In this document: positions 1 through 64,000 of the stretch, piece after piece
How the letters are laid out: each line of letters begins with the position of its first letter
How positions within the stretch are numbered: position 1 is the first letter of the stretch
Source of the DNA: Diphasiastrum complanatum
Lineage: Eukaryota > Streptophyta > Lycopodiopsida > Lycopodiales > Lycopodiaceae
Length of the DNA: 64,000 bases
Reading direction: 5' to 3'
Assembly: GCA_029204225.1 (NCBI GenBank)
Contig: CM055097.1
Location: 70,744,252-70,808,251 of the forward strand
The notes under the pieces: generated by a model
Told to the model about the DNA's origin: nothing
The model's input: the letters and a program-made list of their open reading frames with translations, nothing else
Database searches by the model: none
Program-made: the position numbers and the translations under genes

Positions 1-1330
1 AACAGCTCAGTATAACCTTATAACTAACCCACCACCCTCATCTCGTAAACCATTCTCACCTCCTTCGCCACTTGACTTCAATTCTTTCGATCAAGATCCA
101 CGTGATGAGATGGTGAAACCTTCTATGGGAATTTCTCCATCTCCTTTGAAGAGTAAGAGCGAGACCTTAGCTGGATCGAAGCCCAAGGGTTCTACTTCAA
201 AATTTCCTGATATCGAAAGTACCACCACACTGGATGACTATTTGGCAAGACCCTTAAGGAAATTGCTAGAGAAATCTATAGAAAGGATCAAATGACGCTA
301 GGATGATTGTAAGGAATCTGATGAGTTTCAGAAGACCTACAAGAAGGGAGAGTGAGGGGGGGCAAAGAAAATAATAGTTGAAGAATATCCAAAGCTCAAC
401 AACCTCGTGAACGCCCCATGCCCATAGCCCTCCTGGAGGACTGTAATGTTGCTGAATAATGACGAGCAGCTACAAGAATAGTTGAGAGCACCGAGTTGGA
501 AATAGACCGATCCCTACTATGTGCTGGTTAAAAGAAGGGATCCTTGAGAGAAAACAAAGACAACTGAGCAACAGATCAATTGGCCTATCATTCCAAGGAT
601 TGATCCCAGCTCAACCTTTGTAAAGTATCAAGACGTGCTCCTCAAGTTTGGATATACCTATAGGGGCAGTACAGATACTGTAGTCCAAGAGAGCGCTAAC
701 TATCATCTAGCGATAGTCTTCCTTGCGACATTGGAATGCCACTGGGATAAAGGTCTGCCACCCATCAGGTTGGATGTCAACCAGCCCTTACAAATGGAAG
801 ATGTGCATTTAATGATGGTGAGACTTTACTACCGAGCTACCTTTACTTCCAGCCAATATGTGCAGATGATCGAAAAGTGTATGCAAATAAGTTCATACCC
901 GGAATGAAGCCATACCTAGGACCTATTTCGTTTAGTGATCACAACCTGAATTTAAGAGGCTTTATTTGTAAGATATTTGTGTGTTATAAAGTGCTTTTGG
1001 TTCAGTATAGGTGGATTCACCCTTCTTGTGAAGTTGAGATCAAGGAGGAGACTAGTTTTGATCAAATCTATAGTTGCATCCATGTGTGCTAGACCATAAT
1101 GGTGGCGGCCCAGATTCAATTTCGGGCAGCCACTTCTGAGATAAACCAATGACACTAAAATTCAAAATGAAGTGGGTGGGAAACCTGAGGCCGTGTCCTC
1201 GTGCATATGTCATCGCGTCGCATCATGCCTCGCCACATGCGGAAGACAGGTGGAGTGAGCACATGTGGAGGAGGAAAATAGATTGCTTCTAGTATAAAAA
1301 GTGTAGCATCTCTTTACACCATTACGTAGA
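1..1330. other. Unassigned, weakly coding-like sequence
   Basis: I recognise no gene here. Two short plus-strand open stretches exist, at 110-295 (61 codons, Ser/Lys-rich) and 635-907 (90 codons, containing the phrase HWDKGLPPIRLDVNQPL). They are in different frames, with stops between them, and match no family I can name. The sequence could be a decayed transposon gag or polyprotein. The stretch 1100-1330 has no open frame and is interrupted at its right end by a minus-strand Copia remnant. Confidence 0.3.
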
Positions 1331-1399
1331 TCATGAAAAATTGCACACTTTTTCTTTTTGGATCACTTCAGTCCGACGCACGGTTAAAATGTTATGGCA

Positions 1400-2925
1400 G
1401 TTGCCATTCCCTTGTACAGGACATGGACGTAATACAAGGTGTTGGGCTGATATATTGTCATTGTAGATGATTGGTGCCTCCTCTGAATCCATGATCTTTA
1501 GCTCCACCAATAATCTCTTGATCCAAAGTACCTCCTTTGTAGTGGTTGTCAAAGCTTTGTACTCGGCCTCGGTTGAAGATAGAGATATAATTTTTTGCTT
1601 TTTTGAAAGCCATGAAACCACACCTTCTCCTATGAAAGTTGAATTGGCACTTGTTGATTTCCTATCCCTCTTGTCCCCAGCAAAATCTGAATCACTAAAT
1701 GCATGAAGGTTAATCACATCTCCTCTATATACAATCCCAAAATTCAATGTAACCGAGATGTATCTTAGAATCCTCTTAGCCTTTCTCCAATGGATATTCA
1801 ATGGCTTTTGCATGGATTGGCTCAACCTACATACACTAAAGCTAAGATCTGGTCTAGTTATAGTGATCCACATTAACGAGCCTATAAGCTGCCTAAACAA
1901 AGTGATGTCCATGAAGGATATTTCATCATCTTCATTTGGCACTTTTACATCTTGCTCCATTGGTGTGTCAACACTTTTGCATACTTCCATCTTAAACTTC
2001 TTCAAAAGACTTTCAGCATAGTTTACTTGACTTATAAAAATAAAATCAGACCCTCTAAGTACCTCTATGCCTAAGATGAAGTGAAGACACCCTAGATCTA
2101 CCATCTTGAACTCTAAGGATAGATCTATCTTGATTTTTTCAATACCATCAACACTATTTCCACCACTGATGATGTCATCTACATAAATGAGTAAAAGTAC
2201 AATACCCACATCATCAAACTTAATGTAAAGAGTGGGATCATATACTCTGAACAAAAGAAAGTGAAATAAGATAGCAATGTAGTCTTGAATTCCAAGATCT
2301 CGAGGCTTGCTTCAAGCCATAGATGCTTCTTTGGAGATGACATACTTTGTTCTCCATTCCATGCTTGATGAACCCTTGTGGCTATTCCATATAGATATCC
2401 TCTTCCAAAAAACCATTCAAGAAAGCATTTGAGACATCCATTTGACATAGGATCCATCCAAAATGTGATGCAAGTGCAATGATTAGCCTTATTGTGACCA
2501 TCTTGGCCATGGGTGCAAAAGTTTTCTCATAGTCTATCCCTCTCTCTTGAGCATAACCTTTTGCAACTATTCTTGCTTTATGTTTGTTAACACTCTCGTT
2601 TGCATTCAACTTAAGCTTGAAGACCCACTTGCATCCTATTACATTCCTTTGAGGTCTATCAACAAGCAACCAAGTTTCATTCTCAATCAAGGCATTATAC
2701 TCATCCAACATAGCTTTATGCCATTCTTTGGAGTTCAATGCATCTTCAACATTAGATGGTTCTTCAAAACTAGATAAAGCATAAGAAGTGGATGAGATAC
2801 CCTCAACTTGATGCCCTTTGCCTTGATATGTGAGCCTTGATGGCTCCACTTTTGCCCTTGAAGATCTCCTTGGTGTGATAGGTGGGTTTGGTGCTTGCTC
2901 CTCCATGAGCACTTGTTCAAAGTCT
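1400..2925 (-). mobile_element. Copia pol remnant: reverse transcriptase and RNase H
   Basis: This is the 3' half of a Ty1/Copia polyprotein read on the minus strand. The N-terminal reverse transcriptase part lies at 2382-2912 (WVFKLKLNANESVNKHKARIVAKGY, abbreviated here to HKARIVAKGYAQ, then QMDVSNAFLNG). A frameshift near 2250-2400 separates it from the catalytic loop (IYVDDI) and the RNase H region (SDSDFAGDKRDRKSTSA, SLSSTEAEYKAL) at 1400-2254. Gag, protease and integrase are missing upstream, and the C-terminus breaks off near 1410 where unrelated sequence begins. The RNase H closely resembles the copy at 36.6-37.8 kb (shared TTTTKEVLWIKRLLVELKIM), so both belong to one family. It is a dead fragment. 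Confidence 0.9.
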
Positions 2926-3231
2926 ATTACTATAATATATCTATAAATATTAATTCAAGTGTTAATCAAATGTTATGCACAAATGAGGAGTTGCATGTCA
3001 AAATGCTCGCATGCTCAGCTGTATAGGTTCACATGCAAATTAATTAAAATTTTCGCAAGCAAGCCCTCCAACAGTGTCCATGCCTTAAAATTTTGGACCA
3101 CCTAAACATTCAATCCACCACACAAATTATCCTTTAACAATGACTTTTTGGGAATTTCATTGACCAACCTTCACCACATAGTATTAATAGCCTTTGCAAG
3201 GCAACAAATATATCTATTGGAGTAACGAAGT

Positions 3232-3234
<3 letters not shown>
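2926..3234. other. No gene seen
   Basis: AT-rich sequence with no sustained open frame, no recognisable repeat ends and no RNA gene. It separates the truncated Copia fragment from the dinucleotide array. Confidence 0.4.

Positions 3235-3328
<94 letters not shown>
3235..3328. repeat. Compound (GT)n-(GA)n microsatellite
   Basis: About thirteen GT units run directly into a long GA array with one AAAG interruption. It is a typical plant microsatellite and is not coding. Confidence 0.97.
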
Positions 3329-3600
3329 TGTATCATGTGACCACCGTTAAATGGGAAAACTAGCCTTACCCACAAGTTTAATGGATAGACCTATTGTCTC
3401 AACAACGTATGCATGGCAGAGTAAATCGAGAAGGTGCTTAATCCTGATACACTATGTCAAGTAGAATAGGAGGAGGGCTGTACATGTAATCCTGCCATTA
3501 CGTCCGACAGGAAAGCTCAGCGCCCTCCTCTCCCCAAATCCCCAGTGCTAACGTCTCATTCCCCCTCGAGTACATCTCCAGGCTCCTACATGTCGAAATC

Positions 3601-4045
3601 TCTTCTGCAAGACAACTGCGTGCATGCTTTCATATATGATGTAATGAAACAAGCAGTCTTTATCAGCAGATCGGCAGATCGTTGAGGTTGTTGCCCACGC
3701 TAGTGAAGGACAAGCGCCAACTTCTAAGCCTCTTGCTTGACTTTGAGTACAATTGAAGAAGGCTGCAGGTACCAGGTTCTGGATTGATTGATTGATTGAT
3801 GGAAAAACGCTATTCCACAGCAGCGTGCTACCCAAGTCCCCGCCATCTCCTTGCCATTCAAGCACCTCTCCTATCGGCTGCCTGTCACATTCTCTCTGCT
3901 GCATGACAGCTGCATGCTTTCATGTGGTTAAAAAAGAGTTGTTTATCACTGCAGATCGCTAGCGAAGGTTGTTGTCGCCCACGCTAGCGAAGGACAAGCT
4001 CCAACTTCGAAGAAGACTTGCTTGACTGTGAATAGAAGTGAAGTG
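3601..4045. repeat. Diverged direct duplication of about 150 bp, spacing about 295 bp
   Basis: The stretch around 3601-3755 recurs at about 3896-4045. Shared landmarks in the same order are a 'gcatgctttcat' word, a poly-purine gap, 'gcccacgctag.gaaggac', 'ccaacttc' and 'cttgcttgact'. The copies differ by many substitutions and indels, so the duplication is old. A short (ATTG)n run at 3783-3801 lies between them. A 118-codon minus-strand open frame across the first copy has no recognisable domain and I do not call it a gene. Confidence 0.75.
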
Positions 4046-4320
4046 ATGAGTGTATCACTGTATTCCTCATTTGCACCGGGTGCCTCATATAGGTGATATA
4101 TATCACGAGAGGCCTTGCCTTGCCTTGCAAGAAGTATGCATTATGTTTCAGGAGATAAACTTAATAAAAATCAAAAGAAACAAGAACAATGTGCTATTGT
4201 AGCACAAAGGCCTTGGCCATGTCATATTGTCCTACTTTTACTTTATGTCAATCCAACAATTTTAGCATTATACAACAATTGCTTTCGCTACCCCAGAAAA
4301 TAACAATAGTGTGTGTCTGT

Positions 4321-4660
4321 CTCATACCAATCTGACTCGGCAATCTACACAGCCAAACAGCTTCTTGAGTAGCAAAACTTAGCTCTTTATACTCAGCTTC
4401 TGTCGATGAAAGATAAATGGTGTCCTGCTTCTTACTAGACTATGAAAAACAACCATTCCCAAAGTTGAAAGCATACCATGTAGTTGAATTTATATCATCT
4501 TGGCTGCAGTTACTAGTGACATGGGAAACAGCTTCAATTTTTTCACCGCTCCTACTGCCAAACAGGTGCCAGTCCCATGGAACTGCCTCTGACTAGTCCT
4601 TGGGATGATGACGAGTCACTGGCGTTGTCAAAGTTTGCAAGGAGCATAGGTGTATATATA
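4321..4660 (-). mobile_element. Copia RNase H remnant
   Basis: The minus strand encodes the Copia RNase H signature: SKKQDTIYLSSTEAEYKEL followed by QEAVWL. Immediately upstream lies NSTTWYAFNFGNGCFS, which ends in TAG where Trp is expected before the Ser-Ser-Lys-Lys motif. Only about 100 residues are recognisable. The motif wording differs from the other Copia pieces in this window, so this is a separate family. Confidence 0.8.
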
Positions 4661-4689
4661 GATTTTTTTTTGTGCTCCAGGAAAATCGT

Positions 4690-4810
4690 AGATATGAGTT
4701 TTCTTAAGTAAAACCTAAAGTTTTATTCGATGATGATATGCAAGAACATGGACTTGCCATATTTTCAATAATAACCATATGAGTTTGGTGGCCATTTTAT
4801 GTTTCACAAC
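4690..4810 (-). other. Dispersed coding-like fragment, partner of the 35.1 kb copy
   Basis: Read on the minus strand this gives NGHQTHMVIIENMASPCSC, matching NGHQTPMVIIENLASPSSC at 35.1 kb in the same frame. Nucleotide identity is clearly visible ('ttttcaataataaccata' and 'tggtggccatt' in both). The preserved reading frame suggests a transposon protein. I do not recognise the family. Confidence 0.6.
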
Positions 4811-5137
4811 TGATATGAGCAACAATATTAGCACAAAAGGTTTTGGACCAAGCGACTATATAGATCCAGAATTTTATTTTATTTATCAAGTCAACTATAA
4901 TGATGACATTTTCAACATCTTCTCATTTCTATTGAATCATCACATTACAAGGAACAAGCTTTGATCAAATGTTATGCAATGCGTTTTTGTAAGTTTAAGA
5001 GAAATTTACTATGATGCTAAATTTGCACTTCAACAACAGTCCAATTTTTATACCAATAAGAGCAAATCACATCTTTTGATACATACATAAAACTTCTTAA
5101 CAACAATGACAGTCAATCCCCAATACAAATGTGATGC

Positions 5138-6060
5138 ATGAATTACAAGTTAGTAGTATATCATTGGGACAGTGACTCAAAAACAAGAATTCAAAAAATT
5201 GTGACATGCGTCAATCCAATTAGAACAACGGAAATCATTATTATTCAAATGAATATCGTCAACAAAGTTGAAGTATATCCTTGGAAAGAGTCAACAATCA
5301 CTATACAAGGACATATCTCATCAAACAACAAAAAACGAAAGCGATTCATATGGATAGAAATGATCAAACAAAATCTACACTCTCCACTAAATCAATTTCA
5401 CTACTTGCCACACATGTCAGTTATTAACAAGTTTAAACAATTCCATCAAGAGTCACAAGTATCAAACAACATCATTTATTACTTGAGAAAGTACATAAGA
5501 ACAAACAAATATCATCAAGTATCGAAGCAATCAAGAAATACAATAATGTATCCATTGAGCAATGAGCAAGAAATATCTCTTGAAGACTACATACAAAATA
5601 TGGAAATTAAAAAAAAAAATGCAATGTATAAAAACAGAATCAACAATTATCCTAAAACTAGATGCATTTGTGATAGATTTTTTTTCGATCTCCAAGTTTG
5701 TACTCTCAACGAGAAACTAATTATTTACTTGGACAAAATAAAATTATTTGATGAAAAAGAAATAATTGACATTCATGTACATATAATATGCAAATCTTGC
5801 AAAGCTTTTGTATCAAAAGACATGTTGCCTAAATATGCATGCCTGAATATGCATCACCAATGAGCTATTTCACTAACAAGCCATTGAGCAAAGTAAATGA
5901 ACTCAATGACTTAGACAAACGCTTGGTATCGCCAAGGATTGCATTTTAACAAACAAGAGATCTCTCATTTGAGGGACAACTGTGAATTACCGGAAGTATT
6001 ATCAATGTTGTTGCAAATCTAGATCAAGTACAAAATGTGTTACCAAGATTCATGGATTAA
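5138..6060 (+). pseudogene. Helitron replicase/helicase N-terminal remnant
   Basis: The 241-codon open frame ends with a cysteine cluster typical of the N-terminal zinc-finger region of Helitron Rep/helicase proteins: CICDRFFFDLQVC, then ICKSCKAFVSKDMLPKYAC. After the TGA at 5861 the reading continues in another frame from 5860 with NELNDLDKRLVSPRIAF. That phrase is characteristic of the domain that follows the zinc finger in these proteins (the DUF6570-like region), and a stop then interrupts it. The Rep HUH motif and the helicase are absent. The frame is very AT-rich compared with its neighbours. Helitrons are rolling-circle DNA transposons. Identification rests on motif order only, but the LDKRLVSPRIAF phrase is quite specific. 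Confidence 0.7.
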
Positions 6061-6271
6061 AGTGCCTCTATAGTTGTGTTTGTGGGAAAAAAGACCCATT
6101 TTTAAAGTTATTTTTGACGAAAAATCATCACCACGCACTATTACACCGATGTGGAACTGCTTAAAACTGACGCGTAAATGGCCCATTATGGTCGGTTGCA
6201 CTTTTATTGAAACACTGTTTATATATCAATTTACGCTGGACTCAAATATATTTAAGAAGCCTATGCCCCCA

Positions 6272-7022
6272 TGTCGCGGAAGCTTTTTCTTTCTTGTTTC
6301 GTATTCGTCCTCTATTCTGATTCGCGAACAATTTTCTGTCTTTGAATTTTCTTTTCGTGCGGAAGCTCTTACGGGATCCCAGACACTCAACTACGCATCA
6401 CAGAACATATTTTATTCTAGCAATCAAGAGACACAACACAAGGCCAAGAGATACACGAAACAGAGCGACTATATTGTCAGTTTGGTTTTAGAACGAGATC
6501 GTCAGTGTCTCGCTCATTGGTGGATTGACTCTCTGCTCTTTCATTGTGTTCTGCTCGTTGGCAGACTTTCATGCACAGCTATGGTATTTTTGCTTTCTTA
6601 CTCTATTCGCTACGTCTCTCTCTGTTTCTTGCAGATCTCTGTATTCACTATCTCTCTTCTTTTTTCTCTTCTTGGTTATGATCCAGAGAGGATCGTTTAT
6701 ACCTCCATTGTGTGGAATTTACAAGATAGCTAAACGTAGAATCACAAGACTAGTTAATGCTAATCAACTAGTTAGTTAGTCTCCGTCGTTGCTATTCGTT
6801 TCAGCTGGGCATGAAGCCCATTGAGCCGCCAGCTGGCAGCGCGAAGGATTTCTCTTCGTTTATTTCGTTCTTTTCATTTTGCGGTCCTGGAGGTGTGTTT
6901 ACGATTCGCGAATCGTTCGTGCTTCAAGTCAAAGACAAGTTGACTATTGCAAATTGTTCCCATTCAACCTTCGTGTCTTGTTTGTGCTACGACAAAGTTG
7001 CAAGAGTTCACCATTTCTAACA
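6272..7022 (-). mobile_element. Copia LTR, complete-looking, 751 bp
   Basis: On the minus strand the repeat starts TGTTAGAAATGG and ends CCGCGACA, the TG...CA limits expected of an LTR. It is immediately preceded by a purine-rich tract (caagagggag on the minus strand, 7023-7034). The upstream internal sequence is a Copia pol remnant, so this is that element's 3' LTR. Its end (gcgaca) resembles the LTR end just before the primer site at 13510 in the related plus-strand element. A long open frame at 6074-6733 crosses the LTR and is accidental. Confidence 0.75.
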
Positions 7023-7034
7023 CTCCCTCTTGAA
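7023..7034 (-). other. Polypurine tract
   Basis: On the minus strand a short purine-rich run directly abuts the LTR start TGTTAG. This is the position and composition expected for the plus-strand DNA priming site of an LTR retrotransposon. Confidence 0.65.
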
Positions 7035-8455
7035 CCTTGCAGCTTTGTTTGTTCAATCTAATTGCCTCTCTTTGCTTGGTAAAGAGTGGCTTGTCGAGCG
7101 ATTTCGTGAGGAGATCTGTTATCATACTTTCTGATTTTATGAACTGGACCTGGAGCTCTCCTTTCGAGATCAAATCTCTATGTGTCAAAATAGTCGACAC
7201 CATATCTCTGCGTGTAGCTTTTTGCGACAAGCCTTGCCTTGTAGCGACCAATAGTGCCATCTAATTTTAGCTTTTTCTTGTTCACCCACTTGTAGTCAAC
7301 AATTTTCCTGTTTTCTGGCAGTGGCTCTAATGTACATGCCTCATTTTGCCTCATCGACTCGATCTCCTCTGAAATTGCCTGCTTCCAGAATTCTCCCTCT
7401 GGACTCTGGATAGCTTCTTGGTAACTTGTTGGCTCTTTTGTGAAGCTGCAGTACTTGAACTGCTTGTCTTCGCTCCATTGAAGATTGTCAGAGTAGCGGT
7501 CTGGAGGTCTTCTTTGTCTTGTTGACCTTCGAGGTTCGTTTCGTCGCTGCTTGGAACATTTCTTGTTCGTGGGGTCGATCCTCTGCTTCCTGCTGCTCTA
7601 AAATCTGGGGCTTTGCATTCTGATTTGATGGATGTCCTCGATCTCCTTCTTGAATAGGCAGCAGTGTGAAGATCCAGAATCTTGAGAATTATGTGCTTTT
7701 GTATTCACCTCCATTGTCAGATCTAAGGATTTGTATCTTTTTCAAGGTGTGTCGCTCTGCAAATGCCACGAACCTCTTGAAAGAATCAAATACTTAGGAT
7801 TTCTTCTTTTAAGTAGTAGATCATGGTCATTCGGCTGTAATCATCTATGAACGTTAGAAAATATCTCGAACCTAAGAGCGAATCTGTTTCCATCATAGTG
7901 GACGAGCTCAAAAACTTCTTTGGCTCTTCTTCCCTCGTGTGAATGGATTTCGATGTTGCTTGCCTTTCTAACAAGCTTCGCAGAACTCAGTCTCTGGCCT
8001 TGAAATCTTGAGATCTGTGACAATGTCCTTTCTGCTCATGTCATACAGGCTTCGCATGTTCAGATGATACATTCTTCTATGCCAGAGCTGATCTTCGTTT
8101 TCTGAAGCATTTAAAATGCTTTCAGAGTTGCTGATTATTTTGGCCTGGTAGGGATTTCCTTCTCTACATCTGACCGTCAGCAACTTGTTTGTCGTCTTCT
8201 CGGTCATACGACAAGTGTTGTTGTCGAACAAAACTTGAATGCCTAGATCTGCCATCTTGGAGACAGATAGCAAATCCTTTCTGAGTGAGGGCACATAGAG
8301 TGGTCATTGCAGCTCTGCTTGGCCTGACAGTGTTCGTAGTTGTAAAGAGCCGATGCCTTTGACATTGTTTCTGCTTCCATCGCCTAGAATCACTGCTCTG
8401 TCATTTTCGAGTTCGCGAAAGTTGATCAAGATCTTCTTGTTTCAGGTTATGTGAG
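7035..8455 (-). mobile_element. Copia internal region, decayed and internally deleted
   Basis: Minus-strand coding remnants run in the order expected of Copia. They are a protease/pre-integrase part (MPSLRKDLLSVSKMADLGI, 7968-8294), the integrase zinc region and the start of the core (RYFLTFIDDYSRMT, 7786-7974). The start of reverse transcriptase follows at about 7260-7330. A deletion then joins it to the end of RNase H (LTKSLDKPLFTKQREAIRL, 6964-7260). It is closely similar to the plus-strand element at 13.5-16.9 kb, including the linker between integrase and reverse transcriptase. The homology stops abruptly at about 8455, where another LTR begins. Confidence 0.85.
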
Positions 8456-8460
8456 ATGTT

Positions 8461-9141
8461 TGTTAAAAAATCACAATTCTAGCTTGACTAGTTTTGGTCA
8501 TATGACTTGTAAATAGTTAGATGGTCATGATGTTGCTTGTCACACGTGCCAAATAACATAGAATTCCATTCATAAGGATGTTCTCAAGTAGACCTAAGTG
8601 TTAGAACCTTTGGAATGAGTCCAAATTATGCTTAGATACAAGAGAGAAAAAATAGGAGCTATTTTTGGTAATTTTTGCATTGTTGAGGGATCTCCAAGAT
8701 TTCAACCCTAACTTGGTAGGGATGAAAGATCCACCAAAATTAGCATTAGGGATAGGTTTAGAGCTACTCATACCTGTCCAAAACTGTGATGGATCATGTA
8801 TATATAGGTGATGATATCTCACCAAAATCAATCAAGCAATTTCATGATTTTTCTCTCATAATGGTGCAATTGCTTTCTATGTTCATAATTGTTTGAGTTC
8901 TTGTGATTACTAATGATTATAGGATTGAATGTAGGTCTGGTGTACAGTATCAGACTGTGGGAGGCCGTACTTTCACACGTGTGAAGGCTTCTTCAAGGAT
9001 TTGGGCCATTTAGTGAGGTTCAACCATAGATTTTTGATGGATTTTGATGGTTCAACTTGTGATAATCTTATGAGATCATAATCTATTGTTTCCCTCATCA
9101 TTTCAAGTGTTTTAGGATTCTTATTTGCTGTAATTTTTACA
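8461..9141 (+). mobile_element. Copia 5' LTR, 681 bp
   Basis: It starts TGTTAAAAAATC and ends TTTTACA directly before a primer-binding site. The first 150 bp match the minus-strand LTR at 35899-36584 ('tttggtca', 'cacacgtgccaaata'). A 'cacacgtgtgaa' word is also present. It is the 5' LTR of the gag-bearing element that follows. No matching 3' LTR is adjacent, so the element is truncated. Confidence 0.8.
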
Positions 9142-9153
9142 TGGTATCAGAGC
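9142..9153 (+). other. Primer-binding site (initiator tRNA-Met type)
   Basis: TGGTATCAGAGC directly follows the LTR end. This is the usual plant Copia primer site complementary to the 3' end of initiator tRNA-Met. The 767 bp from here to the gag start are an untranslated leader with no gene. Confidence 0.85.
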
Positions 9154-9920
9154 CTAAAGGCTGAAATGAGCTAAATCCTTGGTTTTCATTCAATTTGATC
9201 ACAATTTTTGATCTAAATCTTGTGTAGATTGGATCTTAGCATCTAGCATTGATTCTAGAACTCAAAGTGAGTCAAATACATTGGATACTGGTGTTGTGTG
9301 ACTTCATTTGCAGGTGTTTAGGTGTCTAAAACCAGAAGCAAAGTTGAATTCAATTCACATTACCAAGATAGCAAGTTTTGCTTGCTCCAAGCATTGATTT
9401 CTAAGGGAGTTTTGGAGGTGATTTTATAGAGGAGTTTTGGGGACTCTTCAAGGCTGTTCTAAGGTGTAGAGGACACCTCCTAAAGTGATTTAAGGTTCAG
9501 TCCAACCATTGCTTAACTTATGCACAAAATTAGATCAATTTTTCATCAATTTTAATCAATTTTTGCTTGTGATTGGATAGTGGATTGTGTTGCATCCTCA
9601 TTAAGTTCCATTTATATCTTTTAAAAGTGATTTTGGAAGTATATTAGGTTGCTGAAATTCACTATTTATCATATCATTTGGAAGCTTTTATGTTCTTTAT
9701 AGAAAGAGGGGCAATTCTACTAGTATTGTCTACTTCAATCAAGCAAGTACATTGTTTCTAGTATTCTATGACTTGATTTTGTTAAAGATCATTCTTAGAT
9801 CTTTATAGGAAGTCTATTACTGATCTTTTCAGGTCCCTAAGAAGTGGGATAAGGTAGATCTTCAATCAAATCAGTAGAAGTAACCTTCATTTGTGTCAAG
9901 TCCATTGATTAGGAGACTAG

Positions 9921-10859
9921 ATGGCATCTATAAATGCATATCTTTTGGATACTAATGAAAGGCTCAACAAAACTAACTATTCCATATGGAAAGTTAGAAT
10001 GGAATCCATCATGATCATGCAAGATCTGATGGAAATTGTAAATGGTAAGGAGGGTGAACCTATTTATCCTCAAGAAAAAGCCAAATACATCAAGAGGTGC
10101 AATGTTGCACTACATTGCATAAAAATGAATGTTGCAAATGAACTCTTAAGAGAGGTAGGAGATTGCACTTAGGCTCAAGATGCTTGGGAGACTTTGCAAA
10201 ATGTCTATGAATCCAAGAACCAAATTAGAATGTTAACTTTGAAGAATCAAATCTATAGAAGCTATCAAAAGAAAGGAGAGAGTGCACATACTTTTGTCCT
10301 AAGAGTAAAGGAATTGAACAAAGAGCTAGCCTTCATAGGTGATCCTATCAAGGATGAAGATCTTGTTCAACTCATATTGAATGGACTAAGCTTTGAATTT
10401 GACAATTTGGTTCAGGGATATGCAATTATGGGTAAGCTACCCATACTTGAAGAACTCCAAGGCACACTCATGGCCGAGGAATCAAGAAGGAGCCAAATGC
10501 AAGAGAGGATGGATAGGCTTTCCATACAAGGTGGAGATGACCAAGCTCTCTTCACCAAAGGCAAAGGCAAGTCCAAAGGCAAAGGATCAACATTCAAGAA
10601 GTCTTCAAAGCTTGAGGATCAAGAAGGACCCTCAAAGGCATCTCCATCAACCACCAAAGTCAAGAAGGACAAATCAAAGGTGAAGTGCTACTATTGTAGC
10701 AAGATGGGGCATTATGCCTTGGAATGCTTCAAGAGGAAGCAAGATCAAAGCCAAGACAACATGTGCAAAGAGGAGGAGGAGGAGAGTTCACATGAGGACT
10801 CTCATGATGTCCATATTTTCTTCAACAGGCTTCAAAGGAGAAGATCCTTGGTGGATTGA
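9921..10859 (+). pseudogene. Copia gag with one internal stop
   Basis: The gag reading starts MASINAYLLDTNERLNKTNY and continues with the SIWKVRMESIM signature at the N-terminus. It then carries the UBN2-type central domain (KNQIRMLTLKNQIY, TFVLRVKELNKELAFIG). A Lys/Ser-rich tail ends in one CCHC zinc knuckle, CYYCSKMGHYALEC. A single TAG at 10170-10172 splits it into 9921-10172 and 10174-10859 in the same frame. Gag forms the virus-like particle, and the knuckle binds the element RNA. The single stop and good motif preservation suggest a fairly young copy. Confidence 0.88.
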
Positions 10860-11095
10860 CTCGGGTGCTAGTTCATACATGACTAGCAAAAGAGAGTTTT
10901 TCTCTTCTCTCTTAAATTAAGATGGACCTATAAAGTCTATCTATACAGCAAATGATGAAGCTTGTAAGATTGAAGGAGTTGGTAGCATTCCCCTTTGCTT
11001 AGGATCTTCCAAAAAGATCAACATAGAAGGTGTTTTGTACATTCCTACAATAACTAAGAATTTACTAAGTGTTGGCCAAATGGTATCGTAGGATC
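10825..11095 (+). pseudogene. Copia protease fragment
   Basis: In a frame overlapping the end of gag, PWWIDSGASSYMT contains the active-site triplet DSG of the retroviral-type aspartic protease. VLYIPTITKNLLSVGQM follows about 60 codons later. A TAA at 10918-10920 breaks the frame. The homology ends near 11095, so integrase and reverse transcriptase are missing. Confidence 0.85.
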
Positions 11096-11281
11096 ATCCT
11101 TGGTTGCCAAAGGTGTTGGCAATTGATTGTGCAGTTTTGAAAACCATTATTGGCATTTGGTCATTGAGCGCTCACTACAACAAGACGCACGATTTCTAGC
11201 ACTTTTTTTGAAAGATAGAATCTAAAACGAGCTGTGGTGTCGGTTCGTTCTCCTGGTCTTCATTGATCGTGGGTCGTAAGG
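11096..11281. other. Short unassigned junction
   Basis: Sequence between the truncated Copia protease and the next LTR. It includes CACTACAAC at about 11174, which resembles the terminus of CACTA transposons (see findings). No gene is present. Confidence 0.35.
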
Positions 11282-12036
<755 letters not shown>

Positions 12037-12052
12037 CTCCCTCTTCAACTGG

Positions 12053-12446
12053 TTTTGGCATAGTTTTGACAATACTACTTTGATCCAACTTTAGAATGAT
12101 CCCCATCCTAGGTATAGATCCCTTTTCTAAGGCTCTAAAGTATCTTTCATAATTGATATAGAGAATAGTGTCCAAATTGGATGCTCACTATTTCTTACAT
12201 CGATTTTACACATCAAGATATAACTAGAACATGAAGAACCAAATAGAATGTGAATGAAATGATTCCTCCATGTTTCAAACTTTGAACTCTCTAGAAAATT
12301 ACAGCAACCGAACAGTAAATGTGAGTGATGACCATTTGCTTGTGGAGGCTGCATTTATGCTTGAGAGAGATTTTCCAATCTCCATCTTGGACATACAAGT
12401 GCATCTACTTGTGGATTTGGTCCAATAAATTGGTATTGTTGGTCAT
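12053..12446. other. No gene seen
   Basis: Sequence upstream (minus sense) of the polypurine tract. It should be the 3' internal part of the LTR element, but shows no recognisable RNase H or other coding motif. Confidence 0.4.
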
Positions 12447-12960
12447 GTGCACTCAAGTTACAAAACATATGAGGTTTTTGTGGCTTCAATAGTTTTAGCA
12501 TCATTTTTTTTCTATATTATGGAACACTCCTCTCATCATGCAATAAATGTTTATAGGTGGATGTTTGTTTTGGAAAGATTCATGAAAGTTTTGAAATATT
12601 TTGTGTGTCAAAAGGCAAGACCAGAGAGTAGCATGGCCGAGGGGTGGTTAGTGCAAAAATCTCTTATGTGACTGAAATTTGGCTTCAAGTACATCTGTCT
12701 ACTCCACGATGATGGAATGATGAGGAGAACAATGAGATAAAAGGCATAAAACCCCAAGGTATAGGTGCTCCTAAGAAAATGACACATTTTCTTAGAAAAA
12801 AAATTGTACTTTCATGCTCTATATTTCTGGAGTGATGGATAAGTGTTTGGAGATATATGAACAAGAGAAGAAGAAAAGAGCGTTGGCTAGAAATAGACAC
12901 CAACATTATAGACATAGGAGTCAAGCTACACCTTCACATGATGTTGTGAGCCATTTCCAA
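12447..12960 (+). pseudogene. CACTA (En/Spm) transposase fragment, DUF4218-like
   Basis: The open frame 12447-12671 contains VYRWMFVLERFMKVLKYF followed by KARPESSMAEGWLVQKSL. This is the hallmark of the DUF4218 domain at the C-terminal side of plant CACTA transposases (usually R-W-M-Y...E-R-Y...L-K...V-R...A-R-P-E-G-S-I-A-E-G-Y). Downstream, with one stop, another frame reads STPR and then NDEENNEIKGIKPQGIGAP, which fits the next part of such proteins. Only about 130 residues of a protein near 1000 remain. No terminal repeats are certain. Confidence 0.78.
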
Positions 12961-13380
12961 CCAAATCCACTATAGAATGGATAGTTAACACACTCTAACA
13001 AGCAAGATCAAAGGGACAAGTCATATCTGACATGGAATGTAAGTTTGCAAGAGGATGTGATTGAGAGGTTTATTGTTTTTTTTTTATTAAATACAATGTA
13101 CTTGTACAATGATTGATTATTGTCTTAATTACAATTGATATGTGGCAGTATCGAAAGTATAGTGCAATGTGGGCATATGGTTGTCATCATCGCGTTGAAC
13201 GATGAACTTAGGATTATGGTGTAATGTTATCTTTCAATCAAGAAAGTTGGACTAGTGCACGAGAGCAGAGTCCAATTTCTAGAGAGCTTAAGTATGTAGG
13301 AACTATTCAAGATATATATGAAGTGTGTTTCAATGAAAATGGTAAATAGTTTTTGTTTGATGTGAAATGATTCAAAATGA
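12961..13380. other. No gene seen
   Basis: AT-rich sequence with no open frame or repeat end that I can support. It lies between the CACTA fragment and the LTR remnant of the next element. Confidence 0.4.
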
Positions 13381-13522
13381 ATTAGCAAGGGTCAAATGCA
13401 ACTGTGAAAAGAGAACGTAGTGGATTGTTTGTTATCGATTCAACCAAGACATTGAGCATGGAAAAGAAACAAAATCGTTCGTGACAACGAAACGAAACCA
13501 GTTTGCGACATGGTATCAGAGC
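13381..13522 (+). mobile_element. LTR 3' end and primer-binding site of a Copia element
   Basis: The sequence ends gtttgcgaca at 13510, immediately followed by TGGTATCAGAGC (13511-13522), the initiator tRNA-Met primer site. The last bases resemble the end of the minus-strand LTR at 6272 (gcgaca). The LTR start is not recognisable, so its left part is deleted or too diverged. Confidence 0.7.
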
Positions 13523-13574
13523 ACACAAAATATCACTATTGATATCTAAGCAGTGATTATCTAGACAACACAAT

Positions 13575-14470
13575 ATGGCTACAATGATCCAGACAAGAGT
13601 AGCAATCAGTCTTGATGGCACAAATTACAGGATATGAAAATTCAAGATCAAAACATTTTTGAAGGGCGAAGGCATCTGGTCGGTGACCAAACTCTCAGAG
13701 GTGCAGCCTCCAGAGGGAGACCCGAGGAGAGCTGAATGGATCAGAAAGGATGAGCGTGCAATGGTGATCATCGTTTCATCCATCAATGAAGATTTACTCA
13801 TGCAGATTGAAGACTGCAAAAGCAGCCATGCAATGTGGGAAAGATTAAAACAGAAGTATGAAGTGAGGATTGCAGCTTCAGTCATGCATCTTTACAATCA
13901 GCTACAATCCATACGATGGGATGGCAACCAGTTAGATCAGCATGTTGAAAAGATTAGAACGATATTCGCTCAGCTCACTGCATCAGGACAAGAGCACCAG
14001 GTCCCAGCACCACAGCAGCTGATGTACTTCATGAAATCTCTACCTACGTCCTATCAGCCATTGAGAATGCTCATATTGAGTCTACCAGAGTTGACATTCG
14101 AAAAAGGAGTCAGTCTTGTCGCTAATGAGAGACTGATGAGGGATGAAGGAGAAAGAAGCAATGATCAAGAAAAGGTCCTCTTCACAAAAGGAAAGAAGAA
14201 AAACAAGAACAAATCTAGATTCGAGAAAAAGAAGTCCTCGAATCAAAAATCTTCTTCATGTGTCACTGCCACAAACCGGGCCATACAGCCAACAAATGTT
14301 GGTTCAATCCAGCAATATCTTGCATGCACTGCAAGAAGAAGGGTCACTCTGCATATGATTGTAGATTCAACCCAAAAAGAAAAAACAAAGCTAAAAAAGC
14401 TAATGTTGTAGAGTCGTCCAAGGATGCAGATAGAGGTGATGAAGCCTTCACGATACTCGATGAACAATGA
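13575..14470 (+). pseudogene. Copia gag with two zinc knuckles
   Basis: It starts MATMIQTRVAISLDGTNYRI. A TGA then stands where the conserved Trp of the NYxxWKFxI motif should be, and the frame continues open from 13659 to about 14257. A shift of frame then leads into two consecutive CCHC knuckles, CHCHKPGHTANKC and CMHCKKKGHSAYDC (14258-14470). The central UBN2-type domain (MWERLKQKYEVR, LTFEKGVSLVANERL) is well preserved. Two knuckles in tandem are less common than one in plant Copia gag. The TGA and the frameshift inactivate it. Confidence 0.87.
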
Positions 14471-14886
14471 GCTACACTGAACACAACTACGATGTAGTCA
14501 TTGATTTAGGAGCAACATCACACATCACCTGCAACAAGAAAATCTTGATCAACTTCAGAGAACTCGAAGACAACAGAGCAGTGATTCTAGGTGATGGGAG
14601 CATACACAATATCAAAGGCATCGGCACTCTACAACTGCGAACACTGTCAGGACAAGCAGAGCTGCCAAGAGCACTCTACGTCCCTTCATTGAGAAAAGAT
14701 CTGCTATCAGTCTCCAAGATGACAGATCTTGGAATTCGAGGTTTATTCGACGGCATCACATGCCGCATGATCGAGAATACGACAAACAAGTTGCCGACAG
14801 TCGGATGCAGAGAAGGAAACCTCTATCAAGCCAAAATAATCAGCAACTCTGATAGCATATTAAATGCATCAAAAAATGAAGATTAG
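14467..14886 (+). pseudogene. Copia protease and pre-integrase region
   Basis: The frame overlaps the end of gag by one codon. VVIDLGATSHIT stands at the active site, where D-S-G is expected: Ser is replaced by Leu, which should inactivate the protease. ALYVPSLRKDLLSVSKMTDL and the pre-integrase segment follow, ending at a TAG at 14884-14886. The same protein is recognisable in the minus-strand element at 7.9-8.4 kb. Confidence 0.87.
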
Positions 14887-14901
14887 CTCTAGCACAGGAG
14901 A

Positions 14902-15900
14902 ATGTATCATCTGAACATGCGGATCCTGTATGACATGTGCAAGAAAGACATAGTCACAGGTCTCAAGATATCAAGGCCCGAAATTGAGTTCTGCGAAGCC
15001 TGTCAGAAAGGCAAACAACATTGGAATCCATTCACACATGAGAGAAGAAGAGCCAAGGAAGTTCTTGAGCTCGTCCACTCAGATGTTTGTGGATCGATGA
15101 AGATGGATTCACTCTCAAGTTTGAGGTATTTTCTGACGTTCATAGATGATTACAGCCGGATGACCACGATCTACTACCTAAAGAAAAAATTTGAAGTGTT
15201 TGATTCCTTCAAGAAGTTCATGGCATTTGCAGAGCGACACACCTCAAAGAAGATTCAAATCATCAGATCTGACAATGGAGGTGAATACAAAAACAAGAAA
15301 GAAGAAACAAAACGCTAGTCAAAGGAGCTAGATGCATGATGGCACAGGCTCAATTGCCAAGTCAATCCTGGGCTGAGGCAGTAGCTGCAGTAGTACACTT
15401 GCAGCACAGATCCACAACGACAACTCTGGAAGATAAGACTCTGTACAAAATGTGGATAGGTAGAAAGCTTGATCTCTCATATGTACGTGTGTTTGGATGT
15501 GCAGCATACAAGCACATTCCAAAAGAAAAAAGAAACAAGCTTGATAACAAATCAGAGCAAACGGTCATGGTCAGTTACTCGAATGGATCATGAGTGTACA
15601 AACTCTACGATCCAACTACAAAAAAGGTTGTTTTGAGTAGAGATGTGAAGTTCAATGAGTCCACATTCCCTCCTGGACTGAAAGACGAAAGAGGCCATGA
15701 GATCTTCACACGGTTGTCTATTCAAGAGGGAGATCCATGACAGACGTCAAATCAAAATATTGAGCCACAGACTCCAGAGCAGCAGGAATCAGAGTATCAA
15801 CTCCACGAACAAAAAAACATTCGAACAGTGACGAAACGAATCTAGAAGGTCAACAAGACAAAGAAGACCTCCAGACTGTTACTCTCACAATCTTCAGTGG
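14902..15900 (+). pseudogene. Copia integrase, catalytic part deleted
   Basis: 14902-15318 carries the zinc-binding part (HLNM...FCEACQKGK) and the first two catalytic Asp regions (VHSDVCG, RSDNGGEY). The frame then breaks at 15316. The next readable piece (15336-15593) starts after the catalytic Glu region, at SQSWAEAVAAVVHLQ, and continues with VRVFGCAAYKHIP. The segment with the catalytic Glu is therefore missing. The C-terminal linker towards reverse transcriptase runs to about 15900 with stops. Confidence 0.87.
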
Positions 15901-15959
15901 AGCAAAGACACGCAGTTCGAGTACTGCAGCTTCACTGAAGAGCCAACAACATACCAAGA

Positions 15960-16956
15960 AGCTATCCAAAGTCTAGAGGGAGAATTCTGGAAGCAGGCAA
16001 TGTTAGAGGAGATCGAGTCGATGAGGCAAAATGAGGCATGGACACTAGAGCCACTGAAAGAAAACAAAAAATTCGTAAACCACAAGTGGGTATACAAGAA
16101 GAAGATGAAATCATATGGCACCATTGGCCGCTACAAGGCAAGGCTTGTCGCAAAGGGCTACACACAGGGATATGGTGTTGATTATTTCGACACATATTCG
16201 CCGATGGTCAAGATGACAAGCATACGACTACTCCTTGCATATGCCACACAGCACAATCTGGAAATTCACCAGATTGATGTGAAGACAACCTTTCTCCACG
16301 GAGATCTAGAGGAGAACCAGGCATCACGAGCTTGGTATAAGAAGCTCGATAGTCTTTGGAAGTCTCTAGACTTCAGTCCTACACAATCGGACTGTAACGT
16401 CTACATAAAAAGAGTAGGAAAATATTTTGTGATACTGACTACTTTCGTGGATGATTCCCTGATGATAAAAAATTCCTTGATGCTGATCAAAGACACGGAA
16501 AGTCAGATTTCTGAAAACTATGAAATCACAAATCTAGGAGAAGCAACGAAATGCCTCAGGATGGAGATCAGAAGAGATCGAACAAAGGGCAAAATGCATT
16601 TGAGTCAGTCAGAATATGTCAGAAAGGTGCTTAAGTAGTATCACATGATGGAGTGCAAAGAAAGGCCACACCAATTATAGCTGGAGCCAAGATGACGAAG
16701 TAGGATTGCCCTAAAATGGAAGAGGAAGAACAAAATATGGCAGGTATACACTACCAAAACTTGATCGGTAGTCTGATGTACCTTACAATTTGTACCAGAC
16801 CCGATCTAGCTTTCTCTATTTACGCCTTGAGCCAATTCTCTTCCAATCCTGGCATGGCACATTGGAAGATGGCAAAACAAATCCTACAGTATCTAAAGGG
16901 TACCCAGAATATGGGATTAACCTACAAAGCTAAAAACGAAAAAAAGAGATTCGAGC
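15960..16956 (+). pseudogene. Copia reverse transcriptase and partial RNase H
   Basis: The reading starts upstream of MLEEIESMRQNEAW and contains HKWVYKKKMK, YKARLVAKGYTQ and IHQIDVKTTFLHGDLEE. An internal deletion then leads to ASRAWYKKLD. The catalytic loop reads TFVDDSL instead of YVDD, followed by NLGEATKCLRMEI. After a frame break, 16716-16956 gives NLIGSLMYLTICTRPDLAF up to YLKGTQNMGLTYK. The rest of RNase H is cut off exactly where another LTR begins at about 16957. Confidence 0.88.
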
Positions 16957-16958
16957 TG

Positions 16959-17426
16959 TGTGAGAGATTTCAAATAGCTTAGTCTAGTTTAGTCATATTT
17001 TGGTAAATTGTCAATAAGAGGCCAAAACTCATTTTAGACTTAGAGATAAACTTTTTGAAGTTATATTATTTAAAATACATTCAATAAACACTTTTTAAAA
17101 GTGTGAGAAAGTTGGTAGTCGAGTTTGAGAGAGATTCAAATTTGAACTTTGATTACATTGAATCTAGACCCAAAAATAGTAGGATTTACATTTTGGAGGG
17201 AAGCCAAGTGACCAAGTAGGGTTTGGACACTCTATAAAAGCATGTGACTCATGGAGAGACAAATCTTCTCTCTTCTCTCTCTGATTGAATGCATGTAGTA
17301 GTGTGTTTTTGCCATAGAATCAAAGATAGATCTTGAATCTCAATCTAGTCTTGATCTTGGTGCATCTACACACCTTAGGAGATCACAAGTACGTGTTGTG
17401 GACAGTCCACATGTGTGAAATTAACA
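16959..17426 (+). mobile_element. Copia 5' LTR nested in the preceding element
   Basis: It starts TGTGAGAGATTT and ends GAAATTAACA, directly before TGGTATCAAAGCC at 17427. The start coincides with the sudden end of the previous element's RNase H. It matches the minus-strand LTR at 11282-12036 in its first 400 bp but lacks the later 'cacacgtgtgaaatac' part. A TATA-like 'ctataaaagc' at about 17230 precedes a short pyrimidine patch. Confidence 0.82.
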
Positions 17427-18157
17427 TGGTATCAAAGCCTACCTAAGGTTACCATGCATTTTGATCCATTTGAGTGAAAACTTTTCTTCAATCTCTAGAA
17501 ATTGTCAAGTTCCATTTTCCTAGCTATCTTGTCTAATTTTGGATCATGATTGGGTCTGACCTGGTACTGTATGGAATCAGGTGCTCAGACACGTGTGAGG
17601 AACATCCAATTTCAGATTGAGAGTTCTCTCTCATGCTTGATTTTTTTATTTGCTTGATAGCTTGTTCTGAAGCTATTTTCGTCTAGTTTCTGATGCAATC
17701 AATTTCATTCCATTTGGTTGAGCCAATCAAAAGTTATAAGCTTTTGAAGAGGGTTAGGTAGGGCACTCAGACCTGGGTGGACACATTTGGTTTGGTCAAG
17801 AGGTTGCTTGGTTGATCATTGTTCACAGTTGTATGGTTACCAATCTCATTTATAAGTGATCTAGACATTGTTTTGAGATCATAGCCAATTTGTTTCATGC
17901 AATATCATTGAGTTTGAGTCAAATTGGGTTACTTAGTGTATTTCACATGCGCTAAGAGTAAATGATCCTAACTTTCCTATTGTCCATCATTTGATGTGAA
18001 ATAGATCTTGTTTTAAAGAGATGTGAGTAGCTAGTGAGAATCAATTTACAAATTGTTGCAAGATCTTTCATAGGAGGAGATAGCACTTCATTATTGGATC
18101 CTATTGAGAGTGTGTAGCAACATTTATTGTTCATCATTTGAGTTTTCTTCACTTTAA
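17427..18157 (+). other. Primer-binding site and untranslated leader
   Basis: TGGTATCAAAGCC resembles the initiator tRNA-Met site with one change. The 700 bp that follow have no gene on the plus strand and act as the element's leader. A 201-codon minus-strand open frame at 17952-18557 is opposite gag and accidental. Confidence 0.7.
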
Positions 18158-18960
18158 ATGTCTTCAATGAGTTCATCTTTGTTGGAACCAAGTGAAAGCT
18201 TGTCCACCTCATACTATTCAATTTGGAAGATGAGGATGGAATCCATCTATGATCCTTCAAGATGTGATGGACATAGTTCTTGGCCTTGAAGAAGAACCAC
18301 AAGTTCTTCAAGAGGTTCAAAAATACAAAAAGAGAGCTAGGATGGCTCTTCACTACATTAAAATGAATATCTCTAATGAGATATTGAGGGCAATAGGTAC
18401 TTGTACAACAGCCAAAGAAGCTTGGGATTGTCTCGAGACTATCTATGAGGCTGAGAACACATCTAGGCTCCTCACTCTTAGAAATCAAATCCTCCAAAGT
18501 AGCCAAAAGAGTGATGAGAGTGCATCTAGTTATGTTTTGAGAGTAAAAGATATTCATAGAGAGCTTGCTTGCATTGGTGATTCCATCAATAAAAATGAGC
18601 TAGTCCAAGTCATTCTCAATGGCTTGAGAAGTTAATTTGATAACATTTCCAATCCTATGCCATAAAGGAGGAGCTACCAAGTTTGGAGACTCTCCAAAGT
18701 GTGCTAATTTCCGAAGAATCAAGACAAGAGTATAAGCCGCTTGAGGATGGACAAGCTTTCTCTCACTCATAATAATGGCAAAGCCCTCTTTGCCAAGGAC
18801 AAGCACAAAGGAAGGAGCAAGAACCAATATCAACAATCCTCAAGCAAGGAAAAAGGTAAATCCAAAGACAAATATGAGGAGGAAGATGATTCCTCTATAA
18901 TCAACTCAAGCAAGCCAACATCACCAATCAGAAGGAAGACACTATTGCAAGTGATGGAGA
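18158..18960 (+). pseudogene. Copia gag, zinc knuckle lost
   Basis: It starts MSSMSSSLLEPSESLST and YYSIWKMRMESI. A frameshift near 18240 leads to the main stretch 18249-18635 (DVMDIVLGLEEEPQ, TSRLLTLRNQILQ, ASSYVLRVKDIHREL). A stop follows LNGLRS at 18633-18635, and the Lys/Ser-rich tail continues to about 18960 in another frame. The CCHC knuckle expected before the protease is not present. Confidence 0.85.
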
Positions 18961-19004
18961 GGGATCTCTTATGGCCTCTAGCTTCTCATCCACTCCTTTC
19001 AAGA

Positions 19005-20310
19005 AGGACGGCTTATGGTATATTGATAGTGGAGCCTCTTCACATATGTGTAGCTCCAAGGATTCTTTCTCTTCTATTTCACCTTATGATGGAGTCAAGA
19101 AATCAATATACACTACAAATGACTTTAATGTCCTATTGAAGGCATAGGGAACATTCCCTTAAAGCTTGCATCCTCTAAAGTTCTTTCTCTTTCTAAAGTT
19201 CTTTATGTGCCTAAGCTTACTAAGAATCTCATTAGTGTTGGCCAATTGCTTGATAATGGCCTTGATGTAAAATTCAATGTTGATACTTGCACTATCAAGA
19301 AGAATGATGAGATACTTGCATTAGGATCTAGATTTGGAGGCATCTATAAACTAGATACAAATGAATATGTGAATGCTTGTAATGTTGCTCTTGTGAACAA
19401 GCTCTCTATGGAGTAATTATGGCATAAGAGGTTGGGACATCCCAACTACAAATCCATGCTCTCTATGATTAAAGAGGCCAAATCTATTGGCTTGCCAAAG
19501 TCATTCTCCAAGAAGATCAAGCCTTGTGAGGCTTGTGCTATTGCTAAATCTCAAAAAAATCCATTTACAAGATCTTCTATCAAAAGCAAGCATCCTTTAT
19601 TTCACAAGATTCACTTGGATATATCTTCTTGCTTCTAGATCTATGGTGTTTGATCATTTTCTTATTTTCAAAGCTTATGTAGAGAAGCAATTCTCATTCA
19701 AGATGAAAGCTCTTAGATGTGATGGAGGTGGTGAATATATCTCCAATAAATTCCATGATTTTTTTGAGCTTGAAGGCATCAGAAGAGAGTTCTCTTGTGC
19801 CTATTCTCCATCTCAAAATGGAGTGGCCGAGAGAAAGAATAGATCTCTATGTGAATGTGCAAAATCTATGAGAATTGAGTCATCTTTGCCCAAAGATTTT
19901 TGGGGAGAATCCATTAATTGTGCAAATTATCTTTGCAATAGGCTCCCACATATAGCTCTTGGAGGAAAGTCACCATATGAAATCTTATATTTGAAGAAGC
20001 CTAAGGTTGATCACCTTAGAGTTTTTGGATGCATATGCTTTGCCCATATTCCTTGGAAACAAGGAAGAAAGAAGATCCTAGTGCATGCAAAGGGATCATG
20101 GTTGGATACTCATCCACCAAAAAGGCCTATAGAGTCTTTGTACTCTCTACTTCTCAAGTCATTGAAAGTAGAGATGTTGTTTTTCATGAAGATCAACATT
20201 TCCCGCATTCACAAAAAACCTTTCATGAAGAACACAAATTTTGTTATTTAAAAAATGTTTCAAATAATGAGCCAACAAGGCATCCTTATGTCTCCCGCCT
20301 TGTCTCTCTC
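19005..20310 (+). pseudogene. Copia protease and integrase remnant
   Basis: LWYIDSGASSHMCSSKDSF at about 19010 has an intact DSG protease triplet. VPKLTKNLISVGQLLDNGL (19207-19416) and the integrase zinc region (GHPNYKSMLSM...CEACAIAKS, 19432-19638) follow. The first catalytic Asp region is deleted near 19640. RCDGGGEY and NGVAERKNRSLCE (second Asp and Glu) are present at 19700-19860, as is FWGESINCANYLCNRLP. The reading decays after 20250, and reverse transcriptase is absent. It meets the unrelated cassette near 20305. Confidence 0.87.
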
Positions 20311-21446
20311 TAAATCCTCCATGCCTGCTAGCAAAGGCATCAACTTCGACGATATCCTACAACACATAATCAAGTGTTAGTCAAACTAGCAGATCAATCA
20401 TCAATTACATGTTAAATAATACATGATTTTCGTGAGAAGGTGTACTTACCAAATCCTCCTCGTCAGCTTGGATCATACAGCAGCATCTAAATTGTGACCA
20501 GCAATAATGGTGGATTGCTGGTCAGCTGGAATAGTATATGTGGGAGGTGGCGGATACTTTTTCTGAAAAGCCAAAAACTCCTCCTCACTGGGCATATTAG
20601 CCTCATATGCCCTGCTCTTAGATAGCATCCTTTGAAGGGCATCTGTGCCACTTTCCCATTCTACCTGGTCCTCATAGTCGATGCCATCTATGAGGTCGTC
20701 ATCATCAAAGTCAATAAAATCTTTTAATTCAGAAATCATCCTTGACATAAGAGATAATATCTCATCTTCTTTGAGATCCATTACGTCTCCGATGTCACTA
20801 ATGGATAAGAATGCAACATCGTCCATATGGTACACAGGGAGGTCCATCAGGGTTCTGCTCTGGTCAATCTCGCTCGGGGTAGATAACGGAGAGATAGACA
20901 GAGAACGAGCCTTGGCAGGATCATATTGTTCTGCTTGTCTGACCTCCTCTACATCTCCTAAAATCTCATCAATAATGGAAACCTCTGAAGCCACATGAGT
21001 GGTAGGGGCAGGCAAACCAATCATGGACGACCCAAAAGATTCTGCCTCGTCAGGGATAAGAGCAGATAAGAAAAACACAAAGGCCATACCCTCCTGAACG
21101 AAGCGACATACTCGATTGTGTTCCTCACAGGGTATGACACGTTTAAATAGATCAATAAGTTTGATAAACTTACGATCAAAGGCTTGGCACTTGGCTGAGC
21201 ATGAGCCAAATCTGTGAAATGCACAAATCTCAAGCCGTCCATCAGAAGGGTACCCTGTTGCAAGCACTCATAAAAATCCTTGTACAGTTTAGGAAAAAAT
21301 TTCCTGTGCTCAATAACAAATCTCTCTATGTCAAACTGAAAATCGAAATAGGACAAAAAATGGGCCTGTCTGTCGCTAACCTCAGCATCAACTAGGAAAG
21401 AACTAAGAGCTTTATCATAGATCAAACTAGTAGACGAGGAGGCCAC
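20305..21446 (-). CDS. Acidic protein of unknown function, two exons, frame broken
   Basis: I do not recognise this protein. The minus-strand reading begins near 21446 with ASSSTSLIYDKALSSFLVDA. The first codon is GTG where ATG would be expected, so a lost start or non-ATG start is possible. It runs through FDIERFVIEHRKFFPKLYKD to about 21180. It then shifts frame by one base within 'gccaagcc' into FDRKFIKLIDLFKRVIPC. The C-terminal half is strongly acidic (DFIDFDDDDLIDGIDYEDQ). A second one-base discrepancy lies near 20470. The exon then ends at a good donor (G|GTAAGT, 20450) and continues from an acceptor (TAG|, exon from 20356) with DIVEVDAFASRHGG. It is divergently transcribed from the H3-like/protease gene, and its length is about 350 residues as seen. 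Conserved coding quality around each break suggests recent decay or sequencing indels. Confidence 0.55.
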
Positions 21447-22270
21447 ATCGATATGACGTGCCGGTTAGCAAGGGGACATAAATGAGGTACTGCGGGCGCG
21501 TGATGGCGATATGCACTATACGTGAATCCGAATATCGGAACCACGCGCCAGGGAATCAGTGCAACTATGGATGTCTTTGTTGGGCGCGTGGTAGCGATAT
21601 TGTACAAATAGATTTGGAGCAGGCTGGTAAATTTGACTCAATATGCAAAACTGAATTACAGAAACAACACTCATATATATAGTCTAATACAGAGCATCTG
21701 AACCGTACACGTGTCTCAGTAACGTGCGGTCAAAATTGCCACACATGTGGAAACGACGACGAAATCATTCTGAATGACACATGTACACTTCGGATCCTGA
21801 CACGCGTCCTTGCACGTGCATGCCAACTGTACTATCGTACGTCCCAATCGTCTTCTGACGCATGTGTGGTCTAGATGTCGCCATGTGTCCTCGCACGTGC
21901 ATGCCAACCGTCTGATCGTATGAACCGTTGATATCCTGACACGTGATGGATGCGTGTGACCACACGTGCGGGGAGTGGAGGTGTCACATCGAATGTGCGA
22001 ATGTGATGGGACGTTCTACAGGTATAAGAGGACGTTTTCGGTTCTTATTTCAGTTTCTTAATTCTTTGTTCTCTGGCTCTCCTTAGTTTCCTTCGTTCAC
22101 TTTTGCTCCCCGCTAGACGCATATCGCTATCACGCGCCAAAGGACCCACATACCAGTACAGCTGGCCCGCCCGCGCGTCATGGTGATACGCCATCGCCAT
22201 CGCGCGGCTCCTCTGTCGAATACCTGCTTTCCTTGCTCGTTGGTGCGTCATATCGATACCCTACCTTGCA
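21447..22270. promoter_or_regulatory. Divergent promoter region flanked by inverted repeats
   Basis: The 824 bp between two divergent genes hold a dense cluster of ACGTG and CATGTG words between 21700 and 21980. These include 'gtacacgtgtc', 'gcacgtgcatgcc' twice and 'acacgtgatgg'; CACGTG is the plant G-box. The block 'gcacgtgcatgccaac' recurs at about 21812 and 21893. Both outer edges carry the same sequence in inverted orientation: 'atcgatatgacg' at 21447-21458 and its reverse complement at 22246-22257. Further matches inside include 'agcaagg' and 'cacgcgcca'. A TATA-like 'ggtataagag' lies at 22020 on the plus strand, about 250 bp before the H3-like start. The composition is GC-richer than the surroundings. 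Confidence 0.6.
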
Positions 22271-23838
22271 ATGGCCCGTACCAAGCAGACAGCCCGCCTT
22301 ACCACATTTGCCTCGCCTCCTCGCCCTCCTCTACAAAGGGCAGTGGGCACTGGTAGGAGAGTAGGTCGGCCCAGAAGACCATGGTTAAGGGATATCAGGA
22401 GACTTCAGAGGACCACGAATCTTCTAATTCCTCGTGCTCCTTTCTACAGATCTGTGAGACTGGTAACAAGGTCCCTCTCACATGATGTTCGCTGGAACAT
22501 AACAGCCCTGGAAGCCCTCCAACTGCCTATGAGAACTTCCAAGTCAAATTCTTTGAAGACTCCACGCTTTCCACAGTGCACGCAAAGAGAGTTACCCTCA
22601 TGCCTCAGGACAAGCATCTTGTCATGAGGCTGAGGAGTACATATGATCAGGTCTTTAAGAATGGCTTCACCTCTAGGCCACCACCTACAAAGAGAGGTCA
22701 TGTTCCTCAACGAAGGAGGAGGAAGCAGACCAAGCCCGCCAGGCCTGCCAAGCAAAGGGTGGTACTCGGCGAATCGCCATCCCCCCCTCACATCTCTCGT
22801 GCTTTGGTTGGACCATCACACCATTCTGCAGTGCCTTCTTCTCCTCCCACCACCCCTAACTATTCAAGTAGTTCCTCTTCCATTCCCTCCATTCCATCCC
22901 ACAATAACGAGGAAATGAACTTGACTATAGATAAAATAATATCGGATCTAGATTTAAGTTTAATAGGTGATTTTTATAAGGATCTTTGTGTAAGATTTCT
23001 TGTTGATCCCAAAGATTCATTTTTGGATTTTGAGAGGTATATATTTTTTGATGAGTATGTTGCCAAAGAAATTGACAAGCTAGGAGGTCAATTTCCTTTT
23101 TGTCTAAGTTCAATTAATTATATAAATCACATAAATAAAGACTTTTGTGATGCCTTGAAGGAGAAGACCTCAGATATATCAGATCCAGTTGTGGAGGCTG
23201 GTTTGATGTATTTTGTAAATAGATGTCAATGCGATGATACTAAGGACATTGGAGTTGTGCTGTCCTTTTTCGCACACAACCTTCATAGTCCAACTAAGGC
23301 GACGAAGTATCTTCTCCATACAACCTCGGAGACCAAAGTCTTTATTATTCCATACTGTCAAAAGTAAGTGATTACATAGAATATACTCTAGTAATATTTT
23401 TAATAGGTATTGTAATTCCTTTACTTTAACTAATTATCTCTTGTTTGCAGTAAGCATTGGAGTATGCATATAATCTCCCTTAGGGAAGATTCAGATGAGA
23501 TAATTAATCCTATCTGTTTAAAGATGAACTCCTTAAAGTCTACCCATGCCAAAATGGACGTGATGTACAGCAGAATGTTGCCATTTTTGCCAAGGCCAGA
23601 TGGGGCCACTGTAAATAGCCACCTGGAGATTGTTGATGCAGAAGTAAGTATTTCTCATCAAGTATTTGATAGGTAATATGATCTGTGTTTTTCAGAGTGC
23701 ACAACTAACCTATTATACGTTTTGTGATTGAAGTCAACTCAACGAGAGGCTGGACATAGTTGTGGATGGTTCTCCATCCGCAATGTACAGAACTTTTTAG
23801 AGTGGTACATCATGCAATCCGGGGCTTCAGATATATGA
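22271..23838 (+). CDS. Histone H3-like fold fused to a Ulp1-type (C48) cysteine protease
   Basis: The protein starts MARTKQTAR, identical to the first nine residues of histone H3, and is followed by a divergent tail. The aligned fold starts with the alpha-N helix PWLRDIRRLQRTTNLLIP and alpha-1 APFYRSVRLVTRSL. RWN at loop 1 and ITALEALQ of alpha-2 follow. After a one-base break at 22522, VHAKRVTLMPQDKHLVMRLR gives loop 2 and alpha-3. A basic, Pro-rich linker (KRGHVPQRRRRKQTKPARPA) and a Ser-rich stretch lead to a C-terminal region of about 270 residues. Splicing 23363 to 23451 (AA|GTAAGT...TTTGCAG|T) creates NKHWSMHIISL, the catalytic His region. Exon 2 ends at 23643 and exon 3 starts at 23734, giving TQREAGHSCGWFSIRN with the catalytic Cys and upstream Gln. 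The Asp position appears as Asn (LKMNSLKSTH). TGA at 23836. The total is about 465 residues. Such proteases remove SUMO-like modifiers; a nuclear, chromatin-directed role is inference. Confidence 0.75.
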
Positions 23839-24193
23839 AAGGTAAATAGACTAGTGAATGGCCTAACTAAGTTATTTTTAATTTGGTTTTTGATAAGTCA
23901 ATTGACCCGATTCTTTTGGATTTGCAGTATGAATGTCGAGCATTTTCAGAGGCCAATCAAGTCCACAACTGACACTAGTGCAAGGTGGAGATAATCCATA
24001 CTACTTTTGAGCTATAAATAATAGATTAAATAGAGATATACATTTTTTATGTAATGCCCTGTGAATAATTATGGGCATATAGAAAGATAGAGACAATGAG
24101 AAAAAAGCATCCATTGTTAAATACAGGACACATGTACATTTTCAAAAAATGAGAAATATATTGATATTTATGAGAGCTTTTACAAATCTTGTA
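23839..24193. other. Possible last exon and convergent 3' region
   Basis: A donor-like AAG|GTAAAT follows the TGA at 23842, and an acceptor-like TTTGCAG lies before 23928. A short open stretch of about 15 codons (YECRAFSEANQVHN) follows. If the TGA is a decay mutation, the protease could have had this extra exon. The rest of the interval is AT-rich and separates two convergent genes. Confidence 0.35.
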
Positions 24194-25700
24194 TCATGAT
24201 TGCTCTAATATCTGAACAATTCCGTCCAAATCTTTGCATTTGATTATCTCTTCATGTCTTTTACGTATCTGCACAAACATACATTAATCAGATTATAATT
24301 AGTGATCCGAATATTGACAAAAAGGATAATGAATATAAATTAATATACAAATTCATAGATTTCACATACCAATTTTCAATCCAATATAAAGTTGAAATAT
24401 TCGAAGATATTTTGCTGTAAAAGTGTCAGTTCCGTTCTAATGTAAAATAAGGTCCAATCTTGCTCAACCTCAATAGTAGTAAGTAAATTCCCATTTGCCA
24501 TGATATCAATGCCTATACGATCAATGTGTCCAATGCTATCTAAATCTTGATCTAATGGGACCCAAATACCATTGTGTTATTTCCATCTCTGATAATGAAA
24601 CACCATACTAAGCATTTGCTTTTCTATACTGTATCTAAATGATATGGATGAATGTTTGATTTTGTAAGAAATATCTGCAGTGGATCTTATATCCCAACCT
24701 TTGTCCATGAATTTGAATAAAAAATCATCTGAAAGATTTTTGCAAACAAACAATGTGGAAGTTCCATGCACTTCCGTGTTTGAAAAAGAGCTGACAAACA
24801 ATGACATTGGAACAAACCAGCTTAAGTGCACATTTCTTGATCCTATACTAGTTTTGAGTGACTTTTGTACATCATTATATAGCTTGGAAAGAAAGCATTT
24901 TATTATATTGTCGTTGACTGCAATCCACCACACGTTATCTTGAAAATTAAGTAGAGGTATATACTCTAGTTTTTCCATTCCTCCATTTGTGTCTGGAATA
25001 TACATAGCATCATAAAAAAATATTCCAAAATCTGCAAGTTCTTTTGTCGTTCGTCCTCTGTATTGCAATTTGCCAATTTCTGAATGGATGGCATCTATAA
25101 TACCAGAAAGAGATGCCACAGGTTCCCATTCATGTATATTTGAAGGATATAGATCTGCAATACAAAATCATAATAAGCTCCAATTCATAAATACGACTAA
25201 GTTTCAAGCAATCCAAAAAATTAAAATACTTACAGTTAAACTTTCAAAAATCATGTGGATTTACAGCCTCCACATTAAGTTCTGAATGCATATAAACATA
25301 TTGAATAAGCACCTCTAAAGTGGTTTGTCCTCCTGGAGAAACTTTGAAATCAATAATCCGCCCGTTCCAATAAGATCTATATGTATACTTGGCCTTTTTC
25401 TTTTGACGAAAAGCCCCTCTTGCCGATGGATGCATCAATACCCAAAAAACCTTATGATATTAATCCATGTGCCATCGTCTTCCCTCTCATTATAAAAAAT
25501 TGCAGAGCATATCAAGGATCTTAGTCTCCTTCTCATCGCCATAGTCTGAAGAGTTCACGTTTGAACTCGTCAATATGAGAGTCCAGAGTATAATAGGCGC
25601 CAAACCTATTTGTGAGTCCCAAGATAATTTTAACTTGAAGTTAACCCAAGCAGTTTAGTCAACTAGTCGTCGTGCACACCAGCCAATAGTATGCTTCCAA
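24194..25700 (-). pseudogene. Unrecognised multi-exon gene convergent to the H3-like/protease gene
   Basis: I recognise no domain. On the minus strand three coding blocks are joined by good splice sites. Block one is about 25234-25690 and broken by two frame shifts; it contains TKILDMLCNFL and YRSYWNGRIIDFKVSPGG. A donor (T|GTAAGT) lies at 25233 and an acceptor (TTGCAG|) before 25154. Block two is 24370-25154 and starts YPSNIHEWEPVASLSGIID. It contains EYIPLLNFQDNVWWIAVND and FRYSIEKQMLSMVFHYQRW, a TAA at 24574-24576, then in frame HIDRIGIDIMANGNLLTTIE and a TGA just before a donor (TG|GTATGTG). The last exon is 24194-24268 (KRHEEIIKCKDLDGIVQIL). Frame is kept across both introns, so this was a real protein of more than 400 residues and is now inactive. 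Confidence 0.55.
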
Positions 25701-26259
25701 TCTACCGAACCGGAAATTCAAATTTGCCCAAATATGAATTGTGTTTTTCGAGTCAGGCGAGTTATGTTACATAGAAGCCAGTATATCAAGAACCGATTGG
25801 GCCACATGGACATAAACAGAGAGGGAAAAAAAAAACTCGTAACAAACGACCCTTCGAAGTTTGAAAACTTCTATAATGATCATTCAGATGACAAGGCTAT
25901 GCTGAATATTTCAAAGAAGATTCATCTATATTTGCAAAAGGTGATGGCAACTTAATTTCTTTTGGAATCCCCATAAGGTGTTTTTGATGGTTTGTAGATA
26001 TAAATAATAAAGTACTTGCTCATGTCAGTTAATCCTTCATCAATCATTGTTAACATGATACCTTCATCTGTAATGTCTACATGTTCATTAACTAATGGAT
26101 TTGGCAGCCATTCTATTTGAATAAGCTCAACATCTATATAAGAAACATAAAATAAATCCATAATCGGTTGATCTATGCTTGTAGACGTTATCGTTATTGG
26201 TTTCTCAAATTCAAATCATACATCATTACTGCATCTTTGAGCATCTACACAATCAATCG
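25701..26259. other. Coding-like fragments on both strands, unassigned
   Basis: A plus-strand open stretch of 73 codons (25734-25955) contains NREGKKKLVTNDPSKFENF. A minus-strand stretch of 69 codons (25952-26161) contains ELIQIEWLPNPLVNEHVDI and extends upstream in frame. Either could be a further exon of the genes in this cassette. I recognise neither. Confidence 0.3.
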
Positions 26260-26900
26260 TGGTTAGAAACTGCACAGGCTAGTTCGAACCAGGACCAAGG
26301 AATAGACGCAGCGAGGCTTGATATTCATGACCAAGGCCTAGCTAGACACCAGCCAAGGCACAGACCAGGAGCCAAGAACAAGCCCAAGAGGAGCAACAAG
26401 CGTCCGCATCCCAATGCTCCCCCACCATATTTGCCAATCGTGCATTTCGCAATCCTAAGGCCGTGGAGAATGAAATCAACAAATATGTAGTCCAGTATCC
26501 ACATGAATCCTCACGCAACGGCCGGCAGATATCATTCTCAACAAAAGACATCAGAGGCAATGAGCTGGCATGCCATTTGGCATTGGAGCCACAACCTGAC
26601 TAGCGGCATTTGAGAAAGATCTGGCGGTCATCAAAACATATGTGACTTATAACCCACGCCAGTTTCGCGTCAACCCACATTTCATCCCCATTTCATGACA
26701 ATCAAAATGGGCGAAATGTGGCACTCCCTTGAACCAGATCACCATCCAAACACTCAACTAGCCCACAATTTACTCGGAGCATGGGTGGGACACAGACGTA
26801 AATGCCAAAAGGGCTCTCATCCAATTTTTTAAATACTATATCAAGTGCCCTGATCTCACTAGAAGCAATTAGTAGAGTAGCTGAATATTAAGCTCACCAA
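26260..26900 (+). pseudogene. Unrecognised coding remnant
   Basis: A plus-strand reading rich in Gln, Pro and basic residues (HQPRHRPGAKNKPKRSNKRP) shifts frame near 26430 into NRAFRNPKAVENEINKYVVQ and RNGRQISFSTKDIRGNELA. After a further break come EKDLAVIKTYVTYNPRQFRV and DVNAKRALIQFFKYYIKCPD, ending at a TAG near 26870. The successive pieces look like one protein with three or four small frame breaks. I do not know the family. It is probably part of the same cassette as the H3-like/protease gene. Confidence 0.4.
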
Positions 26901-29509
26901 CTAGTCAAAACACTGACCATTTTAGAATGACGACATTACAGTGGGAACTGCAAGTGTATACATCGTACTCTCCATTGTTATCCTTGTTGCAACAAGTAGT
27001 TATTGCGAGTTTTAGGAGTTTTATTAGTTTACCCCACATCCCAACAACAAAACTATGTGCTTAAAGTGTAAGCATCTCTTCCAAAAATCAACTGCTCATT
27101 GGCAAGACCAGCAAATTAAGAAAAAATAAACTCGTTAAACAAACACACAATTGATTTACTTGCTATATAGATGCACTCGAAGGATGAGAAGCATTTTTCC
27201 CTAGAGGAAACAAATGAAACTAAAATGTTGGTAAAACCTATTTTTAAGTCTAGATTGTCTCAAGCCAACGTTGCTGAGGAACAAAATACCTTTAGAGACA
27301 TCTATGATATAGTCAAAAAAGTTAGTCTCTGATCCAAAGGCCACTTTTCAACAATTGTTAGATGGTAATAATACCTCCTACAAGCAGCAATGAAAAATAT
27401 CCATTTATAGTATGAGGAAAGCAAAGCTACCAAAAGTTCACACTCCTTCGAGTTGACGCAGGATGTTGGAGCTTTAAATGAGAAGGTTGTCTCATATTGG
27501 CTTAATTTTGGCGTAACATAAAACCAGGTTAAGAAATTCTATTAACTTGGATTGCTTCCTAAGCACTTGGCTTAGACTAAGCAAGCTAAGCATATCAAGC
27601 AAAACAACAGAAACCCAACTACCCTATGTTCAACCTCTTATGACAGTTCTTGTGCTGAAATATTTGGGAGATGAGCTGACATTCTCCATACTAGCTTCAT
27701 GCAAATTCCTTGGTCTGATATGTAACTCCGACCATGCTTGCTCGTGTGTTTGCATCTCCAAATCTGCCAAGGAAGACTTTCCAGAATGTTATTTCAACGA
27801 GCATCAGCGATTTGTTGTCCTTGGGGCTTCCCGTAAATCTTAACATTGTGTTGTGCTCGGCCTTGGGTTTATAGGGTACGAAAAGTTGCTTTCTAATTTA
27901 GAACTAGAACATAAAACTATAGCTGAAACAAATAAACAAAGCATTATCATAAAGATCATAAAATCAAAGAAAAACAGCTAAGGACATCAAAGTTCAACTC
28001 GTCACAAAAACAATTTAATTCATATTTTTATTTTTATGAAATAATTCATCCACCCTACTTAGCAAAATCAATAGATACAACAAGAATGTCGTATGGACAG
28101 AGACAAATTTATAAAAGCTTAATACTTTCTGGCAAATGAGGAATGGTGAGAAAATATCATCCTCGCCCATTTATGGTAAAGAGTCTATGAAGTTACAGAC
28201 AATAAAAAAAGAAACACTACTTGGAATATGGAAACATGAAGCCTTGGGCCTATGTGCACATTTATAACCATCTTAGCCGATCATTTCAAAATCAATAAAC
28301 CAATAAACTGATCAAAACATCCACTTCAAGCAGGATATGACTAATGAATCACTTAGACATGAATAGTTCTAGATCTACCACCAAAAAGAAACAGGCGAGT
28401 CACGCAATTCACTGACTCATACACCCGTACTTATACAATGTGTTCCCATTTAAGTTTAGCACTACCGTTAGAAGACGCTCGTCCAAGTCTTAACCTTAGT
28501 TATGTTATAAAGTGGAAGGTGTTAAGCTTTTGATTGATAGTAGATATGTGTCACAATAGCTTACAATGATGCAGCCTGGTTTCTCCTACTTCGTAAACGG
28601 TTTAACTTTGGATCATATTGGAAAGCTACGTGTGGGCTTCTTGTAAACAACACAACTTGATTCTTGCCTGAAAGCAGATAGAATAAATTTGCTGCCAGAA
28701 GTAGTAACATGCAGCCAGCGATCCATCTTCCAGTTGGAAATTTGCAGGGAAGTATTACAGCAGATCATTTGGGCCATTGGAAGATGTTCGAGAATTAGTG
28801 TCTTTCTTGTACGTTATTGCTCCTAGCAATAGTCAGCATGAAGTGCGAAGACAGCCAACGTGTTCTGCCTATGAACTTCCTATGCGACTATGGAAAGCTG
28901 GTAATATTCAAGTCTATAGATACCACAAATTCAAAACATAGTCCAGAATACACGTATTCACATATGCCAGAACAGTTTATGCACCTCCCCCCCGTAATAC
29001 TGACTTGCTTTTTCATAAGAGGCTTCACTAGTACTGATGATAAGCCAACAGTTTCCTTACAAGAACGGTGTGCATTATCTTTACCTGCAAATATAATTGT
29101 ACAGCTACCTGCAAGTAAAACTACATTTTTAAGCACCATGTCGAATGCTGCGTGCAAAGTACAAAGTTCGAGCGAAAACGCTTCCCAAACACAGCCTGGA
29201 TTTCCTGTCCAGAAAGTGCATTTTTCAAATGTAGTCAAAAGTATCACAGCAAATAGGACAAATACCTAATTCATAATAGAGCTTTCTCCATGTATCACTG
29301 GGAAGATACAAGCTATCTTGCATCAATCCCCACTTCCACTTGCTGAGCCACGCCATTGGCCTAAACACCCATCAAAAGCTGCACCAAAACTACAGCCTTC
29401 ACAGATTGCATTCTCAAAACTAGCGCAGGCACATCATCACAATACAACCTTTTATAATTCATTTATTTTCACAGTAAATTGATGCTCTCCGTTTCACTGT
29501 ATTTGCTGC
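26901..29509. other. No recognisable gene
   Basis: Mostly AT-rich, unique-looking sequence. Open frames at 27547-27843 (98 codons) and at 28817-29269 on the plus strand overlapping 28888-29247 on the minus strand have no recognisable domain; I see no motif that would make them genes. The right end is the 3' flank of the BZR1-type gene and should contain its polyadenylation region. Confidence 0.4.
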
Positions 29510-30518
29510 CTACTTGAACATATCAGATGGCCTCTGAGGCGAACCCAGCGGTGTGTTTTGATTGGAAGCTCTGGATTCCTGCAGGAAAGTCTGTTGCTGA
29601 GACAGCTGCATCATCATCATAGCTGGGATCTCCCCGTGGCCGTATCTGAGCTGAGCTTGCTGGGTAGTATTGTAGAGCAAATTGGACATTGTACCCAGAG
29701 CGTTGAGTCTTTGTATCTCTCTGGAATCCATACCGTCCGCTGTAAGATAGAAAGAGCTAAGATCCTCCTTCATTCCATATGTGTCTCGCAAATCCAAAGG
29801 AACTTGACTACATGGCAGGTATCCTGTAGGAAACCCACCCACATAGGTGTTGACAGTTCTTACGCTGGGCGCCCCTTCGCTGGAGGCGGGTGAGGTGAAC
29901 GGGGAAGACAGGTTAGAGCTACTGTGTAGCAGGGATATGGATGTACTGTTTGAGGTAGCCCCTACATGGCGTGGGGATGCAGTTGTAGAACAATCACCAG
30001 TGCGACAATCCCCAAAATCTGTCAAAATGGCCGGCAGTGTGCAGGCAAAACCTCCCATGCTGCCACCACTGTTAGCTAGGGATGCCCTCCCTGATGATCC
30101 AGCGGCTTGCAGTAGCGAGGGCTGGATCCCATGGCTTCCCGATGCCTGCTGCTACCGCACACAAAGTCACCATCACCAAATGAATAATCATAATCAGCGG
30201 ATTCTAATTCTTTCAATCACTCCTTAGAAACTGAAAGCGGAAGAGACACCAGTTTACCTGAGATCGATACGTAGTGCCATCAGGCTCCACAATCCATCCT
30301 GCTTCCTGCGCCAGCGCTTTGAGCACATCGTTGATGTCGGCTCGAGGGGGCAGGTTATAACCTCCGTGCTTTCTCAAACCTGAAAAGATTTTGGTGGTGA
30401 TTGCCCTGCGCTGCCGCTCTCTCAGCTTAGTCTTCTCCTTCTCTTTCTCGCTCAGCTTCACCATGATCTTCGATGACAGCCCCGCTGATCCGTCCTGCTG
30501 TTGCTTATCCTCCTGCAT
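29510..30518 (-). CDS. BZR1/BES1-type transcription factor, two exons
   Basis: Exon 1 (30518-30258) starts [19 protein letters not shown] and holds the BZR DNA-binding domain. This contains [20 protein letters not shown] (non-canonical bHLH-like basic region), [20 protein letters not shown] and [16 protein letters not shown]. It ends at a CAG|GTAAAC donor. After a 109-bp intron, exon 2 (30148-29510) encodes a Ser/Pro/Gln-rich tail with [33 protein letters not shown] and the end PSDMFK. The total is about 299 residues. BZR proteins bind E-box or BRRE sites and mediate brassinosteroid responses in seed plants. The [17 protein letters not shown] and LPxRADxNDV wording is nearest to the BZR domain of beta-amylase-like BAM7/BAM8, but no amylase domain follows. 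The frame is intact, so the gene is probably functional. Confidence 0.88.
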
Positions 30519-30599
30519 CAGTCCAGCCAGAAACAATCCAACTTTACAAAGAATCAGTTTTATCTCGCCCCAAGATTTAATCTACAACAGCAGATTCTG

Positions 30600-31690
30600 C
30601 TGCGTAGATCCTCAGCTACGGGAGGCTCGAGCTCCCTCCTATACAGACAGCTCAAGCACGAAGCTCTTTCAAACTCTCAGCTACCGTTGGCAACTTGGCA
30701 TGTAGCAGCTCGGTACATCAAAAACTCCAGTGACTACGAAGCTCTCTCGGTTACAATTTACGAAGCTCTCTTTCAGCTACTTGCTAAGTAGCGTTGAGCT
30801 ACATACAACGAGGTTCTCTCACCTACTTGCTAGGAAGCTGTGAGCTAGCTACAGCCTACAACCAAAAGAAGGCAACTTAACTATCTAACTACAAAGCTAA
30901 CTCAGCTACCTACGGCAAGTGGCAGTGAATGACTACCGACTACAGACAATGGCTAAATAACTGCTGTGATTACAAAGACCAATAGCGACTCGCGACTTGA
31001 AGAGAACTACATTGTTAACAGAAACAACGAGCTGGAATAGTGACTACAAAGACCAGTAGGTCCAGTACTAAGTAGCGACTAGCGAGTCGCAACCTGAAGA
31101 GAACTACTGTTTACAGAAACAACGAGCTGGAATAGTGATCACAGATACAGCTCTCGCAGCTAACGACGGCAAGCAGAAGTGAACTTACTACAGTTACAGT
31201 GATCACAGAGACGCAGCTTTCACTCGGGACTCGCGAGTCGGCCCGTGTTGGCAAATTAACAGTGAGCTGACTAACGATTAAGATAACCTAACTACAGTAT
31301 CATAAAGCCCTCTCAGCCGCCAACGGCAAAGCAGCAGTGAGCCAACTACAGTGATTACAGAGACGCAACTCTCACTCGCCGTGTTGGCTGGCAACGGTGA
31401 GCTACTTAATTACAACTACTATGAGGTTAACTTGACTCCATGGCAAGTAGCAGCGAACTGACTATCGAGAGAGGAAAAAAAAAAGTGAACTGACTACAGT
31501 GATTACAGAGACAATGGCTGAATACAGTGATTACAACAGCTCTCACGCAGCCAGTATTGGCAAGTAGCAGTGAGCATAACCACAGTGATTATTGATACGC
31601 ACTGACGCAGCTCTCAGCAGCGACAGTTGGGATGTCGCAGCGAGAGCTTACTACAGTGATTGGAGAGACAGAGAGCGTTACAATTCACAA
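30600..31690. repeat. Degenerate minisatellite upstream of the BZR1-type gene
   Basis: A loose tandem array with a period of roughly 60-130 bp. Recurrent words in the same order are 'gtgttggca', 'agcagtgag', 'actacagtgattacagagac' and 'gcagctctcac'. The clearest copies are near 31190, 31345, 31490 and 31530-31580; the left part (30600-31150) is more diverged and rich in 'agctac'. It lies directly upstream of exon 1 and may fall in a 5' untranslated exon or leader intron. Confidence 0.7.
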
Positions 31691-31729
31691 CTTACGTGAT
31701 GTTGAGTGAAAATAGAGCAACACTAACAA

Positions 31730-32060
31730 AGGAGGCGAACTCCCCGTCCTCCCTCGGTCGCGTGAGGAAAAGAAAAGAAAGCGAGAGAGACAGAGAGGGA
31801 GAGGAAAGACGAAGAAAGGAGGGACGGAGGCCACTGGCCCTGGGAAGGGGGATTAATGGACTAATCCGTATTTAGCAGTAAGTTAATAGCATGTTAATTT
31901 AAATGTTATGATGATGCGTTGTCCTTTTCTGATGACGACAGCAGCTGCAGCTGCAGCTGCGTGCCTCCGACTTTGAGGCTGCTGCGTCCGTCCAGCCGCC
32001 GGCCGGCCGGCCGGCAGCCGCCCTCCGGGAACTACCTCCCTATATGCCACGTCAGATTCG
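31730..32060 (-). promoter_or_regulatory. Probable promoter of the BZR1-type gene
   Basis: In minus sense, GACGTGGCATATAGGG (about 32040-32055) combines an ACGTGGC (ABRE/G-box-like) core with a TATA-like word. Next come a (CCGG)n run (32003-32020) and a CAGCTG repeat (31940-31965). A pyrimidine-rich stretch at 31745-31850 looks like a plant transcription-start or leader region. The local GC content is well above the flanks. The start site itself cannot be fixed without transcripts. Confidence 0.5.
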
Positions 32061-33894
32061 CTCATGAATCACATGCCTTCATTTTGAAGTCAGCCTAGCC
32101 CTTAACACCCGAATTGCCCTTCATACAAACCAGTCTTCATTTAACTCTTCTCCAAAAGAAATTTCACTTTGAAGTTTGAAAGTTATTTTAAGACTTCTAT
32201 CAAATTCAAAATATTTTAAGGTATCATGATAGGTGTTTGGGCTAATAGTATACAAGTGGTAGGTTTTAATTGAATCTAATGACAAATGTTTAAACTCATA
32301 ATAGTTTGGGACTTTGAGTTGAAAGTCCCAAACTTTAATTATGCTCGTTAGCAGGCATGAGCAAGCCAACCTTCAATGCACCTCGTCGCAGGGCGGCTCG
32401 GTGCATGAAGGCTGCATGCTACAGTCGATAGTGAGCCACGCCCACTATCTAGTCCATAGGTTTATTGCACAAAATTTACCCAAAAAAATCAAATTTTAAA
32501 ATCGATACAATTTCTTTAAACTGAAAAAAAAGGAAAAAAAATTTTAAAAAGTGATAAAAGGATGTTATGATGAAAATCATTCTATTTTTCATCCTTTGCC
32601 TTTTTAAAACATATATGCGTGGCTCTATGACCCATCACTAGCCCATATGGATATTATTATTTTATTCATCTAAAGGGAGTATCATGTATACAAAGCATCA
32701 CATGTACAAGGATTTGAGTGCCAAAAGGTAGTGCTTTTTCTTGCCTTGCCTCGGAGGGCAAGGTATCTTAGCTCTTTTTGGCTAAGAGCTTACGTGGCAT
32801 AGTTATGATGTGTTTGAGTGTCATACCTGTGATGATGTTGTGGATAAAAAACAATGTTTTGTTTTTTCATTTTTTATTTTTCGATGTACTTAAATTGTTG
32901 TTTTGTTTTTTATTGATTTTTTGGGATTCATATATTAGGAAAATTACGATAAGCTCTCTATGGGTCTCCCTCTCTATCTCAACTTACATTATTGCTATTT
33001 TTTGGTATACAAACGTTAAAATATTAGCCTAAATAATACTATATCATTTCATTCCAAAACAAAATTTTACAACATTACATAACCTAATTCTAAACAAAAA
33101 AATTCAAAATTCCATCGCTTTCAAAATATGGTCTTACAGGATCACATCAATTTGCATTACATTTTGTGATTCCAAAACAAAGTCTTATAACATAACATCA
33201 ATTTGCATTCCATGTGATTCCAAACCAAAGGTAACGTGATTTCAAAACAGCAGTACATATGATGCCAAAATATAATCTGCTCTAGATGGCACTACATAGC
33301 ATTCGCATAATGTTCATAACATGAAGCGCTTGAGCATTACATAGCATTTGCCTCTTATTCGCACTCACTCGTGCTACCATAACCGGTCTCCACATCATTG
33401 TCGCGAACTCCATTACGGTCCGGAATAGGTTCAAAGGATTTTAGCCCACTTGCCTGGTTTACGCACTCTCTGCATCTTTTGAAAAAAAAAATTGCCATCA
33501 CATCATCCAAAGTGACAAGGCTTGGTGCTTTCATGGCCTTCCAAACTACAACGGTCATGGTCATATCCGTTTTCCTGAAATGGTGTCACCCACGTAGTTG
33601 TTAGATAATACTTACACGTTTTTAACATGGACAACAGAACCTGCAGAATGGTTATATTGACCCTACTTTTTATATGATAATTTGAAAATATAAATGCTCG
33701 CTCAAACAAATTAACAGGAATTAAGGACACATGACTTTTTATCTAAGAAGCACCATACTTAATGTATTCTTCATGACCTTCATCTATGTCATTCTGATCT
33801 AGACCATACATAATACACTGAAAATGGTCCTTTCCAAGATCTTTCAAACAATATCCAATCATTGCATGCCAAGTATGAATTCTCTTTTGCCTCA
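32061..33894. other. Intergenic, AT-rich; one perfect hairpin and loose tandem repeats
   Basis: No gene recognised. A perfect 12-bp inverted repeat, GTTTGGGACTTT, with a 6-base loop sits at 32304-32333. Around 33040-33240 a unit with 'catcaatttgcatt' and 'gtgattccaaa' repeats two to three times with drift. An 84-codon hydrophobic open frame at 32778-33032 is low-complexity and unconvincing. Confidence 0.5.
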
Positions 33895-34086
33895 GTGTTG
33901 GAGGGTTTGCGTATCTCGAGGCAATCCTAACCCTATTTAAAAGTCCCGCAAAAAGGTCTAAAGTCCTTTTATCAACTTCTAACTAATCAAATAACTATGT
34001 GATCATCGGATTGGACTTACACACGCAGGGTGCCAAATCCCTCTCACTTATTAGGGTTGCCTAGAGATACGCAAACCCTCCAACAC
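33895..34086. mobile_element. MITE, 192 bp, with 36-bp terminal inverted repeats
   Basis: The ends are inverted copies of GTGTTGGAGGGTTTGCG continuing as TATCTC and AGGCAA. They agree at 34 of 36 positions by eye. Directly outside both ends stands TCA (33892-33894 and 34087-34089), a 3-bp target duplication. There is no coding capacity. A 3-bp target duplication fits PIF/Harbinger or CACTA-derived MITEs. Confidence 0.88.
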
Positions 34087-34462
34087 TCAAGTACCCACAC
34101 AAAACCAATTTGTCAGGTAGATCAAGTGATTCACCTTTAATATAGAGGATGCAAAGCATTACAAATAATCTAAAAGTGCATATGCATTAATATGCCTCCT
34201 CTCGCGAGCCCACATAGACCAACAATGCATTTATTCCTCAGAAATTTGTCAATCACAAGCATGAGATTTGCATCAACATTACAGCTAGTAATGCCAACCA
34301 TTACACTTAAATCATACACTTCTTTGGGTTTCTCATACTGCTTCACAAGCTTGAATGAAACACTCTTTTTTACATTAATTTTGTCACCACCTTCTAGAAT
34401 GTTGGACTCACCATTAGCTTGTCTGTTGATTCCACAGTTTGTCACCTCCTTTTTGGCCTACT

Positions 34463-34465
<3 letters not shown>
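34087..34465. other. No gene seen
   Basis: Two opposing open frames of 91 codons overlap here (34170-34445 and 34192-34467). Neither shows a domain. The stretch may belong to the LTR to its right. Confidence 0.3.

Positions 34466-34548
<83 letters not shown>
34466..34548. repeat. (GA)n microsatellite
   Basis: A pure GA array of about 83 bp. In minus sense it is a CT tract downstream of a TATA-like 'tctataaaag' at about 34615, as expected in an LTR leader. Confidence 0.97.
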
Positions 34549-34552
<4 letters not shown>

Positions 34553-34979
34553 AACCAGCAGAGTTTTATTAGGATAAGAGAGAAGATGCAATACAAAGGA
34601 AATGGCTCCCTTTTATAGATTTCAAAAGTGAGCCTATTTCACTTTGATTGGCTACACTATAATGGCAATGATTCTAATCCAAGCCCTTCAACCTAACACA
34701 AAATGAATCTAGTGGTGCTAATAAAGCACAAAAGAAACTCACATGTATCATGTGAGTCCCATTTGTTCAAACTTAGATTCCTTATTCAAACTTGAGTTTG
34801 TAGGCTTTGGACCTCTGCATTGTTTATTTACACCTAGGGCCCAAGTCTCTATTAAACAACTTGAAATAACTACCCATGTGCTCACTAGGTTGGGCTTATA
34901 CGCCCAGGATGATAGTGCCCTTGCACTTAATACTCTAGTTGTATAGTGTACTATGGTGGGACCCACTAAGCACCCAACA
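34549..34979 (-). mobile_element. Probable LTR (left limit uncertain)
   Basis: In minus sense it begins TGTTGGGTGC at 34979, directly preceded by the purine-rich 'aggtgggagatac', and contains a TATA-like box near 34615 followed by the CT array. The TG...CA end on the low-coordinate side is not identified; it may lie beyond the microsatellite. Confidence 0.5.
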
Positions 34980-35076
34980 GTATCTCCCACCTAAATAAAT
35001 GATGGTCCTACGGCACCTATATGTGTTTGTTGTGGAAGAGGGTTGTCGACACTTTTATTGCTGGTGATGAGGTGCT

Positions 35077-35388
35077 TTATGAAAAGCGTAGATAAGAGGA
35101 TGATTCGCAAGAACTTGGACTTGCTAGATTTTCAATAATAACCATAGGGGTCTGGTGGCCATTCTCGATAACCTTGTTCATCGAATGGACACCATCCAAC
35201 AAAGGATCCCATAATAAAGCCGATTGAAATTGATCATCAAAGATCGGTACTACTTCTCCCATTGGTATCATCGTGCTCTTGCTCAATTCATAATGTGGAT
35301 AAGACATGCTCGCTTGATTGCTTTGTCTATCCAAGTATTCATGGTATGCTTGAACTTGAAGACTTTTCTCAACAATCAATCTTACCAA
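35077..35388 (-). other. Coding-like remnant upstream of a polypurine tract
   Basis: A 103-codon minus-strand frame contains NQASMSYPHYELSKS, FQSALLWDPLLDGVHSMNK and NGHQTPMVIIENLASPSSC. The last phrase is conserved at 4.69-4.81 kb. It ends about 90 bp before the polypurine tract of the adjacent LTR, so it is probably the C-terminus of that element's protein. I do not recognise the family. Confidence 0.5.
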
Positions 35389-35589
35389 TTGAGGACAAGG
35401 TGTAGACGTTGTAAGTGCTGGTTTTTGCTGTAAAATTAGCCTTTTTGGACTTGAATTCCCTGGATTTGCCTTTTAGGAATGGATATACCCAAATTTGGCA
35501 TTGTGTTAGTGGTTTGTTACATTGTAGACCAATCAGACTTTGGTCGAACATTGCTCATTGAAGGGCAATCATCAACTTTAGTCTCAGAT

Positions 35590-35895
35590 TTGACTTATTG
35601 GCCCTCGTGTGGCAATGTCCATGGCAATCGTGTCGCAAAGTGCACGGCAATGGACGTGTGGCACTGTCACGCCGACAAAATTTTCCATCACTGGCCCTTC
35701 CTTCGACAAGATTTGGCAATAGGGGGGGGTCGGTTAATTTGAATTTTAAATACGTGTGGCCCTGCTACATGTGGCAATGCCACGTTACTTGGAAATTTTC
35801 CACGCATGGCAAATTTCTAGGAAAATTTTATAGAATGTATTGCCACGCATGGCAAATTTCCAGAGATTTTTTTTTGTTTGGCATGGGAGTGTCAC
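35590..35895. repeat. Cluster of TGGCA/TGCCA dyads
   Basis: Repeated short words 'cgtgtggca', 'tgccacg' and 'gcatggcaaattt' occur in both orientations, including the palindrome GTGGCAATGCCAC near 35771. It may be an old nonautonomous transposon; similar words ('acgtgtggcactaccacg') stand at 41721-41738. No gene is present. Confidence 0.45.
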
Positions 35896-35898
35896 GCG

Positions 35899-36584
35899 TG
35901 TTGAAAATGCAACAAAAAGACTCTAATAAACCTTTGAAGTGATAGAGGAAGCACCCTGAATGAATCCAATTGAGATCCTATAGCAAAAACTCCAACCAAC
36001 TTAGTATTTCCTAGCTTCACCTTGGCTTGACTCCACTTGAAGACTCACATGCAATATCCTTCACACATGTGAAAGTACAGACTGCCACAGGTATAGTACA
36101 GTGCCTGAACTTCCAAATCAATCCCACAATTGCAAAGTACTCAACAAAAATAGCAAATATCAAACATCTAGATCACCAACAACATTAGTAGATGGAAAAC
36201 GAATTTTTTACTCATAATTTGATGGAGAAACCATCACATATTTATACATTAGTAGTTCGAATCTGAGCATTTTAGGGCTTCTCTGTACTTTTCATAACCT
36301 AACCCTAACATCCAATCTAATCAATCATTGAATCCACCCTAATTAGGGTCCTTGGACTTGGGATCCAAAAACAATGAAAAATATGCTATTTTTGGACCCT
36401 ATTTTCTCTCTATCTTTAAGCACTTTTTGGCCTTATTTCAAAGGTGTCTTTATAATGTAGGATGTAGAATAAGACTTTAGAAAAGCATCCTATTTGGCAC
36501 GTGTGGCATCTATTTACATAGCCATCTTGCCAATTACAATGCACGTGACCAAAATTGGTCCAAACTAGCTTGTGAATTTTAACA
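35899..36584 (-). mobile_element. Copia 3' LTR, 686 bp
   Basis: In minus sense it starts TGTTAAAATTCAC and ends TTTTCAACA. It is preceded by the purine-rich 'gttgtgaggaggag' (36585-36599). It matches the plus-strand LTR at 8461-9141 and the LTR piece at 41345-41720. A 'cacatgtgtgaa' word is conserved. Confidence 0.85.
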
Positions 36585-36599
36585 CTCCTCCTCACAACT

Positions 36600-37790
36600 G
36601 GTTTGGATATAACTTAGATCTACTAATCACTCCAAGAGAGGTTCTTCAATTTGCAAATGCTGCTCTTTGAAGAGGTTTAGTGAGTACATCAGCCACACAT
36701 TCACTACTTGATACATGCTCCAAAGAGACCTCCTTTGCTTGAACCTTTTCCCTCACAAAGTGATGACAAATCTCTACGTGTTTGGATCTTGCATGAAAAA
36801 TTGGACTTGATGCAAGATTTTGAGCTGAAATGTTGTCATTATAGATGATTGGTACATCCTTTGGATCCATAATCTTTAGCTCCACCAATAATCTCTTGAT
36901 CCAAAGCACTTCCTTGGTTGTTGTAGTAAGTGTCTTGTACTCGGCCTCGGTTGAAGAGAGTGAGATCGTTTTTTCCCTCTTTGATAGCCAAGAAACTACT
37001 TTATTACCTATGAAGGTTGCATGTGCACTTGTTGATCTTCTATCTCTCTTGTCACCTGTAAAATCCGAATCACTATAGGCATGCAAGTCAATTACATCTC
37101 CCCCATAGAGAATACCAAAGTCTAGTGTACCCAAGATGTACCTCAAGATCCTTTTAGCTTTCTTCCAATGAATGTTCAATGGATCTTGCATGTATTGGCT
37201 CAATATACATACACTAAAGGTAAGATCATGTTTAATAATAGTTATCCACATTAAGGAGCCTATAAGTTGTCTATATAAAATGATGTCCATGAAGGATCTT
37301 TCATCATCTTCTTTAAACATTTTTACATCTTGCTCCATGGGAGTTTCTACAAAGTGATGTCCATGAAAGATCTTTCATCATCTTCTTTAGACACTTTTAC
37401 ATCTTGCTCCATGGGAGTTTCTACATACTTGCATCGTAAACTTCTTCAGCGAACTTTGAGCATAATTTTTTTGACAAATGAAGATAAAATTAGACCCTCT
37501 AATGGCTTCTATGCCCAAAATATAATGAAAATCACCTAGATCTACCATCTTGGACTCTAGTGAAAGATCTATCTTGTTCTTGATTCCAACAATACTATCA
37601 CCACTAAGGATGATGTCATCAACATAGATTAACAAGAGTACAATACCATGATCATCAAACTTAAGATATAAGCTAGGATCATATTCAATTTGAGAGAAAC
37701 CAAGTGAAATAAGATAATCATGTAGTCTTGAATTCCAAGACCTAGAGGCTTGCTTCAAGCCATAGATGCTGAGAAATTTGAAATGAGTCA
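36600..37790 (-). mobile_element. Copia reverse transcriptase (partial) and RNase H
   Basis: In minus sense the reading starts YGLKQASRSWNSRLHDYL, with the catalytic loop IYVDDIILSGDS (37387-37780). A frame break around a tandem duplication follows. RNase H is at 36646-37338 (LIGSLMWITIIKHDLTFSVC, YSDSDFTGDKRDRRSTSA, SLSSTEAEYKTL, SECVADVLTKPLQRAAF). The 5' two thirds of the element are missing. It is the same family as the fragment at 1.4-2.9 kb, and its LTR ties that pol type to the LTR at 8461. Confidence 0.9.
37281..37428. repeat. Tandem duplication, unit 74 bp
   Basis: The segment beginning 'tgatgtccatgaa' at 37281 is repeated from 37355 with few differences ('catcttctttaaacat' against 'catcttctttagacac'). 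74 is not a multiple of three, so it breaks the Copia reading frame between reverse transcriptase and RNase H. Confidence 0.85.
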
Positions 37791-37824
37791 CCAACACTAA
37801 AACTCTTGCGAGGAATGCAACCAT

Positions 37825-38328
37825 TGGTGCAGACCAATAGGTGCGTATGGAAAATTGTGTTCAAACAATTATGTTGAAGATTTTAATCGTTACGTATGTG
37901 CTTATAATGAGTTGTCTAGTCTAAGCTATTGATTTGTTTTTGTAGATTCAAGAATCATCACTAACAGCAAAAAAAAAGGTTGTTGGAAAGGGCGTGGAAA
38001 CAAGTTTATTGGAGTTGAAAAGATTGTGTGTTTACGACTTTTTCCACGACAGTAGATTTCCAGGGCAATGCAAAGATGATAATGAATGTTGCTTTGTGTT
38101 TAAAATGTCCACAACAGGACCAGCATCAGGTGTTGACCTTGTCAACCGGATGGCACGCACATGAGATGGTGACTTGAGAAGGTCATGGGTGTGCTTTGAC
38201 CATGTCAGACGTTTACAGGGATGGACAACCATGGCAACACATGTATATGTGCCAAGGTAACATATGTACACATATTGTTGTATATTTGTGTTGTTCACTT
38301 ATGACAACGATGTAGTCGTTCACATCCT
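37825..38328. other. No gene seen
   Basis: Unassigned sequence between the truncated Copia reading and the MULE transposase. An 88-codon minus-strand frame (38032-38298) has no recognisable domain. It may hold the N-terminal part or terminal repeat of the MULE, but I cannot show this. Confidence 0.35.
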
Positions 38329-40234
38329 ATGGTGGCAGATTTATGCCTTGAGATGTTTTGCAAAAATTCTACTGACATTTGTTTATTTGTTGATAGTGTT
38401 CAAGAGCTCATGGCAATCACAACTTGCGAGATGAAAGAAGAAGACACAGAGGCACAAGTACTATTCTGGAGGATGCTAAACATTACAATAACTCAAAAAG
38501 GGCTTCAAAGAGCCTGACTTCCATGGTTTCATGGCAGACAAAGTGCAAGGAAATTGGAGAGCCATTCGTGCAGTATATAATGGAGGACCAGAAAATATCT
38601 TACACGGTCACGAGAGATCTTGTCTCTTCCATTGGGAGAAAAGTCTTCAAATACACACGACTCAATATATATTCAAGCAATATCAAGACGAACACAAGAA
38701 TATATGTCGCAAGTGGAAAAATGTGGCAACAACAGATGAAGCTTTGTTGCAATTCAGATTTATTAGAGCTTGGTGGGCCAGTGGAAAGGTAGCAGATGCC
38801 AATTTGCCTGCAATGAGTAGCTGGTTGAGTTGGTGGAATGTACGTTATGCACATTGGCGACATCTTCTATTTGGGGTAAGATGTTTGGTTCACGCTATTT
38901 TATTGTGGTCAAATATCTTGGTCTCCTATGAGTTGAGTAATGTCTATCATTTTTTTAACATTGACTCAGGCCAACGACCTTACAGACATCTCCAATACAC
39001 CTCTAATCAACTTTTCTTTTTTAACATCGATTCAGGCCAACAACATTACAAACATCTCCAATACACCTCTTACCAATTTGGTGGAGTCAAAGCATGCTAG
39101 TTGGTTGGCAGGTGAGGGTAATAAATCGCAAATCAGCCTTTATGACATTGCAGTTACTGATCTATCAAATGCACTATTGCAAAGCACCAAGCAATATGCT
39201 TTTGTGCAAGGCAAGCATATTGGAACTGGCCCTAGTTTGGAGGCTCTTATTGACAGAGCCACATCTAGAACCAACACCACACCTAGCCCATCTATAGCTG
39301 GTAAAGAGTCTCTGATGCAGTTGGTGAGACACCAATGTACAGTAAACCATGCCCATTAGGTGATCGGATCACTTCCCGTAGAAAACAAAATCCGACCATT
39401 TTTGTGGATGTCGAAGCCAACAGTTCGCATAGGCCAGAATATGTGAATGTGAACAGGCCTCGACAACGTGGCGGTAGACATCTACAATTTCTCGATGTAG
39501 AGCCTATAAATGTGGAGGCTACAAAGAAGGAACAAACGTTTCAAGGAGGACCTACAACAAGCACATTGAGTATTGTGAATGAGACAGATGTATATGACAC
39601 ACTTTGGGCAATACATAGAACCAAACCAAGAAGCAAAGTCAAGGGTATGGGATGACTAGGAGCTCAAACAGGAAAGTGTCAAAAGCAAATAAAATATAGT
39701 TCAAAAAGCATCCCAGCCAATGGCTTTTTGGGAATGCGTGAATGGAGCGTTGGTAAAACAAAACAGTTCATGTGGTTTTGTAATGATAGTGTGGACCACA
39801 CATGGAGACCATGCTCATCAATTGTTTGTGGGCAACCTGAACTATCTTCCATATGGCAAGTACAAAAAGGAACAAACTTGTTATGTGAGGAGAAGGAGAT
39901 GTTAGAAAGAGCTGGATTTGTTCTAGGTACTGTTGAACAGGTCAATCTTCCAGAAAGCAGTCAAAGAAGGACCCACATTCGAACAGGAATATCCAATGAG
40001 GCGTCAAAGAAAATAGATCTAGCTTTGAAACTACAAGCTAAAGTACTATCGGTGATAGTGTTGAAACGTTTTGAGCATGAGGTGTTCTCATTGGAAATCG
40101 AAAATTCAGCTAAGCAGCATAAAGCTTATGATGTACATATCTCAGAGAATCCTTCTTGTTCATGTCAAGATTTTCAAAGGCAAGAAAGAACTGGAAAATC
40201 TTACCTTGCGTGCAAGCATATCTACATTTTATAA
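38329..40234 (+). pseudogene. MULE (Mutator-like) transposase with SWIM zinc finger
   Basis: 38329-38517 gives an N-terminal fragment with a stop. The core reading is 38505-38875: KGFKEPDF, FMADKVQGNWRAIRAVYNGG, RSCLFHWEKSLQ and FRFIRAWWASGK. This is the MULE transposase type with D-x...W-R-A-V and C-x-x-H-W. An intron (G|GTAAGA at 38876, acceptors at 38969 or 39035) leads to ANNITNISNTPL and ESKHASWLAGEGNKSQISLY. Later pieces, 39335-39655 and 39728-40234, end with CSCQDFQRQERTGKSYLACK followed by H. That is the CxC...CxH SWIM finger normally found at the C-terminus of these transposases. Frame breaks between blocks make it inactive. Confidence 0.75.
38950..39085 (+). repeat. 66-bp duplication containing a 3' splice site
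   Basis: 'ttttttaacattgactcag' with the following 'gccaac.ac.ttaca.acatc' recurs 66 bp downstream ('ttttttaacatcgattcag'). Both copies offer an in-frame acceptor (before 38970 and 39036), and the segment between them is 22 open codons. Confidence 0.8.
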
Positions 40235-41344
40235 CGTGTGCTAGGTCTAGACATTAATCACAATATGTGTAAGCACCAACCTCAGCTAGAAGAGTGGGCT
40301 ACTCCAAATATTGTCCAGTAAACACACATATTGATGTGAGAGATGTCAATAAGATTTATGAAATTGGTCTAGATAGTTATGATATTTCAACTTCAAAATC
40401 AATGGGACTTTGTTGTATTTGCTTATCTCCCGCATCTTTGGATTCGTTTCAACAATCATAGTGATGTTTGTTTCACTTCATGAATGTGTCATCACATACT
40501 GATGCTTCATTGTTAAAAAATTTCAATAGTAATACCTTATTGTTTTTTGAGATGCTCTCGATTTTGTTTCTTATAATGCTAGAAAAAAATTGACATTATT
40601 TTGTGCAACTTAGCTTTGAAGACACAATTCAGTTAGATTGTTCTCTGCTATATTGTTGCTAGTCTCAAAGTATTTCATTTGGACCTCATGATGATTTTGG
40701 ATGTTGTAGGTTCTTGATGCATGTCATAGGTAATTTTTTGTGTCATAGATCTGTGCAAATCTTTCAACGAAAAGTCTCTCACCTTTATTGTGGATTGAAT
40801 GTTTATATAGATGCAGTGTCTACATTTATGGGGTTGTTTATGTCGTTGGTGAAATTTATTCAAGGAGGATGTCCTATCATTTTTCTTCATAACTTATGTA
40901 CGAATTTTTTTTGTTTGGAATATTGTATTAACATTTTAGCTCCATATGCTTGAATGTCCAAAAGTGAATAGGACAATGGCTTCTCTCTTTGTATGCATGC
41001 TGTAATTTACTAAAGTGATCTGGCAGTAGGCAGAGTTAAAGGTAAATGTATTTCTCTCTAAGAGCATGGATATCATACGAAACTTACTTGGTCATAGGCA
41101 AAAATATATATAAGTGTATTTCTCTTGTAAGTGCATGCAAATTTATTATGATGCATATTTATTTATTTATGAGTAAGTGCATCCATATTTATTATGTTGC
41201 ATATTTCTCTTGTAAGTGCATGCATATTTATCATGGTTACCACTTTGTATTATTTGCAACTTGGCCACACATATTCATACTCCAATAATATGGTTTTACA
41301 TTAGAATGCTAAGAAAAAACATCAATTTAAATGCATCTCTCATT
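40235..41344. other. No gene; short AT-rich tandem words
   Basis: No recognisable coding sequence. At about 41110-41240 'ctcttgtaagtgcatgca' and 'atttattatg.tgcatattt' repeat two to three times. Some of the 3' flank may belong to the MULE. Confidence 0.4.
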
Positions 41345-41720
41345 ATTTGATGGAGAAACCATCACATTTTTATACATTAGTAGCTCAAATCTGAGTATTT
41401 TAGGGCCTCTATCCTTTTCATAACCTAACCCTAACATCCAACCTAATTGATCATTGGATGCACCCTAATTAGGGTCCTTGATCTTGAGATCCAAAAACAA
41501 TAAATAACATGCTATTTTTTGGGTCCTACTTTCTCTCTACCCTATCTAAGCACTTGTTGGCCTTATTTCAAAGGTGCCTTTACAATGTCGGATGTAGAAT
41601 AAGACTTTAGAAAAGCATTCTATGCTATTTGGCACTTGTGGCATCCATTTGCATGGCCATCTTGCCAATTACAATGCATGTGACCAAAATTGGTCCAAAC
41701 TAGCTTGTGAATTTTAACAA
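41345..41720 (-). mobile_element. Truncated Copia LTR
   Basis: Matches the right part of the LTR at 35899-36584, including its end 'cttgtgaattttaaca'. In minus sense this is the LTR start. The other half is missing, and no internal sequence follows. Confidence 0.85.
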
Positions 41721-41841
41721 CGTGTGGCACTACCACGCAGAAATTTTGGAACAAAATAAAAAAAACCCGTGAAATGAAAATTCGGTATCCTTGAACCTTT
41801 TTGGAGATCAATTAGAGCAAATTCATTTGTGAAGAGAAGCT

Positions 41842-41844
<3 letters not shown>

Positions 41845-41927
<83 letters not shown>
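41845..41927. repeat. (GA)n microsatellite
   Basis: A pure GA array of about 83 bp. Open frames of alternating Arg and Glu across it are not genes. Confidence 0.97.
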
Positions 41928-41929
<2 letters not shown>

Positions 41930-42137
41930 TCTTACATGGTTCCTCTTGACAGAGCAAGACCAAACCCTTTGAAGCCTTTATTCATAAACCAACAAGGTAC
42001 AGTAAAGTTGAAAAGTAAAATACAGTACAGTAAAGCACCATGCATAACCACTCTCAAAACGTCCAGCTGATACCTGCCACGATCCCACAACACAAAACCA
42101 CATGAGTTAGTACAGTGGGAAAGACAGGTGTCATGGT

Positions 42138-43154
42138 GTTGGATTTATTTCCTCTAGTCACCTAAATCCCATTTTAATCTGCCTCCATTCATGCTGCATA
42201 TTTCCTCGCGTTGTCGCGCAGTTTGCATATTAACATGCAAACTCTCACAGGCGTTGAAAAGACGAAAAGCAAAGGCTGACATCACACCCTCTTCACGCTC
42301 ACCCCATGTAGCTGCGCTAAAAGACTTGACAACGACTGCAGTCACCCACGATCTCCTATAGACAGCACATCCACCCTGTACTTTCTTCATCTGCACACCT
42401 GTAACATTATGTATATATTGAATACCATTTGTGTATTCATCAGTGAGAGAGAACTAAGAAGAGAAGCTTATTAGAGATGGACAAAAGTAGATGCTCTATG
42501 CATTGATTCTTTATTTTGTCAGTAATAAGGTTTCATTCCTTTATAGTTTGAATTAGCTTCGTAGAGCACGCGGCTTCGTCTCCTATTGTCTTGTGCTCTA
42601 CCACATTGTCAACATGTATATTTGATATACATAATCTAATAACAGCTTTTTGTTCTACGTTCAGATATGTGTCAATAATGTTATGCTTATCCTTACTCAT
42701 TCTGTCTGACTTTTCTAGTTGCTCAATTTGGTATTCTATTTTTAGCACAACTAATATTTAATCTTATCTTTTGCGAATAATTCGCAAGTAATTATCAATC
42801 GAGCACAGTCTAGCTCTTCGCGAATCATTCGCGACACATAATTTGTCTTGCTATTCATGACAAATTATTCTTCTGGCGCTTCATTTATTAATGTTTGGCT
42901 ATGTAATCAAGAATGACCGTGATTTCAATCACTGATGTTCTGTTCGTTCTGATAGGCGTAGTCATGCTTACGGAGAGAGTCGTATAGCTCGTTCTGTTGC
43001 GCACGAATACTTTTTGTTCGAGTTTGTTTCTCGTTTGTGTTTCGTTTCTCGTTCGTGTTCGTCTTACCCTCTTTGAGTTAAATTTTTTGTTTCTAACATA
43101 CGACACCTTTCTCAACTCTTGTTCATCTCCCTCTCTCCATCATGGTATCAGAGC
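42138..43154 (+). mobile_element. Probable Copia 5' LTR and primer-binding site
   Basis: TGGTATCAGAGC at 43143-43154 marks the primer site, so the LTR ends ccatca at 43142. A start TGTTGGATTTATT at 42138 would make it about 1 kb, but no second copy is present to confirm this. A TATA-like 'gtatatatt' lies at about 42411. Clusters of 'attcgcga' words occur at 42770-42830. Confidence 0.55.
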
Positions 43155-43298
43155 TATTTTCATAGCTTGATAAGCTTCCACAGTACAAGACTCTACTAGC
43201 CGATAGAGTAATTGTTTTATTGTTCTGTATTTTCAGCATCAGATTTTCATGCTTAAGTCACTGATAGTTTCTCCTATCACTTAGACTAATTCCTCCAC

Positions 43299-44209
43299 AT
43301 GGATTTCCAAGGGAAAGCCAATTCTATCATGGACAAGCTTGATAGAGCCAATTACCATCTGTGGAAATTTAAGATGAAAACTGTACTAATGGCTAAAGAA
43401 TTGCATGACATTGTTAAAAGTGCAGAAGGAAAACCCGATGCAGGCGATGCAACAATCGCCAGATGGAAGCTAAATAATGGAAAGGCTTTCGCACTGATCA
43501 TCCTCAACATCACGGATACCCAGATCGGCCATGTATCCAAGGCTCAAACATCGAAAGAATTCTAGGACATCTTGAGCACACTATACGAAGTGCGAGATAT
43601 AGTTTCCAAGCTACATCTCAGAAAGAAATTCTGCTCCCTCAAGATGAGGAATGGTGATTCTCTGCAGAATCACATTAATCAATTCAAAAACCTGCTAAGG
43701 CAAATGGCCACTGTCGGATCTGTCATTGACGATCAAGACGTAGTGATGCAACTGCTTACAAGCTTGCCAAGCTCTTACGACAACTGGGTGATGATCATCA
43801 CGACTCCTCCAAAATTGACTCTTTTGAGAGTCATTACTATATTGTTGCAGGAAGACATGCGGAGGAATGAAGCCTCAAGTTCCTCAACTGATTCTCACGC
43901 CTTGTACACCAACAAGAGCACGACAAAGCAGAAGAAGAATAAAGGCCCGAAGCAATCAAAGCCAGACCAAAATCCAGCTCAGCACAAGGAACAGTCGAAT
44001 CCGCAGACAAAGAAGAAGCTGTTTTACAGATACTGCAAACGAAACAACCACAAAATACAAGACTGCCGAATACTTCAAGCAAAGAACAACAACAAGGGGC
44101 AGTCGAATCAAGTGGCAAATGCAGCTGTAGAAGCTCCACAGCCTATTCAAAAAGTGGATCATGATGCCTTCATGACCAGCCATCAAGGAGCATCTGACAA
44201 CAGTTCTTA
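43299..44209 (+). pseudogene. Copia gag
   Basis: It starts MDFQGKANSIMDKLDRANYH with LWKFKMKTVLM. TAG at 43563-43565 interrupts it after SKEF, and the same frame continues from 43572 with MSTLYEVRDIVSKLHLRK to NSS and TAG at 44208-44210. The central domain (SLKMRNGDSLQNHINQFKNL, LLTSLPSSYDNWV) is well preserved. The zinc knuckle reads YRYCKRNNHKIQDC, having lost its first Cys. The two stops sit at positions where related proteins have Trp-type codons. Confidence 0.87.
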
Positions 44210-44210
44210 G

Positions 44211-44922
44211 TTCCTAGATTCCGGAGCCACTCAGCATATGACTAGTCTCATTGGTTGTTTCGAGTCCTATACACCTTACAGTACCTAGAAATATGTCCAC
44301 CTTGGTGACAATAGCACATTGGCTATTAAAGGTAAAGGCACTGTAAGATTAAGCTTTGCCAATGATCAGTCTATGCTACTCTTTAAAGTCTTTTATGTAC
44401 CAAATTTATCTACGAATCTGCTCTCTGTAAGCAGAATCACAGATCTAGGACACAAAGTAGAATTTGAATGTGATCAGTGTAAAGTAGTTGATAGGACAGG
44501 CAAGATCCTAGCACTCGGAAAGAGGCATGAATACTTGTACAAATTGAGTCATTGTTTTTCTGCCTCTAGTTAGGCTCTCAATACTTCAATTCATTCAAAT
44601 AAAAGTTACTTTGGCATTATGGACTTGGTCATTTAAATCATGCTATGTACAACGAATGTCTAGACAATCTATTGTTCTTGATATCGACTATCCTCGCAAA
44701 AGAGTCAAGTTACCTGTCTGTCAAGACTGTCTAGTTGGTGAATAGACTAGGAAACCTTTTAGATCAAGCCATCAGCACATTGCTAGAGGATTTCTAGATG
44801 TTGTACATTCAGATATTTGTGGCCCGATGAAAAATCCTTTGTTGAAGGATGCCAAGTATTTTATAACTTTTATTGATGAATTTTTCAGAAGGACCATGGT
44901 GTATTTTGTAATGCCACTTTAT
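44211..44922 (+). pseudogene. Copia protease and start of integrase
   Basis: FLDSGATQHMTSLIGCFESY has an intact DSG triplet. One TAG near 44288 precedes VHLGDNSTLAIKGKGTVRL and VPNLSTNLLSVSRITDLGH. From 44600 the integrase zinc region (LWHYGLGHLNHAMYN, then VCQDCLVGE) and VVHSDICGPMK with FITFIDEF are readable across stops and frame shifts. It is cut at 44922 by the LTR of another element. Confidence 0.85.
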
Positions 44923-46171
44923 TGTTAAAAATTGAATATCAACATAAATATGGCATGATATACTCGAAAATGAAGATATGAGCTGGATAAGTATAAATCC
45001 TGAAAAGGCCTAAGTCATTTTTCGGAAATATATCTCCTAAGTACTTGCCTTGTAATTAAGGACAAGACCTTTAAAAGGAAAGACATTGTCTTGGATAACC
45101 TTTACTAGGTCGTCCACGCGAAACGGCTAGATATGAAAAGACATGTTAAACTAGAGTAATCTTAACTCTTAGTTAAATGTACCTCTTATGGTATAATAGA
45201 ACGTATTTTCAATATAATTGTTAACTAGACCCTTTTGCGGGAGCGATGCACCTGTTGTTTTAGAGGTGTGTTTGTTCACCCTGTAGAACACATATATTGA
45301 TCTCACACTTCAGTCTCGAGCATCAAGAGAGAAGAGTTTATGCATATGTAAGAGGTTGAAGAAGTGAATAGAGTGCTGAGAGTTATTCTCCCTCATCTAT
45401 GTTCTTCGCACTATTGAGTGTGAGTGATCTTGAGTCTACTAGCAATCTCTAACGCATTACATAAATTACCCTTTGATCAGACAAACTCTCTAGTGCATTA
45501 CAGTCGTTTGTTGTGTATCCATAAAGCATGCTCTAAAGAAATGTCTTAAAATTATCTTATTCATCTATTGCGAATACTTTCTTTTCGGCACTCGAATAAT
45601 GACTATCTTTGGTACAGTCTAGCACGATCATTGAATAAAACTGTATGTATACATATGAGATGCCAATTGCTGTCTGAAGAATTGAGTCTTTGATATGTGT
45701 TCCTGATTGTAATTGACATAAGTGAGTCTAACGTGATCTAAAACTATTTGTGTTCTTTAACCTTTAATTTGGACTTAAGTTGTTGAGGACTTTTGTCTAG
45801 AAACAAATAGTTTGCGAACACAATTAATTAATTGTCTGCACAGCCACAAATATATTGAGCATTTCTTGATTCTATGTTGACACCTTAATTAGCCAGTGTG
45901 TAGCACTGCTGTACTACTCTGATAACATCTCATCTGTAGAACACGTTTCATTCAATTTGATAGAGGCCAGATTGTTGTTCTGAAATTAACATTACATTCC
46001 CCAAACACAAGTAATACTGGTTACTTTCTAATGTCTATCGACAACCATAAATAACACTCGAAACCATTTGCCATAAATTGTACCAAATACATAACTTTCT
46101 AACGTTGTCCTCTATGGGAGCGACACTATTTACTACAAAATCTATATTAACCTTGTTGGTATAGTACAACA
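44923..46171 (+). mobile_element. Long LTR (about 1.25 kb) of a Ty3-type element
   Basis: It starts TGTTAAAAATTG at the sudden end of a Copia integrase and ends GTACAACA 12 bp before TGGCGCTGTTGCCGGGGA. That sequence (46184-46201) is typical of the tRNA-Asp-type primer site in plant Ty3/Gypsy Tat/Athila-like elements. There is no gene inside. The second LTR is not in the window. Confidence 0.7.
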
Positions 46172-46183
46172 TATACCAATATT

Positions 46184-46201
46184 TGGCGCTGTTGCCGGGG
46201 A
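46184..46201 (+). other. Primer-binding site, TGGCGC...CCGGGGA type
   Basis: TGGCGCTGTTGCCGGGGA follows the LTR. This is the well-known plant motif 'TGGCGCCGTTGCCGGGGA' with one change, used by elements of the Tat/Athila and related groups. Confidence 0.8.
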
Positions 46202-46259
46202 TAGTTTAGAAAAGTTATAAGAAATCTGACACATCCATCTCTATCTCCAGTGTATGTTA

Positions 46260-48150
46260 GATAGAGAATCCTGATTAGAACGATACCATAAGCTTAGAGA
46301 GGAATTTTTACGAAGACAAAGTGAGAGTACTAGTCGAAGAAATCTATACGAAATCACTGCTCAGTTACTTGAACTCCTAATTAGCTTCGGTATGGAGGGT
46401 CATGCTGCAGTTTCACTTATATCTATCGCTAATGCAAATAACGAAGGAACTGATGTAGATAAACTACGAATCTTCCCTGGTTTGCTAAAAAACAGGCGCA
46501 CATATGGTACAGTCAAGTTGAACTAGGCCGTGTAGGAACCTGGTACCTGCTGAAAGATATGTTTTTGAACCAGTTCAAACAAATCGGTTATAAATATAGA
46601 ATTCTCGGACGTCTGAACAATTTTCAAAAGAAGAGTAAAGAATCCCTACGCAAATATAAACGAAAGGTTAAAAATCTTATCGAAAAACTAACCGGTGTAT
46701 ATCTCGTTGATATGCCGATCGAATGGTTTTTGGCTGGTTTACCACCAAAGATTGATTGGTATTGCAGACAAGGGGACATGACCTCCTTAGCAACAGTAAT
46801 AGCTAGTGCCAAAAATTTTGAGATCTCGAAACTAGCACGAAAGTGACACTCAACTAAAAGATCTCGTAAGTCTAAAGCTGATTCCAATTATAGCGATGAT
46901 GATTCAGAATCTGACTCAAGTACAAGTTCTTCAAACTCGGAGTCCGAAAGTAGCGATTCATCATAATCAGAAGTTGATAAAGGAGAGAGAAAGAATAAAC
47001 TACGAACCAAACGAAAAGACGACACAAAAGTTGTCGAGGATAAGTCATCAACTTCTAAAGTTGAAAAGCTTTGGAAGAGTAATATGGCTGACCTTAATAA
47101 AAACTTTAATGATTTGAAAGTGCAAATCTCTGAAGTTGTAGACAAAAGACCAAAAGTGTCTTCTTCCAACTCAGGAATGTGTTGTACGAAATGCAAAACT
47201 TATGGACACAAAGGAAGACTGCACCATTGTGAATGTCAAGTATATTGAAGATCCTGCCCAAGAGGTACTTTTTATTTTCAGAATGATGCGACTACTAACT
47301 ATGTATAGGGGGTACTGCAACATCAGCCTAGCTGGACAAACCTAAGTTCGCACCAAGAAGACATAATCCTCTTGAATTTGTTGGACCAACAAAGTCTCAA
47401 ACCGCGACTAAACCAGTGTCGGGCAACTGCTACAATTGTGGAGAGCCGAGACATTTTTCTCCTGACTGTCCTCAACCACGAAGGCCGATTGATTATGTAC
47501 CACTATGCTCAGACTGTAGGAAGCCTAGCCACAAGTATTCTGACTGCCCTCAATCGTAGATGCTGTGACTCAAATATCAGTATGTAGCAGCACCAGTTGC
47601 TGCAGACTCGAAAGCAAAAGCTTCGACTGATGCTGTTGTGCAGAGAATTGATGTTATTGAAGGAAAATTGGCAAAGACAGATGACCAGTCCTGAACAAGT
47701 GACGTGGAGAAGATATTCAAAGTCACAACGAGAAGCAAAGGCTCCTCGAAACCCGAACAAAAATCTTCAACGAAGCACAGAAATTCCTCGAAGAAGAAAT
47801 CTTCGAACAAGACGACGAATAAATCTATGACTAAAGAAGATCTTAAAGATGACCCCGACTCTGACCGCGATGCTGCAAAATTATTTGCAAAAGATATCTC
47901 AGCAGAAGCGAAAGAAATTATCAACATTGAACTTCAGTCAGTTACTGTAGAGAAGGTGGTCACGTTCGAGAAAGGGGACGACAAAATCACGAAAACTAAA
48001 TTGTCTAGTGTTGTTAGTGACAAGCCAATCTTGAAGTCGAAGATGAAGGACTCTGACATCGTGACTGATATTGGATCTCTTCGTCCGAACATTACTTTTG
48101 AGCAATTGTTGGCAGAAAATACTTATACTTATTACATAAATCTGTCTCTA
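46260..48150 (+). pseudogene. Ty3-type gag region with several zinc knuckles
   Basis: 46559-46846 reads MFLNQFKQIGYKYRILGRLN, then LRKYKRKVKNLIEKLTG, the retrotransposon gag core. The Ser/Asp-rich part at 46890-47120 is broken. Zinc knuckles follow: a damaged one near 47180 (CCTKCKTYGHKG), then CYNCGEPRHFSPDC and CSDCRKPSHKYSDC at about 47410-47560. A charged stretch 47704-48150 contains KTKLSSVVSDKPILKSK and LRPNITFEQLLAEN, the segment that usually precedes the protease. The reading ends near 48150, where a Copia LTR fragment is joined. Confidence 0.7.
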
Positions 48151-48204
48151 AAAAGAAAAAAAAAGTTTCTTTGCCAAATGTTGGTGTTTTGTGTGTTGAT
48201 TTAG

Positions 48205-48500
48205 GTGGTGCACTATCTTGGTGATTGCTTGCAATTATATGTGTAGAATGATCTATATTTGTTATTTTTGGATCCACACGTGTGAAATACAGTAGGTTGC
48301 TGGTTTTGTACGGACAAAAACTGTACTTTATCATTTCATTCAAGTTTGATCAAGTTCTATTGGTGTTTGCATCTCATTTTGTGTGTAGATGCTGATTTTT
48401 TTCATTGGTGAGATTGGTAGTGTATTTCTCTTTCTAACAAAAAATCATTCAAGTAGATTGGATCTTAAGGATCTGAAATCTTTCACATGATATTAGAACT
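48205..48500 (+). mobile_element. Truncated Copia LTR and altered primer site
   Basis: It matches the second half of the LTR at 11282-12036 ('ggtgcactatcttggtga', 'ttgcatctcattttgt.tgtagatgctgat') and ends tttcaca at 48487. The next bases, TGATATTAGAAC, are a mutated form of TGGTATCAGAGC. The first half of the LTR is missing. A leader of about 590 bp without genes follows up to gag. Confidence 0.8.
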
Positions 48501-49087
48501 TGTGTTTCAGATTATGAGGGAGGAAATCATATCTATCAATGATTTGGTGAAGATATCAAGTCTAGAGCATGCTAGAGAGGATTCTACACCAAAATCGAGT
48601 TTTTTGCTTTTGTAGATTGGATCTTTTGTAGATCAAAACACTATATAGGTCAATATACTTGATCAATTCTGATTTCTGAATTCACATACTAGATTTGGCC
48701 GATTTTTGGATCATTGGATCAGCCTAGGTGGTGGCTTATAGATTGCATATCAAATTTTCAGCATTTGCATGTAGATTTGGAATAGTCAGTTTTTTGTGAT
48801 TTTGTCAAAACCCTAATTTTGATTGGATCTCTAGATAGTGAGGTGGTTGGACTTCATTTGAGTGTGTTTCAATCCTAGAAAGTGGCAAAAGTCATTAGAT
48901 TGAGGATAGATCATAGGTTGATCAAGATTCCATGATTCTATGTGTTGCTTTGCTTGGATAAGTGCTAGAAGAGAATTTGTGAGATAGTTTCAAATCTTGG
49001 TAATTTCTTTTGAAAGCATTTGTTGTTGTTCAAAGGAGTGCTTTGTGCATTGAAACAAGTTAAAAGAGAAGATCAAGTCATTGCTAC

Positions 49088-49946
49088 ATGACAACCTCAA
49101 TTGGAGTCATGTTAGAAGCCAATGATAGGCTTACCTCAAGTAGCTATTCATTGTGGAAAGTGAGGATGGAGTCACTTCTTGAGATTAATAATGTTTTAGA
49201 TATTGTTGTAGGTTTGGAGGAGAGACCAACAACACAACAAGATCAATTGAGGTATGACAAGAGGGCCAAGAAGGCTCTACACATGATAAAGATGAATGTT
49301 ACCAATGAGCTTCACAAGAAAGTTGGTAAGTGCACATCATCTTTGAAAGCTTGAATTCATTGAAGAAGCTTTATGAATCCAAGTCTACTTCTAGAGTGTT
49401 GACACTAAGAAGGCAAATCTTTTCTTGTTTGCAAAAGAATGAAGAAAATCCAAGGACTTTTGTTTTGAGAATGAAAGCATTGAATGATGAGTTAGCTTGC
49501 ATAGATGAAAGCATTAAGGAAGGAGAGCTTATTCAAGTGATTCTTAATGGCTTGTTGAATGCTCTTGCTAACATTGTTCAAAGTATTGCTATTCAAAAGA
49601 CTTTGCCAAGTTTGATGGATCTTCAAGAGATCTTGATCAATGAGGAATATAGGCTTCAAGCAAGAAGTGGATCTATAGCAACACTTCAAGAGGATGCTAT
49701 GTTCACAAAGGACAAATTCAAGGGCAAAACCAAAAGTAAGTGGTCTAAAGGGCAAGATCAAGTGGATGTTTTTTCGAGTGGCAAAAAGAAGGATAAATCA
49801 AAGCTCAAGTGCTTCTATTGTGGCATTAAAGGACACTTTGCAAGTGAGTGTTACAAGAAGAAGAGAGATCAAAGAGACAGGCAAGGTAATCTTACTTTTG
49901 ATGAGGATGGTTTGGATGTTAAGATGCAAATGATGATGCTTTTGTG
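49088..49946 (+). pseudogene. Copia gag
   Basis: 49088-49354 starts MTTSIGVMLEANDRLTSSSY with SLWKVRMESLLE. A frame shift near 49345 leads to 49360-49946 (KSTSRVLTLRRQIFSCLQ, TFVLRMKALNDELACI, VILNGLLNALANIVQSIAI) with a single CCHC knuckle CFYCGIKGHFASEC. The sequence resembles the gags at 9.9 kb and 18.2 kb and belongs to the same broad clade. Confidence 0.88.
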
Positions 49947-51230
49947 ATGTCTTCATGTATGCTTGCTAATTATGGAGATCTAGATCCTTGGTGGATTGGT
50001 AGTGGAGCAAGTTCACACATGACCTTTCACAAAGAGTACTTCACTTCTTTGTTGGCATATGGAGATGACAAGAGGGTGATCTACCGACCAATGATGGTGA
50101 GTGTGCAATCAAATGGATTGGCACAATTCCTATTTCTCTCTCTACAAATAGGAATGTTCATTTGAAGGATGTCTTGTTTATTTTATCTATTACCAAGAAT
50201 TTACTTATTGTGAGCCAAATGCTAAGTAAAGGCCTCAAGGTGGAGTTTGATGGAGATGCTTGTTTGATCAAAAGGAAGGATGTCTTGATTGGAAAAGGTA
50301 AAAGGCAAGGGAAATTGTTCAAACTAGATGCTTGTGTTATTGCTAACCAAGTTGGATGCGTTGCAAGGGAGCAAATTTCTATTCAAGAGGTTTGGCACAA
50401 AAGGATGGGACACCTCAACTTCAAGCCATTGGAGGTAATGGCAAGGAAGAAGGTTGTGATTGGTCTTCCAAGTTTTTTAACTGATGTCAAGCATGTTTGT
50501 GAGTCTTGTGCTTTGTCTAAGTCACATAGACTACCTTATACTAGATCTATTTCTTGATCTACAAAGCCTTTTCAACTTGTACATTCAGATATTCATGGAT
50601 TACTACAATTAACAATAGTGGAACTAAGGTGTATGTAACATTTATTGATGATTTTAGTAGATTTTGTTGGATCTATCTACTAAAGAGCAATGATGAAGTG
50701 TATGATGTCTTTGTCAAGTTCAAGAATGCAAGGGAGAACCAATTTTTCACAAAGATCAAGTGTGCAATAGGTGGCCGAATGCTATTTTGGATGGAAGGAC
50801 ACCTTTTGAGATGCTATTCAAGAGGAGGCCGAGTGTCAACTTTCTAAGAACCTTTGGATGCACATGCTATGTCAACATTACTCTTGATGATAGGACCAAG
50901 GAGGATCCATCTTCAAGAAGAGGTATTTTTGTTGGATATAGTGAGGTGAGTAAAGCCTACAAGGTTTACATTCCTTCTACTAACAAAGTGATTGTTGGTA
51001 GAGATGTCATTTTTGATGAGGGGAACATTCCAAAGGTGTCTTCAAGCATGATTGACGGTAGAGTGGATGCATCTAACATTCTTGATGTTGATGAGAAGGA
51101 TCCTACTTTGGATGGTGGTGATGATGGACCTTCATCAAGTCAAAAGCCAAGGAGAACATCAAGAGAAAGACAAAACTCACCTATGATCAAAAGGGTAAGC
51201 AAGTGGTTTCTGGAAATCCTAACATCTTTG
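49944..51230 (+). pseudogene. Copia protease and integrase, inactive
   Basis: PWWIGSGASSHMTFHKEYF shows GSG where DSG is required, so the catalytic Asp is lost. 50162-50557 carries the pre-integrase part and zinc region (VWHKRMGHLNFKPLEVMARK, CESCALSKSH). YVTFIDDFSRFCWIYLL lies at 50625-50680, followed by a deletion of the Glu-containing part. 50760-51200 is the C-terminal domain (DGRTPFEMLFKRRPSVNFLR, GCTCYVNI, GIFVGYSEVSKAYKVYIPST). The element stops near 51230 without reverse transcriptase. Confidence 0.87.
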
Positions 51231-51880
51231 GATGAGCCTACAAGTGTAGATCAATCACACCGTGAGCTCTCTCTTAAACATCATTGTTCAGACGCTTTTG
51301 TTTCTACTTTGTAAGGCCTTTATTAAACAATGAGCAATTGTGTTTGATTCTGTTCCAAAACAGAAAGGAATAGCGACAACATCATCTGAATTGATGTCTA
51401 CATTCGGACATACTACAAACGATGAGCTTGACACTCGCTACCTTCAGACGATGAGCTTGAAACTTGCTACCTTCATGATGAGCTTCACACCTGGTACCTT
51501 CACTTCACTCGCTACCAACAAATAGTCCTGGAGAGATTTGTGAGTGGGGAGGAGCGACAATGAAAGCTGCAAATTACAAAATCAACAATAAAGAATCTCA
51601 TGCAAAAAAAGAAGGGAATCATACCTTTGGACATCAGGTATAACTAGGAGTATAAATTGTTGTTTGCAAGCAGAACAAATCCCTAGCCTGAATGACCTAC
51701 TGCTATTCCTTCAATCTCCAATTATTGAGTAGGTATTATCATTGCTATTCCTTCAATCTCCGATCGTTGAGCATGTACTATCAACAAAGACAACAAAGAA
51801 ATTTTGTCGATTAGCCAGCCGGTGAGCGAGAGAGAGAGAGAATGTAGGTTGTTATGGAGATGCGTTTCAAAGCTTTTCAT
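51231..51880. repeat. Unassigned, with two small tandem repeats
   Basis: At about 51420-51510 'gatgagcttgacactcgctaccttca' (quoted by words: gatgagctt, acttgctacc) repeats three times. At 51672-51770 'tgctattccttcaatctcc' with a following 'ttgag' repeats twice. No gene is recognised. Confidence 0.6.
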
Positions 51881-52585
51881 TGGTCCACGTGTGATTAGGA
51901 TTTTGACCAACGAGGTGTATAACTTGGCTGGTCATATATCCTCCCTTGCCACAAAGGCTGCACTTAGGATCCTTTCTTTTCTTCAATAGGATGCCACCTA
52001 TTGTCCCTGGCGTCCTTTTTTTTTTTCTTCTTAAGGGCACTCATACAAGTTTAGTTTGCTACCATTGGATTTTGAGAAAGCATCTAGATCTTGCCACGTG
52101 TTTTTTAAATATATATGATGTGTCCCTTGAGCTATGAGGTTTTTGTGTCATCGGGGTGTCGGCAGCTTCCCCTTCTTTTAAGTGCGCTGTCACAATCCGA
52201 ATCTCTCACCGTTGGATGCTTCCAAAGACACTCAGTTCCTGCCACGTTTCGTAGAATATCCTTGACGTGCATTCTTACACGTGGCTGGCATCTAAGTGGG
52301 CGAACTTAAGATTCTCCGCGTCCCTAAGCCGGTCTTTGTTTCTCTCAGGTGCCTTTTTCTGGGATGAGAAAAGGTCGAATTTTCTTCTCAGATTAGATCG
52401 AGAGCTTTTATCAGATTAGATTGAAAGCTTTTGTCAAATTAGATCGAAAGCTTTTGTCAGATTAGCAGCTCCATGGTAGCGCATTGTGGTGGCTGTCATC
52501 AACGCTGTTGCTGAAGTTGGGCATTGCCGCGAGCCGTGAACTGAAGGTAATTAAGAAGGTATTTATTTGGTGTGAGGAGACAGAG
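51881..52585 (+). promoter_or_regulatory. Probable promoter and leader of the hemoglobin gene
   Basis: Three ACGTG words occur: 'ccacgtgtga' near 51886, 'gccacgtgtt' near 52094 and 'acacgtggct' near 52277. A TATA-like 'aaatatatatga' lies at about 52108. A 23-27 bp unit 'agattagatcgaaagctttt' is repeated about three and a half times at 52389-52466. A short upstream open frame of 13 codons (ATG at 52473, TGA ending 52514) precedes the main ATG. The transcription start is not known. Confidence 0.5.
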
Positions 52586-52722
52586 ATGCAGTCGTTGCAG
52601 CAGCAGGCAACAGGCCGAAGCGGGGTGAAAGAAGAGGACGCATTCGCTATAGATGAGGTGAATCTTTACCAAAAGCTGGGACATCAAACCTTTGTCAACC
52701 TCTCCACTGAATTCTACAATAG
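52586..52722 (+). CDS. GLB3: 2-on-2 (truncated) hemoglobin, exon 1 only
   Basis: The exon reads [20 protein letters not shown] followed by [20 protein letters not shown] and TEFYNR. This is the characteristic N-terminus of plant class 3 (2/2) hemoglobins. In Arabidopsis GLB3 it reads similarly from MQSLQ through AFAIDE and LQTFINLS. The exon ends in AG|GTGGGT at 52723, with the intron phase inside the Arg codon. The remaining exons, including the proximal His region, are not found in the rest of the window on this strand. Either intron 1 exceeds 11 kb and is filled with transposons, or the gene is broken. These proteins bind oxygen or NO with high affinity; the usual length is about 160-175 residues. 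Confidence 0.85.
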
Positions 52723-53156
52723 GTGGGTAACCTTTTCCACTGCCCCTGCCTCATGCGCACACATTTATGCTCACAAGGCAACAATATCGCACTCCATGAG
52801 TAGATTTTCGAAATGACGTTCCAGGTTATGGGGAAAGAGTTCTTCTTGCTTGTGTGTTGGCATTTACTTGTTTTTTTGGGGGTTAATGCTTCGCCTTTCT
52901 GCTTCTGAAGTTGATATGTAGCTGAGACTAATGAGTAAGCATGCAAAGAGAAAGTGTTTATGGGTCTTGAAAAGACAGTGAGGATTGGTCAAGGGCTGTT
53001 TTTTAGGGATTGGTTGAATCCACAAAAACCAATGGGGTTGAGTAAGATCGCACTTTTTAGCTCACAAAATAGTGTTGCTCTCTATTATTTGTTTGCTTAC
53101 AATTTGCGCTACAGGCTAATACAAAAACTAACACACTAAAGTGATGTTTTAAGTGT
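52723..53156 (+). other. Start of hemoglobin intron 1
   Basis: It follows the donor GTGGGTAACC. No coding exon is recognisable. The sequence is T-rich in places ('cttgtttttttggggg') and otherwise unremarkable. Confidence 0.5.
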
Positions 53157-53236
53157 GTGAGTGTGAGTGTGTGTTTGTGTGTGTGTGAGTCTCTCTCTCT
53201 CACACACACACACACAGACACACACACACACACAAA
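53157..53236. repeat. (GT)n ... (CA)n mirrored microsatellite
   Basis: A GT-rich array, a short CT run and a CA-rich array follow one another. The two halves are reverse complements and could pair as a hairpin. Confidence 0.9.
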
Positions 53237-53285
53237 AGTTCGGCTAGCTACCCTCGTTGCTACCAAAAGTCCCTAGCTTCTATTA

Positions 53286-53862
53286 GGGTGGTTTCACACT
53301 AGCTGAAAGTCCCTTTGCTTGGCCCTTTCACTTGCCGCCCATTTTCTCAATCTTGGCAAGTGAGTTGACGGACAATGGACCGCCTCCCTTTCACATTTGG
53401 TTGGTAAGTGTTAAGTGAAGGTCCACAATTTGATTGGCCCATTTAAATTTTAACATACCATTGGTCCATTTTATTTAAGGTCTTGTGTTTTAAAAGGCCC
53501 ATTTATATAGTTTCATGTTAAAACGTGGAAGGGTGCTCTAAGGTCTTTTTAAGCAATCACCTTTCAATTGGAAAGGTTAGAATTGAAATGTATTTCTTTG
53601 AAGGGAATATCGGGCTGTGAAGGGTTGGGAAGACTTCAAAATGTAGGCCAACATGCCAAGGGCAACTCAACATGCCTGGCCCAAAAAATGGATTTGAGTT
53701 GCCCCTACGTGGCACTGGGTCCTTGCCATGTCATCTACCACATAGTGGCAAGTGCATGTTAATGTGAAAGGGGGGGAGGCCCATTTTTTCTCCCTGGACC
53801 AATGGGAGAGCTATATTTTGAATTTTAGACTTGCCAAGCAGTGTAGTGTGAAATGGTCCTGA
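53286..53862. mobile_element. MITE-like element with imperfect terminal repeats
   Basis: The left end GGGTGGTTTCACACTAG and the right end, read in reverse, GGACCATTTCACACTAC share GG and TTTCACACTA. The flanks are TTA on the left and TGA on the right, compatible with a decayed 3-bp PIF/Harbinger-type duplication. The interior is rich in 'acttgcc' and 'ggcaagt' and has no gene. Confidence 0.5.
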
Positions 53863-54386
53863 GTTTGATTTATTCAACTGATCGCTGCTGCTTGACCTCA
53901 TCCTTAGATGGTTCCATCACTGCCCATACACTACTCTTTGGCCATCTATTGCGCTAGTATGCCTTGATTGTTGTTGCCCTTGAGTTCCTTGCTTGCTACC
54001 TACTTTTCAACTTATGGTCTATCAATTAGCCACCAATCTCCCCATTTGCTAGGCCCTACTGAGCCCCGTCTCTTTCTAGTATGGAGATAGGTAATAAAAC
54101 GTCTCCCAAGACTCCCAATGCTGGTAGAGCTCCAAGAACACCAAGGGGAAGTGCAGTAGACTAAACCCATCCAACCAATCCTAGATCTCCACTGATCTAG
54201 CCCCCGAGCACTAGGGAGTTAGGCAAATTATCAATGATAAGAAGCGGTTACCGATCCAACAACATAACGGCTTGAGGGTATATATAGAGTGTAGAACCCA
54301 CCCCGTCTGCCCATGCACTGAATCCACATGTAAGCGTACTATCAGTCCAAGCCAAACTCCCACGCATGTCCACTGCATTTTGGTAC
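53863..54386. other. Unassigned; LTR-like towards the right end
   Basis: No gene is seen. The last 150 bp, including 'gggtatatatagagtg' near 54275, may belong to the LTR of the Gypsy remnant that follows. Confidence 0.35.
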
Positions 54387-54795
54387 CGATTACAAGCTCG
54401 TGACCAGTGCCGAACCCTAGAGAACACAGATAGGTCAGATACCATAGTCAGGGTCATTTCTCCCTCTTTGTACAGTTGTAAATTAGTCTTTCTATTTTTT
54501 TTTTATAGAAGTTAAGGTACCTCTCTTTCAGTTCTGAAAATGATCACTCCTCAGGGACCTGATCAACCCTCGGAGAGAGGCATCAACGAACTTGAAACAG
54601 AAGCCTTGGCTTACAGTAAAGGGAAAGAACCTATGGAAATGGAAGAACAGGAACAGTTCGTCGAAGAACTCGACGAATTGGTTACCAAGGAGCAGTTTCT
54701 CCACTTGGTAACAGAAGTGGATGAACTGAAGTTGGCATTAGCCAATTTCAAGTCCAGTGTGGATGACTCATTCGTTGAACTCAAAGGCTTGATTT
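54387..54795 (+). mobile_element. Gypsy 5' remnant: LTR piece, leader end and gag N-terminus
   Basis: 54390-54450 matches the LTR at 55340-55405 ('agctcgtgaccagtgccgaa'). It is joined directly to the end of the leader ('gtacagttgtaaattagtct'), which also occurs at 56528. Gag starts at 54540 (MITPQGPDQPSERGINELET) and matches the complete copy at 56598 for about 85 codons, up to GLILSSA. The primer site and most of the LTR are deleted. At about 54800 the sequence switches to an integrase reading on the other strand. Confidence 0.85.
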
Positions 54796-55290
54796 TGAGT
54801 TCCGCTTGTTTTGGTCGGAATAAAATGAGCCATTTTGGTCAGACGGTCAACTTTGACCCATATAGCGTCATTACCCTTTTGGGTTTTAGGCAGGCCTACT
54901 ATAAAATCCATGGAGATACTCTCCCATTTACCGGCTGGTATTTCTAAGGGCTGAAACAACCCTCCTGCCTTTAAACGCTCTGCTTTGTTTACTTGACATT
55001 TCTGGCAACTGGTTACATACTGTTGGACTCTTTTTCATACTGGGCCAGAAAAATTGCCTACGAAGAAGCTCATAGGTCTTTTGTATGCCTGGGTGTCCCG
55101 CACTAGGATTGTCATGACATTCATATAGGACCTGCTGCCTATAATCCTCTGAATTGGGGACATATACTCTATCTCTATAGAGCAAGTACTCATCGTGAAT
55201 GGAATACTGTTTCCATTTGAATCCTTGAGTCAACTGACCCTCAAGCACTGGGGTTTGCTTGGGTAATATAGGCTCAGAATCCTCAACTGA
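54796..55290 (-). mobile_element. Gypsy integrase N-terminal remnant, inverted
   Basis: In minus sense YSIHDEYLLYRDRVYVPNSE leads into the H2C2 zinc region (HDNPSAGHPGIQKTYELLRR, then FFWPSM). After a frame shift, LEIPAGKWESISMDFIVGLP and DRLTKMAHFIPTK give the start of the catalytic core with its first Asp. It abuts the plus-strand gag fragment tail to tail, so this locus is a rearranged composite. Confidence 0.85.
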
Positions 55291-55337
55291 AAATCTTTCT
55301 GAGGAGGCTGCTCAGAAAGGGGCTGCTGTGTCGCCCT

Positions 55338-55710
55338 CTTTGTTACAAGCTCGTGACCAGTGCCGAACCCTAGAGAACACAGATAGGTCAGATACCACAG
55401 TCATGGTCGTGTCCAGAGCATACACGACCAACAGGGCAAGACAGTGTGAGTAGTGTGCCTCATCACGGTCCATAGCTGTGGCGGGACTAACACAGCCTAG
55501 GGACCCTGTCAGCAGGATAGGGCCCCCAGTTGTGTCCCGACGTGCAGTCGGCCACGTCAGTGACACGTGGCCGACACTTGGCAGTTGAATGCTAGTCCTC
55601 ACACTGGGCTAGGAGGGGCTTACTCTATATCAGGGAGTAGGCAAGGTTGGGCGGATCAGTTAGTGTTTGCCCTGCTGTGGTGTTAGGATCTATTTCACTG
55701 GTATCAGAGC
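55338..55710 (+). mobile_element. Gypsy 5' LTR (about 360 bp) and primer-binding site
   Basis: It starts TGTTACAAGCTCGTG and ends at about 55697 (ctatttca), with TGGTATCAGAGC at 55699-55710. 'ccacgtcagtgacacgtggc', an imperfect inverted repeat with an ACGTG core, stands at 55552-55571. A TATA-like 'ctctatatcagg' lies near 55625. A leader of nearly 900 bp follows. Confidence 0.7.
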
Positions 55711-56597
55711 CATCTCCTTCTATGGGAGCTCAGTTTCAGCAGGGGAGAAATCCATCAGAGTGCATAGCAACTATTATGAATATGCAAAGATAGATAGAGT
55801 AGGGTCAGCGCTGGAGAACCAGCTATCTATGGTGGAAATCTCCGTAGGATTACTTGTTTTTACAGTGTAATTTGGATAAGCTTTCTAGGCCAGGTCCAGC
55901 GCTGCCAATCAGGGTTTCAACTTCAATTTTGGAGTGGAAATTCCGGATTTTGGAGCGTTTTCAAGTCAGGAAGTTTGATGCAGACCAGCGCTGTCAGAGC
56001 AGCCTCCTTAAGTTTTGAATGGAAATCAGTGACAAATTAAGCAAGATTTGAAGTGGATTTCTATAGCAGGTTTAGCGCTGTACAGTAGGGGACAAATTTC
56101 AGAATTTATCCCTGTATTTCAAAGGTTTTTCAGGAGTCTGAGTTTCAGACTTGCTTACTACAGACCAACGATCTACAGGCTGAGGTCAAATCAGAGATTC
56201 AAGCAGATTTTTGAGCTGTAAATTGGACAAATCGGGCCAGACAGGTTGCTGTCCAACCAGCGAGGGCAGGGACATAAAAAATTCCGGATTTCTTTTTGCA
56301 AATTTTCGGTTTTTACTCGGTTTGTTGGAGCCCCACACCTGAAATCAGATCAGTCAGCTACTCAACTCAAGAACCGGGAAATTTGGCACTGTTTTGAAGC
56401 TTCAAACTGGGATTTTCCGGGACAGCAGGTCTGAAATCTTGGGTAAAAGAGCTGAGAGGGTTCCTCTTCGTATTTTTCTTTGGAAGTACAGTCCTCAGAA
56501 ACAACTAAGTCATTTTTCCCTTCTTTGTACAGTTGTAAATTAGTCTTTCTGATTTTTTTTAATCAGAAGTTAAGGTACCTCTCTTTCAATTCTGAAA
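55711..56597 (+). other. Gypsy leader, no gene
   Basis: The untranslated leader contains a loosely repeated word ('cagcgctg' and relatives near 55808, 55898, 55990 and 56085). It ends with 'gtacagttgtaaattagtct' and the gag start. Confidence 0.55.
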
Positions 56598-57980
56598 ATG
56601 ACCACTCCTCAGGGACTTGATCAACCTCCGGAGAGAGGCATCGATGAGCTTGAAACAGAAGCCTTGGCCTACAGTAAAGGGAAAGAACCAATGGAAATGA
56701 AAGAACAGGAACAGTTCGCCGAAGAACTCGACGAACTGGTTACCAAGGAGCAGTTTCTCCATTTGGTAACAGAAGTGGACAAACTGACGTTGGCATTAGC
56801 CAATTTCAAGTCCAGTGTGGATGACTCGTTCGCTGAACTCAAACACTTGATTTTGAGTTCCGCGAAAGGAAGCCTTCCCTCCACTTCTAAGTTGTCCCCT
56901 TCTCCACTTCCATCAGTTTCGGGTGAGACTTTACGGTCTCACCCCAGTGTCTTTAAAGATTTAAAGCCTCCTACTTTTATTGGGGAAGAGAAGTATAGAA
57001 ATGCAGATATTCTACAAACCTTCCTCAGCAAATGGAAGAACATTCATGCTCTTAAACAGACCCCTGACCATTTGCAAGCAGTTGAGGCTAGTCTTTCCTT
57101 AGGGCCCATGGCCTATAAGTGGTGGTTAAATCTCCAGGAGACTGGGCAGACTCCCCGGTCATGGAAAGCTTTTGAAGAAGCTTTCCTAAGAGAATTCCTA
57201 CCAGAAAATGAACTTGATAGAGCCTGGGAAGCCTGGGAAAGAACAGTAATGGACAAGTCCCTAATCCAGTATATCTCGCAGTACCGAGAAGCAATTTTAA
57301 AGATTAAAAATATGGATGATTATCAGAAAATCAAAGGGTTTGTCCGAGGCCTCAAAGATGAATGTAAAGTAGAGGTCCAGAGAAACTCGCCTACTACCCT
57401 TGAGCAAGCTCTCAAATATGCTCAAATCTATGATGATTCAGTGGGTAGGAAGAGGGCGAGACAACAGCCCCTTTCTGAACAGCCTCCTCAAAAAGACTTT
57501 CAATTTAAAAAGAAATTTCTAAAAAGAAAGAAAGAAGAAAAATTTAAAAGTGAAGCTCCTCAAAAACGCCCTTCACTCATATAGCCCTTAAAACCAAATG
57601 ATTTTGAGAAAGCCAAACAAGAACGTTTGTGCTTTGTGTGTATGGGCAAGGGACACACAGTCAGACAGTGTCCCAAGGGGCCTTTCACTAAAAATGATAA
57701 AAAAGATAAGAAACAAGTTCATCTTGTTCAGACTGTAAGTTTCCCCAGTGACTCGGCAGCTTCCGAGATCAAAGTGTATCATGAAGATCATGAACATTGT
57801 TGCCAACTGACCTCTGCAATGCTAGCGAGACCCTTCAGCTTTGGGCCGCATGACCTAGTACGTATGCATGGGAAAGTTGGTAACCAGTCAGTAAGAGTTA
57901 TGGTTGATGATGGGGCAACCCATAATTTCATCAACTACACCTTGGTTAAAAAGCTTAAACTACCAGAAGTACCTAGTTAG
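56598..57980 (+). pseudogene. Gypsy gag and protease
   Basis: Gag is open for 328 codons (56598-57584), with PPTFIGEEKYRNADILQTFL, MAYKWWLNLQETGQTPRSW, FEEAFLREFLPENELDRAW and IKGFVRGLKDECKVEV of the retrotransposon gag domain. After one TAG at 57582-57584 the same frame continues with the zinc knuckle CFVCMGKGHTVRQC. The protease region follows, reading VMVDDGATHNFINYTLVKKL, where DSG is replaced by DDG. A stop follows at 57978. The chromodomain-less type cannot be judged because the integrase C-terminus is missing. Confidence 0.88.
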
Positions 57981-58116
57981 CATAGGTACATAGTTTCATT
58001 AGCTAAGGGTGAAGATAAAAAAATATGGGAAACTATGGTAAGTAATTTGAATCTTGGTATTTAGGGGTACCAAGATGAAATAAACTTTCAGATAATGCAC
58101 CTGGATCGCATAGACA
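57981..58116 (+). pseudogene. Gypsy protease C-terminal part
   Basis: In the gag-protease frame the sequence continues as HRYIVSLAKGEDKKIWETM and later [13 protein letters not shown], interrupted by TAG codons. The latter phrase is the usual D-(I/V)-(I/V)-L-G-x-x-W-L motif at the end of retroviral-type proteases. Confidence 0.75.
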
Positions 58117-59292
58117 TTGTTCTCGGGAGAGATTGGCTCTACCCTCCACATAAACTATCAGGAGAACACCCTCAGCTTTCAGCATAAAGGCCGAGAGATC
58201 CAGTTGCATGGGGAACATGATGTTCCCAACAGTCCTATGGTCTGCAGTTCAGAGCTCTGTCAGCTAATCGGAGATGAAGACCATCAGGTATTCTTATGTG
58301 ACTTTCAGTTTATTCCTGAAGTTTCTATTTCCAGTTCTATACAGCAGAAAATCAGTAAATTAGAAACTTTATTGTCTAAATTTGAAGATGTTTTTCCTGA
58401 AGATTTGCCACATGGTTTACCACCTAGCGAAGAGGTAGATCATGTAATAAACCTAGTATCAGGTATAGCACCTGTTTCTAAACCTCCGTATCGGGTCAGC
58501 CGAACAGAGGATGAAGAAATAACTAGGCAGTTAACACAATATCTTGGGAGAGGCCAAATTCAGACCAGTAGTTCACCATTGGTGAAAAAGAAAGAGGGGT
58601 CTATGCGTCTTTGCGTAGATTACAGAGCCCTCAATAAAGTCACAATAAAGAATAAATATCCTATGCCTCGGGCAGATGAGTTGTTTGATCAACTCGACGG
58701 GGCTAAATTTTTCAGTAAAATAGACCTCAGATCGGGATATCATCAAGTCCGTATAAAATCGAAAGATGTCTCGAAAACAGCTTTTAGGACTCGTCATGGT
58801 CATTATGAGTTTAAGGTGATGCCATTTGGCCTCACAAATGCTCCAGCTACCTTTATGACCTTGATGAACAGTGTTCTCAGACCATACTTGGGTAAGTTTG
58901 TAGTCGTATTTTTAGATGACATCCTCGTCTACAGCAAAACGAGGAAGGAGCATCTAAAACACCTCAGAAAGGTGTTTCGACTGCTTAGAAAGCATAAGCT
59001 TTATGCTAAACAATCCAAGTGTGATTTCTTCGTTGAAGAAGTAGCATATTTGGGTTATATTATCTCGTCAGATGGGATTAAGATGGACCTAAATAAGGTT
59101 AAAGCCATACTCAGTTGGCTGAGACCTCAGAATATTTTAGAACTTCAGATCTTTCTTGGTTTGGCGGGATATTACAGACGATTTGTCAAGGAATATGCTC
59201 AGATAGCAGTTCCCATGACAAATCTTCTTAAGGGGAAGGGAAAGGAGTTCATTTGGGAGTCCGCACAGCAGGAGAGCTTTGATGCTCTCAAA
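58117..59292 (+). pseudogene. Gypsy reverse transcriptase, cut before RNase H
   Basis: The reading contains [82 protein letters not shown] and the catalytic loop [12 protein letters not shown]. It then continues through [20 protein letters not shown] to [10 protein letters not shown]. At 59292 the sequence turns into the opposite strand of the same gene. The open frame continuing to 59892 is an accident of that inversion. The reverse transcriptase domain itself is intact and of good quality, but RNase H and integrase are absent. Confidence 0.92.
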
Positions 59293-60400
59293 AATAGTTA
59301 CAGAATCCAAAACCAGTTCCTGGGGCTGGTGCCAGTTCATCCAAGAATACGGCAACTTCCGCTGAGGATGATGATGAGTCCGAGTATACGTCGTCAGAGG
59401 CATTCTGCTAAGGGCATCTGCTATTGTATTGAATTTTCCCCGTCTGTATCTGATAGACATATCAAACTCTTGTATCAACTCTGCCCAACGAGCTTTCCGA
59501 TCTCTAAGCTCAGGTTGATTGCAAAGGTATTTGAGACTTTCATGGTCTGTCAGGACCTCAAAGTTGGCACCATACAAATAATGCCTCCAAGTCTTAAGGG
59601 CATGGACTATAGAAAAAAGTTCCTTTTCATAGGCACTGTACCTAGTCTGAGCTGGCTCGAGATTTTTACTCTCGAACGCAACTGGTCATCCACCCTGAGT
59701 TCGCACAGCACCAACTGCAAAGTCGCTAGCATCTGTTTCGACCACAAATGGGTGATTGGGTCGACGACTTTTAAAACTGGTGTTGTAGCTAAGGCTGTTT
59801 TGAGAGCATCAAAGCTCTCCTGCTGTGTGGAATCCGTAATGAACTCCTTTCTCTTCCCCTTAAGAAAATTTGTCATGGGAACTGCTATCTGAGCATATTC
59901 CTTGACAAATCGTCTGTAATATTCTGCCAAACCAAGAAATATCTGAAGTTCCAAAATATTCTGAGGTCTTAGCCAACTGAGGATGGCTTTAACCTTATTC
60001 GGGTCCATTTTAATCCCATCTGACAAGATACTGACTGGTTACCAACTTTCCCATGCATACGTACTAGGTCATGCGGCCCAAAGCTGAAGGGTCTCGCTAG
60101 CATTGCAGAGGTCAGCTGGCAACAACGTTCATGATCTTCATGATACAAGCTGCCGAGTCACTAGGGAAACTTACAGTCTGAACAAGATGAACTTGTTTCT
60201 TATCTTTTTTATCTTTCTTAGTGAAAGGCCCCTTGGGACACTGTCTGACTGTGTGTCCCTTGCCCATACACACAAAGCACAAAAGTTCCTGTTTGGCTTT
60301 CTCAAAATCTTCTGGTTTTAAGGGTTGTATGAGTGAAGGGCATTTCTGAGGAGCTTCACCTTTAATTTTATCTTCTTTCTTTCTTTTTAAAAATTATGTT
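59293..60400 (-). mobile_element. Gypsy pol and gag pieces in inverted orientation
   Basis: In minus sense, from high to low coordinate: the end of gag with the zinc knuckle (about 60190-60400, CFVCMGKGHTVRQC), a deletion at about 60030, and the end of reverse transcriptase. The last reads [18 protein letters not shown] and continues to [19 protein letters not shown] (60026-59750). RNase H follows ([37 protein letters not shown], 59577-59330). Protease and most of reverse transcriptase are lost. It is a second copy of the family at 56.6-59.3 kb, joined head to head with it. Confidence 0.88.
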
Positions 60401-60641
60401 TTTGATATGCGGGACCTTCTGGTTCTCTGGAAGTAAGCATCCAATGTTTTGTTGTCATCAGGTTCTTCGTCATGCCGAGCAAGAGTCTTTGTCTTCTTGA
60501 TTCTTTTCATGCAGTATTTGCTTCTTGAAGCAAAAGGCCTATTAAACAACGGATGGAGCTTTATGTTCTTCTGCATGCATGAACATACAAGGTCTTCACA
60601 TGAAGTTCATGAAATATAAAACCTTAGCTCTGATACCAAAC
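60401..60641 (-). mobile_element. Short-ORF nonautonomous LTR element, internal part
   Basis: In minus sense, TGGTATCAGAGC (60638-60627) is the primer site. It is followed by a 60-codon frame (60576-60394) reading MQKNIKLHPLFNRPFASRSK and TKTLARHDEEPDDNKTLDAY. The same primer site and protein start occur on the plus strand at 61935-62191 (MQKNIKVHLLFKRPFASRSK). I do not know the protein; it may be a gag start. Confidence 0.65.
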
Positions 60642-61130
60642 TGTGAACTCGATGTGGAGGGTCTCTCCTAAAATCTTAAAGGCCATTTGACCTATTGATT
60701 TATCATTCACATAAAACAAGTCTTGAATCAACTTAAAACTCGAAAAACAATGGATCACATAAATTCATTCACATACAGTGGAAGCACTAAGGGGTCAAGA
60801 TGGGGACAACCCCCCCCCCCAGAAGGATATTTCTTGTTATTATGCAAAATTTAAATATGCAATGGATTCCAATAGGGGTCGCAAAATAGGACCATCAACT
60901 ACTTCCTTTCAATGGTCTTAATTCCATATCTAGCTTATCAGAAACATAGAAATTTCTTCATAAATCTTAATTCTTCCGACATGCAATCATGAAGGATCTT
61001 AGATACTTGACATGCAATCATGATGGATCATAGATTCTTGACATGCAATCATGTTGGATCATAGATTCTTGACATGCAATAATGATGGATCATAGATACT
61101 TGACATGCAATCATGATGGATCCTGTACTG
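60642..61130 (-). mobile_element. LTR with 31-bp internal tandem repeats
   Basis: In minus sense it ends gagttcaca three bases before the primer site. It contains 'cccctcagtgcttcc', 'gaaatatccttc' and an array of about five units of 'gcatgtcaagaatctatgat' with 'ccatcatgatt' (60976-61128). It is inverted relative to the copies at 61447 and 62354. Confidence 0.7.
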
Positions 61131-61174
61131 ACATGCATGGACATTAGGCAATGGAGGGCTAGTTCTGGTGACAA

Positions 61175-61345
61175 GAATGATCTTACCAAAGAGAGACCTC
61201 AGAATATGGATTCAGATCTATAAAGGAAGATAAAGATTGAGTTGATCACTCTTGAAATGATCTATGAGCTTGGCACTTTCCTAAAAGTAAGTCCTAGAGA
61301 AGGAAACCACCAGATCCGAGTAGTGTCTGAAGATGTCCATTAAAA
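61175..61345. other. Spacer at the centre of a large inverted repeat
   Basis: 171 bp of sequence without repeat partners in the window. It separates two inverted arms of about 0.8 kb each. No gene is present. Confidence 0.6.
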
Positions 61346-61446
61346 TTGTCACCAGAACTGGCTCTCCATTGCCTAATGACCATGCATGTTAGTTTAAACA
61401 CTTGCATGCCATGCCCTCCATTGCCTAATGTCCATGCATGTCAGTA

Positions 61447-61931
61447 CATACTATTGCATGTCAAGAATCTATGATCCATCATGATTGCATGTCAAGAATC
61501 TATGATCCAACATGATTGCAGTCAAGAATCTATGATCCATCATGATTGCATGTCAAGTATCTAAGATCCTTCACGATTGCATGTCGGAAGAATTAAGATC
61601 TATGAAGAAATTTCTATGCTTCTGATAAGCTAGATATGAAATTAAGACCATTGAAAGGAAATAAGTTGATGTTCCTATTTTGAGACCCCTATTGGAATCC
61701 ATTGTATATGTAATTGGCTTAGGCCAATTGGTTTTGCATATTAACAAGAAATATCCTTCAAGGGGGGGGGTCCCCATCTTAACCCCTCAGTGCTTCCGCT
61801 ATATGTGAATGAATCTATGTGATCCATTGTTTTTCGAGTTTTAAGTTGATTCAAGACTTGTTTTATGTGAATGATAAATCAATAGGTCAATTGGCCTTTA
61901 AGATTTTAGGAACCTCCACATCGAGTTCACA
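61447..61931 (+). mobile_element. LTR of the short-ORF element (5' copy)
   Basis: It contains about four 31-bp units at 61450-61585 and ends gagttcaca. TGGTATCAGAGC follows at 61935-61946. The left limit is set by where the 3' copy begins to match ('actattgcatgtcaag') and is approximate. Confidence 0.65.
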
Positions 61932-61996
61932 GTTTGGTATCAGAGCTAAGGTTTTATATTTCGTGAACTTCATGTGAAGACCTTGTATGTTCATGC

Positions 61997-62191
61997 ATGC
62001 AGAAGAACATAAAGGTCCATCTGTTGTTTAAGAGGCCTTTTGCTTCAAGAAGCAAGTACTGCATGGAAAGAACCAAAAAGACAAAGACTCTTGCTCGGCA
62101 TGACGAAGAACTGACGACAACGAAACACTGGACGCTTACTTGCGAAGAACCAAAAGGTCCCGCATATAAAAAACATACAACCCGAAACTAG
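61997..62191 (+). CDS. Short protein of the nonautonomous LTR element
   Basis: 64 codons: MQKNIKVHLLFKRPFASRSK, KKTKTLARHDEELTT. It starts 51 bp after the primer site. The first 37 residues match the inverted copy at 60576 closely, and then the frames diverge. It is highly basic. Function is unknown; it could be a remnant of gag. Confidence 0.45.
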   Translation: MQKNIKVHLLFKRPFASRSKYCMERTKKTKTLARHDEELTTTKHWTLTCEEPKGPAYKKHTTRN

Positions 62192-62353
62192 TCACGGCCA
62201 TTAAATCTTTAAAGGCCATACTAGTAAAACAAGGGAAGTTTTTTTCTTTAATCACACCGATTGTCAGTTAGAATCAAAGGATTGCTTTACATGCAGGTCT
62301 AAAAATGCTTTGAAAAACAAAATGAAATAGAATCGTCAATTTAAAAGAGGTAC

Positions 62354-62893
62354 GGACTATTGCATGTCAAGAATCTATGATCCATCATGATTGCATGTCA
62401 AGTATCTATGATCCATCATGATTGCATGTCAAGAATCTATGGTCCAACATGATTGCATGTCAAGAATCTATGATCCATCATGATTGCATGTCAAGTATCT
62501 AAGATCCATCATGATTGCATGTCAAGTATCTATGACCAATCATGATTGCATGTTGAAAGAATTAAGATTTATGAAGAAAATCCTATGCTTCTGATAAGCT
62601 AGATTTGGAATTAAGAACAATGAAAGGAACTAAGTTTATATTCCTATTTTGAGACCCTAATTGGCATAGGCCAATTAGTTTTGCATAATGAAAAGAAATA
62701 TCCTTCGGGGAAGGGTCCCCATCTTGACCCCTCAGTGCTTCCACTGTATGTGAATGAATTTATGTGATTCATTGTTTTCAAGTCTAATTTGATTTCATTT
62801 AAGTTGATTCAAGACTAGCTTTATGTGAATGATAAAATCAAGGAGTCTACTAGCCTTTAAGATTTTAGGAGAGACCTTTCCTTCGAGTTCACA
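62354..62893 (+). mobile_element. LTR of the short-ORF element (3' copy)
   Basis: It follows a purine-rich 'ttaaaagaggtacgg' and matches the 5' copy, with six to seven 31-bp units at 62355-62560. It ends gagttcaca at 62893, directly adjoining a truncated TRIM LTR. Together with 61447-62191 it forms a short LTR element of about 1.45 kb. Confidence 0.65.
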
Positions 62894-63373
62894 TATTTGA
62901 ACCCAGGACCTCCCTCATATTGGATGGGATGCTCTACCACTGAGCTATCCGCCCCGTTTGATAGTTCTCTCCAGAGTCTGGATTGATATTCCAACACCCC
63001 CCCTCAAACCACACTTGGTTGTGGTCCTAGTTGTCACCTGCCCCACAACTTGGGCCTCTTAATTATGGCTTTGACACCATGAACTATTAGGTCTAACTTG
63101 GCTTTAATACCATGTTAGAAATCCATAAATCATAATATGGATGGACAGACTAGGATTCGAACCCAGGACCTTCCTCATACCGGATGGGATGCTCTACCAC
63201 TGAGCTATCCGCCCTATTTGATAGTTCTCTCTAGAGTGTGGATTGATATTCCAACACCCCCCCTCAAGCCACACTTGGTTGGGGTCCTAGTTGTCACCTG
63301 CCCCACAACTTGGGCCACCTAACCATGGCTTTGACAACATGAACTGTTAGGTCTAACTTGGCTCTGATACCAT
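62894..63373 (-). mobile_element. TRIM (miniature LTR element) with tRNA-like sequence in its LTR
   Basis: In minus sense the complete LTR is 63256-63113 (144 bp, TGTTGGAATATC to TTTCTAACA). It is followed by a primer site TGGTATTAAAGCC (63112-63100), an internal stretch of about 100 bp without coding capacity, a polypurine tract (ggtttgaggggggg, 63010-62997) and a second, truncated LTR (62996-62894). A second internal stretch with primer site and polypurine tract lies to the right (63257-63373). The order is therefore internal, LTR, internal, partial LTR, typical of tandem TRIM arrays. Both LTRs contain the same tRNA-related sequence. Confidence 0.78.
63143..63214 (-). tRNA. tRNA-like sequence inside the TRIM LTR (probably not a functional gene)
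   Basis: In minus sense GGGCGGATAGCTCAGTGGTA opens the acceptor stem and D arm. TGGGTTCGAATCC is the T arm with the B-box core GGTTCGAATCC. The 3' TCTGTCC pairs with the 5' GGGCGGA using two G-T wobbles. The T stem CTGGG/CCTAG pairs with one wobble. The anticodon arm is short of one base (TCCCAT against ATGAGGA), so the anticodon cannot be assigned. A partial second copy is at 62898-62954. The A and B boxes could still promote RNA polymerase III transcription. Confidence 0.6.
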
Positions 63374-63393
63374 GTTAGACCTAACAGTTCATG
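63338..63393. repeat. 20-bp perfect inverted repeat, 16-bp spacer
   Basis: CATGAACTGTTAGGTCTAAC is followed 16 bp later by its exact reverse complement. The spacer contains the minus-strand primer site. The right arm coincides with the expected LTR start and leads straight into Copia coding sequence. Confidence 0.9.
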
Positions 63394-64000
63394 GACAAAC
63401 GCAAGTCAAAAGGAAAGGGAAAGCCTTCTTCCAAGGATGAGCAAAAGCCCATTGGAGGTCAAAATATCAACACTCAAAAGAAGAAAGGGAAGTGTCATTA
63501 TTGCAAGAAGTATTGCCATTTCATCAAGGATTATAAGAAGAAGCCTGCGAAAGAGGAGAGTAAAGGAATTGATACTAGTGCTTCACTTGCTACTTTGGAG
63601 CAAGAGTTTGAAGCTAGTGGTGATATCTTCAACCAAGACTATGCTTTTGTGTCTAATATTGCTTCTACTAGTACTTCTACATCTATGAGGAATTCAGGTT
63701 CTATTTTGCAAGTTACTGATTTTCAGCCCATTGAATGGGTGATTGATAGTGGTGCTACTCGTCATATGACTTTTCGCAAAGAAGCATTTACTAAATTAGT
63801 GAAAGTGCAAAATGGAAGCAAGGTACAATGTGCGGATAATGCATCTTATTTAGTTCATGGAATTGGAATTGTAGCCATCATTCTGCCTAATGGTGAAGAA
63901 AAGTACATTAAGAATGTGCTTTATGTTCCGGGAATTAAGAAGAATCTTCGTTCGGTTTCAACTATGTTGAAGCAATGACTAGTTGTTGAGTTCAAAGAAG
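63391..64000 (+). pseudogene. Copia gag C-terminus and protease, continues past the window
   Basis: A Lys-rich stretch (MDKRKSKGKGKPSSKDEQKP) precedes a damaged zinc knuckle, CHYCKKYCHFIKDY, whose last Cys is Tyr. EWVIDSGATRHMTFRKEAFT has an intact DSG protease triplet, and VLYVPGIKKNLRSVSTMLKQ follows before a TGA at 63976-63978. The 5' part of gag is missing and the TRIM abuts it. The element probably continues to the right. Confidence 0.87.

Follow-up and report, generated by a model that had tools for sequence, protein, structure and literature searches.

A histone H3 fold joined to a Ulp1-like protease domain in a very probable mobile element of the clubmoss Diphasiastrum complanatum

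Can a histone H3 and a Ulp1/SENP-type (C48) cysteine protease share a single gene, and if so, to whom does that gene belong? The question is raised by a 64,000-nucleotide stretch of the clubmoss Diphasiastrum complanatum (C6:70744252-70808251 of a 1.74-Gb assembly; hereafter the window), in which a first-pass annotation, made from the letters alone, had read a gene that begins as H3, ends as a C48 protease and is perhaps encoded by a mobile element. We followed up this reading with profile and structure searches and with a search of the whole genome; the features of the locus, at which we call the fused gene gene C, are collected in Table 1.

The MARTKQTAR start lies at window position 22271, and the Pfam histone profile PF00125 matches both the piece at 22271-22525 (E 8.4e-9) and, separately, that at 22525-23364 (E 4.7e-6). 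The annotation had allowed for one break near 22522; the break indeed falls after codon 84 (22522), with the second frame restarting at 22525, and a translation read through it with an X scores 76.4 bits against a cut-off of 26.4 (E 2.9e-21). No stop interrupts the second frame between 22486 and 23367 (293 codons), so that the end of H3, the linker and the N-terminal half of the protease form one exon, in agreement with the claim that the two domains belong to the same gene. Among solved structures, the best 60 of 171 matches to the 22271-22525 piece all bear the name of H3 or of an H3 variant. P0005 (O6H91_14G014700 of D. complanatum), at 59% identity the nearest H3 in the protein database, was modelled by AlphaFold with 25 H3-like sequences aligned and adopts a predicted histone fold (pLDDT 80.9, pTM 0.58), the best 50 rows of a Foldseek search of the Protein Data Bank (PDB) with this model all being titled nucleosome or histone-octamer. 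Structure prediction, one of the checks that the annotation had proposed, thus supports the histone half through this relative, the model being of P0005 and not of the fusion; for the C48 half it did not succeed, a single-sequence prediction of the window's C48-containing piece giving no usable model (pLDDT 37.5).

Gene C shares with H3 and CENH3 the ARTKQTAR tail start, the H3 fold, loop 2 and the alpha-3 core HAKRVTxMPxD, but differs from them in a Pro-rich stretch that replaces most of the tail, an alpha-2 end reading HTAYED where H3 has QEAAEA, and a C-terminal extension of about 330 residues. Most copies of the subfamily to which the window copy belongs (subfamily 1) begin with H3-like residues, and K4 is present in all 21 that are readable there, whereas the K9 position is Leu in 20 and Ile in one. 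Because Leu stands at K9 and the rest of the canonical tail is missing, the gene C protein would be unable to carry H3K9 or H3K27 methylation.

Table 1. Features of gene C and of the element copy that carries it (window positions)
Feature	Position	Strand	Basis
Left-truncated element copy; lacks ~3.2 kb on the left, gene A included; adjoins presumed Copia remnant at 20200	20200..25878	+	
Gene B, divergent to gene C; encodes acidic protein; in this copy split over two frames	20473..21464	-	Open frames
Divergent B-C promoter region: CACGTG motifs, inverted repeats	21465..22270	.	
Gene C exon 1, H3 tail (MARTKQTARL) and fold to frame break	22271..22522	+	PF00125 E 8.4e-9; PDB H3 matches
Gene C exon 1, remaining H3 fold (to GFT), shifted frame	22525..22671	+	PF00125 E 4.7e-6; frame unbroken in some other copies
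Gene C linker, H3 to C48, basic/Ser-Pro	22672..22929	+	Open frame; least constrained part between subfamilies
Gene C C48 (Ulp1/SENP-like) N part, still exon 1	22930..23363	+	PF02902 on spliced translation, match mainly in C-terminal half
Gene C intron 1, GT-AG	23364..23450	+	Splice-site reading, copies compared
Gene C exon 2: catalytic-type His codon 23455; Asn for Asp codon 23527	23451..23643	+	
Gene C intron 2, GT-AG	23644..23733	+	Splice-site reading, copies compared
Gene C exon 3: Gln codon 23740, Cys codon 23761, TGA 23836-23838 (window copy)	23734..23841	+	
Gene C candidate exon 4 past third intron (donor 23842)	23928..23995	+	Sequence inspection only
Gene D, convergent, one exon	24577..25167	-	Open frames
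Right terminal inverted repeat, ends TAATG-3'	25846..25878	-	

Downstream of the linker, removal of the two GT-AG introns creates NKHWSMHII and HSCGWFSIRN, which hold the His and the Cys of C48 proteases, with the Gln upstream, just as the annotation had read them. The profile check it had suggested finds the C48 domain as well, PF02902 scoring 23.6 bits on the spliced window sequence, just over its cut-off of 20.7 (E 5.4e-5), and exceeding that cut-off in three subfamily-1 sequences (23.6, 25.0 and 27.2 bits); Pfam searches with the separate exon pieces of the window gave no C48 match. A profile of four C48 sequences, picked as nearly whole and spanning two subfamilies of the gene (see below), had only five PDB matches at E<=10, weak (E 0.022-0.11) and all to a Ulp1-like protease or SENP2, while phmmer with C48 found no match in the PDB and the linker-C48 region as a protein query none at E<=10 among 919 candidates. 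The order of the His-Trp, D/N-S and QQ...CG motifs is that of Ulp1/SENP proteases (PF02902), from which gene C differs in its low scores, its fusion to H3 and a family-wide Asn in place of the triad Asp. In subfamily 1 the catalytic-type residues are kept in most rows (His in 21, Gln in 20 and Cys in 19 of 22), and the four-sequence alignment shows no change at His, Asn, Gln or Cys. The Asn (MNSL), which the annotation had also reported, occupies the Asp position in all 20 subfamily-1 rows that are readable and in all four subfamily-2 copies read. Peptidase activity is in doubt because the triad Asp is Asn, yet some Cys proteases with other folds, such as papain, can work with an Asn. About 82 bp that most aligned copies carry at 23948/23949 is absent from the window.

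The fusion is not confined to this locus. A query covering the end of H3, the linker and the N part of C48 (P0002) has at least 138 matches in the genome, from 134 scored places among 7651 first-look candidates, a lower bound in which some matches come from small contigs duplicating part of a chromosome; 47 of the 138 listed have no stop within the matched part. Matches of low identity, considered as possible old subfamilies, proved to be mostly frameshifts within the same subfamily. We aligned 28 sequences (27 loci and the window), dropped six that had been re-fetched or were near-identical, and recognized two near-duplicate pairs (L011/L026 and window/L009) among the remaining 22 rows, leaving 20 distinct copies. 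Four of these (L012, L015, L016 and L019) run stop-free from the Met through exon 3, L016 with small indels in H3 and L019 with an altered first splice donor; the other sixteen are broken. A frame common to dispersed copies genome-wide rules out a chance open frame, and recurrence of the junction at many loci and in a second subfamily rules out an assembly artefact or a misprediction joining neighbouring genes. We are thus all but certain that H3 and C48 are fused in one reading frame.

The window copy itself is dead, given the frame break in H3 and the late TGA at 23836-23838; its gene B is broken too, and its left end and gene A are missing, while other copies keep an open frame. Here the annotation, which had suspected a dead copy, was right about the outcome and about the TGA, but wrong to count the Asn as evidence, that substitution being, by all the sequences read, a trait of the family and no sign of the death of one copy. 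The copy on C14 closest to that in the window (L009, C14:15766000-15775999) is a sister, 98-99% identical to window 17548-29554 over the element copy and its flanks apart from two internal differences of about 1 kb; it has the late stop as its sole stop, an altered splice acceptor and Tyr in place of His.

P0005 led back to the same architecture. It is located twice on C14 at 100% and represents the H3 fragment of a second subfamily with at least 150 genome matches at 76-100% identity (150 of 6678 candidates scored). At the locus that holds it (L054, C14:7056002-7056412), a single stop follows H3, after which the same frame runs on through the linker to C48; the intron sites seem to be those of subfamily 1, and MNSL and QQDDAFSCGW are both present. 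Over 429 residues, with intron columns treated as gaps, the translation of this locus is 44.9% identical to that of L015, and a homologue of gene B lies divergently upstream (48% identical, E 4.9e-37). Three further copies picked for long frames (L056, L057 and L058) have an open exon 1 leading from H3 into C48, PF00125 scoring 82.2 bits on that of L056; in none of the four copies read does the frame stay open across exons 2 and 3. His and Cys are each present in three of the four, L056 having lost the His and L058 the Cys, and the C48 of L054 alone scores 13.5 bits, under the PF02902 cut-off of 20.7. Subfamily 2 is thus an older relative, about 45% identical to subfamily 1, with the same H3-C48 architecture, and O6H91_14G014700 is the H3 part of a repeat copy ended by a stop and not a stand-alone histone gene. 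The annotation had said that its reading would fall if no homologue anywhere joined both domains; at least two subfamilies within the D. complanatum genome do so.

Have the two domains been kept by selection? Variants were placed in the L015 frame and N/S was expressed relative to expectation, with a mutation-spectrum control. Across the 20 distinct rows (5000 simulations), shared variants gave 0.23 for the H3 fold (0 of 5000), 0.77 for C48 (P 0.16) and 0.76 for the linker (P 0.26), and singletons 0.99 (P 0.48); with all 22 rows the outcome was the same (H3 fold 0.29, 0 of 2000; C48 0.76, P 0.11; C48 core 0.83, P 0.27; linker 0.84, P 0.34; singletons 1.01). Shared variants of subfamily 1 hence show no significant constraint on C48. 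Between the subfamilies, compared with four subfamily-1 and two subfamily-2 copies (L057 and L058 left out), raw differences at codon positions 1, 2 and 3 were 0.305, 0.230 and 0.605 in H3, 0.511, 0.434 and 0.611 in the linker, and 0.372, 0.329 and 0.570 in C48 exon 1. Positions 1 and 2 being less changed than position 3, both domains were therefore under constraint during the divergence of the subfamilies, H3 the more strongly. Past purifying selection, as read from these alignments, is clear for H3 and is seen for C48 between subfamilies only.

These comparisons bear on two other accounts of the fusion. One is that the H3 and Ulp1 genes are passengers, as in transduplicating MULEs, and that the fusion does nothing for the element; gene capture is common among plant DNA transposons, according to the portion of a review available to us (PMC13317346), and the sixteen broken copies and the lack of significant C48 constraint among shared variants would fit it. 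We nonetheless think passive capture improbable, given that two subfamilies at about 45% identity share the architecture and apparent intron sites and that in both domains position 3 has changed far more than positions 1 and 2. A second account, which we hold to be doubtful though somewhat less so, is that the H3 part works alone, as a decoy or a silencing-resistant H3, with C48 serving as a non-catalytic binder or decaying as a tail. The H3 fold shows the strongest constraint, C48 is not significant within subfamily 1, Asn replaces Asp, some copies of both subfamilies have lost the His or the Cys, and an H3-only derivative that has been amplified on C3 still has many open frames; against this stand the four residues invariant in the nearly whole C48 sequences of both subfamilies, and the conservation of C48 exon-1 positions 1 and 2 relative to 3 between them. 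The C3 sequences deserve description in their own right: 26 of the 150 listed subfamily-2 matches cluster there, at 18.5-21.8 Mb and 29.9-30.2 Mb, 18 of them stop-free, and at the one locus read (L059, C3:19088743-19090443) H3 is intact to about residue 130, C48 is lost and other repeat sequence follows, so that the cluster appears to be a locally amplified H3-only derivative.

Gene C sits within a longer repeat. Among 20 copies of 10 kb, the boundary at window 20200 is common to 12 and that at 25878/25879 to nine, and extension of three copies yielded two full elements of 9017 and 9063 bp, starting CATTAG and ending TAATG, while homology of the third (E6) ends about 1.5 kb short. Like cut-and-paste DNA transposons, the element has terminal inverted repeats (TIRs), which are imperfect (CATTA...TAATG; 26 of 34 columns alike by raw count). 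The left end has at least 40 scored matches in the genome among 852 candidates, the query copy's own included, and three of eight further end pairs had a right end within the stretch examined, which, with one of them a near-duplicate of L021 and with E3, E10, L021 and L023 added, makes six distinct insertions with both ends; inspection by eye found no target-site duplication at these six. The common ends, the at least 138 matches and the second subfamily bear out the suggestion of a mobile-element origin, and we consider the repeat very probably a mobile element.

The element holds four gene-like regions, genes A (+), B (-), C and D (-). Gene A comprises several exons or broken frames with what we take to be transposase-like motifs. 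Pfam searches of gene A, B and D pieces, in which diverged pieces could be missed, gave nothing above cut-off, including no MULE transposase or DUF1985 and, for gene A, no hAT transposase or dimerisation domain; gene A gave nothing convincing against the PDB. Gene B frames are longer in three other copies (L025, L017 and L028). CACGTG occurs five times in the B-C intergenic region against 0.55 expected (500 simulations; one of seven patterns counted), and inverted repeats with arms of 27 and 20 bp flank the promoter region (window 21447-22257), with two related 34-bp copies (85%) inside. In L014 and L028 the element's left half is inverted beside the gene C half, a rearrangement in which the inverted repeats of the B-C region may have taken part.

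The structure of the repeat weighs on whose gene this is. That it began as a host gene, a lycophyte H3 variant such as CENH3 fused to Ulp1 and then duplicated, is scarcely credible: the residues TNLLIP, and RW before alpha-2, which we take to be CENH3-like, and the standing of P0005 in the database as a D. complanatum protein speak for it, but copies are many and dispersed with common ends and a TIR, their private changes are neutral, P0005 corresponds to the H3 portion of a repeat copy that contains a stop, and in a weak tree, subject to a long-branch warning, the family and P0005 form a separate long branch apart from the three CENH3 rows. That tree likewise gave no support to the CENH3 origin that those residues had brought to mind. 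C48-like or related proteases do maturation in some DNA viruses and Polintons, and the linker is basic, as might suit a gene C protein whose C48 cleaves element proteins while its H3 packages or condenses element DNA; yet Pfam found no capsid, packaging ATPase or polymerase domain in the element open reading frames tested, and the element is merely about 9 kb long, leaving such a role very unlikely.

What, then, might the fusion do for the element? Mobile elements are silenced largely by histone H3 methylation and SUMO-assisted repressors. We propose, tentatively and as something rather short of an even bet, that the gene C protein acts against silencing. Its H3 part would pair with H4 and bring the protein to nucleosomes or to histone chaperones; the tail would offer no K9 or K27 methylation site while keeping K4; and the tethered C48 domain would remove SUMO or a related modifier from nearby silencing proteins or, if inactive, bind it. 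The element could in this way counteract its own silencing, much as VANC and the Ulp1-carrying KIU proteins may do for VANDAL elements, but aimed by a histone instead of a sequence-specific DNA binder. The full statement, that gene C of a TIR-bounded element of about 9 kb encodes an H3 tail and fold, a basic linker and a Ulp1/SENP fold (His-Asn-Cys, Gln) that counters the silencing of that element, seems to us about as apt to be right as wrong. A bolder version, which we regard as unlikely, would have the transposon make a replacement histone: H3 without K9 and K27 sites, carrying a tethered SUMO protease and deposited on element chromatin, where heterochromatin marks could not be written and SUMO-dependent silencers would be stripped. 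Such a protein would be a histone-based weapon against silencing, kept by selection in at least two element subfamilies. An element that encodes an H3 without the methylated lysine, joined to a SUMO-protease-like domain and maintained by selection, would mount a direct counter-attack on the silencing machinery. It would also allow the question of why Ulp1 domains occur in plant transposons to be tested on a single protein; the exact function of these domains is called unknown in a review (PMC13317346).

Each half of this arrangement has a precedent. As far as the accessible part of the paper describes it, a hAT transposon of Pyrenophora tritici-repentis carries an H3-like (H3L) open reading frame (Manning et al. 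2013, PMC3538342) and shares with the element here a multi-copy TIR structure, a divergent H3-like frame and a further frame of unknown function; it differs in being fungal, in having a hAT transposase and in keeping H3L as a separate frame without C48 fusion, and its 26 H3L genes are very similar, whereas ours fall into two diverged subfamilies. On the protease side, the available portions of the papers place KAONASHI/KIU Ulp1-like genes in VANDAL MULEs, KIU with a diverged C48/Ulp1 domain (PMC6117577, PMC13317346), and describe VANC, a DUF1985/DUF287 protein that binds short motifs, as lowering DNA methylation of its own VANDAL elements (PMC5735166). All are proteins of plant DNA transposons, and KIU shares the C48/Ulp1 domain with gene C, but the word "histone" is absent from the main text of the KIU papers in the form available (PMC13317346, PMC6117577), and the element here, unlike VANDAL, gave no Pfam match to a MULE transposase or DUF1985. 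A search of open-licence literature for an H3-Ulp1 fusion or for transposon-encoded histones brought up no paper naming such a fusion, and a protein search (two matches at E<=0.01 among 5950 candidates) returned no protein with both H3 and C48. Transposon-borne H3 and transposon-borne Ulp1 are thus known separately, and the fusion of the two is apparently new, no report of it having been found.

Among other proteins considered, a chytrid H3-actin fusion (P0003) is unrelated beyond H3, and P0004 of Ceratopteris is an H3 with a long tail in which no C48 was seen. P0004 (Ceratopteris richardii KP509_02G080900; 22 member sequences) belongs with P0024, P0032 and P0035 to a set of H3-like proteins from ferns that open on a MARTKQTARK-like sequence and have an inserted tail whose length varies; these too are possibly repeat-borne.

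Elsewhere in the window, the element copy adjoins at 20200 one of what are presumably Copia-type retroelement remnants (13638-20251), among which Pfam matches an integrase domain in 19469-20248. Another gene of DNA-transposon type, which has a SWIM zinc finger (PF04434) and which we assume to be MULE-like, lies at 38397-40234, and the clearest host gene in the window, encoding a BES1/BZR1 transcription factor (PF05687, E 2.5e-36), lies at 29510-30581 on the minus strand.
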